From: Hydra vulgaris
Taxonomy: Eukaryota; Cnidaria; Hydrozoa; Anthoathecata; Hydridae
DNA: 64,000 nucleotides
NCBI RefSeq assembly: GCF_038396675.1
Contig: NC_088921.1
Coordinates: forward strand, 26,786,001 to 26,850,000
Reading direction: 5' to 3'
Part shown: positions 1 through 64,000 of the stretch, one piece after another
Layout: every line of letters starts with the position of its first letter
How positions within the stretch are numbered: position 1 is the stretch's first letter
Made by a program: the position numbers and the translations under genes
Notes under the pieces: generated by a model
The model's input: only the letters and a program-made list of their open reading frames with translations
What the model was told of the DNA's origin: nothing
The model's database searches: none

Positions 1-1687
1 TTGAAGCTCCCAAAAACGTCGAGAGAGTTCGTCAGACAATTTATAGCTCATCAGCGTCTTCGAGGGACAAAGTGATGAAGGAAATAAAGCTGATAAAATC
101 TAATAGAGGAAAGTTTTCCTATGTGAGTTATGAGGCAACATCTAAACAAATTAAAGTTATGAATATTCAAATTTTTGGACCCAATAAGTAGAATCAAAAT
201 CTTGGTATGATCGAAATGGGAAAAATATGTAATGCCAAAACCGTTTTGAGGTTGCCAAATTATCAATAATAATGATTAATAACCTTCGGCATTAATCCTT
301 ACCGAGATTGCATTGGTCAAACTATGGGTGGAGCAAGTATTTGCACTAAATCCGGCCGTTTTTCATAACAACTTCATCACATTTGCTATGATCATGGAAT
401 CCATCTTTGTGTGACACGAGTACAAAAACGTAAAAAGATAATTACAGATATCAATCGAGCAAATAAGAATTTATTATCAAACCATGTTAGCATGTACATC
501 TCAGAGTTTTTGCAACGCACCAAGCGTGCTTAGTTTAGAAATAAAAAAAGAAGAAGATGAAGACGAAAATAAAGCTAAAGCAAATTCTGACGAAGAAAAC
601 GTGCAAGATGAGGAAGCATTTGAGTACGACCCTGCATTGTCTAGTACTAAAACTCTCGAAGATGTTCAAACTATTGTAAAAAAAATTAAATTTACACTTT
701 AATTAGTCAAAGAGCTTAAAGAAAATACTCAATCTCTTAGAACTAAATTCAAATTGCTAGTTCTTGATGTCAATACTCGATCGAACAATACATTGAAAGT
801 GTTGAAAACTTTCAAAGACATGATCCCAGCTATAAAAAAAAACTCTTAAATCATTTGGACATGATTGTCCTGATTATTTAGAGACAATCATTCCTGAATT
901 AGTAGCAACTCTTCAACCGTGTAAAATGGCTATGGATACCATGAGTAGCGATGATGATGATTTGAACATTGCAGAAGGCGCATTAGAATTTTTGTTAGAG
1001 GAATTGCGAACGAAGAAAAGTTTAGTTTGTGCTCGTTTGATTGAAGAAATTGAAATAATTCTTAAAGAAATGATTCTTAAAAGACCTCTGATCTTAATGT
1101 TATTCTTGTCAAGTTTCTCAACAATCCAGCAGTTCTTAAAGAGCCGAAAGTGTCCCCATTCTTACTCTCATCAAATAAAGAAATTATTGAAGAAACGAAA
1201 AGAATCTGTCTTAAACATTTTTTCACTCCATCCAGTAATGATGACAGTATTGGTGTTGTGGAAATTGCATCTGAAGCTCATCAGACAGTCGAAAAGACTC
1301 CCAATGATCTTAAGTTACGTCTTCTCGCTTCCTTAAAACATCGAACAACTTCAAACTTTGTTTCAAAGCTCAAAAACCCACCTAGAAAAAAAAGAGAATC
1401 CAATGCCCGACAACAAATCCGAGTCAATGATTTGACTGCTGATGAATTTAACAGCTACTTTACGACTGTAACTCAAATGGGAAAAGTTATGCATGTTAAA
1501 AAATGCGTTGAAACTAATCAAGTCATCATCGATTCGTTGTGAACAAAATTTTTCAATTTCAAGCAACCACCGTACTAAGAAACGGGAGAGAATGACAGCT
1601 GCAACTTTGAATGACTTAAGTCTTTTGAAAAGTTTTTTCACGAGTCAACGTTTATTTGATAAATGTAGAAAACTTAAGGTTCATTAA
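1..1687 (+). pseudogene. hAT transposase, left copy, cut by the window start
   Basis: This is a broken hAT-superfamily transposase read in several frames. From base 3 a frame runs through a DDE-core segment (residues such as KVMKEIKLIKSNRGKFS), then shifts near 190-250 and 330-460. An acidic stretch follows (484-702). The helical part is at 926-1540 and the hAT dimerisation domain at 1493-1687, with the family signature visible as SSSIRCEQNFSISS, then TKKRERMTAATLNDL and LKSFF. In intact relatives the dimerisation Glu lies in a similar S.ESERAFS context; here it is RCEQNFS. Stops and frameshifts at about 193, 702, 850 and 1540 make it non-coding. Compared with the inverted copy at 10.57-12.33 kb it keeps a core segment (about 31-446) that the other lacks, and it lacks 28 bases near 478. 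The N-terminus lies outside the window. Confidence 0.8.
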
Positions 1688-1759
1688 TATAATAATAATA
1701 AAAAATTATAAAACACAAATTTTCGGAAAATTTCAGTTTATTTTCATAGTTCTTACATT

Positions 1760-1880
1760 TTTGAAAAAATCTCGGTTTTATCTTAGTTTTGTACGAAAAT
1801 ATCTCGGTTTTATCTCAGTTTCGTACGAATCTCGGTTTTATCTCAGTTTCGTACGAATCTCGGTTTTATCTCGGTCCAAA
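1760..1880. repeat. hAT subterminal short repeats (CTCGGTTTTATCT)
   Basis: At least four copies of CTCGGTTTTATCT, each followed by CAGTTTCGTACGA or a variant, lie in tandem just after the transposase. The same motif occurs at the matching place in the inverted copy (10.57-10.64 kb). Short subterminal repeats near the ends are common in hAT elements, where they serve as transposase binding sites; that role here is inferred. Confidence 0.6.
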
Positions 1881-1886
1881 ATATAG

Positions 1887-2204
1887 ATCAGGTCCAAAAA
1901 CACGTTGTCGATACAATTTTTTAAATTTATCTCATTTTCTTTAAGACCAGGTATAAAAACACTTTGTAGACAAAATGAAGTTAAAATATCTGTTTAAAGT
2001 ATATAAACTTATCCTTATAAAATTCCTTTTCGTATAATACAATAGTTCTAAGGGTTATATATACCCTCGTTATACGAGCAACATAAAAAAAAACCTATTT
2101 GAAAACAAACAAATGATAAAACTCGAACATAATGTTTTCTTGCGTCTTCAATAAAAAAATAAGATTTCTAAAACAACGATGTGACATAATCACTGTAATC
2201 TTCA
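1887..2204. other. AT-rich spacer without a recognised gene
   Basis: This is non-coding AT-rich sequence between the hAT copy and the GIY-YIG remnant. I see no conserved coding frame or repeat structure. Confidence 0.5.
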
Positions 2205-2495
2205 TTCAAACTCTTTTCTTTTGGAGATCACTGGTGATATCGTCTTTCAAAAACTCTTTCACTTTCTTCTTAAAATAATCTGCCTCTACTTTAACCGTGT
2301 TTTTTTTTATTTCCGCTAAAGGCAACATGGCGATTTCTGGAATGCCCCGCTAAAGCTAAATTTTTTCCTCAAAAGTATGTCTTTGATGTTAGCAAATGCC
2401 TCTTAAAACCTTTAGCTTTGTTTCACCTACATAAAATTTTATATTTGAACACTCCAGTTTGTAGACTCCAGGATAAGGTTGTTGGGAGGTTGAGG
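2205..2495 (-). pseudogene. GIY-YIG endonuclease remnant, Penelope-like retroelement
   Basis: On the minus strand, from about 2485 downwards, one frame reads YPGVYKLECSNIKFYVGET. That gives the GVY and YVG strands that define a GIY-YIG nuclease, followed by a Lys-rich segment. After a stop it continues in other frames with HQRHTFEEK (the conserved R...H region) and a Lys-rich tail to about 2205. In Penelope-like elements this domain is the C-terminal endonuclease after the reverse transcriptase. No reverse transcriptase is visible upstream, where a pogo element begins at 3306. The piece is short and broken, and assignment to Penelope rather than another GIY-YIG retroelement rests on the domain alone. 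Confidence 0.5.
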
Positions 2496-2499
2496 CTTG

Positions 2500-3303
2500 T
2501 TTTTTTGAGTTATCTGTCGAAAGCTTTTTGGTGAGTTCAAAATTAGAGTATACCCTGCATTTTTAAATATCTTTTTTAATTGAATACTTAATTTTACTTA
2601 CTCATTGTAGAGAAATATAATTTAATTGTAGTTCATTGATGTTAATATTGTTATTTTGTAGATTACTTTGCTTATTGTTTTTTTTATTTTTTTGACAATG
2701 GTTTGACGTATCTTTTTATTATAAGAATAAAAAAAATGGTCATATATGACCATTTTTTATGAACATTTCCGTAAGAAACTTTAACTAATGATTCACATGT
2801 TCTTTGCTGCATAATGCAAAAACTTTTTGAAATTAACTTTTGAATACATCATAAAATATTTTTGGATCGTGACAAGAATGCGGCTTTATGTGCACATTTG
2901 TTATTGCATCCTTGCGATAGGTGTTAAAGTATGTTCCGGATTTGTTATTTGTTACTGGAGATCAAGAAAATTTATTGTAAGTGAATCACTTTCTTTTTTC
3001 AATTGTATATTTGATAATTATGTTTTGATTATTTAACAAGTCGAATTTTTTTTCTACAAATACTATCATGATTGATGCTCAAGTAAGCTGTCGTCTTCTA
3101 TTTCTATTATAGTTTTGTTTAATTCACGTCGTATTATTGTCACTTTTATTAATTTAGTTTTTTTCCTCTAAACACTAATGCTTCGAAATATCTTCCTTCC
3201 TTCATGTTTTCCTAACTCATACAATTTACTGTTTTTTAAACCATCTGTTGCCATGGCAAATATTATATTGTTTGCTACTTGAGTACTAAATGCAGTGTTT
3301 ATG
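2500..3303. other. AT-rich flank of the pogo insertion
   Basis: No gene was recognised. A 69-codon open frame at 2827-3036 is hydrophobic and resembles nothing I know. The stretch ends at the TA target site of the pogo element. Confidence 0.5.
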
Positions 3304-4006
3304 TACCGTAAACCGAAGTAACTTTGGCCATTTTTAAAAATTTTAATTAATCATCTGTAACTTTTAAACAGTTAAGTAACGTTTTAATATTTTTATTTTA
3401 TTTGTAAATGCAATCTTTCTTGCTTAAATTTTGATATGAAGTTTGTTGCCAATGCTCTTTACTATAAGTGGGAAAGAATGAAAATTACATCTTGGTAAAA
3501 CACAATCAAAAACTGTAAAACAGAATGTTGTCTCGGCGAAGATAAAAATGATAGCAAACAACTCAGTTTTTCTTCTGTTTTGAAGACAAAGGTTCAGATA
3601 AAATTAAGCGAAAAGTTTTTGGTTCTAGTAACAACATTCTGGTTTTTTTACAGGGTGGTTTTGGGGTAACTTTAGCCTAGTAAATAATATTTATTTTAAA
3701 GTAGTCTGATCGTCATTTATTATAACTATAATATTTTTTTGAAGCATGTTATCCGAGTAATTTATTTTGAAAAACAGTTCTTAGCATGAGTGTGTTTTAG
3801 TATTTTTAAAAAAGTATATTTTCTTGTTAAAATATTTCCTGTTGTTGTTGCTAAATCATAATTTCATTAACTTTATAACAAAGTTAATATTTATAGACTC
3901 TAACTTTTTAATTTAATTGCAATTTAATAAAATTATATAATAGTTTAATAAATTGCGACATTGCAATTTGCTTGTGTTGTTTATATTTACTTTTGTTTAA
4001 AGCATA

Positions 4007-5092
4007 ATGCCTCGTAAATATAACAAGCATTGTGTTGGAAAACGTGCATACAACACTTGTTCTAATACCATTTTTTTGAAAGAGTGTATGAGTGCAATTA
4101 AAGAAGGTATGTGCATTCGTCAAGCCTCAAAAAGGTTTAGTATACCAAGAAGCACTCTACATAATAAAATGAAGTCAAAGCATAAAAAATGCATTGGTGC
4201 ACCAACCATGTTTACTTATGATGAATAGCAGTTATTTTCATCTAGAATCAAGGTTATGTGTGATTGGGGATTTCCATTAAATTAACTTAATGTTAAAATG
4301 TTAGTAGCTGGTTATTTAAAATCGAAAAATCGTACTGTAAAAATATTTAAAAACAATACTCCTGGTGATGATTGGGTCTCAAGTTTTATGAAATGAACAC
4401 AATTAACCCATAGAATTGCATCAAATATTAAAAGAAAACGAGCAACTATAAGCAAAGAACAATTAAAAACTTATTTTGGCAATATTAGACTTGAGCTTGA
4501 AGGAATTCCACCTGGTAACATTTGGAGTTATAATGAAATAAATTTGCGTGATGACCCTGAAAATAAAAAAATTGTTATGAAACGTGGAACTAAGTACCCT
4601 GAGAGAAAAATGAATAGCAGTAAGGCTTGTTTCTCTGTAATGTTTTGTGAAAATGGAGTTGGAGAAGTTCTTCCACCATACACAGTTTTTAAAAGCATAC
4701 ATTTATACGATTTATGGATAAAACATGGTCCAAAAAATTCTCGGTTGAATAGAACCCAATCTGGCTGGTTTGATGAAGTTACTTTTGAGGATTGGTTAAC
4801 ATTATTGCCATGCGTTAAGAATCATTTCGGGAAAAAAGTATTAATAGGTGACAATCTCTCTTCCCATTCAAGTCATAAAGTTATTCATTCTTGTGGAAAG
4901 CATAACATTACATTCATATGTCTGCTGCTCAATTCAACCCTTTTACTTCAACCTCTTGATGTTGCATTCTTTGCATCATTAAAAAAAAGCATGGAGAAGT
5001 ATACTTCTGAATTGGTAACTTACTTCTCGTATTAAAAAATTTGCAACGTTACCAAAAGCTTTAGATCAGAGTCTTTTAGACATTAAGTGAGA
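4007..5092 (+). pseudogene. pogo/Tigger transposase, inactivated
   Basis: The first piece (4007-4228, starting MPRKYNKHC) is a psq-type helix-turn-helix that would bind the element ends: it contains KEGMCIRQASKRFSIPRSTL. Stops at about 4228, 4284 and 4396 then break the frame. From about 4420 the reading resumes (HRIASNIKRKRATISKEQL), leading into the DDE_1 catalytic domain. The first catalytic site, normally YDET, reads YNEI here, so the Asp is lost. The following block RDDPENKK, the second site LIGDNLSSH and the third site LQPLDVAFF are intact. The frame ends at 5035 and similar sequence continues to about 5092. Loss of the first Asp plus stops means it cannot be active. It is not a host gene: it lies inside matched inverted repeats. 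Confidence 0.85.
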
Positions 5093-5668
5093 AAAAAAAT
5101 GAAGGTGGTGATAAGAAAGATGTTACACAAAGTAAAAATAAGAATTAAAAAAATGTATCCAAAAAAAGACTTAAAATTGAACCAGGAAAATCTACACTAG
5201 TGGCCATAGGAATGGACATCCCTGTAATTTTTACCATTTTTCTTAGAAAAGTTGACATATCATGCATTTGGTAGATTTAATTATTAATTTTTATATTTAA
5301 ATCACGTCATCTATTATTTGGCTTATAGGAAATCGCAAATTTTAATCGTTTATATCAATTTTAAACATAATTATGGATTATTATTGTTAACTGCTGTCAA
5401 AAATGAGTCATTGCTCTGCTAATGGGTTTTTCTAGTAAAAGGTGAATGTCTCATTATTTTTGTGTTTTTGTGAAAATTAGTCTATTTATTGTGATGACAA
5501 ATAGTTAATTACGTTATTAATTAGCACTTTTATTCATAACTCTTTTAAGCTATAAATACAATATCATTGTTTTGTAGTCATTTAGTTGAGTTTCAACAAT
5601 TGCTGGTGAAAAGTCGACATGACTCTTGAAGATTTAGTGTGTTTTTTAAAATTGTACTTTTATTTACA

Positions 5669-6655
5669 ATGACGAAAGGATATTGGTCATCTACAAAGCA
5701 ATGCAAATCTGTTACATTACGTGGAGAAGGTTATTCGTACATGGAAATCGTCAAAAAGTTGGGAAATGGAGCAACAAAATCTGGAGTGAGGAAGGTGTGC
5801 AAAAGGTTTAAGGCAACCATTACCTTCAAAAATGTGCCAAAAAATTGAAAAATTAAGAAGACAACTGCCAACGATGACAAGATGGTAATGAGGCTTGCAC
5901 TTAAGAACCAAAGAGCAACTTCAGCTGAAATTAAAAATGATTTAGAGGCCGCCGGAGTTTCGGTTAGTTCAAGAACAATTCGCTGAAGGCTTTTTGAAAA
6001 TGGTTTAAAAGCAAGAAGACCCAGGAAAAAACCATATTTAAACAAAAAACAACGAAAGGATTGTTTAATTTGGGCAAAAGAACACAAGGAGTGGACAAAG
6101 GAAGACCGGGCAAGAGTTATTTGGAGTGATGAAAGCAGTTTTCCATTTTTTAAAGTGATTGAATCAATTATGTGAGAAGAAGGCCCGGTGAAGATCTTTT
6201 ACCTGAGTGCACATTGTTTACAATGAAGCACCCCATAAGTGTAATGGTGTGGGGATGCATGATCAGAGAAGCTGTGGGTGTATCCACATTATGGATGGTA
6301 TTTTAAACGCCAAAAAATACCAAGGAAACATATTAGAAGCCGAATCACTCCCATCGATTGATGATTCGTTTGAGGGCAAAAACTGTCAAAAATTGGTTTA
6401 AAGCCAAAAAGATTAACGTTTTGATGTGGCCTGGAAATAGTCCGGACCTGAATCCGATAGAAAACCTGTGGTCTCGACTGAAAAAACTTGTAAGGAAAGA
6501 AAAACCTGGGAACAACCGACAATTAATAGAGGCCATAATCAAGTCCTGGTTTCACGTGATCAGCACTGAAGATTTGGGCAATTAAATGGACTCAATGCCT
6601 CATAGGATTGCTGCAGTAATAAAAAAAAATGGATATCCAACAATATATGAAGTTT
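5669..6655 (+). pseudogene. Tc1-family transposase, inactivated
   Basis: The protein begins MTKGYWSSTKQCKSVTLRGE with a first helix-turn-helix (to 5848). It continues after a stop with a second one (SAEIKNDLEAAGVSVSSRTI, about 5920-5985) and a basic linker. The first catalytic Asp is in VIWSDESSF (about 6118-6140). The usual second-Asp block (QQDNAPCH in relatives) is missing: sequence jumps from SLPSIDDSFEG to KTVKNWF around 6350-6385, which indicates a small internal deletion. The third catalytic site lies in GNSPDLNPIENLWSRLKK (about 6433-6490). The end is near YPTIY at 6650. Several stops and frameshifts plus loss of the second Asp block make it inactive. Confidence 0.85.
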
Positions 6656-6786
6656 TTTTTTTTATAAGTCATTTTTTTAATAACATGTTTTGTAAGCAGT
6701 AAAACATAAATTTACCATAACTTGCCACTTTGCCATTAAATTGTTATAGTTTTATATTAAAATTGTGAACTTTAATCAAAATTTAA

Positions 6787-6836
6787 TTTTTGATGTGTTT
6801 AGATTAAAAAGTTTTTTTTAATCTAAACACATCAAA
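6787..6836. repeat. Perfect long hairpin near the Tc1 3' end
   Basis: TTTTTGATGTGTTTAGATTA and its reverse complement are separated by only a few bases. It lies in the 3' untranslated part of the nested Tc1 copy and could have served as a terminator or as target of a foldback event; no function is shown. Confidence 0.8.
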
Positions 6837-7557
6837 AAATAATAACCAATATAGAAAACCGCATAAATATGGTTATTTTCTTTTAAAAAACACACTAAGG
6901 TGAAGTTTTCATATATTTTGAAGGGGTGTCTATTCCTATGGCCACTAATGTATTTCTGTAGAATACGTTAGTGAAACAGAAACAGCATCTGAAGGTGAAT
7001 AAGTCTCTATTGAATTTATGATAGATTACTGAAGAGATGCCTAAATTTAAAAAAAAAAAAACAGTTTATGTTACAAACTATTTGTTTATTCTTTAGTACT
7101 CTCTTATTTTTTGCTTTTTCTGACATTTAATAAAAAAATAATTTAAAAAAATCAAATTATTTTAGCTAATATGTTTCTTTAATACTGTTTATGTTTATTT
7201 TTGTTGTCCCTTTTTTTAATTTCATGACATATTTTAGGTACCCTTTTTGAAATAAATGCTAACTGTAAGCTTAAATTACATTAAATGTGGTAAATAACAC
7301 TTAATTTACATCCGATGCTAAAAAAACTATTTTAGTTTACTATGACAAAGTTACCCCATTGCCGGGTCACATTGACCATCTCATTATTTCCATAAAATCT
7401 TAGATATGGTGAATACAATGCATACACCATTTTGCTAATTAAATGATATTAGTAATGCACAACTTTGAGCATCAAAATAGTTTTGGGAAAATGTCCCTTT
7501 TTTTCAAAAAGTTATCTATTTATCAAAATTGGTACAAAGTTACCTCGGTTTACGGTA

Positions 7558-8125
7558 TCTAAAACCGCTTTCTATCAATGTCAACTTTTGGTAATGCGCA
7601 ACTAAGCGTAGTTCAGTTTTTCTTCGTTTTCTCAGTCAATTTACTCGGACTGAGCGCGTTTTGCAAATGGATTCCTCAAATATATAAACATTATAAATGT
7701 TATAAAATACATCATTATTATTGAAAAAAAAAAAAATTCACAAGTTCTGAAAAGTGTTTTATTGATGACTTTTTTTAAAATATTGTCCTTGCTTACGTTG
7801 AAAGGCTAAAAACGGGTTTAGTAACATTAAAAAGTATGAAAATTTAGAGATGAAATCAACCACGCCTAAGACTTGCAATACGCATATTAAAAAAACTGAT
7901 CTGTATTTTAATATCTTCGTTTAATTGTCAAAGTAAATTTATTTCAAAAACTAAAGAACCGTATACTGCAAAGAAATTTCTCTTTATAATTTTTTTTATT
8001 ATAAAATACAATGTCAAAGACATGCTCATTGAACCATATCTAGTTAAACTTGCAGTAAGCGATCGTGCGTGCAAAACTAATAAACCTCTCCAGCAGCTCT
8101 ACACTTACAACTTTTGCTTTAAAGT
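7558..8125 (+). promoter_or_regulatory. 5' flank of the secreted-protein gene
   Basis: This stretch lies between the pogo element and the start codon at 8126. It contains a possible TATA box, TATAAAAT at 8000-8007, about 125 bases before the ATG. No other element is recognisable. The pogo insertion sits only about 570 bases upstream of the coding start. Confidence 0.3.
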
Positions 8126-10167
8126 ATGAAATATCTTGTTGTATGTACAGTTCTTATTTGTCATGTAGGATTTTGTCAAGGAGCAGCGTTTAGTGATCGA
8201 AGTAAGTGTGAACGCTATTATCAGCTCAAATCTTTTTTTTTTTTTAACTAATTTTGTGAACCGTTTGGAAAATGGTTCAAAAGATTATTAGGGTGCAGTT
8301 TTTTTAAAGTTTTTTTATTTAAACATAAAAAAGTGCACTTCGGTGAGCTATATACTTTATTTTATTAAATTTTGTACAACCGCTATTTTGTTATATGGCT
8401 ATTTATTAATTGCATAAAATTTGAAAGATGCACTTTTATATTAGATTTTACTACCTTGAGAACAATAAAAGATGGCTATCATTCTCAAAAATAAAGAACT
8501 TATTTACACTTATTATTTAAATACATATTTTACTATTTAAAAAAAACACACGCGCGCATGTACACGCGCGCATATATGTAAGTAATTTGATTGATATATA
8601 ATTCTAAAATAAATAAATATGAACCACTTATATTAAAAATACTTTTTGTAAAATATTATAGTACTTGGAAAGAAGAAGACAGAAAAAAAAAAATTTGAGT
8701 ATAACAACCATGACATCATTTCCAAACGGCAATTTATTCCTGCTATACCAAGTGAGGCTTGTTTTGGATTTGAAATTATGTTAATTTGTCCATCGTTTAA
8801 AATTTTTTCTAAATTCTTTATGTTTTCAAATGTGTAGACTACGAACCTCCAGCTCAATTTCAGTACGCTCCTCAACAAAATATGTGGGAGAATGTTAACA
8901 CTTGGCATCCAGAAGTCAACAATTGGCCTCCAGAAATGAATAACTTTTCACCTGAAGCAGAAAAAAATGATTTACAAAAAACTAAAGTGCCGAGCTCGGA
9001 ATTAAATATACCTGAAAGTGAAGAAAATGCTGAGGCAGCATATAAAGGTTTATCATATTACATTGGAAGTACTATTAATAATAAAGTAGATTTTCCTCCG
9101 GGTTTTCCTGTAGCTCTTGAAGTTGACAAAGAAAAAAGCAATTACGAAGAAGAGGAGATGAAACTATCAAGTCAGTCAACAAAATCGCAAAAAGCCTTAG
9201 GTAGGAACGAAATTATAGCCAACTTTACAACAATTGTTGATTATAGTAATTCCCATGAAAATACGGGAACGCCTCAGTCAACAACTACGCCAACGACGAC
9301 AACTTCAACATCTACAACGGTGACAACAAAAACAACAAATAAGTCTACAAAGGAAGATTTACCATATGAAAGTGGTAACATTAAAGGTACTGTTTGTTAC
9401 TTACCACGAGTTGTTGTAACTACTAGACTTGTCGGTTACACTGTTATAAATGAAGTTAAAATATACACAAGCCCAAGAGACGAAAATTCCGTCCACAGTT
9501 TTGTATCAAGTCACGAAGTTTCTGACGCTGCTTCAAAAGTAACTCACGAATTTGTTCTACCTCCAGAATTTATTGTCGAGAAACCATTATCTAAATCAGA
9601 TATGAAGTTTTACAATAATGTTCCGGTTATGCTGACTAGCTCACGTATTGAAGGAAACCATGTTGGCAATCCTATATGTATTAGTGAACCCTGTGTAAGA
9701 AGGACTGAAGAAAATTTTGGTCCAACTTTTAATCCGTTTCTACCTACGACAAAAACCCAAGTAAAATTGGATAAAACAACAACCGGTACAACAACTGAAA
9801 TCCCTAAAACAACAACTACAACAATAACAACATCAACAACACCAAAAAATTTATCTTTAATTACCAAGATCCCATTAGCAATTAAAAAATCGTTGGATGT
9901 AAAAGTAATTAAACCAGTTGAACCAAAAAAACGCTTTAGTATTGAACAACTCAATTATGAAGCAAGGCATCGAAATGCGCTCTTTGATGTTCCTGGAGGG
10001 GACTCGTCAGGTAAACTTATTTTAAAAATCTGTTGAAAAACCTTTTGAAAAAATTTAATTAACATAATTAATGTGTATGCGTTTTACATTTAGCATTCAG
10101 CGGGTATCAAATACTAGGCCCTCCAGACGTTCAACAAGTTTGGATTAAAACAGCAGCAAAAAAATAA
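8126..10167 (+). CDS. Secreted Thr-rich (mucin-like) protein, three exons
   Basis: The model is exon 1 8126-8201, exon 2 8838-10010 and exon 3 10094-10167. All introns are GT..AG and all junctions keep the frame (phase 1 at both), giving 440 residues. Exon 1 encodes a signal peptide (MKYLVVCTVLICHVGFCQGA), so the product enters the secretory path. Mature sequence starts near AAFSDRNYEPP. Residues about 25-60 are Pro/Asn/Trp-rich with repeated W-P-E motifs. Two Thr-rich tracts (about 9277-9345 and 9770-9850) look like O-glycosylation stretches and bracket a Cys-containing region with four cysteines (GTVCYLPR, then NPICISEPCVRR). The C-terminus is basic. I recognise no domain and it may be lineage-specific. 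Flanking inverted hAT copies do not interrupt it. An AATAAA at 10334-10339 could be the poly(A) signal. Confidence 0.85.
8202..8837 (+). other. Intron 1 of the secreted-protein gene
   Basis: The donor GTAAGT lies at 8202 and the acceptor TGTGTAG at 8831-8837. The intron is about 636 bases, AT-rich. It contains an alternating purine-pyrimidine tract near 8549-8580 (ACACGCGCGCATGTACACGC), which can adopt Z-DNA in principle. Confidence 0.75.
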
Positions 10168-10514
10168 TAAAAAGTTGTGATTTTTTTATTTAATTCGTGA
10201 AACGGTGTTTTTTTATTGTTTAAAATTTATTTGTCAATAACAACCTCCGTGAATTGATATATTTGCTTAGCACCTGTAAATATACTTTTCAAATAATTTC
10301 GATTAGAATATAATAACAAGTTCATATAACTATAATAAAACATAAAACTATAATAAATCGTATAACTTTGTATATAAAATTGTTTATTATCTAAAAGTAT
10401 TTTAAAAAACTGTTAATAGAGTAATTCAAATCTACGCCATTTTATTGTTTTCTTGTAAATTACCTAACAGAAGGAAACAGAACAAGGAACAAAAAGAAAG
10501 TTTTATTCATGCTT
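10168..10514. other. 3' flank of the secreted-protein gene
   Basis: This is AT-rich 3' flank with poly(A)-like hexamers (AATAAA at 10334 and nearby). No other feature is seen before the right hAT copy begins. Confidence 0.5.
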
Positions 10515-10568
10515 TCAGAATCTAGGGTTTTTTTTCATCTCGATATAAGAGGTAATATTTTTCCGAGA

Positions 10569-12330
10569 CGAGATCTCGTATGAAACTGAGATAAAACCGA
10601 GATATTTTCGTACGAAACTAAGATAAAACCGAGATTTTTTCAAAAATGTAAGAACTATAAAAATAAACTGAAATTTTCCGAAAATTTGTGTTTTATAATT
10701 TTTTATTATTATTATATTAATGAACCTTAAGTTTTCTACATTTATCAAATAAACGTTGACTCGTGAAAAAACTTTTCAAAAGACTTAAGTCATTCAAAGT
10801 TGCAGCTGTCATTCTCTCCCGTTTCTTAGTACGGTGGTTGCTTGAAATTGAAAAATTTTGTTCACAACGAATCGATGATGACTTGATTAGTTTCAACGCA
10901 TTTTTTAACATGCATAACTTTTCCCATTTGAGTTACAGTCGTAAAGTAGCTGTTAAATTCATCAGCAGTCAAATCATTGACTCGGATTTGTTGTCGGGCA
11001 TTGGATTCTCTTTTTTTTCTAGGTGGGTTTTTGAGCTTTGAAACAAAGTTTGAAGTTGTTCGATGTTTTAAGGAAGCGAGAAGACGTAACTTAAGATCAT
11101 TGGGAGTCTTTTCGACTGTCTGATGAGCTTCAGATGCAATTTCCACAACACCAATACTGTCATCATTACTGGATGGAGTGAAAAAATGTTTAAGACAGAT
11201 TCTTTTCGTTTCTTCAATAATTTCTTTATTTGATGAGAGTAAGAATGGGGACACTTTCGGCTCTTTAAGAACTGCTGGATTGTTGAGAAACTTGACAAGA
11301 ATAACATTAAGATCAGAGGTCTTTTAAGAATCATTTCTTTAAGAATTATTTCAATTTCTTCAATCAAACGAGCACAAACTAAACTTTTCTTCGTTCGCAA
11401 TTCCTCTAACAAAAATTCTAATGCGCCTTCTGCAATGTTCAAATCATCATCATCGCTACTCATGGTATCCATAGCCATTTTACACGGTTGAAGAGTTGCT
11501 ACTAATTCAGGAATGATTGTCTCTAAATAATCAGGACAATCATGTCCAAATGATTTAAGAGTTTTTTTTTATAGCTGGGATCATGTCTTTGAAAGTTTTC
11601 AACACTTTCAATGTATTGTTCGATCGAGTATTGACATCAAGAACTAGCAATTTGAATTTAGTTCTAAGAGATTGAGTATTTTCTTTAAGCTCTTTGACTA
11701 ATTAAAGTGTAAATTTAATTTTTTTTACAATAGTTTGAACATCTTCGAGAGTTTTAGTACTAGACAATGCAGGGTCGTACTCAAATGCTTCCTCATCTTG
11801 CACGTTTTCTTCGTCAGAATTTGCTTTAGCTTTATTTTCGTCTTCATCTTCTTCTTTTTTTATTTCTAAACTAAGCACGCTTGGTGCGTTGCAAAAACTC
11901 TGAGATGTACATGCTAACATGTCACTCTCTGTATCTGATTCATCTTTGCTTTGGTCTGATAATAAATTCTTATTTGCTTGATTGATATCTCAACTCTCTC
12001 AACGTTTTTGGGGAGCTTCAACCTTTGTGTAATTTTCATTCAGCTTTTGCACCAATGGGTTCGCAATTTGGTTGAAGCTAAGTCCAATATTAGAAGCTAG
12101 CTTAACAAAATATCGTCAGTCAATGTTAGCTTTACATTAAAAAACAAGTCAACCATTTTTGAGCGAGACTGATGATGCGTTGATTTTTCGGATTTGTCAG
12201 CAGAAGGAACATGGCGATATTGATGGAACTTCCATAAATGCCGTAGACAACTTTTTTAATCTGGAGGGGAATGGCTAGAAAGAGTATGGGCGCAAATAAC
12301 ATGTCTCTTAACAATAAAACTCTTCGGAAC
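10569..12330 (-). pseudogene. hAT transposase, right copy (inverted relative to 1-1835)
   Basis: This is read on the minus strand from about 12330. A BED-like finger segment comes first (SCLRHLWKFHQYRHVPSADK in one frame), then LASNIGLSFNQIANPLVQKL (about 12110-12050), the acidic stretch 11920-11702, the helical part 11478-10862 and the dimerisation domain 10911-10717. Between 484 and 1687 of the left copy and this copy, positions correspond as x to 12404-x with no insertion or deletion, and every translated frame there is identical. A core segment of about 415 bases present at 31-446 is missing here near 11985. Shared frameshifts mean both derive from an already dead copy, or one from the other. 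The subterminal CTCGGTTTTATCT repeats recur at 10570-10640. Confidence 0.8.
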
Positions 12331-12714
12331 TCTGTAGTAATGCCTATACTGTATGTATTACACTAACTTTTTTAAATGTGATATCTTATAGGTTTTTGGA
12401 GTAATTTATTACTTAAAAATATTTTTAATAATATGACGTAAAATTCGGCCTTAAAATATGATATTTACGAATGCGTCCGTGATTCGGAAAATAATATATA
12501 GATCAGAAACAGTAAACAAAATTTGGCTACAAACTTTGAGTTTTATATAGTATAGGAATTTTATAAAACATTACAGCTGTTTGAAGATTTTTTTTCAAAA
12601 TTGTCTAAATACAGATTTTCTACCATCACTTCGGCTACAAAAATCATTGGCTATATCTATAATGTTAATGTTAATCAGTTTTTTTTGTGTGTATATTTAA
12701 CAACATACACCAGT

Positions 12715-14545
12715 TTAACCGTGCAGTTTAATATGGTTCCAAAATAGGTCAAATGAATATTTAGACCGAATAGATTTAAATATAATCAAAGTTCTTTCAA
12801 CAACTTTCTGACCTTCACTAGCCGAAAATGTAACCTTTTGCAAACTTTTTGATAAATTGTCTACCATGCATAAAATAGTCTTGCCCAATTCAATTCCAAA
12901 CAAGAAACGGAATTTTTCCATTTGTGCTGCAACTCCACCTATTTGAGCAACAACCTCACTGTCTTTTGTCTCAGATTTAGCTTCTTCCTAAGCAACTTGT
13001 AGAGCTTCATAGTTTTCAGAGATGGAATAAAATAATTCTGCACTTACCGTCCAGCGTGTAGGACAGATTATACAAATACCGGGTGTCCCAGGGAGAATAT
13101 TTTCTTTTATCTTTTTGAAAAGGCATTCACATTTGGGAGATGTTTTTATCAACTTTGTAATTTCATGAACAGTGTTCAGAGCATTTTTTATGATGCTGAT
13201 AGCTTTAAGTGTATCTTGTACTGCTAAGTTCAAAATGTAACCATAGCAATGGGAATATAGTGCTTTGGGTTCGAGGTCACTTGTTCTCTTTGCAACTCCA
13301 ACTTGTCATGACGCTGGCACCATCATAACATTGACCACGATAATTACTAATTGAAAGATTCATCCGCATAAGAACATCTTTGATAGTTACAGAAATACTT
13401 TCAGCAGATGTGTTTTTCATACTATAAAGTCCGACAAACACTTCATGCACTTCCAAGTCATCTTCATCTATATATCGCAAACAAATCACCATTTGCTCAG
13501 TGTTGGACTGATTTGTGGTTTCATTTACCATAATAGTAAACCATTTTCCAAAAATGTTGGATGTTATTTTTCTGAGTATAGTGAGACCCATTAATGCAGA
13601 ATTTCATTTTGGATAGCTGCACTCGTAAATTTATCTTGCGACTTTCTCATCTATTTAGTTAAAGCGGGATTATATTTGCTTCTGAGATTAAGTAACTGAG
13701 AAAAATTCGAATTAAATTCTTTATAATCTTTGTCTGTATTGTAATCACCGCGCAGAGCAATACCTTGTCTGGCGAGAAATTGAATATTCGTGATTATTAT
13801 TAACATTGCTCTATTTTCCATTTTTCCTGTGCATGAGTTTTGCTGAGAAGTTCACCAATATCTTTATTTGTTGAAGGAATAGTTTTAACATTCTCAATGG
13901 CTTCTCGATAAGAAAGAGTATTTTGGTGTTTCTGGAATTTTTGTAACCCTTTTTTCAATTAGAAAATCCAGTTTTTGTGAAAACACTCTTGCTGCATTTT
14001 GAAGATGATAAATTGTGCATTTCCATCAGCATACAATAATAGCATAAAACTGTATCGTTACATTTGTTGTAATGCAACCATAGAAACAGTTTGTACCATT
14101 GCGGACTATTACTTAGATGCTTTTTTTGGTAGACTGTAACAGTGGAGGCAGAGTTAACATCATTGTTGGCTGAATTAGTAATCAAAGAAGAAAAATTGAA
14201 GAAAGAACTAGAAAATGATGCCGAAGTAGCAGTGGATACAGAGCCAGCATAAGAAGAAGTAGTAGCAGCAGTATCATTGTTAGCAAGAGATGCAGTAGTA
14301 AAAGTACTGATAAAACCATTAGAACTCGAAGTATTATCTAAAAAAAATGCTGTAGTTACTGTAGTTTCAGGGCTAGAGGTAGAGGCGAAGTTAGGAGAAA
14401 TTGATGAGACGACAGTTCTTACATAGAAAGAAGTAATAGTGCGGTTGGCATCTGTCCCTTCCAAAATTTCCTTCAGTCGTTTATGACGCTTTCCTTCCGC
14501 ACCAGACAATTTTCGTTTTAAAGACATACCATTGAAGTAAATCAT
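12715..14545 (-). pseudogene. ZMYM1-like hAT transposase (TTF finger plus DUF4371 region), broken
   Basis: On the minus strand from the start MIYFNGMSLKRKLSG (14545) there is a Ser/Thr/Ala-rich N-terminus. A TTF-type zinc-finger segment follows (QWYKLFLWLHYNKCNDTVLC, YYCMLMEMHN, SVFTKTGFSN, to 13955). Frameshifts follow, then the RNase H-like core at 13591-13277 with FTIMVNETTNQSN, the family Asp replaced by Asn in VNE, and the typical RGQCYDGASVM. Next come 13233-12988 (PGICIICPTRWTVSAE) and 12921-12715 (RFLFGIELGKTILCMVDNLS). The C-terminal dimerisation domain is not found; the sequence stops near 12700. Domesticated ZMYM1-type host genes share this layout, but the breaks show that this copy is a dead transposon. 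Confidence 0.8.
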
Positions 14546-15002
14546 ATAATAGAATGCTACGTAATGTTACAATAATTATTAGAAACTTATTTAAATCTAA
14601 TTTGCAAACTGTAATTATTAAATAATAAATATTATCTAATAATATTTAAATTTAATAATTAAATTTATGAAACTTAAAACTCTAAATAAAAAAAGGAAAA
14701 TGCAAATTTATTTAAAAAAATCGCCTTACACGAACAAAGCAACTTTTTATTAGTTGTAGCAAGTTCAATACCACATCGTAACAAGTTCAAAACAACGAGT
14801 TCTTTTTTTTTATTCGAAAGGTAACGTAAAATTTACAGTTATTTACTTAAGTTTACATATTTGCGGCATTTTTATTTTTATTATTCATTTAATTGCGAAA
14901 TATTTTTTTATTGTTGTTTCGCAATTAAAGAAATTAGTTATAGATATTTAAATAACGAAGGTTATATAAATATTTTCAAATTGCTTATAGAAATATTATC
15001 AG

Positions 15003-15096
15003 AGGCGCAACAAATCGAAAAGTGGTAGTGGTGGTTGGGGGTGGGGGTGGTGAGGGCTATAGACCCCCCTTAGCCCCCAATTGTCTACGGCTATGA
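15003..15096. repeat. GC-rich terminal region of a hAT element
   Basis: This is a G/C-rich island in AT-rich DNA, reading CAGAGGCGCAAC at one side and, reversed, CATAGCCGTAGACAATTGG at the other, with GGGGGTGGGGGTGG and CCCCCCTTAGCCCCC inside. ZMYM-type hAT elements often have such GC-rich ends. It probably marks the 5' end of the minus-strand transposase at 12.7-14.5 kb. The opposite end was not found. Confidence 0.45.
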
Positions 15097-15664
15097 ATGA
15101 GTGTGAATTTGTTTTGTATTGTAGTCTGTTCGTTTAATAAGTTTTTCCTTCGCGCCGTCAGGACACAATGTGCATTCAACGTGAAACTTGTCATTTTTCG
15201 AAATTAGACAGTAGTTTTGCCATTTCAAATAAGTTCCTTTCGCAATTTTTCCATTTCAATATATGAATCTGTTCAGTTTTAAAAACCATTAAAGTTGCAG
15301 TTGCTATACCAAATGTATTAAACTAAAATAACTTTTTTATGAATAAATTTAATAAACACTTACTTTTTAGTTTAATAGCCTTTTTTATTTAATATATTTT
15401 TACATCTATTTATGCGACAAATCTCATTATCAACAGAATCGTAAATAAAAAAACATTGCACTGCAATTGCAACTTTTACGATTTATTTTACGATATTAGA
15501 ACTGAGAAACTTTTACGATATTAGAACTGAGATCACTGAAAAGTACGTGAAAAATAGTTCCTCGTGAGAAAATTTATGCTGAGGACTCTTGTTTACTCAA
15601 AAACGTTTTGACTCTCCTCTCATTAAAAAACGAAAGCTTAAATTTTGAAGGTTTTCAATAATTT

Positions 15665-15790
15665 TCAGTAATCTCGGTTTTTATCTTTTTGCAAATATTT
15701 TCTCGGTATTCCGAGACCGAGATTCCGAGGTAGAAAAATGACCGAGATTTCTGAGACCGAGATGTCCGAGACGAGCGAGAACTGAAATTA
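15665..15790. repeat. CCGAGAT-rich terminal repeats, likely outer end of the right hAT copy
   Basis: Many copies of CCGAGAT, CTCGG and CCGAGACGAG are packed into about 125 bases. The same words occur at 10555-10640, at the other side of the right hAT copy. This fits a single hAT element spanning about 10.55-15.79 kb into which the ZMYM1-like element was inserted. Confidence 0.45.
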
Positions 15791-17469
15791 TAGGTTTTAT
15801 CTAAAAATAATATTTATAAGGTTTTTTAACTAAACTATTTTATAAGCAAATAAATATATGATTGTGATATGAATATTTGGCAAAAATGTTTTAGGATTAT
15901 TTTGAGTTTTGAAATTTTAAAAACATAGATAAATAGGCAAATGTCATTTATATTGCTTTATTTTTATGTGTTGTTTTATAATAATGAATGTTTATTAAAC
16001 TTATATAAAGTTTTATATATTCACTCATACTTTTATCCAATCTATTTATGATATTATGTATTAAACGATATCTTTTATTTATGTATTAAACGATATCTTT
16101 ATTTTTTATATATTTTTTGTAAACATTCATTAAATTTTTTTTTTATACTATATATTCTTGAAACAACTTTGTAAAAATTATAAATTGTAACACGGTGCTC
16201 GGCGATAAGGCAAATAAATGCCTTCTTCTTGCTCCGGCCATTAACTTAATTGAAAATTTATGGAAACTGTTATATTTATTAAACGGCAAAATATAATGTT
16301 AGAAAAAAAAAATTTTCATCTTTTTCATCATTTTCATATGTGTATAAAATATTATCAAATTCCGAAAATAGTTTTTATTTTCAACAATACACCTTTTTAA
16401 ACTTGCCCTCAGAAACCGGTGGAAATTGCAAAAATTGCATGACTGGTATTAATACAAACCTAAAAATCTGTAGAGTATATTTTTATTAAAAGAAAGCGGC
16501 GAAATTTACAGAAGGCCAGAGTATGTTCGTATCAAGAAACCAAATTATTGGTGTGTTTTTTTAATGGCTTTGGCCATATACACGTATATAGCCAAAAAAG
16601 TTTTATCCACTCCTGCATATATACTGCATATATACAGGAGTGGATAAAAGCTTGAGAACTTTACCAACTACTCAGAAAATTATTTTGATCATTTTGAATT
16701 ATAGTGGCAAAGCGCGGCATGACCAAAACAGGCTGAAAACCAATATGGTAATAACCGACATTTTGGATGTGTCAAAACATTAATAAATATTAAATTTCCC
16801 AATTAACATTTAATTAATCTTCACCAAAATCTCAGGGATAGTAAATCATATCAAGTATATATTGCTCACAATACTGGAAATAACCTGGTTGCAACAATCA
16901 CTATGTTAGTGGCTGCCATCTTGAGTAACACAAGCCGTTAGGGTTGTGCTTTCACTCAACCTTATACTATCTTTAGTAATATGAAAGTTGTTATGCCACG
17001 TTAGTGTACGTGGTATAGATTTTGATCACAAAATGCTTACGGTTAGAATCCTCTATAATGGCTGTTGCCATCTTGGGTTAGTTTAAGCGCTATTTTATTC
17101 GCAACGATAAAAAATATATATAAAATATTGATTCCCCGTTAAAGTTGTATAAAAAAGAAAAAAATGGAGTTGAATCGACATATAATTTTATCAATTCGAA
17201 TAAAGGAGATAATTTTGTATTTGAATCTATTTTTATTTTTTTCAAAGCCATATCTGTTTAGTTTTATTGGATAATTTCGACCAGTGTGCGAAATGATATG
17301 ATGTGCAGTTCGACCCGGTTTTACTCTGTGTCTGAAAATTATACAGAATCATTTGATTAAACACATGTTTAAATAGAGTCTCACGTTTTTATTTCAATTT
17401 TTAAATTATCATTTTATGATGTTTATTATTCAGATATTTTGTATATTTTGATACTTAGTTGTGATTATT
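15791..17469. other. AT-rich stretch, one palindrome, no gene recognised
   Basis: No coding frame of note. A short direct duplication (TATGTATTAAACGATATCTTT, about 16050-16095, cited here by its first 20 bases only in part) and the palindrome described separately are the visible structures. Confidence 0.4.
16601..16649. repeat. 49-bp palindrome, possibly fused transposon ends
   Basis: TTTTATCCACTCCTGCATAT is mirrored by its reverse complement (one mismatch) across a nine-base loop. Just upstream, TTGGC and GCCAA bracket a second small inverted repeat (16570-16594). Two Tc1/mariner-type ends abutting head to head would look like this; no transposase lies nearby. Confidence 0.7.
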
Positions 17470-18036
17470 GATCGACCGAAACAGGAAAAAAGACGAAACC
17501 GAAATAAACCGAAATTTCGGGTACTCTAGTTCGGTATCAAAACCAAAACCAACAATTCTGCAAATATTTTATCTAAACCAAGACCAAGATTTCGGCTTGT
17601 CAAAATTAATTTTGTTAGAAAATTTTGTTTAAAAATGCAATTTTACATTTTTTTTTTTTGTTTTTGTTTTTTTATACGTGTATTTTTTGTACGTGTATAG
17701 TTAGAATTGATAAAACGCGTTTCTCAAATTGAGATTTATTACACAAATTGGCAATATAAGTCAATATTGAAGGTTAACTGGTGGATTTTCTCTTCAATAC
17801 AAGATTTTTCTTTTGATAAAATTCTCAAAATATTTATATGAAATTCTCAAAAACAACCATTTTTTTAGATTAGATAAAAATTTAAAATCTTACAAATTTT
17901 TCGGTTTTTGGTATATTTTTCAACCGAAATTTTGCTTTTTACCAAATTAATTGAAAGTACCGAAACCGAAATTTCGGTATCGATTCAAATGGAATTTTCG
18001 GGCGAAGTCGATGCCAAAACAGAGTTTAGGTCGATC
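17470..18036. mobile_element. Non-autonomous element with CCGAAATTTCGG ends (hAT-like MITE)
   Basis: The left end reads GATCGACCGAAAC (17470) and the right end GGTCGATC (18029-18036), an inverted pair. Just inside each end lies the palindrome CCGAAATTTCGG, along with further CCGAAAC words. The flanks contain TAGTTGTGAT (left) and TAGTTATGAT (right), a possible imperfect target duplication. It has no transposase: the 70-codon frame at 17908-18120 is chance. The class is inferred from the pattern of subterminal motifs. Confidence 0.5.
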
Positions 18037-19329
18037 GCTAGTTATGATGTAGTTGAAATCTTTATGTATAGATTATTTTTGTATCTTGAAAAGAGGAATT
18101 TAATACTAAAGATGCTGTAAATAGAATGCATGTTTCTTTTTATACAACCAAACTCTGTTGTCAGGTTAATTGAACTGGTGGTTGGCGTAAATAAAGTGAA
18201 GCGTACCGTGAAGTATATTAATAAAATAAAATTGTATTAAAAGAATTACATTGTAGTCGTATTTTCATGTTTTTGAAAGTCATTTAGTTTGCTCATTTAT
18301 ATGCATTTTATTTAAGTCATCAGTCTTGTAGGTTTTTGAACCCAAACCAAATTAATAAATTAAAATATATGAACCTGTAACTGCACCTAAACTATGTTAA
18401 ACCTATATAATTGCATCTCAAATATATAGAACTTATAACTATTTCTAAAATATAACCTTAAAATCAAATTAGAAACAGAGTTTTTTTTTATTGTATAATT
18501 TGTGATCAATCTTTTGTTAAAAGCATTTTGAGTCAATTGTTAAAGTAAATATATGAAATGTTGAAAATTAAATATTTTAAATTAAGGATTAATACAAAGG
18601 AATGCAAGTTTTAAAAAGACTTTTTACGTTTTTACGTGGAGCACTAGACCAAAATATTGAAAGTCAAGTTAGAAAGATGTGCTAAAAAAAGAAGTGGTAT
18701 GTTAAACTCTGAAAATGAGGTATGTGAAAGTCTGATAATGACAATGACCCACAACAATAAATTTAAACTTTATTTTATTTGAATGCAACCTGTATGATAG
18801 CAAATACTTTAATTTTTTTGATTAAAAATTTCTTATTTTTCTTTAATTTGGTTTCGCAACGCCTAAAAACGGCGTGAAATTGGCGTTTCTTATTGTGCTG
18901 GTTTGTCGACGAAAGACCGTCATAGAACCAATGAATATTTTGCAATGGTACCAGCACGGCACGCGAGCGTCGTGTAAAGTATATTAAGGAGATTTAGCAT
19001 ATGCGACGCGCGCGTTTGTTTTTTCAGTGAAAACCCTAAAAGTAGCCTGGTGACAAGTAATTTGATCTGTACCTTCGTTTTCACGTTGTTTAAAGAACGC
19101 TAAAAATGGCAGAGCATTTTGTCGACAAAAAGCTTTGTAATTCAAATATAAAAAACAACAACAATACAAACATCATTTTAAAGTTTTTCGTTTTTTTTAA
19201 TATTAGCTGTGTATAATATATTTATTTATTAACGTTTTTTCTGCCAAGCTAAGGTTCTTTGTAAATATTTTTAGGTTATCCATGTATTGGGATGATGAAA
19301 AAGTAAATACTCTCATCATCAGCATCAGA
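18037..19329. other. AT-rich sequence; left flank of the PIF/Harbinger element
   Basis: No gene recognised. A GC-richer patch at 18860-19090 (with GCGACGCGCGCG near 19003) may hold the left end of the Harbinger element, but I could not match it to an inverted copy on the right side. Confidence 0.35.
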
Positions 19330-19774
19330 ACTTAGAGGTGGCAATCATACAGAATCAGAAAGCTTAATAAAAGAATTATATAATATTTTTACAGATACTG
19401 AAAATAAAAATGACAATGAGTTACAACAGAAGAATCTTGTAAATGAAACTGAAAGAAATAAAGCAGTAGAAATGCAAACAGAGGCCATGGAAAGATTTGG
19501 CGAAACTCAAAAACGAAACAATGAAAACAATATGAGTCCAAAAAAAAAATTTGATATATTGAAGAGACAGTTCAGACACATTTGTGTTTCTTAAGAAAAA
19601 AAGGAATACGATAAAGAATATAAAAAACTAGAGAGAGAGCAAATTCCTCATGGACATGAACTTTGAAGACTACAATTTGAGATGTAACAACACCAAAACA
19701 ATGCGATGTTACAACAGATGCTTGCCATGATGGCTCAAAAGAACACTTTACTAAATGCGTTTTTGAATAAATGA
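19330..19774 (+). pseudogene. PIF/Harbinger accessory (Myb/SANT-like) protein, C-terminal remnant
   Basis: The plus-strand frame encodes a Glu/Asn/Gln-rich, coiled-coil-like sequence: ESLIKELYNIFTDTENKND, AVEMQTEAMERFGETQK, then after stops KKEYDKEYKKLEREQIPHG, and a Gln/Met-rich tail ending LLNAFLNK. Harbinger elements carry a second gene next to and opposite the transposase, encoding a DNA-binding partner with such a tail. The position directly facing the transposase on the minus strand supports this. The Myb/SANT DNA-binding part is not visible, and in-frame stops (about 19593 and 19665) show it is dead. Confidence 0.55.
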
Positions 19775-19905
19775 TAAACTTGTTTTGAAAAATTACAGTA
19801 GAAACTATTTATATTAGTTTTTATGTTTTAAACAGCTATTGCTATTATTCTAATATATTACATTTTTTGATATCGTGTTTAAAATAAAAGCTACAATAAA
19901 CTGTT

Positions 19906-20901
19906 TTATAAAGAAAAGTATTCTTGAAATGTTGGAGGTTTACAATCAAAACATTCTGACACTATATTTCCATAGAGGCATGTATAAGCATTTTGTAATA
20001 ATGCACATGTAAAGTATATTTTCCCTACTTTCTGCATTTTTTGAAAATCCGCAGTAGTTATCAATAAGCCCAAATAACCATTTAACTGATACACGATCTT
20101 CACTAATAGCCTTATTATAAGCATGCTGGTCTCGTGTTATGTACACAAAGGTTGTGCATTGAACCAAACATTGTTTTTCAATAAAACTAACACCCCAGAC
20201 TCATACAACATAGTAGCATCATGTTTTCTTCTTTCGTATGGCCCAGCAAAATTGCCCACCAAACCGTTAGGCAATACTAAACTTTGATATCTGAGAACAT
20301 GTTTTTTTTTTGTGGCCATTATAAACAACTCTCTGATCAACTTGAGGTCTAGCGATCCTTCAAACTATAACATTGATAAATCCGAAACAGTTATTTGTTG
20401 GAGATCCTTTTTGGTAAATGGCATCACAGTATTCTTTCAGTTTCTGAAGTAGGAGGATAGGTTGATTCCAATTGTTAAGTCTATGACAGTGGGTTTCATA
20501 GATGAAATCATTTACTTGAAAATAAGGCATATCTCTGTAGGGTTTGTACCAAAAAAAGATGCTACATCCGTGTATCTACGCAGAAAAGCAAGTCGTTTTA
20601 GCAAAGCACAAAGTTCTTCTTGATCACTGCATATAGTTTTCTGCGAGGTTATAATTTTTTCTTGTATTCCAAAAATAAGAACTAGGGTGGCGAGATCGTT
20701 CTTCTTGAAATAAAAATCGACTTGACATTGTGCATCACCCTAAGTGTTAATATCAAACTTGTCATATTTTCAATATGGATATGACTCGCGAGACTCGTTA
20801 AACTCATTTAAAATTATATATTTTTCATCATCTATCAAATCGTCGGCGTAACTTAAAAGAATTAAATCTCGTATGGATTTCAAACTGTAGTTGGCCGCCA
20901 T
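19906..20901 (-). pseudogene. PIF/Harbinger transposase, frameshifted
   Basis: On the minus strand from MAANYSLKSIRDLILLSYAD (20901) it continues with the N-terminal region (KYDKFDINT, GDAQCQVDFYFKKNDLATL, EELCALLKRLAFLRRYTDV). The DDE_Tnp_4 domain follows: ARPQVDQR and VVYNGHKKK in one frame, then RYQSLVLPNGLVGNFAGPYE with RRKHDATMLYESGVL (second Asp), VSVKWLFG (Glu expected nearby, here VKWLFG for the usual VEWLFG), and KIYFTCALLQNAYTCLYGNI to FQEYFSL at 19906. The residue corresponding to the third acidic position appears as Lys, the first Asp context is destroyed by a stop, and there are at least three frameshifts. It is close to family length (about 330 residues). Confidence 0.8.
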
Positions 20902-22379
20902 ATTTGTTAATAATTTTTAAAACGCGTATTGTACAACAAATATTAAATGGTTATAGTCAGAAGGCGCATTAGTAACGCAACACCGTTGTCAAATGAAGTC
21001 CGCGTCTCGTTGCTAAATCTCGATATTTTGTTGACGGCGATAATACGGTGGTCTAACGAAAGCATGTTCGTTGAGGTTCTGCCGACACAATGATAGGCTA
21101 TTATTGACTTTTGGATGAAGGACCGTCGTATAATCGATGAGCAAAACGCAGCAGTAAAAAACTTTTGATAAACTCATGTTTGCTGGGTATTCTTTGCGAT
21201 GTCCAACTCATATTTTCAGGAGTTTGGTAAATTCGATATTATACCAATAGACCCAGCAAAGTGTAGATATACCAACTGAATCAAATAGGCATAGGCGCAG
21301 TGACTGTTTATACATCCACTGAGGGTTTGGGTTTGGGCAGGTAGTCTTTATATCAAAAGATTACTTTTTTATGCTTGCGGACCTTAAGCATACCGTTTTA
21401 AAAAGAGTTAAACAAGACGTCACTGACAAAGAATTGGTTTGTTCGATATCCACTTTTTAATAATATGAGTTGTTGTTCTTTTTATTAATATGAGTTGTTG
21501 TTCTAAAAAATATATAGAATTGGCATTGCTTATCGAAACTTACAGATCTTATTTGGTGAAATTTGGTCAGAAAGAATATGTTGACATCAATAGAATATGT
21601 TGATATCGAAGACAACTACTTTCTGCAAATAAAGAAAAATTACACAAGTACAAGTATTATTTAGAAAAAAACAATACACTTGTACAAGTTTATAAAGAAT
21701 ACTTTTGCATCACACTGAGCGTTTTTTTATAATTTTAAAAATTGAGGTTACATTCGTTAGTTCGTTTTTACAATATAATGAGAGTAGATAAAAATTAATA
21801 AAATTTATAAAGTAAGCAAATACTACTACCATTTGAAAAACTAGGTATCTGAAAGTAGGTCAGTAAGATCTTATTGTCAGACTAGTGTAAACACTAGTGT
21901 AAACTAACAGACTAATGTAAATACTAGTGTAAACAAAATATTAGGATATAACATAACAACTATTACAACATAATAAAATTAAATATATATAAACATATCT
22001 CTTTGTAGTATAGCTAATAAAATTTAATAAATATTACCATAATACAACTTTTAAAGCCAAATTTTGATAATATGTGGAAGTAAAAAATTTTTTAGCTTAA
22101 TTTTAGCTTAAAAAGATGCAAAGAAGTAGTACAATTTTATTCCAAAAATGGGGTGCACAATAAACAATGCAAATTTGGTAAAATTTGTTCAACAAAAAGG
22201 CTCATATAGAAGGTTGGTGTTTCTTAGAAAGTATTTATTCGTAGGTTTCAAGGTAAATTGATCATTAAAAATGTTAGAAGAAAGATTAGTTTTACATACA
22301 TAAACAACGCATAAAATATAAAAAATATTAAGTTCGTAAATGTTAAGTGTTTTCTTTTTAGAAAAAAGTTGTTTAAAAA
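20902..22379. other. AT-rich stretch with small tandem repeats
   Basis: A 26-base direct duplication (AATATGAGTTGTTGTTCT core, 21460-21505) and a short array of ACTAGTGTAAAC words (21885-21940) are present. A small transposon-protein remnant at 21590-21740 is listed separately. Otherwise nothing is recognised. Confidence 0.45.
21590..21740 (+). pseudogene. Fragment of an unclassified transposon protein
   Basis: The short frame EYVDIEDNYFLQIKK and, shortly after, VYKEYFCITLSVF resemble the minus-strand fragment at 42.96-43.25 kb in both bases and order. Both copies carry the DNA words TATGTTGATATC, ACAACTACTTTCTGCA and TCACACTGAGCGTTTTTT. In related animal proteins these parts flank a Cys-rich motif and a VCK..F..TL segment. 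I cannot name the superfamily. This copy is too short to function. Confidence 0.35.
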
Positions 22380-22389
22380 GAGAAAAACA

Positions 22390-23485
22390 TCCAGTGAAAT
22401 TAATTACAGATTCTGGCCTTATAAAGAATTACAATATTATTGGAAAATTTAGTATCAATATAATCAATCAATATAATGTTGCTTCCATGTGATGTTTTCA
22501 TCAAGGAATACACCTAAAACTTTTTTATTTCAATTTGGTCAATAAAAATATCAGGCACAGCTAAAGATAAATAACTTTTTTTAGTTATTGAATAAAAAAA
22601 GAATCCATTTTGTTTTGTTTTAATTTAGGTTAAATTGATTGCATCTGAACCAGCTAAAACTATTTATAAGTTCTTCATTTATAGTAGTAAAAAGTTTATT
22701 AATATTGTTGTCAGATAAAAATAAATTAGTATCATCTGCAAGCATAAAAAGATTAGAAGCTTTATGAAAATCATTAATGTAGATTAAAAAAAGAAGTGGC
22801 CCCATAATTGATCCTTGCAGAACACAACTTGAAATATGTAAAACATTTTTTCATAAGGATTGTTAAAAGAAGCAAATTTTTTTTTGTTTGTTAAATAACT
22901 TTTCAACAACTTTAAAATTATGCTATTTAATCCATAATATTTAAATTTATGAATCAAAACGCCATGATTTACTGTGTCAAATGCTTTTGATAAATCTAAA
23001 AACGCACCTTAAGTGAGCTGTAAATTTTTAAAAGAGTTAGAGATTTTACGGACGAATACGATGACTGCATGCTCAGCAGAATTATTTCTTTGAATACCAA
23101 ACTGATTTTTATAAAAAAAATACTTCTTTTTAAGCATATTCTTCTTATAAGGATATAATCTATTGTAAATAATTTTTTCTAAGATTTTAAAAATGTTGAT
23201 AAAATAGAGATAAAGGTTGGTAGTTACATATATTAGTTCTCAGTCTCCTTCTTTGTATATTGTGATTACTTTGGCTATTTTTAACTGGTTTAGAAAAACT
23301 CCTGACTGTTTTGACGCTTTGAAAACTTTACAGAGCATATCTTTTAATTGTTCAAAACGTTCTAAGAATATGTTTCCGTTTATTTCATCAGCTCCAGGGG
23401 CTTTTTTATTAGATTTAGATTGCATTTGAAACTCCTCAAATGATAGCTCAGAAGATAATTCATTGGAGCAATTGCAACCATCCAT
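22390..23485 (-). pseudogene. Non-LTR retrotransposon reverse transcriptase (CR1/Jockey-like), broken
   Basis: On the minus strand, NKKAPGADEINGNIFLERFE with the following IAKVITIYKEGD (23485-23240) is the start of a LINE reverse transcriptase. Through shifting frames come KILEKIIYNRLY, FGIQRNNSAEHAV, GAFLDLSKAFDTVNH (the first catalytic Asp region), MGPLLFLIYINDFHKASNL and MLADDTNLFLSDN (the catalytic DD pair; 22805-22620). Thumb-region sequence including KVLGVFLDENITW-like residues follows to about 22400. The endonuclease and ORF1 are not present. Stops and frameshifts make it dead. Confidence 0.8.
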
Positions 23486-23851
23486 CGGTGTTGAATGATA
23501 GAAACAATTGGAATGACAAGATATCCGCTTTCACTATACATTTTTGTATATTATTATTGAACACATCAGTTGTAATATGTTATCAATAAAATATTATAAA
23601 TGTTATCAATAAAAGTTGCTTTGCAATCATGTTAGTAGTTAAAAAAGTTCATATTTAGATTTTCATTAATAATTATTTTTTTTCTTTAATCCCTACTTTA
23701 ATAACATTTTGTTCAAAAAACGTACTCAGATTCTCCCTTAGACCGTCATTGTCAGGTGATTGATAAAAGCAGCTTACTAGTATATTTTTAGATTCATTGT
23801 TTATGATTTAATATTTAAAATTTCTTTATCATTGCTAGAAATGCATTCCAA
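23486..23851. other. AT-rich stretch, nothing recognised
   Basis: Probably upstream remnant of the neighbouring LINE, but I see no conserved frame. Confidence 0.35.
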
Positions 23852-24110
23852 AGGGATCGTTCATAAAGTATGTACGCTAGGAGGGGAAGAGGGGATCTTC
23901 AAATTGTGTAAACGAGATGGGAGAACAGTGCACCAATTATCAAAGTAATGAGACACTAAATTTAAAAAAATATCATAAAATATTAGATAGGTAGGTTAAA
24001 AGCGTAGGTACATTTAGGGAGGTGGAGGGTGTTCAAAAAAGCGTGTAGCAAAATGCGGGGGTAGGCGAGGGGGTCAAAATAAAGACACACGTACTTTATG
24101 GACAACCCCT
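23852..24110. mobile_element. MITE with GTCCATAAAGTACGT-type ends
   Basis: The left end AGGGATCGTTCATAAAGTAT and the reversed right end AGGGGTTGTCCATAAAGTAC are inverted repeats (23852 and 24110). The interior is G-rich (GAGGGGAAGAGGGG, GGAGGTGGAGGG) and non-coding. It resembles the MITE at 40851-41032 in its end sequence and G-rich interior. An isolated end of the same kind occurs at 51182. Confidence 0.7.
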
Positions 24111-26140
24111 AACGTAATGTCCAATGGTTTCCTTCCCGTAAATTTATTTATGTGAAGGAAACGCGTTTATTTGTATGTCTCTCTTGAGATATTAACTCAA
24201 AAAGGGGAAGATAAAAGTTCGCGTTTTTACTTATATTTGTAACCAACATCAGACATATTAAATATAGTATCAGTCAACAATGAACATATTACTTTCATGA
24301 AATAATTCCAAAAAGTTTTTTGCCAAGATCACCACTCAGATGGAAATGTCAAGAAAAGTACATCAAATAAAAAACTAAAAAATGGTTCGAAACCACGTAT
24401 AGTTGTTTCCTGTTAGTATATACAACAATGTATGAAATTTACAAGAATGTATAATTTGTACAAAAATACATGAAATAAAAAAGATTGTATGATGAATACA
24501 AGGTAAAGTTAAAAATTCTGTAAAGCGATAATTTTATTTACTGGACTACATTATTTATCTACCAGTCGAGAAGGAAACATCGTAATAGCAGAGCTAATTG
24601 AGACGAGTTCACTTCGTACCGAAATACAACTCATACGCTGAGTAGGCGGAGCCAAGTTTTTAATCTGCACTTCTGCTGCTACAAGGTGGTAAATAAGCTA
24701 TGTATTTTCTCCCATCTGCGGATTTCTCTAAAAAAAATAACAGTTGTCGATAATCCAGCCACTAAATTTAGCTATGCGAATTATTTGAAATATTTAAGTC
24801 GTTTCCGTCAAAAGTAGTATTTTATAGTTTAAGGACATAAATATTAGCAATTTGTTTTAAACATTGTCCGTCATTTATGTAACATAAAATCAACTTTCTA
24901 TCCAAAATGGCGTTCTCCAAAGTAGAAAGAAAGTATAAACGATGAAGATTGAGTTGAGATGCAGTATGAAATGAATCTTCCGAAATACTAATCGATGGAA
25001 ATGAAATAGAAGTCCAAAAATTTTTTGTTGTGAATCGTTTGGTTTGAATTAGATCGATTTTGATGGCCTTTATAACAAATTACAACTGTAGTGCTTTCCA
25101 AACAGATTAGAGGTTATTTACTAGAAGATATAACTCTGGAGATTTTTTCTGTTTATTTTGATAATTAACCAATAAATTTTGACTTGATGGAGACTAAATA
25201 AAACTATTCGTAACTCAATCTTTAAGAATTACTTTAAGAATTACTTTTGTTAAATAGCTAGACTGCATCATCGATATCATTTCGGTTTTTTGTAGATCTG
25301 TCGCTAATTCTTTTTTAATAGTTAAATGTTTAAAATCTTTTCCTTACATATAAAGACTTACATAATTAACTCAATCACCTTTGAAAATTTGTTTCGCAAG
25401 AAAAGAATAAAATGACTAATTGAAAATGAAAAATACTTTTGACAAACAGCGCTAAAATTTTCAATATAAATTTTTTTAATTTACATCTAATATTTATTAT
25501 TTTGTCTAATGCATTTTCTTTAGAGCATTCAACAAAAAATGTTGTCCAAAATAATAATTGTGGCTGATGATCTGTACGGAAACCACAAGGCATGTTTAAT
25601 TTAGAGCAGATCCTTTTCTTAATAAATAACCTAAAGATTGGTTTGTATATGGATTAGTTTAAGTGGATAACTAAAATAATTTTAAAATATTCATCACCAA
25701 ACTTAATACTTAACACTAGTAGCTTGTTGATCTGCTGCTTGAGCCATACCTTAAAATTGAGTTTTTGACCTATTCACACTCGTTATGTCAGATAGGGACC
25801 ATTTTTTTTTAAATGGCAGCAAATCTCGCCATTTTTCAAAGCGGGTTATTTTTTTTCTTCCAAAACAGGCCTAATAATTTCTTATTTGTAATATTTTTCG
25901 GGAAGAGGAATTCAACTGACACACTTAGATTACCACTGCTTCAGAAGCCATCCTATCAAAAACTTACGCTACAATGCATTAAACAAACACTGTAAATAAA
26001 CGAAGCGTACGATATACGTAGTTTAGACAAGTTGTATCAAAAGAAACTGGAGCAACAATTTGGCGTGACAATGACAGAAGAAGAGAAACTATTATATCAA
26101 AATAACTTTCTGTTATTATATTTTTACGTGTCTCCACACT
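24111..26140. other. AT-rich stretch without recognised gene
   Basis: Open frames here are short and hydrophobic and resemble nothing I know. An 85-codon frame mixture at 25920-26110 (with NEAYDIRSLDKLYQKK and EQQFGVTMTEEEKLL) has host-like residue use but no splice signals I can defend and no family I recognise. Confidence 0.35.
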
Positions 26141-26204
26141 AAAATGTAGGAAATTAAGCAGTAGATATATTTATTCTACTGCTTGCTTAATCTCCTACAT
26201 TTTA
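26141..26204. repeat. Inverted repeat (hairpin) with 25-base arms
   Basis: AAAATGTAGGAAATTAAGCA is mirrored at the right by AAAATGTAGGAGATTAAGCA on the other strand. The arms continue through GCAGTAGA, the right arm having an extra GCAA. It resembles a short foldback MITE. Confidence 0.65.
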
Positions 26205-26879
26205 ATATTTTTTCTGTAACAGAGTTACAGCTTCTCGGCCAAAAAAATTTTTTAATTATAGCAAATGCCATCTCTCCAGATGGTTTAACAATTTGACTAA
26301 TCAAGTTATGTGGCTAACAGATGAGCTTTTTAATGATACCTAATTAATTTTCGAATGGAAAAACTGAAACACTATCTAATGCTCCTTATATTTAGTTTTC
26401 AACTAAGTGAATTAATGTGTCAACATTATAAACCAGTTGACTATCAGCGTATACTACACAGAAGTTTTGAACAAAATTAATCAATAACTTTTCTGTATAA
26501 TTACAATAGCTAAAATTTTCGAAAAATTTCGAGCTAAAATTTGAAAAGAAAATTGCAAAAAAGCGTAATAGAAATAGAAACATAATTTGGTTCAACCCCC
26601 CTTACAGCATAAATGTTTCAACAAATATAGGTAAAATTTTTCTAAAATAAGTAGACAAAAATTTTCCTCTCTCTAATAAATTACATAAGATTTACCATTA
26701 AAGTAAGTTATAGTTGTACATAAAATTTAGAAAGAATTATAAAAGGCCACAACTACGCGTTAATTAATAAAATGAACATATAAAAGAAAAAAAAACTGAT
26801 TATTGTAACTGAAAACAAAAAATAGATTGCCCTCTAAATGGAAAATGTCTTTCGAAAAATGTAATTTACAAGTGCATTG
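26205..26879. other. AT-rich stretch, nothing recognised
   Basis: No coding or repeat structure is visible apart from base bias. Confidence 0.4.
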
Positions 26880-27211
26880 TTTCCTCACAAAATAACCCTG
26901 ATAAACAATATATTGGCTTAACCGAGGGGAATGGAAAAAACGTTATGCCAACCACAAACAATCGTTTAACCACAAAAAAAAATTCAAAAGAGACTATGCT
27001 GTCAAAATATATTTGGGATTTAAACAAAAAAAATAAAAATTTTAATTTACAATGGTATAAGATTTCCAAAAAATGTATGCTTTGTTTGCAAGAAAAATTT
27101 AAAATAATTACTCATTTAAATCAGGAAAATTTATTAAATAAAAAATCTGAATTAATTTCTAAATGTTGGCACGAAAAAAAATACCTCTTAAAAAATTATA
27201 AAAACAAATGA
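26880..27211 (+). pseudogene. GIY-YIG endonuclease domain of a retroelement, frameshifted
   Basis: The plus strand reads NNPDKQYIGLTEG (the YIG strand), then in a second frame WKKRYANHKQSFNHKKK (conserved R and H positions of GIY-YIG nucleases). It returns to the first frame for KETMLSKYIWDLNKKNKNF and the C-terminal Cys motif KKCMLCLQEKFKII, ending at 27211. Two frameshifts (near 26930 and 26985) break it. Proteins of this kind form the C-terminus of some retroelements in cnidarians; no reverse transcriptase is seen upstream. It differs from the GIY-YIG remnant at 2.2-2.5 kb in sequence. Confidence 0.65.
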
Positions 27212-27435
27212 CCAAATTAAACTATTCCCATTCCAAAGAAATTTATTTAATAATTACTTTCTGTAAACTTCCCGTTAACCAAAAAAAACATAGTAATTAA
27301 AATTTTTTTATGATAATTTATAAACTTCCTGAAAAATATTTTTTCTTTTTATTGAATTTTTTTTTTGAGATTTAGTTAACTCTTCCTGATGATCCAGCAA
27401 TGGTGAAACTTCAAGTTGAAGAAAAAAGTTAGATG

Positions 27436-28134
<699 letters not shown>

Positions 28135-28135
28135 G

Positions 28136-28214
28136 GCGAAAAAGTAAACAATTTCTTTGTATTTACTTGTTCAAGTGCCAGCGAAATGGATGATAGAAAA
28201 GAAGAAACATTTAG
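28136..28214 (+). CDS. Candidate internal exon, unknown protein
   Basis: The tract TTTTTTTCCAG precedes an open frame reading EKVNNFFVFTCSSASEMDD and RKEET, ending at a possible donor (A then GTAAAG at about 28215). Length and polarity fit a host exon, and the residues look like part of a PH-type or similar domain, but I cannot name it. No partner exon in matching phase was confirmed. It may belong with the terminal exon at 29017. Confidence 0.3.
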
Positions 28215-29016
28215 TAAAGTAGCGATTTTTTTTTGTTGATGTTTTTAAATGATCTGAATAATGTTGTTGTTTGTATTTAGTTGAATGACGAAGTTTTTGA
28301 GACAAAAGCTCTTTAACTTTTATGTTAAAGTTGTTATTTCCTTGTTTGCTGTTGTGTCAACAAAGCAAGTAGAAAATGCATAAATATGTGCATGTGATAA
28401 ATCTATTGTCATTATAATGACAACAGATTTATCTTTAGAATCGTCTTTAAAACTTTTGGTTTGGATACAAAAGACCACGTAAAAAGGATACCGTAAAGGT
28501 ACACTTTCTTATAGCTAAATATCATTGCAGCTTTCTAGTCTTCATTTTTGTTATGAAATCGCCAGTTTTTATAATTTTATGTTCTTAAGTAAAGCATTAT
28601 TACGTTTCAGGCTAAAATAGAGCTTTGAATAATACTTTTATCGTGTTTAAATGAATAAAAAATCTAAAGGTGAATTAGCTGAATTATCTTTTCGCATCTG
28701 ATAGTCTTTAGTCAATAACGAATTTTTAAATTGTTATTGGTCTCCAACACTTAATTTCAGTGAAATTAAATTAAAAATTCACGTTGTAGAAGACAAAAAA
28801 AATATCAATATCTGTTTTCGATAACTTGGCTTTCATAGCAAAGCTAATAGGTGCAAATTTTTAACTTGTTTTAAGTAATAATAAAATACATCGTTGAACA
28901 GTAGTTTTGATGGTCGTAAATTTCTTTTACATACCCATTTTTATATATTTTTAAACTGTTTAATGTTAATTTTATTCATTCTTGACGTGAAATAGTTAAT
29001 TTTATTGTTGCGTAAG

Positions 29017-29103
29017 CAACAGCGCCAAGAAACAGAGCTCGCTCAAGAAACAGAAGAGAAAGAGAAAGATGAAGAAAACGATAAATCTACTGATGATTCT
29101 TAA
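29017..29103 (+). CDS. Candidate terminal exon, Gln/Glu-rich C-terminus
   Basis: After an acceptor (TTGTTGCGTAAG) the frame encodes 28 residues, QQRQETELAQETEEKEKDEE then NDKSTDDS, followed by TAA. Such charged, low-complexity ends are common at host protein C-termini and unlike the transposon sequence around. The upstream exons are uncertain; 28136-28214 is a possible one. Confidence 0.4.
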   Translation, partial: QQRQETELAQETEEKEKDEENDKSTDDS

Positions 29104-29319
29104 ATTAATATAATCTGTTGAACAATATTGCTGTTTTATTTAGAAATAATTCTCCTATGTTTAAACATATAAAAGAAAATGCTTTCTTTTTTATATTGTT
29201 ATCTAAAAAAGGTTATTTTTTTCTGCATCGGAAAGAGCTTTTTGTCATACTTTTTATGAAGAGGTTTAATCATTTTTATTTAATGAAAACAGCTTTTCAT
29301 ATATAAAAATCAGGAATAC

Positions 29320-29550
29320 TATAGTATATAGGATACTATAGTATACTTATAAGTATTACAAAAAAGTCTTTCTGACGCTGAGAAAGTAACTTTTTTGGAT
29401 GCTCCTAATTGACTAACAAAGACGCCTTAAAGACACAATTTTATGAATTTTCATGACAAGATTAAGACAAAAAAGACGTTTTTTCGATGTCGAAAAAAGA
29501 TGTCTTTAAGATTTGCATAATCGACTTAAAAAAGGCGTCTTAAAGACATC
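29320..29550. repeat. Short-repeat region before the LINE
   Basis: Repeated AAGACG/CGTCTT words and a palindrome (GATACTATAGTATA, duplicated at about 29318-29345) fill this stretch. They may form the 5' untranslated region of the LINE that starts at 29557. Confidence 0.35.
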
Positions 29551-29556
29551 GTAACC

Positions 29557-30672
29557 ATGACTAATTTAACTGCTTTGCAAGAAAAACAGATAAAAAAGAT
29601 GATAGATAGCGCAATAAAAAATTTCGAGGATGAAATAAAATACTTAAAGTCTGAGGTTGCAGAATGTGTTAAAGAAAACAAGCAATTGAAAAGTAAAATT
29701 GCAGAAATCGAAAAATCAAAGGAAATCAATTCTGATACAAAAGAAACTTTGTGGTCAAAAGTTGTTTCAGGTGCTGCCAAAAAAACGAATGACCAATTGT
29801 CACTTCTTTTTGAAACCACAAAAGAACGTAAAGAGCAGGAACGCAAAGAATTAAATGTCATCATCTATGGATTACAAGCTGACAAAAATGACAAATTACA
29901 AGTAAATAACTTACTTAGTGCTATTGAATCCGATGGGACTAGAGTTAGATCTATTCGCCGCCTTAAATCTAAACGAATCATTGATCTTTTGCTTATCGAG
30001 CTTGAAAATGTAAATAGCAAAAATATGGTTCTTAGAGCATCAATTAAGTTAAGAAAAATCAAAGAATATGTAAATGTGTACATAAGTCGTGATCTAACAG
30101 CAAGTCAAAGATTCATTCTCAAAAAAAATTTGATAGAACGAAACGAAAAAAACGCGTCAAGAAGTGAAGAAGAAAAAATAAAGTTTCATTACAGTATTAG
30201 AAATGATAACCATACTAGAATTTTCCACAAATAGCCACTAGCAACCTCTAATTTAGAACCGTCATCAAAAATAGTCTTAAAACAAATGATAAATAATGAC
30301 TATACTTAAATAAAATCTAAAGATATTCAAGATCAACCTTTCGAAAAAAACACTTCTTACTTTGACTCGGATAAAACCACTATTTTTCTAAAAAGATTTA
30401 AATTGAAAGGGCCATCGAATAGGAATAAATGAAAAAGGAGTTAAAAAGAACAGAACAATAATAGTCAAATTTCTTAATTACAAAGAAAGAAATGCAGTTT
30501 TTGAAAAATTTATCAAACTAAAACTTTGGAATGAAAAACTATATGTTAATGAAGATTTTAGCGAAAGAACAACGGAAATTAGGAAAAAGTTGTTTAAAGA
30601 AGCAAAGGATTTAAGAGCCAAAGGTAAATTTGCTAAAGTTATTTACAACAAACTTATTACGCGCAATTTTTA
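29557..30672 (+). pseudogene. LINE ORF1 (coiled coil plus RRM-like domains), split
   Basis: The first open part (29557-30234, 225 residues, start MTNLTALQEKQIKKMIDSAI) has a Lys/Glu-rich coiled coil over residues about 5-60. An RRM-like domain follows with ELNVIIYGLQADKND and later VRSIRRLKSKRIIDLLLIEL, typical of the RNA-binding ORF1 of CR1/L2-type LINEs. After a stop at 30232 and a frameshift, a second conserved block follows at 30400-30672: NRTIIVKFLNYKERNAVFEK, YVNEDFSERTTEIRKKLF, AKDLRAKGKFAKVIYNKL. ORF1 proteins bind the element RNA and chaperone reverse transcription. The presence of two breaks means it is inactive. Confidence 0.7.
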
Positions 30673-30710
30673 AAAGAATTCTTTTATTTCTAGTTATTTA
30701 AATTTTAAAA

Positions 30711-31066
30711 ATGGATTCTAATTATCAAAACAATTTTGAATCGCTATCATTTAACTTTTTTCAATTTAACGACTTGGTGCTTGACACTAATTCAGATCCG
30801 GATCTAAACTATTTTAGTGATGTAGGAGCTTTGCGAAACAATTGTTCCTATTTCTATAACAATGAAATAAAAGAATTTCTTTCTCGGGATCATTTATATG
30901 TTATTCATTTTAACAATTGAAGTCTTAAAAAAAACTTTGAAAATTTGTGTAATTTAATAGCGGAAACTTCAAATATATTTAGTATAATTTGCTTAACTGA
31001 AACGTGGTGTGAATTTGATGACGCTAAATCTAATTTAAATCTCCATATTCGAGGTTTTAATATGAT
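30711..31066 (+). pseudogene. LINE ORF2 N-terminus (endonuclease), truncated
   Basis: This begins MDSNYQNNFESLSFNFFQFN, 39 bases after ORF1. The start of an APE-type endonuclease is seen as YVIHFNN, then after a stop at 30918 SLKKNFENLCNLIAETSN and FSIICLTETWC (N and E positions of the catalytic site). Homology ends abruptly near 31066, where unrelated DNA with a tRNA-like B box follows. The reverse transcriptase is absent, so this LINE copy keeps its 5' half but not its 3' half. Confidence 0.7.
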
Positions 31067-31101
31067 CCTAGAGGTGGGGCTCGAACCACCATACCATGCC
31101 T

Positions 31102-31221
31102 AATGTCTGAAGTCAAAAAGTCTTTATCTGCAGTGAATATCCTGGAGGAAAAGACTGAGTGTGAAGATTCATTATTTTTTTATGATAAAATAAATGATAC
31201 AACAAGGTTTGATGAAATTTA
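31102..31221 (+). other. Small open frame, 39 codons, unrecognised
   Basis: MSEVKKSLSAVNILEEKTEC and the following residues to DTTRFDEI are open from an ATG to TAA. The composition is host-like. I do not recognise it; it may be an exon remnant or chance. Confidence 0.2.
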
Positions 31222-31641
31222 AATAGTTTTAAATAAAAAAGTAAAGTTTTATCTGTTGTTATATTCTTGTTTACATTTATGTATAAAGTTTTCCTAAATA
31301 AAATAAAATGTGATCAAACTAAATATATTCTATGATTTTATAAGGTCTTTTTCAGCTTTTGCTATTAATGTATTGGATGAAATTATGTCAAAATGTGTTA
31401 TAGCATTGCTTAAGAATGTTGGAACTTATGGAAATAGATCATTAAAAAAAAACACTTTATTGTATAGAGTAATTATAGATCACTTCTTAATAAATATGAT
31501 GTGGATGTCGTTTACATTGTTCTTTTTACATACCGAGTAAAATTTTACATTAATCATTTCTTATTATTATTCACATTTTGATTTATTTTTTTACATACTA
31601 GTGAAATGCATGAAAGATTTATATGGTTTTTTTCTTTTTAG

Positions 31642-31730
31642 AAGCATGTGTGCCACATGCTGCAAAGATCGTTTTGGTCGATAAGTTGAGAGGCAATCTT
31701 TTGAAGAGAGCTCTTAATAGAAAAGCATAA
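31642..31730 (+). CDS. Candidate terminal exon, basic C-terminus
   Basis: A strong acceptor (TTTTTTTCTTTTTAG) precedes a frame reading ACVPHAAKIVLVDKLRGNLL then KRALNRKA and TAA at 31728. A poly(A) signal AATAAA lies at 31774-31779, 44 bases on. Acceptor, stop and poly(A) signal in the right order support a real last exon of a plus-strand gene. The protein family is unknown, and no upstream exon was identified. Confidence 0.4.
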
Positions 31731-31899
31731 AAATTACTTTATTATGTTTTCGTATGCTTAAATTGTAGATAAAAATAAAATGTTTAAACATTTAGTTATT
31801 TATCCGGATCTAGGCTGTTAGACCTAAGTTTTCATTTGTGAAAAGATTTTTTTTCTCTATAACATAAGTTATTTATTTAAATAACTTATACTTAAAAAA

Positions 31900-32170
31900 A
31901 AGGTTTTTTGAAAAACGTTTTATCGTTAAAAACGATAAAACGTTTTATTTAGAATTAATAAAAACAAATAAATAACGTTTTCAGAAAAACGTCCGTTCAC
32001 TGCTTCATATGGCCGTTCAAAAAACCAAATAAAAACGTTTTTTGAAGGACCCTTAAAAAACGTTCAAAAAACGCTTTTAAAAAACTTCCGGTCACCGTTT
32101 CATATGGACGTTTAAAAAACCAATAAAAAACGTTTTTACGGGACCATTAAAAAACGTTCGCAAAACGTTC
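31900..32170. repeat. Tandem repeat of about 95 bp with AAAACGTT motif
   Basis: Two diverged units start near 31985 and 32080, each with TCATATGGCCGTT or TCATATGGACGTTT followed by ACCAATAAAAACGTTTTT-like sequence. AAAACG and CGTTTT words are scattered through the whole stretch, including the small palindrome CGTTTTATCGTTAAAAACGA at 31916. No coding potential. Confidence 0.65.
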
Positions 32171-33830
32171 TTCTTCCCACTGGCATGTCATCAAGCATTG
32201 CTTTTATTTAAAAATCAGAAGTTAAGAAGTCTTAAATTTTAATTTTTTTCTCAAGTTTTTCCGAAAACAAAATATATTTATTATTCTTACCATTTACTTA
32301 TTATAAATAATCAATTTGTTATAATAAGTATTTTTAATTATCTATGATGTCGTTTTAATTATTATAAATCACTTTGTTTTTTTCTATGGATTTGTTGATC
32401 ATTTTTGTTGTAAGTACAGGAAATTCTCATAAGAAAAGTTTAGCAGTTTTGCTCTTTTTTACTATTTAAAGTTACTCATTAGATCTTCAACTTTAAGAGT
32501 TTAAAAAAATAGATTTAAATGACACAAAATAGAACATCTTATTGATTTCCTTGCATTTAAGCTTAATGCTAAATTAAATATCGAAGTGCTGCCGCTGATT
32601 TTACAACTGTATTTAATTCCAATAAAATAACGTTGTAGAATCAGAATTATGGAGTTAAAACTGTTTTGATATCAAATTTTAGCGGAGAGAGTATTTTTAT
32701 GACATGATCATTGAAAAGATAATAATTGAATTTGCAACATTTTTCAATTATGGTCTACATTTAAGACAAATTAGTTTTAATATAAGAGTTCTAATCATAA
32801 TTTATATTTTTTGATTTTAATTTTAACTTTTATATTACCATTTAGTTATAAAATAAGATTTCATTCTACACAAGTTGTCTTGCCTACCATAGTTGTCTTT
32901 CATGTTCCTGAATTTTTTCAAATAATAACTTTCCATTCCAATAATAATAAGATTTATACCTAGATCAACTAAAAATTTTAAGCAAAAGATTTATTTTGTA
33001 AACAGTAATATAAATAATTTTTGTATCAAGTAAACAATTTAATTTTTTTTAGTTTGTAGTGATTGAAAGTTTGTTGTGATTATAAAAGTAAATAATATTA
33101 ATATGTTCAAAAACAAAGTAATTTTACTTGTTTTTATTAATCACGAAAAAATCTTTATTTATTGTATTATTTTATTGTACAATACACTAAAAACAAATGT
33201 TGCTGTAGTATATCTACAAATGAATATAAGAATTTTAAAACAAAGCATTGTAAATGTATAAGGAAGTAATAGATAAATACATAAAAAAAAGTAAATGGAA
33301 AACCTTTATTAATATTAAAATTATAAATCTGACTCGAGGTAAACTCAAAGATTTTTATTCTCCGCTGTGCAAATTCAGTGTAAAGAAATATTGTAATAAT
33401 TCAAAAATAAATAATAATAAAAAATCATAATAAAAATCTTTATGAATAGTAAAAATAGACATACCAACATCACAATAATATCAGTTGAGGATATGATATC
33501 AGTAAAAAAACACGACATCAATTTTGAGTGAAACTCAAAAAATTTCATACTTGGCCACTTTTATCCCAATTTAATTTAGAAGTCACATCAATCTGTCAAT
33601 ATCTATGTATTAAATTTTAAATATGGAATTAGTTCATTGCACTTTGTTATTTAAATTGAACTGTATTTTTCAGGTTTGCACATAAAACGGCACATGTGTT
33701 TGCAACAACGATTAAAGTCAAATAGACAACAGTTTAACAAGTTAACTAAATTTTTTTGATTTTTAACAACTAGAAAGTTCTCAAAATATTTCTTACTAAT
33801 TTTATCTCTTAATTTACCAAGAATATAAAC
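32171..33830. other. AT-rich stretch; upstream flank of the TSR exon
   Basis: No feature is supported. It may be intronic to the gene containing the thrombospondin repeat. Confidence 0.35.
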
Positions 33831-33998
33831 CAACTGACGGTAAATGAGTGGTCAAATTATACAAAGTGCTCAGAAGATTGTAATGGGGGCATCCAAAATA
33901 GATTTCGCTTTTGTTCTAATCCTATTCCAAAGCATGGTGGTAAAAAATGCAATGTTGGTTCTAGTTCCAAGCAAGCATGCAATATATGCCTTGCCCAA
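33820..33998 (+). CDS. Thrombospondin type 1 repeat exon (host gene, partial)
   Basis: The frame reads VNEWSNYTKCSEDCNGG, IQNRFRFCSNPIPKHGGKKC and VGSSSKQACNIC. It has the Trp, the six Cys, the R.R strand (here NRFRF) and the P.P..GG..C turn of a TSP1 repeat, an extracellular domain that binds matrix, glycosaminoglycans or other receptors. A donor (CAA then GTAAAT) follows at 33999. The upstream acceptor is not certain: an AG at 33819 or earlier is possible and a stop lies just before it. Most TSP1 proteins have several repeats; the others are probably outside or unrecognised, so the full product is unknown. Confidence 0.65.
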
Positions 33999-33999
33999 G

Positions 34000-34740
34000 T
34001 AAATTAGCACCCAGTATAAGTATACTTAGTAAAATTTTTTTATTTAAATTTTAAAATTTTAACCAACTTCAAACTTGATTAAAAAGACTTTCTTCAAATG
34101 AAACTGATTGAAGGTTTTATATTATTTGCTTATGTTAGATCTATTCACTGGTTATAAATGTCCTCTTAGGTTTTTTATTATTCATATTTATTTACAATTT
34201 GAAGTAATCTAATGCTACCACTCTAATGAATAAGTGTATAACACTTTGCAGTTTATTGCAATTAGAGTTTTAGTTAATAAGCACTGATGATATGAGGACG
34301 GTTTGAGTATGTAGCCCTCGGAATTAGGGTCGGCATTCGGTAATGCCAACTTAAAGTATTCAAGGTGATCTAAAAATCGCTGACCTTGCAAAATATTACA
34401 GTCCTAATTGTTTCCTAATTTTAAGGGCTGAGAATGTTAGGGGTTGGTTTGAATATTTTTAGCATAAGTGAGCTTTCATTACTGCAAGCTTCAACTGATT
34501 AATTGCGAAATCTCTTTACATATACTAATCAAGTGTATATCAAGATATTTAAGGTGATGATTAGTCAATGTAACTAAGTTTTAAATTAGTCATAAGATCT
34601 TTAGTTATTTGGGATTTACTGTTTTATTTTTTTAAACACCTTAAAAGAATTAGTCTTGGTTGAAATAAAAAATCAGAATAAAAATTTTTTTTTATCCATT
34701 TAATGCTCAAATTTTTATCTAATGACAAATAGATATTAGT
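34000..34740. other. AT-rich stretch with a GC-richer hairpin repeat
   Basis: Near 34290-34400 there is a GC-richer segment (TAGCCCTCGGAATTAGGGTC, then GGCATTCGGTAATGCC, a stem-loop). It looks like part of a dispersed repeat, possibly a SINE or retroelement end. No gene. Confidence 0.35.
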
Positions 34741-34754
34741 AAACTTATGGAAAC

Positions 34755-34970
34755 TTACTATACTGAGGTATTATGTTGGATGTAGCTTTTTTCATGCCAT
34801 ACTCAAGGAGAAGAGAGATGCATCAAGCTTGTAACCGAAGCTTCAGATCAAGTTTGCGGTTTGGCTAAAAGAGACGGCTTCATTCGTGCAAGACTTGCAT
34901 CGCAAAAAATAATGCCTTTATTTAACACAAAAAGACAGTTTGAGACAGATCCAAATGAATCAGATAGTTG
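34755..34970 (+). pseudogene. Transposon-protein fragment (same family as 36.6-37.5 kb)
   Basis: The plus frame reads LVTEASDQVCGLAKRDGFIR then ARLASQKIMPLFNTKRQFET. Both resemble an N-terminal segment of the unclassified transposon protein found at 36.6-37.5 kb. The bases GAGGTATTATGTTGGATGT at 34764 recur at 37150, so pieces of one element appear shuffled. The assignment is from residue pattern only. Confidence 0.35.
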
Positions 34971-35351
34971 AACTTTATTACAGCTAAACTTTAACCATTT
35001 TTCAAAAACATTTTCTACACAACTTTGATTGTTCATTAAGGACCGCAGAGCTTGTTTGCCAGAAACTCATGAAACAGTTTTTTTTCTTAAAAACTAGCCC
35101 TATAACTGAAAGCCCAATCGAAACATGATATGTTCAGATCCAAATGATACAAACTTTGTGACCTGTGTATTGATAAAAAAAGACTTCTAAGTTGTTTACA
35201 TCTTATGAAATATTTAGTATTATCAACTTAGAAAAATGGTGGTACCAGCTAAATTTGTTTAATAAGCGCAATTGTTATCATTAAATGCGTTGTTTTAGAA
35301 ATTTTTTGTTTTTAGCTAACCCTATTATTTGTTTTATCTAGCCCCTATGAT

Positions 35352-35425
35352 AGGGTTTTTTAAAAAGTGTTTTTATAAAGTTAAAGATATGTAACTTTAT
35401 TTAAACACTTTTTAAAAAACTCCTA
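35352..35425. repeat. Foldback repeat (hairpin, about 30-base arms)
   Basis: AGGGTTTTTTAAAAAGTGTT and its near-complement pair through a short loop, continuing with ATAAAGTTA opposite TAACTTTAT. It is a MITE-like foldback with no coding capacity. Confidence 0.75.
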
Positions 35426-35489
35426 TTTAAAAAAAGTTACATATTTGATACTTTTTATAAGTAAATATTTAACTTTATTTATTATCATT

Positions 35490-36470
35490 AAATATAATGT
35501 TCCTCCAGTGTCTCTCTTCTTCATTTCCTGTATCTTCTAGTGTACCTTAAGTTTCTTTGTTTGGTCCTGCATTGTTTCTTATCGTCATTAGTAATCTTCC
35601 TTACAATCTTATATCTAGAGTGGCCATATTTGCTGACAAATCGAATTTATTTTATGTCTTTTCAATTGCTTAGAACAGGCAGCCAATCTTGAATATGATT
35701 TCACTTTTGTATTGGGTTGGCGTTTGCAATGGCTAATAATTTTTAACTTAAACAACAAAAACTTTTTTACAAAAAATTATTTTCTGTAGACTGTTACAGT
35801 ACCATTTAGCTGGCTAACAACCTGATTAATGAATGGTAACTTTCTCACTGAGTCCTCTTTTTTATGTAACCTTGGATTATCATCTAACATTGACCAATTA
35901 AGAAAACCACATATACAATCAATTGCATAGTTTACATTTGTTAAGGTTGGTTCTCCTTGTTTTCCTTGCCATTATCTTACTCCTGATTCTATTCTCTACC
36001 TCTACAAATCTCTTATTTACCCTTGTATAGTAAACTATTAATATATTTAGGTTGGTCTTCTAATGAAATTTTTTTTTTAAAGGTTGAAAAACGCATCTTA
36101 GATGTAGTTAGACCTACTTTATCAGCCACGCTTGAGCCTTTCTATTATCTTCTTTAGATTGCATCTCTTTTTCTCTTCTACAAATACTACCATAATTCCT
36201 GCTCAAAAGAGTTATCATCTCTAAGACCATTTGAGCAAAACTCATTTTTACTTGATTCGTCATTTAGCAAGTCGCATTCTTTTACTCCATCTGTCTCTGC
36301 GTGCTTTTAAACCTTTTATCCATCTCCTTTTTTTTCCTCCACTTGAATGCTTTTGAAATTACTTCCATCTTCATGTCTTTCTGATTCAATCTACAACTTT
36401 TCAAGTCTTCTGCAAACAGTTTCCTTGTTCTTTAGTTATTCTTTAGTCTATTCTTTCTCTTTAGCTATTA
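35490..36470 (+). pseudogene. LINE reverse transcriptase C-terminal remnant
   Basis: The plus strand has, in drifting frames, SLFGPALFLIVISNLPYNLI, SRVAIFADKSNLFYVFSIA (the catalytic DD region, here ADK, so mutated), the long thumb region, and near the end QNSFLLDSSFSKSHSFTPSV followed by MLLKLLPSSCLSDSIYNFSS (36347 on), the usual LINE C-terminus with a Leu-Pro-Ser-Ser-Cys-type ending. Many stops are present. It could be the 3' part of the same family as the endonuclease fragment at 49.6-50.7 kb, but the two do not overlap. Confidence 0.65.
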
Positions 36471-36611
36471 CAGGTATTGAAGATCGAGTAATATCATCAA
36501 GCCGCATTCAGAATCAAGTTTTTATTCTATATCTCGAGATTTTGACTCTGATGAAACTGTGATTTTGAATACTGACTCAGAATCAGGAACGGAAAAGATA
36601 AAACTGAAAAA

Positions 36612-37500
36612 ATGAGATCACCGTTACTATCCTTAGCACAAGCCTGCGATAGAGTAGGTGTTTTAAGCAGAGGTGCTGCATTTATAGCATGTGCTGTGCT
36701 GGAAGACATGAACATGATTTCAAAAGGAGACCAATCTAAAGTAATTGATAAAAACAAGATTGAAAGAGAAAGAAAAATAGACTTAAAATGCAACATTTAG
36801 ACCACGAAAATATTCAAATGTTAGAAGGTTTGTATTTTAATGGAAGAAAAGATACAACATTAGTCGTTGATACAAACAAGAAGAAAAATATAACAAGAGC
36901 CAGGTTCAAAGTATCTAGGGCATGTAGAGACTGCATAAGGGCATGGATACGGCATTAAGACAAGTATAAAAATATTTTAAGCTCAAAACAACATTAATAC
37001 ATCTAAGCTAGTTTCCATGGGTTGTGACGGGAAAAACTTACTTGATATTTGCAAAGCAATATCTACAGTTGCTGTCCAAACACTTTGGCTAACCAAAATC
37101 CTGGAAAACTTAACCATGCCAGGTGGGTGACCACTGCTAACAGAATATTGAGGTATTATGTTGGATGTTGCAAACCGTCACACAGGCTGAGAGAAATAAT
37201 TGAGTTTATGATTAAAGTTTACTGCCAAATTTGGTTCAATATAAGATGTAATCCCTAATGCACGCAAGGTGTTAGACATTTATGGCTAACCATCAATTTA
37301 TCCAGGTATGCCAGTACTGAAATAAAAAGTCTTGATCCAGTTATAAAAAGGAATGGTTTTTTTGCGCATCCAGAAAACATGCTTCATGCTATGATATCGG
37401 ATACTCGCCCAAATGTAAGAAAATTGACATTACAACAAATAATGAAAGCAAGATCAATGAAAACAAAGTCAAAAAATGAGGTGTTCATTTTAAAAGGTAA
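36612..37500 (+). pseudogene. Unclassified transposon protein, broken
   Basis: The plus frames read SLAQACDRVGVLSRGAAFIA then CAVLEDMNMISKGDQSKVID (36618-36740). A stop and frameshift lead to SMGCDGKNLLDICKAIST (about 37013), NQNPGKLNHARWVTTANRIL (37102-37160), EFMIKVYCQIWFNIRCNP, SRYASTEI, GFFAHPENMLHAMISDT and KARSMKTKSKNEVF (to about 37490). I know this residue order from repeated proteins in insects and cnidarians (ACDR.GVS.R, GCDG, NPGKL.H.RW.TTANRIL), which behave as transposon proteins, but I cannot give a superfamily name. No terminal repeats were found, and there are several stops. Confidence 0.5.
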
Positions 37501-37634
37501 ACACACAGATTTTAAAACTACATCATTTATGCTATAAATAGAAAGTATATCTTTAACTTGAGACACTTTAAATTTATTTAACAATTTTGAGTCTAAAGGA
37601 TATTCATAAAAGTTTGCGGTGCAAAAAAATTTTA

Positions 37635-37771
<137 letters not shown>

Positions 37772-38099
37772 CTTTCTTAATGATGTTTTAATGAATTCCA
37801 AATTTGGAAATATTCAAAAGTACTCAGATATTATTTTGTGTTAATGAAAACATATATGATTGAAGTTTAATAATCTTATACTGACTGACATTAAACAACT
37901 AAGATCATATTATTGAACATATGTTAAGCTCAAATTTACAAATAGGGCAATCATTTTTTTGTATAATTATCTTAAAACAGAGATTTTTTCTGAAACTTGT
38001 TTTAAAATTTGTTTAAGTGGTAATGATGGTTTTCGTATTTGGTTTGATGGTTTTCGTATAAGTTTTTTAACACAACTAATTTTCAATTAGAAAACCGCT

Positions 38100-39680
38100 T
38101 ACTTCACCTAATACACCGAAGCAACGAATAACATCTGGTAAACAAACCAGGCAGTAAATATTGTAAGTAATAAATGGCCCATATAACTTCTGTGAATGCT
38201 GTACAAAATTGTCAACAACTTTTGAGTAAAGTTGCACACATTTTGACAAAGCTTACTGCTAACATGACATGAAATGACTACATATCGAAGCAAAAAATGT
38301 TTGAACAAAATAGTATGCAAAGTGCATATAAGAAATAATGGACCAGTATACACCAAAAACAAATAAAATTCAGTTACCTTCTAACGATCTAGTTCATGTG
38401 AGGGAACATGATTTACGCATAAATTCATTTGGTATAGAATTACGTAACAACTTCTAGTGTTTACTTATTTTCCTAACTTGTTGTGCAGATAATATAGTTT
38501 TTAAAGGACCCTTATACCAAAACTGTAAAAACTTTATCATGACACTTAAACAGACAAGATGCAAGTAATCTAACACAAAGTCAGTTATCATAACAATAGA
38601 TAACTGCGTTAGAGGTGATTTAATATTGTTTTTATGATGATCTTCATACAACATATCCTTAAATACTTCATTAGTTCAAAGAGGGCTATTTACTTTTGGA
38701 AATATTCTTCTTCTTATATATTTTCCCAATTGAATGCAACATTCACAAATATAATATCCACTATACAGCTTTGTATTTTTAAAAATGATCATGCAGGAGC
38801 ATTGCACACAAAACTATGAATGCGGAATTGATAACGTTTGTCTTTCAGTATTATTCTATCATTTTCTAATCGAGATGTTTTAACTACAAATGAGTTGAAA
38901 AATTAAATAAGGTTAGAAGGTTTATTTCATTCAGCATAGAATTCAATTAAAAAAGGTCTACTTGTGTAACTTGGTTGTTTTAATAAACCAAGAATTGGCC
39001 ACAGCTGTAAACCAATGCTTTTAAATATAGGCAAACCATTAATATTGAATTGCATTGACAATCGAGAACAGTCTGATAGATTTAAAAACTTTGTTCACTT
39101 TTAAACAATTTTTTCAAGCATGATGCAAATCAGAAATGATGATATATATCACCACTATCATAATTTTTCATAACTCACGTATCTTGGTGTTGGCAATAAA
39201 GTCCTGGTATCAAGTGGCAAAAAATAATGATGTGGTTTAAGTATTTAAGAGAGAGATTTTTATAAATTGTGAGAAATATTTTCTTCAACAGCCCATTGAG
39301 CAAGATCATTATCAAGCAGTCCTTCGTTACCATCACTGTCATTTTTATCACTATCTGGAATATTGTCAGATTCAGATTTCCATTCCACGCTATCACTGTC
39401 ACTCATTTGGAGATATAAATTGTCATTGAATTTAGATAGTCGATTATTATCTATTTCATTATTTTATTAAACTTGATTAATATCAAACCAATCTGCAATT
39501 TTACTAGGTGTATGAAAATCAGTTTCTTTTTCAAAACAGATTTCCTTATTTATATCTGCATGTAAAATATAAGTGAGTTTACTATTGCATTGTTCAACTG
39601 ATACAGTATTATGCATTAGGCCAACATCTTCTTTTTTGGCACTAGAACTTTGAATGTCTCCGAAGTGTGCTTAAACTCTG
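38100..39680 (-). pseudogene. CACTA/EnSpm-like transposase remnant (tnp2/DUF4218 type)
   Basis: On the minus strand, going down from about 39640: CNSKLTYILHADINKEICF, MSDSDSVEWKSESDN, DLAQWAVEENISHNL, LKPHHYFLPLDTRTLLPTPR, then SMQFNINGLPIFKSIGLQLW with PILGLL (about 39050-38990; normally NIDGLP with the first acidic residue, here Asn). Next come KRYQFRIHSFVCNAPACSFL (about 38845), SPLTQLSIVMITDFVLDYLH (38610), CLSVMIKFLQFWYKGPLK and VYTGPLFLICTLHTI (38350). This order matches animal EnSpm-like transposases. Many stops and frameshifts, including loss of the first Asp, show it is dead. No CACTA ends were found. Confidence 0.65.
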
Positions 39681-39689
39681 GCACGAATA

Positions 39690-40848
39690 CGACGCCTTAT
39701 GGAAGAATATGACTTGAATTTAATATAATCAAATAATTTAATTTCAAAAATCTAATAGATTTTTATTTAATAATAAATACAGTTACCATTTTATCTAAGG
39801 AATAAGTACAATAACAATAATAACTACTTTTTATATCATTAAAGTTCTAAATGAATATATTACTATTATACTATAGTATACTAATAATTTATTCATTTAG
39901 TATAAATTGACCTTTAATTCATTAAATCAAAAACTGATTATAATCAGTCTTTGATTTAATGAATCTAACTATTAAAGGTTTTATTAGTTTATTATTCAAT
40001 TAACAAATAGATTAACGATTTTAACAAAATAAATTTACCAAGTAATGTAGTAAAAAGTCATAACAAAGTGCTTAAGTACAGAAAAGTCTCACTATTTAAA
40101 TCGGACACCGCTTTGATGCCTTTTTTAAAATTAAAAAATTATACGTTTGGTTTTTTTTATTTAGATTCTACAATAAAAAACCGAACAATATCGGATGAGC
40201 GTCAGGTAAATATTTGGTAATCGAAAAATATACTTATTTGGTTGCCAATAAACACTAAGCCAATGTTTAGCCGATATTATAAATCGAGCCGACTTTAACC
40301 TATGTAACGATTAAACCTTAACACAGGGTAAGGGAAAAACTGCTTCAAAATTTTTGAAGTTCAAGGTTTTATCTTTTATTATTAGATCTTTATAATTGTT
40401 TATTAATGTTTTTTTTATTAGTATTATCTAATTAATATTTTTACCTTTATATTTTTGGCTTGTGTTTTTTTCTAAGTTTTATTTCTAAGTTTTATTACTC
40501 ATGCATTTCAAAGTTACGTTTTCATTAAACTTTCGAATTGTATGCAAAGATCTTGATTTTAAACTGCGTTTTTTTTTTGGTAAACTTGTGTAGCAACTTC
40601 ATTAAATATTTTTATGAAGGATGAGTTTTTTACTTGCTTACTTATTATTAACCATGAAATAGCTTGTGGATTTATTCCACATTAAAAAATAATCAACTTA
40701 TTAAATAGTGAATATTTATTTTGTAAAAGTTACTAAACTAGCATCAAGTTGCTAAATAAATAAATAAAACTTATTACCAAGTTATTATTAAATTAAAAAT
40801 TAAAAATTATTATTGAGTTTTATTATTAATTACAACAGTTTTATTATG
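39690..40848. other. AT-rich stretch with a foldback at 39911-39979
   Basis: The foldback pairs CCTTTAATTCATTAAATCAA with its complement across ACTGATTATAATCAGT. No gene is recognised in the rest. Confidence 0.5.
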
Positions 40849-40850
40849 GG

Positions 40851-41032
40851 GTCGTCCATAAATTACGTCACGCTATAAAGAAAGGAGGAGGGGGGGTGAA
40901 GGGGAGTGGTTTTGTGACGACGACTCATACATAACTTTCTTCTTGAGTGTAACAACTTTGTGACGAGGAAGGAGGGGGGGAGGGAGGGAGGTAAAAACGG
41001 TCGAAAATTGCGTTACGTAATTTATGGACGAC
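40851..41032. mobile_element. MITE with GTCGTCCATAAATTACGT ends
   Basis: Both ends read GTCGTCCATAAATTACG inward (40851 on the plus strand, 41032 on the minus strand). The interior of 182 bp is strongly G-rich on one strand (AGGAGGGGGGGTGAAGGGG, GGAGGGGGGGAGGGAGGGAG) and includes two GTGACGA words. MITEs with this end sequence are widespread in invertebrates. It has no coding capacity. Confidence 0.8.
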
Positions 41033-42230
41033 TTCTATCGAAAGACTCCAAGAAATGTAAAGGTATTACTGGGAATAAAAAGTGTAAACAGCTACAAAAT
41101 TTCAGCTACAAAAAAGTATTTCAGCAATTATAATTAGTATATTTAAACCGGATATTTCAATAATTCTGTTACAACATTTTGGTTATGAACTGACGTGTTA
41201 ACAGAATTTTCTATTTTTACAGATTTAAATGTTTTCTATTAATAATTATTGATACATATGTCGTAGTATATCTTAAAAAACTGTGTTTCTATAATATACA
41301 TTTAATAATATTCATTTATATGTTGCATGTTCAAATACAAAAGCATTTTGTAGTTTGTTTTACAAAGTTGCTTAACTTTTGATACAAGGTATCAGATATT
41401 CCTTGCATCAGGTTATAATAATCTGATACAAGATATCATATTATTATAAACCTTGATGTTTTGGATTATCCTTTAACCTTCATGAAAAAGATAGCAAATA
41501 TAAAAATATAATAGTAATTTATTTTTGTTTGTTTATAAAATTATTACATGTCATAAAAATATTGATAAAATGGCACCTTTCTTAATGTTAGGCTGTTTGT
41601 TTATTTTGAATAAATTAAGGTGTAAATCTAAATAGTAGTTGTATTGGTTTAAGGTTAAATTATTATATTGGCTTAAGACGAAATTAAGTTTAAGGTAAGC
41701 TATTTAACCCACAACATATCGTAAACTAGGCTGATCAGCAAGCTATGTAAATTACAGTGTGTGTATATTTATGAAATAGAATTTACAAATTGAATGACAA
41801 TAAAACATGTATGATAGGTTGATAGAACAGTTGTAGTTTTATTTTCTTTTTTTTTAGACATTGGCAGGATCTACTTGACAATTTACTTTCTTGCAACGAG
41901 GTTAAAAGAACCTCCAACTACAAACCAATTTAATCTATTTTTGATAGCAGGATGTTCTAAGAAGATTTGCCTTTTATTTTATTTACTAATTAGAATACTT
42001 AATTTCATAATTTCTTTAAATTATTTTTGAAGATTGTTTTGTGCTGGCTTTTTCACAAAATAATAAGTTTAAAAAATTATTTCACATAGAGATTTTTAGT
42101 TTTTAATAATTAATTTTATTAAGGAGTATAATTTTAATTTGTTAGTCAATTTTTTGTAATATTTTTTTGCAAATATCAATTTGATATTATGTTACTAATT
42201 TAAGAGTTTAATCTCAAGATATATTTAAAA
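41033..42230. other. AT-rich stretch, nothing recognised
   Basis: Short partial inverted repeats around 41390-41450 (GATACAAGGTATCAG and relatives) are the only visible structure. Confidence 0.4.
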
Positions 42231-42234
42231 AAAT

Positions 42235-42800
42235 GGCAGGATGTAGGGGAGGCCGGGGCTAGTTGCCTCGGTTTTTACTCTCTGTAGCCCTAACAGGACA
42301 TTTTTTTGAAAACTTTAAAGTGTAGTCTCAAAGGTTATGAATTTGGGTAACTTAAAATTTGCATTCATTTACAAAAAAAAATTCTTGGGGCCTTCCCGGG
42401 CCCTCAAAAAAAAAAAAAAAAAATTGCGCCCACTTACCCCATCCCGGGGTAAGTTGGCGCAAACTATAAAAATGATTTATAATGTACTATTAAGTGCAAA
42501 ATTAATAGAAATTTTTTTACTATTAATTTTGTCAACAAATTTAAGCTAAAATTTAATATTACTTTTAGGTATCAAATATTAGTACGTATAACAGCCAAAA
42601 CAGTATCCCACTTTTTATCTGTGAAAAAAAAACGAAAAAAATTTTTTTTTTAAATTTTTTTGTAAAAGTAAATTTTTTCAATATTGTTAAAATTAAAAAA
42701 AAAAAATTAATTTTAAAAAAATTTATATATTTTTCCATAGTAAATGCTATGAGCCAACTTACCCCCTGAAAATTTTGTCAACTTACCCCGATAGCCTTTT
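42235..42800. repeat. Repeat with CTTACCCC motifs and a GC-rich end
   Basis: GGCAGGATGTAGGGGAGGCC at 42236 opens the stretch, CTTACCCCATCCCGGGGTAA (42432-42451) is a palindrome, and further ACTTACCCC copies lie near 42760 and 42782. This is a decayed non-autonomous element. It may be connected to the protein fragment at 42.96-43.25 kb. Confidence 0.4.
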
Positions 42801-42959
42801 TTTCAATAAACAGTCTATAGATCCTTACTGATCACTTTCAAATACCTAGGTTTTCAAATGTTAGTAGTATTTAAATACTTTAAAAATTGCAATAACTTTT
42901 ATCTATTCTCATTGTATTGTAAAAACGAACTAACAAATGTAACCTAAAATGTTTTTAAA

Positions 42960-43250
42960 AAAAACGCTCAGTGTGATACAAAAATATTCTTTTAAAAAGT
43001 GTAATGTTGTGTTTTAAATAATACTTGTACACGTGTGATTTTCTGTACTTTGTTTTGTGTTTTTGAATTTGTTCCGCAAAAGTATTTTTTTCTCATTGGA
43101 CAATTTATAAAAATGTTTCATTATATGATTTCTTTCTTTATCTGAAAAATAATCACTGCATTTATGACTGCATTTTAGCTTACAGCCTTTAACTTTTTTT
43201 GCAGAAAGTAGTTGTCCTCTGATATCAACATACTCTTCCTCTCCATCCCA
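42960..43250 (-). pseudogene. Fragment of an unclassified transposon protein (sister of 21.59-21.74 kb)
   Basis: The minus strand reads EYVDIRGQLLSAKKVKGCKL, then KCSHKCSDYFSDKERNHIMK and HFYKLSNEKKN, with the spaced Cys of a zinc-like motif, and ends with TQNKVQKI and a Phe-rich segment. The DNA shares distinctive words in the same order with 21590-21740. No frame is long enough to function. A simple (CT)n tract follows at 43260-43275. The superfamily is unknown to me. Confidence 0.4.
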
Positions 43251-43479
43251 CCCCTTCCCTCTCTCTCTCTCTCTTTTGCTTTTCTTACATTTTTTGTCAA
43301 TTATCTGGTATCTTTTTTTGTTTTTTAGTTAATGTTACACGCTCCGTTGTTAAAATATTAATGTTAGATTTATTTAAACAGTCTTCGTTTTTTACTGTAG
43401 ATGTGCTATTACTTTGTTCAACAATAACACAGTTTGTTTATTGATATTTAGAAAGGGCTGCTATTAAAATAAATGAAAA

Positions 43480-44140
43480 TTTTTTTTTTATAATGACCAG
43501 AATTCAAAGTTTTACATATCTAATGGATCATTTTTTATGATTATTAGAGGTTAATATTTGCCATTTTACTTTACCTCAAAATTTTTGAAAAATTTTACTC
43601 GATCAACCATTTAGATTTTTAAATTTTAAAGCTCTTAACGCACATATTACTAAAGTTATTTTTGTTCTTGTAAATCCATTTTTTTGCTTTTTTTGCTGAC
43701 TCAGCAGAAAAAAGGAAAAAAAATCATGCTTTTGACAAAAAGCAAAAGTCACTATTTGTGACAAATAAATGAAAAAGGTGTTTTTTATATTCAGTTTGTT
43801 AACTACTATCAAAATTTTTTTATTAATATAAAAAAAAGATCACATTGTAGAAAATGAAATTTATAGAGCAGTTCTACCCTAATATTGTAAGTAATCTCTG
43901 TCGAACTTATAGTGTAAATTTCATTTATTTTACTAATATTATTTTGTATAACTATAATACTATTTTGATAAAAATTACTTTGGTTTATCCTGCTTAACAT
44001 GCTTAGTATAATATAAAAAATGTCTTTCTTTATAACCTACATAAAGCAAAACTATTACTCTGTTCAAATTAACTTCTCTCAGATTAAACATACTTAAGCT
44101 TCTGTCAGTAAGAGACCTTTTCACAGTTCTGATCAATTAG
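43480..44140. other. AT-rich stretch, nothing recognised
   Basis: No supported coding or repeat feature. Confidence 0.4.
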
Positions 44141-44141
44141 T

Positions 44142-44191
44142 GCGCGCGCATAATTACTTGTACATCATTTGTACAAGTAAATATGCGCGCG
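44142..44191. repeat. GCGCGC-tipped palindrome next to the 44.2-48.9 kb element
   Basis: GCGCGCGCATAATTACTTGT and its near-perfect complement enclose a short loop (ACATCATTTG region). It lies only six bases outside the left terminal repeat of the large element. It may be a small foldback insertion or a target hotspot. Confidence 0.75.
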
Positions 44192-44439
44192 TTTTGTACA
44201 ATCTAATGTCAAAATGAGGTACCTAATACGATAAATTTCAAAAACATACGGTTTTCTATAAAAATCCTAAAACAGCGCCGCTATTCAATTTAAAAATATG
44301 ATTTTTTTTTACTATTTTACTAACTTACTGATTTGTATCATTTAATTTTATAATTATCAAATATAAGTGTAAGTTGACGAAAATGTAACCTTTTTAGAAA
44401 AAATAATATTAGTGGGACCAAAAAAAATTTTAAATAGCG

Positions 44440-44880
44440 GATTTTAGCTAATTTTGCCTAAATTAGACTTTTTTATACTGCTAAATGTTATTAATGACTG
44501 TTATTAATCTATCTTCTTCTGATTTTTAATGAATAAATGAAAAGTGCAATTAAATTTAGATTTGTTATGCATTTTCAGGTGATAAAAACATTTAAAAATG
44601 GTGGATTTTTAGCCATTTTTGCACAAGTTTGGCTGTAAAATATTAATAATAACTGTTATTGGGCTGTCTTATTCTGATTTTTTATGAATAAAGGAAAAGT
44701 GACCAAGTTTTAAACTGTTTTGTATTTTTAGGGGGTCAAAATAATTTAAAATTGTGGCTTTTAAACCAATACTGCATAAATTAGGCCTTTTATAAGATGT
44801 AAAATGTTATTAATGACTGTTATTTGTCTATCATGTTTTGTTTGGTAATGACTTTAGGAAAAGTGAATCTAAACAATTGA
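44440..44880. repeat. Subterminal array, left, unit about 160 bp
   Basis: GTTATTAATGACTGTTATT-type words start at 44487, 44641 and 44806, each followed by a TCTGATTTTT(T)AATGAATAAA-like word and a GGTGATAAAAA/GGGGTCAAAAT word. The spacing is 154-165 bases. The same unit appears reversed at 48060-48410. Confidence 0.7.
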
Positions 44881-44934
44881 ATTTAAAACTTTTATATAAA
44901 AAAATCAATATTATATCAATATGAGTTAGTTTTT

Positions 44935-47891
44935 ATAGACTATATCAAATATGTTTCCGTTATTGAGTGACTTGTTATCAGAAATATCGTCAAATTCATC
45001 TTGAATTGTGTTTTTACAACAAATACCTTTGCAATCACCACATGCCAAAACACAAAATAGGTCATTTCATCGACAAAAATATAGCTTAGATCCACATGAC
45101 CTGTTCGACAAAATTTTTCAGTGGCATCTTATAACGTGAAAAATTTCCTCTGTTGCAATTTTCTAAAAAATTACATTTTTGTATATTTGCTCTAAGTATA
45201 GAATATGAGTACCATAAGAAAAGATACCTGGTTGATCATGATGGTTACTATTTTTCCACTTATTATCTTCCAACCCCATTCAAACGAATTCAAGCCACAC
45301 TTCATCAACTTTTTCCACTGCCAAACCTGAAGGTATACTCTTAAACTGTGATACTATACTGCCCTTTTTGTAGGTGGTAGCTTTGATGGTACAATTTTGA
45401 GGCAGATGCAGCCATTTTCTTATATGTGTTGAATCTTATCTCTGAAAGTGTGTCATCAGCTTTTCCGTTGTACAGTATGATAAACAACTTGACACCTGCA
45501 TTCCCAACTTCCTCTTAATTAATTGTAAATTCAACCCAACTTATTCACTTATGTCAAAGTTTACTGTTTCATCTGCAATCAAACCAGTAAATAGAGACTG
45601 GAGCTTTGACCTTTTTGATTCAAATAACTTATTTGATTCAAAAAACTGAAATATTTTATCTAAGTCATCATAGTCTTTTTTTCTCCGACTCTTTTCCATT
45701 TCTTCATGTTAATCGCTACTGTTGTGTTTGTTGTCGGTTAACTCAGACAAAGCTTTGTGAATGCTTTGTGCGCACTGTTGAAGTAAATCCTTTACCTTTA
45801 GTCAGGCCGCCTCGATTTTTCAATGAACGCATCAGTACCTAGTAGAGTAAAGATTACAAACTAAAATATATATAACTAGTTCTATTAATATTCTAATGCC
45901 TGACCAATAAGCAATACTTACCAAATCTTTCAATACTTATTTGAGCATAACCAACTATACATTTTAAATACGTTGTAGGTAAAATGTTCGGATTTTATGT
46001 AGTGGATGTACCTCGTACCTGAAAAAAGGTTAAGCATTTGATTCAACGTGATCAAATGAAGATTCTAATCCCTTTTATGCGAAGAACGGATGAATCGAGA
46101 TATAATACCAATGTATTCCATATACTTATACCTTAACTTTGCCGTTTTGGACTTAAAAGCTAATACAGTTTTCAATAATTCAATAATGGAATCAAGCTTT
46201 GTAATAGCTGCACAACAAACATCGAAATAGTTAGTCTCTTTTTCTGAAATTTGCATGAAGAATTTTTCAGTCTCAATCAATTCTTCAGGTGTTAATTTTT
46301 TATTCACCAAAGCCATATTTGCATATTTTTAGCGCTTTCGAGTGAGAGCAGCATCAACAAGAAAGTGCATTCTTGTTGCACTTGCAGTCGCTTTGGCGTT
46401 GAGCATATGTTTCACACTTTTCTCTCAACAATAGCTCAATTCTTGGTTTAATGATAATTTTTTTATACAATCTAAGTTTTGAATGTGTGTAACCGAAGAT
46501 CGGTACTTTACTTCCTTTTCTCGTCACTTTGTCTTTTAAAAGAAGTCTACTGGGTCAAAGCAATTTTATTGCTTCAATTGGGTTATCTTTCCTAGATATG
46601 GTAGATGCAATAATAGCCATCCCATAGAATGTCCCAAGCCCGTGTAATGTGCAAACATTATGATCAACATTGTCCGGTATAAATATAGGTGAACATATCC
46701 TCAAAACTAAATTGTTTTAACTCTTGATCTACTGTTTGTGACAGTGATGCCTGTTTAAATTTTGTAACCTCGCTGTACGATATTCCAAACCTTAATTTGA
46801 ACAAATCGTCATTTAACCACCAAGAACAGCATAGATAATCTACTTCAACTGCAAGTGCAAACAGAATCGGCGGAATTCTCATAAGAGCAAAAACTTTAAC
46901 AATACATTGCCCAATACTTTCTTTTTGAACTCTTGAGTTTGTGAACTCTCTAAGAAGTAAACCTAAACTTTCTTGAGTTCAATCACCTTTTATTTCATCA
47001 CTCGTTGGGTAGCAGTTAGTGCTGTACACCTTTTCAAGGATTTCGGCTTTTATCAAATTAGCTGCCGACTTTATAATTCGGGATTTTTCACATTCGATAT
47101 CTTTTTCTATTTCTTTGAACCTTTTTTTTATAATAAAGTTTATTAATCTTTAAAACATGTTGTAAACACCTTTTGAAATATCCATGATATATGAGATCCA
47201 AATTTATCTTTTAACAACCTCTTTATGTAACGTTTATCATCCACTTCTTCACCCTCGGCAATATTTTTTTTTAATTTATTACGAAACTGGCTGAGCGTTT
47301 TAATTTCTGCAGTTGCTTTGAGCCATTCACATGCTTGGTTAAATGTATCCATCATATTCTCATATTGCTGCGTTCCTATTTTAGTGGATTTAGCTAATTC
47401 TTTTTTTGTTTGGAAATTTAAACTACAGCTCTGATGATATCTAGCTTCCGCAGCAAAAAGATCAGTCCAACTTAGTAATTGAGCTTGAATCTGAAGAGCC
47501 GATGAGTCATTTGCATTTTTCTCCTGTTTTAACGTGCAAATGCAAAGTAGTCTTTGTTTAATATCTAATGTTGATACCATATGCCAATTTTTTCGATTTA
47601 GGTTTTTTAAATGCTGGATACATTGTTTAGCTCAACAAAAACAGTTTATCCTCTAAGCAAAGGCGTCAATATATATTCGAGTACTTTTTTCTTGAAGGTT
47701 CTTGAACAGCAATACGTGGTTTGTTGTTAAAAAATTTTCTAAAGCTATCATGTACAAACACTATGTTTTGCTCGATTTCGATAAACATAAGTCTCTGTAT
47801 AACGAGTCTTCATTTTGTACTTTACTGTGTTTTCTTTCGGTCACTTGAATGAAATTCTCTTTTGTTGGTTCTTTACAAATAACGCACTCCA
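44935..47891 (-). pseudogene. Cys-rich protein of the large TIR transposon, broken
   Basis: On the minus strand from MECVICKEPTKENFIQ (47891, a CxxC start) it continues, after frameshifts, with RLLCICTLKQEKN, SALQIQAQLLSWTDLFAAEA, RYHQSCSLNF (HxxxC, completing a treble-clef-like finger; 47580-47440) and a helical part to 47143. Then come IKSAANLIKAEILEKVYSTN, PILFALAVEVDYLCCSWWLN (46882-46664) and PEELIETEKFFMQISEKET (46316-46065). Still further down are VGNAGVKLFIILYNGKADDT, IRFNTYKKMAASASKL and the Cys-rich C-terminus ACGDCKGICCKN (about 45040). I know this layout (finger, long middle, GGK-ADDTL-R-KF, Cys-rich end) from multicopy proteins in cnidarians and molluscs. Which nuclease fold it uses is not known to me. 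Confidence 0.55.
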
Positions 47892-48059
47892 TGATTTATT
47901 TTATATAAGCAAAAATAAAAACAAAAAAATATAATAAATTGTGAAAATAATAAACTACAACTTATTTTAAATTCTCATACGAAAGCAAAAAAATCTCCAC
48001 GAAAGTGCCGCACCATGTTAAATCTATCCAAAAATACAACGCATTAACTTCTGAAGAAA

Positions 48060-48410
48060 AAATGAAATCCAAAATTTGCATTATTTGGGCAAAACTAGCC
48101 AAAAATACACCATTTTTAAATATTTTTACCCCCTGAAAATATTTATTAATTTAGGTTCACATTTCATTTATTCATCAAAAATGAGAATAAGATAGAAAAG
48201 CAACAGTCATTAATAACGTTTTACAGTATGTAAAAAGTCTAATTTGGGAAAAAATACATCATTTTTAATTATTTTTACCCCCTGAAAACAGACAGATAAT
48301 AATTATTTATAACATTTTACAACCTATAAAAGGCCTAATTTAGGCAAAATTGGCTAAAAATCCGCCATTTGAAAATTTTTTAAATTTATATATTTGAAAT
48401 TTCAGGTCAT
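48060..48410. repeat. Subterminal array, right, mirrored
   Basis: These are reverse-orientation copies of the 160-base unit found at 44440-44880, for example GGCCTAATTTAGGCAAAATT near 48334 and two TTTTTACCCCCTGAAAA words (48123 and 48274). Confidence 0.7.
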
Positions 48411-48663
48411 ATTTTTCTATTCAATGTTATATAACCAAAGATATTGTTGGCTTAGAATAGAAATCAAATAGTCATTAAGACCATCCACAAATGGTCATTA
48501 AGACTAATCCAAAGTAGCGTGCGTTATTGACCAATATTTTTGAGTACAGAAGTACTACTCAAGCGCTGAGTTGGCGGGATTTAAACCTGCATCGTACAAC
48601 AGTCTGGATTTTAACTTTTTATTTGACACTCTAACCAACTGAGCTATTAAGCCACGACCCGAC
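48391..48663 (-). mobile_element. tRNA-derived SINE-like insertion in the right terminal repeat
   Basis: The head (48660 down to 48572, minus strand) has an A box TAGCTCAGTTGGTTAGAG and a B box AGGTTTAAATCCC, the internal promoter for RNA polymerase III. The spacing and stems do not form a proper tRNA: the acceptor ends do not pair and about 20 extra bases lie in the anticodon region. The body continues to about 48391. The left terminal repeat of the host transposon has no counterpart to this segment, so it was inserted later. I found no poly(A) tail. Confidence 0.5.
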
Positions 48664-48869
48664 TGATAATATTTTTTCTAAAAAGGTTACATTTTTGTTA
48701 ACTTACATTTATATTTGATAACTATAAACTTAAATGAGATCATGTAAGTAACTAAAAATTTCATATTTTCAATTTGAATAGAAGTGCCGTTATAGGATTT
48801 CCTAGGAAAACCATATATTTTTGAAATTTAATGTATTAGGTACCTCATTTTGACATCAGATTGTGAAAG

Positions 48870-49625
48870 AGGGGTATGCTGATGAGGTTTTGAATTTCAA
48901 CAACTGAAGGGTAGTAGAGACTTTTAAGCTAAAAGCTGCTTCTGCACTACTAAGTTTCCACTTGTCTAAGTTTAAGGTCTCTATTTACTTAGAGATGGTG
49001 TTTCAATAAAAATACTCATCTTGGGTAGATGTTAAATGCACCCGGCTACTGTCTTGTAGAAGACCTCCTAGGCAAAGACTTAAGGGGTAAACAGATTCTA
49101 TCTGTTGACCAGCTTCGCACCCTTCTTCATCTATTAGGCTGGCGCAGATGTATCTTTAATACATTGTTTCCAGTTTAGGATGTTGAATGCTGGATCTTCT
49201 TGACTCAATGCATGGGTTTTGCTTGTGTCTCAGTTTTTATGACTAGGCAACTCTTTTATTATCTCCTAATGAGGGTACAGCTCTAAAACTCAGTTTTATG
49301 GTTCTGAGGCCGGCTGGTAGTCAGGTTTCCCGAACTTTGTGGTAGCTCTCAGAGAGGCTGATTCCATCAACAGCTGAAAAATATCAAAGTATTAACAGTG
49401 CCATGTTGCACATGGATGGTGTCACTGTTTGTACTTTTGGTGTGCATTGCGGAGGCCACATTTGGAGCCCTTTGTTAGGGCTTAGGGTTTATTAGTAGTA
49501 ATGAGGCAATTGATTGAGCTATTAAACGGTGTTCTGAGTACTATCTATGCTTTGAGTCAAGTTCTTCAATCTAATTTAAATACGAATAAAGTACCAAAAA
49601 CTATAAAACACAAAAAACCATCATC
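48870..49625 (+). repeat. Probable 5' region of the LINE that follows
   Basis: This is GC-richer than its surroundings and without a long open frame, lying directly upstream of the endonuclease. It holds words such as GAGACTTTTAAGCTAAAAGC. It starts right at the edge of the large TIR element. Assignment as a LINE untranslated region is inferred from position. Confidence 0.4.
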
Positions 49626-49639
49626 ATCACATAGTTCTC

Positions 49640-50740
49640 TGAACTAATATTCGTGGTCTTCGAAGTAACTTTTCTTCTGTTGAGTCTTATCTCTTGCAAA
49701 GTTCACCAGACCTACTTGCTCTTTGTGAGACTAATTTGAGTTCGGCTGTCCCATCTTGTGATCTTAGTGTTGATGGTTATCTTCCTCTAATTCGTAAAGA
49801 CTCTAATAGCCACATGCTTGGCCTCGGCATTTACATTCGTAAGAATTCACTCATTTGTCATGAAACTAAGTTTGAATCCACAGATTAATCTTTCATGTGC
49901 TTTCGTTTAGCACCACTTCACTTTATTGCCTTTCTCTTTGTTCTATATCGCTCTGCTTCATCTTAAGACTGCACTCTTTTTGACATTATTTCTGATCGTA
50001 TTGACCAAGCCCTCTCTCTTTATCCATCAGCAATATAGTTGTTGTCGGTGATTTTAATGCTCACCACTCTGAATGGCTTGGCTCTAGTGTCAGTGACCCT
50101 GCAGGCATTAAAGCCCTCAACTTTTGTCTTTTTCAATCCCTAACTCAAATAGTCAACTTTCCAACTCGCTTTCCTGACAACCCGAATTATCTACCTTCTC
50201 TACTCGACTTATGTCTTGTTTCTGATCCTAGTCAGTGCTCAGTTTCTCCACATTCACCCTTAGGTTCTTCAGATCACAGTTTGATCTCTCTAAAACTAAT
50301 ATCTCATTCTTCTTCATCACCTGAATCCCCCTATTATCGAACCTCTTACAACTATAGTAAAGCTGACTGGGATTCTTTCCGTGATTTTCTTCGTGATGGC
50401 CCTTGGGTAGAAATCTTTCGTCTTCCTGTAGACAAAGGTGCTTCTTACATAACTTCGTGGATTCAGGCTGGCATGGAATCGTTTATTCCCTCTCCACGAT
50501 TCCAGGTCAAACCTCACTCTCCTCCATGGTTTTCTCACACTGTGCTGCTGCGACCGTTACTTTTATATTTATCAGCAAAACAATTCTCCAGAAAAGAGAC
50601 GTCTGTTTATTACTGATAGAAACAATTGTAAAAAGGTTTTGTCTAATGCCAAAACCCGCTATTCTCAGGTCATGAAATCTCGTATCTCATCTCCAAAATT
50701 AGGCTCTCGTAACTTCTGGAGAATCTTTAATAATATTATA
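49640..50740 (+). pseudogene. LINE ORF2 endonuclease (APE/EEP type), 3'-truncated
   Basis: The frame reads NIRGLRSNFSSVESYLLQSS (catalytic Asn), PDLLALCETNLSSAVP (Glu), LGLGIYIRKNSLICHE (Tyr), then after a stop at 49886 VVVGDFNAHHSEWLGSSVSD (Asp and Asn), FPTRFPDNPNYLPSLLDLCL and LGSSDHSLISLKLI (Ser-Asp-His). All catalytic positions of the apurinic-endonuclease-like fold are present, which nicks target DNA for target-primed reverse transcription. A linker follows to about 50740, where homology stops before the reverse transcriptase. Only a few stops and shifts (49886, about 49965, 50614) are present, so it is less decayed than the other LINE pieces here. Confidence 0.8.
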
Positions 50741-51480
50741 TTAATAAATTAGTTATTGTTTTTAATGGCATCGGCAAAAAATAATACAACAAAATAGCTA
50801 TAGTACAATTAACCATTAAAAAAAAAGGCTTTTTAATGTTATCACTAAACAAAATTATTTTTACCTCAATAGTTTAGAATCCCAATTTCTTATTAACTGT
50901 GAATAATGATTAACACAGTAAATTTCATATCATATGAATTTAATAAATTAAAACCATGTTTCAACAGTAAGTAAACTAATAAAGCAATGACAACTAAAAA
51001 ATAACAAAAATGAATACAATTACGTTTGAACTTCAAAAAATATATAAAATCATTTTATTTTAGGATAAGCATAATCAGTTATTTGAAAATATAATAAAAT
51101 TTGATTCATAAAAAAATGACATATTTTCTATATATATATAACTAAAAAAGGCCAGAAAACAGACATTAAATATATAACAGTAAGGGATTGTCCATAAATT
51201 ATGCAAAGCATAATATATAATTAAAAAACAGAAGTAGGAGATATTAGGCTCTTTTTTTTTAAATTTAAGTTTATGCCAAAAATTAGATGTTTTTGATAAA
51301 AAAAAGCTTGTTATAACTGTCAGATTAGTATTTTTTAATTTAATTAATGTTTTTTTTTTGATCTAATTTAAAGTGCCTATATTACCAAGTGGCGTGGGTT
51401 ACATACACACACACACATACACAAAAGAAAAAACAAAATTTTCAAAAATCAAATATATACATATATACACAAAAACTAAC
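50741..51480. other. AT-rich stretch; isolated MITE end at 51182
   Basis: AGGGATTGTCCATAAATTAT at 51183 looks like one end of the MITE group seen at 23.9 and 40.9 kb, without a partner. A short (CA)n tract lies at 51401-51422. Nothing else. Confidence 0.45.
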
Positions 51481-51516
51481 ATGTCTACAAATAACATTTT
51501 TTTAATTGTAGACATG
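51480..51516. repeat. Perfect 11-base hairpin
   Basis: CATGTCTACAA at 51480 and TTGTAGACATG at 51506 pair perfectly around a T-rich loop. It lies just before the GC-rich foldable segment. Confidence 0.85.
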
Positions 51517-51535
51517 AAAATTTTTAATTATCCCG

Positions 51536-51647
51536 CCGGACCTTCGACCCCTGTATGAGGGGTGTTGACCTCCCCATCTAAATGATGGGTGGTCAGTCCC
51601 CCCATACTGAACCCACCTCTGAAATGACTAATGGGTCAAAGGTCCGG
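51536..51647. ncRNA. GC-rich, multi-stem foldable segment (possible structured RNA or element end)
   Basis: The outer arms CCGGACCTTCGACCC (51536) and GGGTCAAAGGTCCGG (51633) pair with one mismatch. Inside are a stem ACCCCTGTATGAGGGGT (51547-51563) and a longer stem TGACCTCCCCATC with GATGGGTGGTCA (51566-51595). The result is a branched structure of 112 bases in a very AT-rich region. I cannot match it to a tRNA, a known ribozyme core or a SINE head. Both strands would fold. Confidence 0.4.
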
Positions 51648-51659
51648 GCTTCTTTTTCC

Positions 51660-53650
51660 GAAAGACTTTATAATCTTCATACGTAAATTCTAAAAATAAA
51701 AATTGATATATTTTTTTCAACTGAATTTTAAAATTTTAATTTTAAATGATGGAGCAAAATTATAATTGAAAAATGTATTACTTATAATCAAGCAAATATT
51801 ATAGCAATTGAGAAAGTGTTTTTACCAATTTGTTGCTCTGTTCTTTAAGAACATTGACACACTAACATAATTTATATATACAATATATTCTGTTGCTTCA
51901 GATCTAAAATAGAAAAAACATTTTTAATTTAATTTTATTAAATAAAAAACAGAAAAGTAACAAACCCCAAAATGACAAAAATTATTAAAGTACATTATAT
52001 AAACATAGAACCAATGTAGTGATAGTGGATTTAATCCCAAAATAGAAAGAACCTTTAAAAAAAAGCTTACTGCTTTTAAATCTACAAAAATTTCCAACTT
52101 AGGTTTTTTATCTACATTTATCTATAATAAAATATGAATTAATGAGTTACCATTATTTAAAGTTGATTTATATAATCTTGACGATAATGTTGAAATAAAC
52201 AATATTTATTGCTTAAAAAGTTAATTAACAAATGTAATTCAAGTATATTAAAATAAATGTACTAAGTTACTTGTTGTGGCTGGTGCAACTGAAGTTATAA
52301 CTAGATAAAAAAATATTAAATAAAAAAGCTATTTTATCTATCTTATCTATTTTATCCTAATGATTATGTTTAAATAAACAATATTTATTGATTCTTTTTA
52401 AAATAAAATAAAAGACATTACTATTTGCTGTAAAATAAAAGACATTACTATTTGCACCAACTGATGATGCTACGAAACCTAAATGACAAAATTTATTAAT
52501 ATATATAAAACATATTCAATGATTTAAAAGAATATTCAAAAGAAGCTTTTAAATCTACAAAATCTAAGTCCTTACTGAGTTCTATCTATCTGTCTGTCTA
52601 AAAATAATTAATACCCTAACCCTAGCAGTAAGCAACCCGTAATACAGGTTAGTAATAAATAACAATTTGACTTGATATATTATCTGAAAAATATAAAGTA
52701 CAAATCATCTATTTGGGCTGCCATTGTCCCGGTTATTTCGCTGAAGAACGCTATAAAAGTTTTAATTAGTTTTGCTCTCCTCTGTAAAAATTGGAACAAT
52801 AGCAGCCTTAAGCTTTTATTGGTCTTGGCATTTAGTAAAGACCGCGTAACTTTAAATATTAGGTTGTTTTTAATAACAGCAAGCACCAGAGAAGGAAAGC
52901 CAAGTATAACTTACCAATACCAAAAGAAGAAAACAAGATCATCTCAAACTACAAAAGCATTATTTTACAAATTTATTATTGTATTTTAGAATAAGTAAGT
53001 TATAATAAAGGGGAGCATTATTTTATATATTTATTATTGTGTTCATGAATTAGCACTATAATTAGAATTTATAAATGGTAACTGTGAAAGAAAAAAAAAG
53101 AAAAAGATATGTAGCTTAAGAAATTCTAGTATTCATATTTTGATACTGATTATAGTAAGATTTATACTTAGTGTTAGTTCTAAAGTGTCTTGAGTAAAAA
53201 ATAATTAACAGAAATCAACAAAAACCTGCAATCCTAATAACAAAGATATTATTTGGCAAATAAAAACAAAAACACGATGTTGAATCTCACTTAGTTTTTA
53301 TCTATAAAACAATTTTATTTAACTACTTAAAGAAAAAAACAAACAAAAAAACAAAATCAAAAGGCCTCATGTTAAGCAATATATAAAAAAAAAAAAATCA
53401 AATCTAATTACTTTAGAACATATATGATATATAAACATCTAGAATTAAACTCATTAGCTTAACCACTGGTTTACCATTGAGGTCAAAAATAAATAAGCAA
53501 AAATTAAAACAATTTATTACAATTATTATTCAAAATAAAAACCTCTAACAATTTAATTTAGGATTTATTAATACCCATATTTTTTTTGGCAATGTCAGTT
53601 AGTATATTTTTATCTAAAGTAATAAAAAAATGGAACCATTCAAGAACAAA
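51660..53650. other. AT-rich low-information stretch
   Basis: There is one 105-codon open frame (52672-52989) with a reverse-strand frame over the same bases; neither resembles a family I know. Internal words recur (AAACCTAAATGACAAAATT at 52488 and a similar word at 51971), suggesting an old tandem duplication. Confidence 0.35.
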
Positions 53651-53659
53651 TTTAAAAAT

Positions 53660-54125
53660 CTAAATATATATTCGGATACCTTAAAAAGAAGCATAGCACA
53701 ACATTCTTTTAACAACTTCCAACATAATTTTTTTTACTTTCTACTACTTTTTCTATTTTCTATACCTTATTTTTTTTTTATCTAAAGAAAATATACATAT
53801 ACATACAGAGAAATATAAAATATACTGAAATATACGCAAATTTATGTAAATGCACTTACATGTCCACAAATAACAGTCTTCATTTATTTAAAGAAAAGGA
53901 AACAGACTATAAAAATTAGAAAAAATACAAATAACCAACAACAAACTAACATTTATTTAAATTTTTATTGTAATATTAAACAAAGAACAACATCAACTCC
54001 ACTTGTAACTAAAATTATAACAGTTCTAATCGCCTTGTAGACCTTGCTTGAAAGACCACACGGAGTAAAGAAATGCTTTTAGAAAAGCCTAGAAAGTTCT
54101 TTATTAATAACGAAAGTGAAACGAC
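53660..54125 (+). repeat. Direct repeat, copy A
   Basis: This shares ordered blocks with 55030-55590: GATACCTTAAAAAGAAGCAT, AGAGAAATATAAAATA, CACAAATAACAGTCTT, CAGACTATAAAAATTAGAAA, then a GC-richer block with ATAACAGTTCTAAT and AAAGACCACACGG. No open frame spans it. Confidence 0.6.
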
Positions 54126-55029
54126 ACTACTATTAAATTAGCGTATTCATATTAAAATTAAATATAGAAAAACAAACATATAATAACACAATTATATCCT
54201 AAACCACAATTCATTCATGCGAAAGAAATTATTATACATTTATTGAAAATCCAGAAACATTTTTTTCAAAGAGCAAAGGTTTTAACAACACTATAGATAA
54301 ATTTTATTTATAACAAAATATTGTCATGGCTTTTATTCCAATTATTAAAAGCATGTGAAAGCATGAAACTACTCATAAATATCTTTTAACGCTAGACCCC
54401 ATCTAAGAATTATTGTAACTTATATTTTCAGTATTAACATCTATAACACAAAGCTTTAAATTTAAAAGTACAATTTAAAAAAAGATTACAATAAACTAAA
54501 TACTTAATAAAATTTTAAAAAGATTTTATGTAACCTATCATTTCATTATGTAACCTATCATTTTTAACTCGTACCATAAAAGGGCAAGACTTTATGGGTT
54601 GCCTACTACTAGACTACAATTAGACCTAAAGCAGTAACACCGCTTGACTGGTAAGGTTGACGAATCTTGCTCTAGATCTCAAATATATTGTGTTTTGTAG
54701 TTATACGAACTATAAAACACAATATTTTTTTTTTAATTTTATATAACATATAAAAACACCTCATTTAACAATCATGTACACATTAGATAAAATACAATTC
54801 ATACTATTATAAAAACAATTATATAAACACATTTATAAAACAACTATATAACATATATCATCACATACACGTATTTATCAAAAACATATATGCAAACCTT
54901 TAACAACTATAAAACAACATTTATTAGCATTAATTATTTTTAATGTAACAAAGAATGCAGACTACAATTTACAACATTCGAAGGAAAAAGATGAAACCAT
55001 TTAGGAAAATCAAAAATTTCTAATAAACA
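54126..55029. other. AT-rich spacer between the direct repeats
   Basis: There is a tandem duplication of ATGTAACCTATCATTT (54529 and 54548) and a palindromic AAATATATTGTGTTTTGTAG/CTATAAAACACAATATTTTT pair (54679-54727). No gene. Confidence 0.5.
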
Positions 55030-55590
55030 AAATTACAGATACCTTAAAATGAAGCATAACACAAAATTCTTTTGACAAATTCCTGAAGAATTTTTTTTAA
55101 TTGTTCTATTCCTCATTATTTTTCCTCAGAATATAAAATATACAATATAGATAGAGAGAAATATAAAATAGGTTGAAATAAACGCAAACTTATTTATATA
55201 AACTTACATGACCACAAACAACAGTCTTATTTTATTTAACTTTTTATTTTAAATACATTGATACAATTTTATTCTTATTATTCTTTCTACAAAAAATAAT
55301 CTAATAATCTTAATCTATAAATAATCTAATAATCTTAATTTATAAATAATTTAACTTCTAAAAAATGAAAACAGGCTATAAAAATTAGAAAAAAAACAAC
55401 AAACAACAGCAAACAAATGATTATTAAAATTATTATTTTAAACAATGAACGACATCAATTCTTCTTAAATTCAAAAGTATAACAGCTCTAATTCGCTTGC
55501 TGACCTGACTCAAAAGACCGCATGGCACATATATAACCGCGCATAAAAAAAGTCTAGAAACTACTTAAAAACTAAGAAATAGTGTATTTT
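55030..55590 (+). repeat. Direct repeat, copy B
   Basis: This is the counterpart of 53660-54125, in the same orientation and about 1.37 kb downstream: GATACCTTAAAATGAAGCAT, AGAGAAATATAAAATA, CACAAACAACAGTCTT, CAGGCTATAAAAATTAGAAA, ATAACAGCTCTAAT, AAAGACCGCATGG. It carries an extra stretch with two copies of AATAATCTAATAATCTTAAT (about 55300-55335). Confidence 0.6.
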
Positions 55591-56525
55591 ACAGAATACA
55601 GAACCGTAAGTAACAACACGAACAATAGGCGAAACTATGCGTAACTATACGTAACTATGCGCACTAATAACATTCATTAGCGTATTAATATTTAGATGGT
55701 GTTGAAATTATTTTATATTGAAATACTGGTATTGAAAAAGGGTATCGCATTTGAAAGCACTAATGCTATTTCATTTCATAAAATTGTTTTACCGCCTTTT
55801 ACCAACAATATGTAAACCCGTAGAAAAATACAAAAAAATTATTAGGTGACGAAATGAGTCTTCCGTTAAAGCATAATAAAAAAGTTTCAGCAATAATTAT
55901 ATTTAACGAGGCATGCTAGTTTCAAAAAATTAACAGTTCATTTTACATGGTTGATAAAATCAATTTACTTTGTATTTAATAAGTGTATGCAATAGTCCAC
56001 TATTTCTTTTCTCCACTATTTCTTGTTCAAATGTTTAAGAACTTGCATTTAATATATTTTACTGAACAACAAAATCATCTAAAAACAAATGTATTGGTTA
56101 TATATATAAAGGATCTAAGTCAAAAATAAAATAACGCACAGAAACGAAAATGAAAAAAAAAATTATGTTGCAGAGCAATATAATTTACTGTTTTCATTTT
56201 TATATCAAATATTTTATAACGTAAATTTTAAAATGAAATGTGACTTGATTCGCAATCAGTTAACGCATTAATCAGAGAAAAGTATAATGCAGCTGCATAG
56301 TTTCAAATGAAAAAAGTTAAAAAATATAAGCTAAAAAATAATTTGAAGAAATTGAAGAAATAATTTCATTAATTGCGGATACATTTATTTAAAAAAGCTA
56401 ATACATGTTTTATTTATTATACTTCATATAAAATTATAAAGTACTTAAAATATTAAAATGTTAAAATAAAAAAGACTTAAAAAATTTAAATAACTTTTAA
56501 AAATAAATAAAATTACAAAACAAGA
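55591..56525. other. AT-rich stretch downstream of the PA14 gene
   Basis: This is 3' of the minus-strand PA14 gene, beyond its poly(A) signal. No gene was recognised. A cluster of GTAACTATGCG words lies at 55635-55665. Confidence 0.4.
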
Positions 56526-56530
56526 AAACA

Positions 56531-56536
56531 TTTATT
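56531..56536 (-). promoter_or_regulatory. Poly(A) signal of the PA14-domain gene
   Basis: AATAAA on the minus strand (TTTATT at 56531-56536), 45 bases after the stop codon at 56581-56583. Confidence 0.65.
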
Positions 56537-56580
56537 ACTTTTATACAGAGTTAAACAACATTAAAATACCATAAACAAAA

Positions 56581-57415
56581 TCAGTTTTTTCTTAAAAGGT
56601 ACTCGTAACTTATTGGTGCCACAGAACTACCACTGGGTAATACAACAGCAGCCGAAGCGTGTGATAAGATAAATACGCGATTTACCAAGATGATTTCCAA
56701 ATAATATAGATTGGCAATCTTTAAATTGATTCTGTTTGAAACTTGTTCTTCGCGTCTAGTAACAAAATAAACTAAAGAAAACACGCAAATCTTTTTATTT
56801 TAAACATATTTTTTTTTCAGATTTATATAAAAATTTGAAGTGTGTCGAGTAGCTAGAAAATATTATTTGAATATTCTATAGACACGGAGCTGATTTGTTT
56901 GAATACTGGTTTCAAATATTTAAGTCTTCAATTTAGATTTCGGTTTGAGATACAATTTTGTTTTTTTCTTTCTAGTGTAAAACATATATGCTTCATCAAA
57001 TTACGATAACATTTATATTAAATAAACTTTTAAAACCGAATTTTAAAACAAAAACAGGCTCGACACATCACTTATTTCAATCTACATTATACACAATAAA
57101 GTGATACTTACGCATCATACTCATATCTATTAACCGAATCACGACAGCCAGCTATCTTTGTAGCAGATTCTGAGTCTGATACATCGTCTGTAAATAATAA
57201 CTCACAGATACCGCTACAAGCGACTTGAAAAGTATAATACCCAGAAACTGGAGCTCTGAAGTAAGCATACATGCGAATACTAGCGTGGTTAACGTAAGAA
57301 GATGAGAAGTCAAAGTTATCAACAAAACCTTTGTATGTGGGAATGTTTAGATCTTGTTTTAAAGCCCTCATGTCTTCAACATTTTCATAAAACAAAACGG
57401 TAACATCACCCATAT
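56581..57415 (-). CDS. PA14-domain protein, last two exons (host gene, partial)
   Basis: On the minus strand, one exon spans 57415-57112 (acceptor TTTAG, donor GTAAGT) and the last spans 56755-56581 (acceptor TTACTAG, stop TGA). The frame is kept across the junction (phase 2). The first exon gives MGDVTVLFYENVEDMRALKQ, SSYVNHASIRMYAYFRAPVS, GYYTFQVACSGICELLFTDD and ATKIAGCRDS, the core strands of a PA14 domain with the typical YF.AP.SG.YTF pattern. The last exon completes it: REEQVSNRINLKIANLYYLE, ASAAVVLPSGSSVAPISYEY and LLRKN. PA14 domains are extracellular ligand-binding beta-barrels, found in fibrocystin-like receptors, glycosidases and adhesins. Upstream exons are unresolved, so the full protein is unknown. 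Confidence 0.7.
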
Positions 57416-60093
57416 CTAAATTATTTTTATTTAACTTATATTGCAAATTTATTACGTATTATATATAATTATATTGCAAAGTAAATTGATAATATTTAAT
57501 AAAATAAATAAATCTTTTTTGCAATGACATCCTCAATGGTTGAAAATATGAAAAGTGTTTTTATTTTTAACAGTGAAAAGAAGGAAAATAGATAAACAAG
57601 AAAGTAGAAAATAAAAAAAATTGTTTAGAATAGAAGATTTAAAAATCTAATAAAGTATTTCACTTTATTACTTTTTATAAGTAAATAAATAAAAATGAAA
57701 AATAAAAAAAAAATAAAAAAAAATTGAAGAGAAACATTTAAAAAATCGAAGCAACTTAAGGTTAAAAAAGAATATTCGTGACAATCTCGAAAATAGAAAA
57801 CTATAATAAGTTAATGAAAGAAATTAAAATGAACAATTTTTTAACTTTTAATTATCAATGTTGTTTGCATTGTTTATACTGTCGTTATTTCTGTGTGTTA
57901 GATTGTTTTTATTTCTGTTTATCAGGTCCGTCCTAAAGAGAACTTGAAGGGGAGGAGGTGGGGTGACTGTCTGTTTTTCCAACTGATAATTTTCATCGGA
58001 GGGGGGGGGGGGCTTGCGTCGGGAATGGTGGGCGGAGGATGAGGACTACGTCCCCCTATCCTCTCTCGTGACGCCTATGTTGTTTATAAATCGTGTATTA
58101 TTGTGCATTGGTTTTATTGTTGTGTTCTTTTATGTATTGTTTATATTGATTTGTTTTTTTGTGTTGTTGTTGGTTTTTACTTTTGTTGCAACTCTTCAAG
58201 TGATTTAATATTTTCGCTTCACCTTGATATATAAATATATCATCTTTTTTTTCTTTCTTTTTTATCATCACCTTTCTGAAATTTAATCATTGTGTTATCT
58301 TATTTAATCATTATCTCTTATGTCCTCTAATTCACTATTTCCATTTTTTTTGTAATTGGTCTTGCTTTTTTAAATATTATCCTTATTTTTATTGATTTTT
58401 TAATTATTTTTTTAAATTTTTAGTTCAATATCTTTATTATTACTTTTTGCTGTTTGTTTTGTTTTATTAAATAGGTGTCACTCTAATGACTTTTTTTGAC
58501 TGAGTGACACGAAACCTGATTTTGTAAAATTATAAATAGTTTTGTACTTTATTCAATTTTATGGTTAAAAAATGCATTAAAAAATAATAATAATAATAAT
58601 AATTAAATTTATACTATTATAAAAAATTATTATATAATATCATAAAAAATAACTTTTTATTTATTTTTAACATATTAGCAACCGTAATTTTAGCTTAGCT
58701 TTTTTTTTTAATTCGGTATTATAATTTAACCAATCTTATTTTCTCGGCTTTTAAACTTAGTAAAAATTATTTACTACACACAATATACAAATAAATAAAA
58801 ATAAAAAATTATTCATTTTTTAAAGCATATCAAACCATGCACCGTTTAAATTTATTCGATGAATTTCTTAAGAAACTTGTCTGACATTAACAGCTCTTTC
58901 CATTTTCTCCAGCAAAGCGGACAATATGTCCTACTTTGTAAGTTGAGGAAATTAGTACCAAAATAATAAAATATTAAAACGTCACTAACTAAAATGGGCA
59001 TTTAATGCAGTAGCTCTTTTTCCAACATAAAACTTGTTATTGTTAGTTTACAGTAAAGTAAAAAATTTAAATATAAAGTAAATCATTTGTTACTAAGCGA
59101 AATTTGTGTTAATGTTTTTCGGGCCTAAAAGCTTGATTTGAGAAAGCTTGCACATTTACCCTAACTAGGTTTTACTTTAACACAGAAACCATGTTTGGAA
59201 ACAACATACAAAGTTGCATATTGTATTGCCCAACAAAAAGCCACACACTATTGCAAAAACTTTTCATAAATCTTGTTTATTAGGCATGATAGAATTTTGT
59301 GTGTAGTAGAGATCAAAGTTTATTCGAGAAAGATAAAGAAAGGACTTTGTATCAAACTCTAGAGACAGAAAACGTTTTGAAAGAACTAGCTTACTTAGCT
59401 AACAATTTTAACTATTTCAACGATGTAAATCTGTCTCTTCAGTGTCCTTTTCTTGGTTAGCTGCCCCACAGTTGTTAGACCTAGGCCTCAGCCTTGCCTT
59501 AAGACTAAATGTTAAGGCCTAGAATCTGTTGGCTTTGGCCTTGAACATTTTGGCCTTGGCCTTTCACCTTTACTCTTAGAATTCAGAACTTTACATATAA
59601 AATTTTTTTATACAGTTCATTTTGTTTACCAGAGTTATTTTTGTTAACTTGAAAGCTTTAAAACTTAATTTTTTGTTTTATGCCACGGTTTAAGATGCCA
59701 TTTTCGACGAGCTATTTAAAGCAGTAATTAATGACATGATTGTTTAATGGGAATTAATTATATCTATACGTTAAGCCACATGATAAATTTTAACGTTTTT
59801 GATTAGTTAAAACATTAAAAAATTAAAAAAATGATTTTAACACATGATTTTGTTTTAAAAATAAAAATAGAATTTTAAAGGTTTTTTGAACTAAAATAGT
59901 TTTCACTATATTTAAACTATAATTTATTATATATTATTTTTATTTTTTTATTTACTGCTTTCATTCAACTTATCTAAACCTGTTTAAAAAAGTTATTAGT
60001 TATGCATATTCAATAAAGGTTTTCTTAATTTTATTTATAAAATCCAACTCAAACCAATAAGCAATAATTTAATTATCCTTCTTTTATAGTCAC
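57416..60093. other. Mostly non-coding; probably intron or upstream DNA of the PA14 gene
   Basis: It includes a G-rich patch at 57945-58060 (with a (G)14 run at 57999-58012), (AAT)n at 58585-58605 and a GGCCTTG-type minisatellite at 59460-59575. No coding exon is supported with confidence. Confidence 0.4.
59460..59575. repeat. GGCCTTG minisatellite
   Basis: Variants of GGCCTTGG, GGCCTTGA and TTAAGGCCTAG recur over about 115 bases. A related stretch lies at 61240-61320. Confidence 0.6.
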
Positions 60094-60173
60094 CGAGATA
60101 TCAAAGATTTGCTCAAGAACAACACCAGAAACCACTTTGACATCTAAAATAGTGTTACACAGATTCACAATCC
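60094..60173 (-). CDS. Candidate exon upstream of the PA14 exons
   Basis: After an acceptor (GGTATAG) the minus strand encodes IVNLCNTILDVKVVSGVVLE then QIFDIS, ending at a weak donor (GTGACT). The beta-rich pattern would suit an extracellular Ig-like fold. Its end phase (0) does not match the next PA14 exon (which needs phase 1), so at least one exon is missing or this is not part of the gene. Confidence 0.25.
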
Positions 60174-60508
60174 CTATACCAAAAAACAACAACAATAACA
60201 AAAAAAATGCTTTTTTGCAAATAAAAAGTTTTGATAAGCTATCTTGAACAAATAAAATAAAGATTTAAAAAAAAAAAAAAATATCTATATTTGACAAGTA
60301 TTTCTGTGTTCCTGCAAAATCAGCTTCTTTTGAGCGTATCTTTTATCAGAGTGAGTTGATAATGTGCCCTCATAGAGCTCGTATGTCTTATTCGTTGCTT
60401 GAAACTTTGATGTTTCTTAAATGTAATAAAGACTTATAGGCTATATAGGGATAACAAATGATTATGATTTATAGTTAATGCAAACAACTAATATCAACAT
60501 ATTTTTAA

Positions 60509-60907
60509 TTAAAAGATGTCAGTATTAGTTGTTAGAAATAAGCACAAAAATACATAAAAATGGAGAATTAAAAATTTCAAGTCTTTATTTTTATTTTCCG
60601 CTTTCATATATATCTTCAAATAGATTTTCTTATTGACTTCGTCAAATTCAGGATGGTTTTTTTTATTGCCACACCACTTGCTACCTGCAGTTATGGTTAT
60701 AATTGACCTTAATGTAAGGACGAAACTTATGTCTTTGGCGTTCAAAATGTTTGCGTAGGCCTTGACAGGCTTCATGGCAGATTTAGAAATCCGTTTTCCC
60801 TGATTTTTACCTGCTTTCATGCACTTTTTTCCTAAGTTCGGTGGTGAAAAGTATATAATTTTCCTTGTTAATGTTAAAGGATATAATACTTTCGCAACTG
60901 AATCCAT
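60509..60907 (-). other. Open frame of 132 codons, unrecognised
   Basis: It starts MDSVAKVLYPLTLTRKIIYF. The middle is basic (KGRKMKAGKNQGKRISKSAM-like composition: many Lys and Ser), with a WCGNKKNHPEFDEVNKKIY segment and a hydrophobic tail. Long for chance in this base composition, but I recognise no family and see no splice or promoter support. A transposon fragment is as likely as a gene. Confidence 0.25.
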
Positions 60908-61104
60908 GTTTCACTAATGTTTTTATTATGATTTTTTAAGGAATTAAATACTTCATCTTAATTCATTGAAAGCAATCTGTTAAAGGAAGGTTTTTAAGTA
61001 ATAAAAAGTAGTTTAATAAGGAAACAAAACCATAAAAGTCCAATAAATATAAAAAATATATTTTCAAAAATAACAATTTGTATCTATCATATAATCTTAT
61101 ATAA

Positions 61105-61235
61105 AACTAAAAAGTTTTCCCTGTTTTTAAAGATTTTCAAACAAAGTTCCCTGAATTTTCCAGGAATTCCCTAATTTTTCAGAATTTAAAAACTTTTCCC
61201 TAATTTTCCAGGTTTTCCCTGAGTGCCATGAACCC
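61105..61235. repeat. Dispersed TTTTCCCT/CCAGG repeat
   Basis: Repeated TTCCCTGAATTTTCCAGG and TTTCCCTAATTTTCCAGG units end in CCTGAGTGCCATGAACCCTG. Repeats of this kind occur in many invertebrate genomes. No coding capacity. Confidence 0.6.
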
Positions 61236-61239
61236 TGGT

Positions 61240-61320
61240 TGACCTTGAAGCTCTTGTTCTTGGCTTTGACTTTAAAACTCTTGGCCTTGAAACTTTAGGC
61301 CTTGGTCCTGGCCTTGTAAC
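61240..61320. repeat. GGCCTTG minisatellite, second tract
   Basis: CTTGGCTTTGAC, CTCTTGGCCTTGAAAC, GGCCTTGGTCCTGGCCTTG: the same type of repeat as at 59460-59575. Confidence 0.55.
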
Positions 61321-61329
61321 AACTCTTGC

Positions 61330-62475
61330 TGTTGCTTAAGAAAATTAGAGTGCATTTAGGTGTTACCATGATTTTTTTTATGTTGGAAGAGCTGCAGTTG
61401 CACAGTGATATAGAAAGAAGTTTAAATAAAGAGATAAAAAAAGAAATTTGAGATTAACTTGAAACACTACAGAACTCTTTTGAAAGGTACTTTTTCTGTA
61501 AAATAACCACAAACAATAACCCATTTATTGTTGATATCAATGATCACAATGATGAAGATTTTTTTAAAGATGAATTAATTGACATGAGATCCAAATCCGT
61601 ATTGCAAGTTGAATTACATGCAAAGGATGTTTATGATTTCTGGTGTAATTTAGGACAAGCATAACTTTTCCTTGTTAAATGAGTAATAACCATATTATTA
61701 CAGTTTGCTACTATGTACCATTTTAAATCAGAGTTCTCAGCATTAGTGTAAATAAACCAGCATTAGTGTAAATAACCAGCAATATGTCAAAGAAGATAAA
61801 CATCTCGAGTTGTTCAAAAACAACTTCTCAATTTAGTAGGATTATTAAAAAGAAACAGCAACAGCCATCTCATTAAACAACTTCCATGTGCTAAATTTTA
61901 CATAATACTAATAAATAAAGATGCTTTTTCCAATACTATTATTTATTTCTATTTGAAAAGATACCTTTAAAAAAGTTTAAAAGGAGCCTGTCAGAATTTA
62001 TAAAAAGATAAACATATTTTATATTCTTTTATTAGAAAACCAAAGATGTTAAAAAATTTGTTAGCTAACAAATTATTTCAATCTTTGCCTGTTGAAAGGT
62101 CTCCAATGTAGATAATGCATGAAACCATAGTGGAAAATTTGTGAAACTTTGTGTCACTAAGGACTAATGATAATAGTGATGATGTACTTTTTAGAATAAC
62201 TTGCATTCTATTTTTTAACAACTAACAATGTGTTATTTTAGATTAAATTTTGTCATTAGTTGATAAATTGTTTAGTTCAGTATTGTTATTTAGATTATAA
62301 AAACAATGAACGAAATTTTAATTAGTTTTTTTTTAAACAAATAGATTACATTGTTTATATTGAACCAAACAATCGTTAATTTAAAACATAAGAAATTTAA
62401 GTTGCTAATAATTGAAGAAAAAAATATGGTTATATAATTAGGGAATTATTAACAATGTTTAATCTGAATTTATAA
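61330..62475. other. AT-rich stretch, possible old transposon debris
   Basis: Short plus-strand frames such as DMRSKSVLQVELHAKDVYDF near 61585 look like decayed hAT sequence but are too short to call. Nothing else. Confidence 0.3.
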
Positions 62476-62478
62476 TTT

Positions 62479-62617
62479 TATAATAATAATAATAACAATA
62501 ATAATAATAATAATAATAACAATAATAACAATAATAATAATAATAACAATAATAACAATAATATTAATAACAATAATAACAATAATAATAATAATAATAA
62601 CAATAATAAATAATAAC
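62479..62617. repeat. (AAT/AAC)n microsatellite
   Basis: Trinucleotide repeats of AAT with interspersed AAC. The Ile/Val-rich open frame on the other strand is an artefact. Confidence 0.95.
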
Positions 62618-62659
62618 AATCTATATATATCTTGCAGTGCTGCAGTTCGTGGGTCTAAG

Positions 62660-62677
62660 GGCCCCCCCCCCCCCCCC
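62660..62677. repeat. Poly(C) run beside a poly(A) run
   Basis: About 17 C then ATAAAAAAAAAAAAA, preceded by GTGCTGCAGTTCGTGGGTCT. It may be a decayed GC-rich hAT end. Confidence 0.6.
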
Positions 62678-62689
62678 ATAAAAAAAAAA

Positions 62690-63345
62690 AAACTGCCATA
62701 AGAGCTCTAATTTCTTGAAAAGTTTCCTATTAGGTATTACTTAAAAAAAAAAAACTTCTTAAGTTTCTGTAAATTAAAAAATATTCAAATTAAGTTTTAA
62801 ACAAGTGTGTATCTATTATTTTCACTATAATTAAGTCAGATTTTAGATAATAAGTTAAAAACGCAGCCATAAAAGTATTGTGCATTAAAAGTCCATATTT
62901 TTAAAAATATTTTTAAAATAAAAAACAAAAAACTTATATAGCTTTTTAAAAACTACTAATGCTTTTTATTTCTTTATTGTTGTTGTTTTTTTACAGTTTT
63001 TTAAAGATGTTTTTAATGAAATTGGTGGTTGTTTGAAGTTATGAAGTTTATTTAATGTCAAAATTTTTAAAAAAACTATTTAACTACAAACTTCTTTAAC
63101 TTTTCTTACCTTTAACAATGCTCACAAAAACATAACAATGAATAAATATTTTTTTTTTCTTTTTTATCATTGCGTGATAATGCAATACTTAATAAATCAT
63201 TATTTTTATTTAAATATTTTTTACTATTTTTGTTTACGAAAGTAAAATACAAGTTAATTTAGAAAACAATAAATTTTGCTGTTTGAGAAGAAAAAAAAAT
63301 TGTATAATTGTACAAGCTATATTTTGCCTTTGGAAATAGATTTAC
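62690..63345. other. AT-rich stretch, nothing recognised
   Basis: No supported feature. Confidence 0.4.
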
Positions 63346-63496
63346 ACGGGTGTGGAGGCAGGCGCATTCCTGAAGAGGCCTATATATATATAAATTAGTA
63401 AAAACTTATCTAGTTTTTTTCTTCAAAAACATGTTTCTCCATCAGAAGATTCATCAGGAAACTACTGATTAAACTACTGATAGAGAAACATGCTCT

Positions 63497-63653
63497 CAGG
63501 GCTGAGGACACCTGGCAAGGAAAGGGGGTAGCCCCCCCGACTATTTTCAGAAAAACCTTTTCTTTTTTAATAGAGAAAATTCTAGATATAGAAGACTTTT
63601 TTTAAGAATTGACAATTGTGCCCCCCACTTCGAAACCTGTGTCGTTGGCCCTG
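63497..63653. mobile_element. Short hAT-type MITE (CAGGGC ends)
   Basis: The left end CAGGGCTGAGGACACCTGGC (63497) and the reversed right end CAGGGCCAACGACACAGGTT (63653) form a terminal inverted repeat. GC-rich runs (GGGGGTAGCCCCCCC and GTGCCCCCCAC) lie just inside, typical of hAT elements. The size is 157 bp. The 8-base flanks do not match, so the target duplication is lost or the ends are misjudged by a few bases. Confidence 0.6.
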
Positions 63654-63752
63654 GCTATTGAAGAATAAAGCTAGAAAAGTGTTACAACTAATTAACATTT
63701 GCTCTGTTCTTTAGGAAAATTGAGCAATCTATTTGCCGAATATAATAACATA

Positions 63753-64000
<248 letters not shown>

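Follow-up and report, generated by a model that had tools for sequence, protein, structure and literature searches.

The question raised by this locus is which superfamily could own a transposon whose long terminal inverted repeats (TIRs) enclose mirrored subterminal units and a protein with a finger and a Cys-rich end. The window, that is the whole stretch of 64,000 nucleotides analysed (Hydra vulgaris, NC_088921.1, 26,786,001 to 26,850,000), carries one copy. In all likelihood it is an old copy, dead and with internal deletions, of a multicopy cut-and-paste DNA transposon from the AcademX lineage of the Academ superfamily, a placement made against the printed description of the lineage. The superfamily and the lineage reportedly go back to Kapitonov and Jurka in 2010 and Kojima in 2020.

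Ends, genome copies and target-site duplication

The left arm (44198-44416) and the reversed right arm (48659-48864) matched at 79.5% over 220 columns with E 2.5e-46. This pair, the ends of about 210 bases recognised in the sequence-only reading, scored 195 bits, while order-1 Markov shuffling of the element, done 50 times, gave 41 bits at most. With this alignment, and with genome copies sharing the repeats, the claim of a DNA transposon with long TIRs was upheld, and the terminal inverted repeats of Academ (AcademX) were present. The extent first proposed (44198..48864) was too small, since the outer TIR reaches about 48995 on the right. The left outer end is altered. The parts of the ends are as follows.

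44101..44188, no strand: aberrant left outer end, weakly similar to the outer TIR (AGTAAGAGACCTT, AATTAGTGC) and broken up by a palindrome, terminus uncertain
44189..44416, plus: left TIR, inner part, from alignment with the right arm and other genome copies
48659..48864, minus: right TIR, inner part, from self-comparison of the element
48865..48995, minus: right TIR, outer part, degenerate, terminus at about 48995, from alignment with other copies

In other copies the TIR extended 117-139 bases past the position equivalent to 44198 at 19 of 21 recognisable ends, and the other two extended 223 and 323 bases, with extra sequence. The stretch 44101..44188 was aligned with 26 other ends, and a separate look for the terminus motif did not find it there within 4 mismatches; the palindrome occupies 44143-44191. 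The same aberrant end was complete in locus L009 and partial (to 44167) in L010, and these two lie on the same contig.

A search of the genome (911 Mb in 15 contigs) with the left TIR gave 41 matches, two of them being the window's own arms (40 of the 49 first-look candidates were scored), in agreement with the multicopy nature supposed before. Two recognisable ends were observed in five of the 21 loci examined (L011, L013, L014, L027 and L028), with spans of 3996-9054 bp. The target-site duplication (TSD), whose length had been left to be determined, was 3 bp: an exact repeat (ATA, TAT, ATT, GTG and TTA) adjoined 5'-TAGTCTAGTAAATAGAG in all five, while the other 16 loci showed no second end. 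The boundary was set by eye on L011, L014 and L028, and L013 and L027 agreed afterwards. Exact repeats of 4 to 10 bp were absent from all five two-ended copies, and no TSD was readable at the window copy itself.

The broken protein and its relatives

The large broken protein claimed for the interior was confirmed. It lies on the minus strand between 47892 and about 44995, in eight runs across three frames plus the Cys-rich tail (nine segments were listed, and two are contiguous, giving eight runs). The C-x2-C and Y-H-x3-C finger (MECVICKE, RYHQSC) and the CGDCKGICC end were all present. The remnants and the deletions between them, in the order of translation, are listed here.

47146..47892, minus: N-terminal segment with MECVICKE, C-x2-C ... 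RYHQSC finger (reading frames, relatives)
46667..47128, minus: N-terminal third of the core, in a different frame (reading frames, relatives)
46429..46683, minus: segment with the DNVDHN...TFYGM motif (reading frames, relatives)
46426..46427, minus: deletion junction, about 415 bp with NPSD...TFDQPLW...LGGFH gone (window 46427 equals L027 3461, 46425 equals L027 3877)
45505..46424, minus: what remains of the core's C-terminal half (HMLNAKA..., YKYMEYI..., LMRSLKNRGGLTKGKG..., ...FTGLIADETVN), several frames
45489..45523, minus: deletion junction, nuclease-like domain gone (window 45523 equals L027 4752, 45489 equals L027 5495)
45228..45502, minus: LYNGKADDTLSEIR...LPPTK..YHSLRVYLQVWQWK...WGWKI remnant preceding the Cys-rich tail, two frames
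44995..45156, minus: C-terminal Cys-rich remnant ending CGDCKGICC (matched in tblastn by the C1 relative's tail at E 6e-5), which we take to be CXC-like

The window copy is incapable of autonomous movement: its reading frame is repeatedly disrupted, the segment of the second core acid is lost, and so is the nuclease-like domain. Measured against L027, a copy that is not complete either, the deletion of this domain amounts to about 0.7 kb.

An open relative of 1043 aa (P0001) was found in the same genome, and the interior of the TIR-bearing copies was compared with it. P0001-like segments existed in 15 of the 20 fetched loci, including the two-ended L011, L013, L014, L027 and L028, and no P0001 match was obtained in the other five (L012, L018, L019, L025 and L026). 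These five, together with the broken state of the window copy and a left outer end unlike the right one, are what could be said for a chimeric or non-autonomous element, in which the TIRs of one family surround a protein fragment captured from another. Such an origin is highly improbable, as the protein recurs at the 15 loci, the two-ended ones among them, and the end of the protein was found in L012 and L019. No TIR was found within a few hundred bases on either side of the P0001 locus, and L060 and L062 contained no long inverted repeats.

The window protein and its relatives share the N-terminal C-x2-C...Y-H-x3-C finger and the Cys-rich tail; the latter was matched in 10 of 21 loci, the window counted, and it occurs in L061 as well. 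In the better copies the acidic motifs of the core are DNvDhN, tfDq and vIEq, giving D242/D245, D411 and E649 as candidates. Conservation was E in 19 of 19 rows at E649, D in 12 of 14 at D411 and D in 26 of 33 at D242, where the rows include the query's own locus and overlapping loci count one copy more than once.

A nuclease-like segment was present in the TIR-bearing L016, L021 and L027, and L016 retains the domain with one stop. The motif order in P0001 is ILDGG - FDGY - GDAD - ADDTD, followed by CDTTSAI...GK in L060 and L016, and this order was found in L016, L021, L027 (partly), P0001, L060 and L062. The acids of this domain were uneven, with E980 in one of nine rows, D1006 in three of eight, and N at D875 in the open lineage L060.

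Probable assignment to Academ and the alternatives

The nuclease-like domain resembles FEN/XPG (Rad2) nucleases in the order of its acidic motifs and in a GCD...G-K segment, collinear with them, while it differs in lying inside a much longer transposon protein, and the match is statistically insecure. With hhalign, a two-sequence FEN profile gave a weak score of 22.1, where the highest of 200 column shuffles reached 24.6; FEN1 alone gave 25.7, with a maximum of 19.2 among 100 shuffles, yet reversed FEN1 gave 23.8. The alignment with FEN1 was weak, with the motif order matching end to end.

An element outside Academ, of an undescribed superfamily whose nuclease-like domain resembles FEN/XPG by a few acidic motifs, would agree with the FEN profile score falling within the best shuffle. 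It would also agree with Pfam, where none of the window segments or relatives scanned passed the threshold of any family, hence no DDE/XPG model, and with solved structures, where a sequence search gave no match below E 0.05. Even so this is an unlikely reading, since the motif order tracks FEN1 throughout, and the 3-bp TSD and encoded nuclease-like domain fit AcademX as printed in the excerpt of PMC10045372. There AcademX has TSDs of 3 or 4 bp, related to an encoded nuclease, and AcademH has TSDs of 9 or 10 bp, related to an encoded helicase.

It is by this combination of a 3-bp TSD, seen in all five two-ended copies, and a nuclease-like domain in a TIR transposon that the element is filed with AcademX. 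AcademX is distinguished from it in that the window copy is dead and without the nuclease-like domain, and that mirrored subterminal units do not appear in the excerpted description. AcademH belongs to the same superfamily, but it was rejected for its longer TSDs, and no helicase family was among the Pfam lists for the window segments and relatives scanned. HUH and tyrosine recombinase elements were rejected by reasoning, as the TIRs and the 3-bp TSD argue against both. In the excerpt of PMC10294476 the Academ consensuses of bivalves have a mean length of 5565 bp, to be set beside the 3996-9054 bp of the two-ended copies.

The finger plus Cys-rich protein is most likely an Academ transposase. 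The superfamily need not stay open as first held, given same-TIR copies with FEN/XPG-like motifs and a 3-bp TSD; the domain was invisible in the sequence-only reading because the window copy had lost it. This answers which superfamily is involved for a protein family without a matching model in the Pfam searched. The nuclease of AcademX is of the XPG type.

Relatives were absent from viral_contigs, where the queries were P0001, the read-through of the window and alignments A1 and A2, and from genome_contigs scanned with the two alignments. By tblastn, phages gave no relative of one window segment, and plasmids gave none of a 272-aa stretch of the read-through. PHROGs gave weak matches only (best E 0.0025, unknown function).

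Subterminal units, a possible mechanism and the insert

Units of about 160 bases, claimed as three on the left and at least two reversed on the right, were recovered by self-comparison.

44416..44880, plus: left subterminal array, three direct units of about 155-165 bp
48085..48381, minus: right subterminal array, two units, mirrored

The left units are spaced by 155 and 164 and are mutually 66-72% identical in alignments of 149-161 columns. Left unit 1 shared 79 of 96 columns with the first unit on the right, and the second right unit was 63-67% identical to the left units. The two right unit cuts shared 55 of 100 columns, with 39 bases inside them 95% identical. Units existed in 20 of 21 loci, 1-3 per end, and were mirrored in 10.

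Tandem units of about 160 bp have the usual unit length of satellites, so the arrays might be seeds of satellite DNA instead of functional transposase sites. This is unlikely, for the arrays are short in the loci examined (66 unit matches over 30 locus-strand groups, 1 to 3 per group) and the core TGTAAAATGTTATTAATGACTGTTAT is better conserved than the remainder of the unit.

For the Academ element, the proposed mechanism is that the two Cys-rich modules would bind the TIR and the subterminal units. The core with its conserved acids may form a DDD/E active site, cutting the ends and joining them at a stagger of 3 bases, and the FEN/XPG-like domain could trim or resolve strand structures from excision or insertion. 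A more far-reaching and rather improbable reading would have the element employ both the DDD/E core and the FEN/XPG-like domain as nucleases of a single chain and assemble on the mirrored arrays, 2-3 units at each end. If true, excision or gap repair would be done partly by the transposon's own flap nuclease and not by that of the host. The use of such a FEN-like nuclease by a transposon protein during its own transposition is a testable question, and for this family the boundary, the 3-bp TSD, the subterminal unit and the candidate catalytic acids are now available for testing.

One more sequence was observed in the right arm.

48382..48658, minus: 277-bp insert whose A box (TAGCTCAGTTGG) and B box (GGTTTAAATCC) are of the tRNA type

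It is probably a tRNA-derived SINE; ARAGORN and Rfam revealed no tRNA in the window. The same insert was also present in L009 and L010, and in L021 it lies outside the element.

Termini, target duplication and copy number

The long terminal inverted repeats (TIRs) and subterminal repeats that the sequence-only reading had claimed for this copy were present far above chance, the TIR arm pair scoring 195 bits against at most 41 bits in 50 Markov shuffles. Subterminal units lay inside both arms, and the right arm carried an insert:

44416-44880, left subterminal units
48085-48381, right subterminal units, mirrored
48382-48658, insert with tRNA-type boxes, SINE-like and probably tRNA-derived

A relative of this insert was observed at 5635-5819 of L021, a locus fetched around a TIR match, outside the element there.

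The proposed element boundary had to be moved outward, as alignment of 27 ends extended the TIR beyond it to a common stop at 5'-TAGTCTAGTAAATAGAG. Allowing up to 4 mismatches, 17 of the 21 loci (20 fetched places and the window) had this terminus at an expected end; L009, L010, L019 and the window did not. The extension measured 117-139 bases at 19 of the 21 ends bearing 5'-TAGTCTAGTAAATAGAG. In the window a palindrome, GCGCGC...TTGTACATCATTTGTACAA...GCGCG (44143-44191), replaced part of the outer left TIR, and it was shared with L009, a locus on the same contig at a distance of 230 kb. The flank and left end of the window copy (43898-45447) were 97% identical to L009 1-1555, while other stretches of the two were 80-87% identical (differing by 13-20%); the left part may have undergone recent duplication or conversion, restricted to that part.

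In five loci (L011, L013, L014, L027 and L028) a TIR-bearing copy lay between two occurrences of 5'-TAGTCTAGTAAATAGAG, one at each end, and in all five an exact 3-bp direct repeat adjoined this motif, which gives the length of the target site duplication (TSD); exact repeats of 2 or 4 to 10 bp were absent from these five. The boundary was picked by eye on L011, L014 and L028, with which L013 and L027 agreed afterwards, and we calculate that at about 72% A+T a single 3-bp match would arise by chance with a probability of roughly 0.027. L028 probably holds insertions because its left end reads TTG instead of TAG and it spans 9 kb; at least one insertion was seen at its right end in the 27-end alignment. 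At the left terminus of L027 (951-1166), an 18-bp unit, TTAACAGAGACCTTAAAG, which resembled the TIR end itself, occurred 12 times in a head-to-tail array.

The genome searched, to which the window belongs, comprised 911,502,276 bases in 15 contigs. The left arm (213 bases) gave at least 41 matches with 40 of 49 first-look candidates scored, two being the window's own arms, so the element is multicopy. Among the 21 loci, 20 (all except L028) had subterminal matches, and in 10 of them these fell on both strands (L010-L014, L020, L021, L024, L027 and the window). When one unit served as query, 66 matches of at least 90 columns were obtained in 30 locus-strand groups, with 1 to 3 per group.

The encoded protein and its relatives

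The single large broken protein noticed in the interior was recovered on the minus strand as eight runs switching among three frames, plus a Cys-rich tail. Its read-through gave at least 70 genome matches, own pieces included (52 of 795 first-look candidates scored), and distant stop-free matches were 34-41% identical. One relative, P0001 (contig 1, 63.07 Mb), had a stop-free frame of 1043 aa; CLLCKD and YHFECY could be read by eye in the DNA upstream of it, and the Cys-rich tail lay downstream, in L061. P0001 as query gave at least 76 matches (44 of 1602 first-look candidates scored) and, of the TIR loci fetched, matched 15 out of 20, with no match in L012, L018, L019, L025 and L026. Two further lineages (L060 and L062) had the same layout. 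The open relative at the P0001 locus (L059) is apparently split into several exons; other places in the genome held stretches 83-94% identical to it, the majority interrupted by stops, and it is probably a younger Academ lineage.

Compared with L027, the window copy lacked about 415 bp at 46426/46427, taking out the NPSD...TFDQPLW...LGGFH segment, and about 0.7 kb at 45489-45523, taking out a nuclease-like domain. This domain was kept with one stop in L016 (where the left TIR alone was seen) and in parts in L021 and L027, with fragments also in L013, L019, L020, L023 and L024. The window copy is inert.

Nuclease-like domain, conserved acids and classification

The motifs ILDGG, FDGY, xxDAD, ADDTD and GCDTTSAI..GK followed one another in the nuclease-like domain, an order matching that of the FEN1 catalytic motifs. 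In full-length alignment with FEN1, FDG paired with FDG, DDSD came to lie next to EDMD, and the CDTTS stretch next to SDYCE. The score is insecure: a two-sequence FEN profile gave 22.1, with 200 column shuffles reaching up to 24.6 (mean 13.3) and the reversed comparison 14.4; FEN1 alone gave 25.7, with 100 shuffles reaching no more than 19.2 but the reversed sequence 23.8. Since PDB sequence searches also returned no match below E 0.05 and Pfam no family at cut-off, the domain is called XPG-like by motif only.

The alignment rows over which acids (P0001 numbering) were counted take in the query locus itself along with overlapping loci and degenerate copies. In the core, E649 (vIEq) was kept in 19/19 rows, D411 (tfDq) in 12/14, and D242 and D245 of DNvDhN in 26/33 and 28/33; nearby, D383 was kept in 11/15, D645 in 14/19 and E572 in just 3/27. 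In the nuclease-like domain the counts were D915 8/8, D984 9/9, D982 7/9, D875 7/10 (N in the open L060), D1007 7/8 and D1009 6/8, with D1006 (3/8) and E980 (1/9) poorly kept.

These protein parts and the 3-bp duplication are observed. We infer a transposition in which Cys-rich modules would bind the TIR and subterminal units, the D-D-E core would cut and join with a 3-base stagger, and the FEN-like domain would process strands.

TSDs of 3 or 4 bp for AcademX, a lineage of the Academ superfamily, and 9 or 10 bp for AcademH, a difference related to the encoded enzymes, helicase and nuclease, are given in PMC10045372, the sole source found in a literature search on AcademX. The nuclease presumably belongs to AcademX and is presumably of XPG type. 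PMC4455052 lists Academ, citing Kapitonov and Jurka's report, and PMC10294476 gives a mean length of 5565 bp for bivalve Academ. No publication came up when Academ was searched together with Hydra vulgaris and transposable elements. Hydra Academ entries are presumably present in Repbase.

A further inverted repeat in the window

Another inverted repeat was observed at 483-1834 / 10569-11921, with arms of about 1.35 kb that were 99.7% identical and enclosed 8.7 kb; it may be a large young element or the product of a recent inverted duplication. Inside it were a 384-aa Thr-rich frame (8882-10036) and a 212-aa frame (4397-5035) with a DDE-like look by eye (IGDNLSSHSS).
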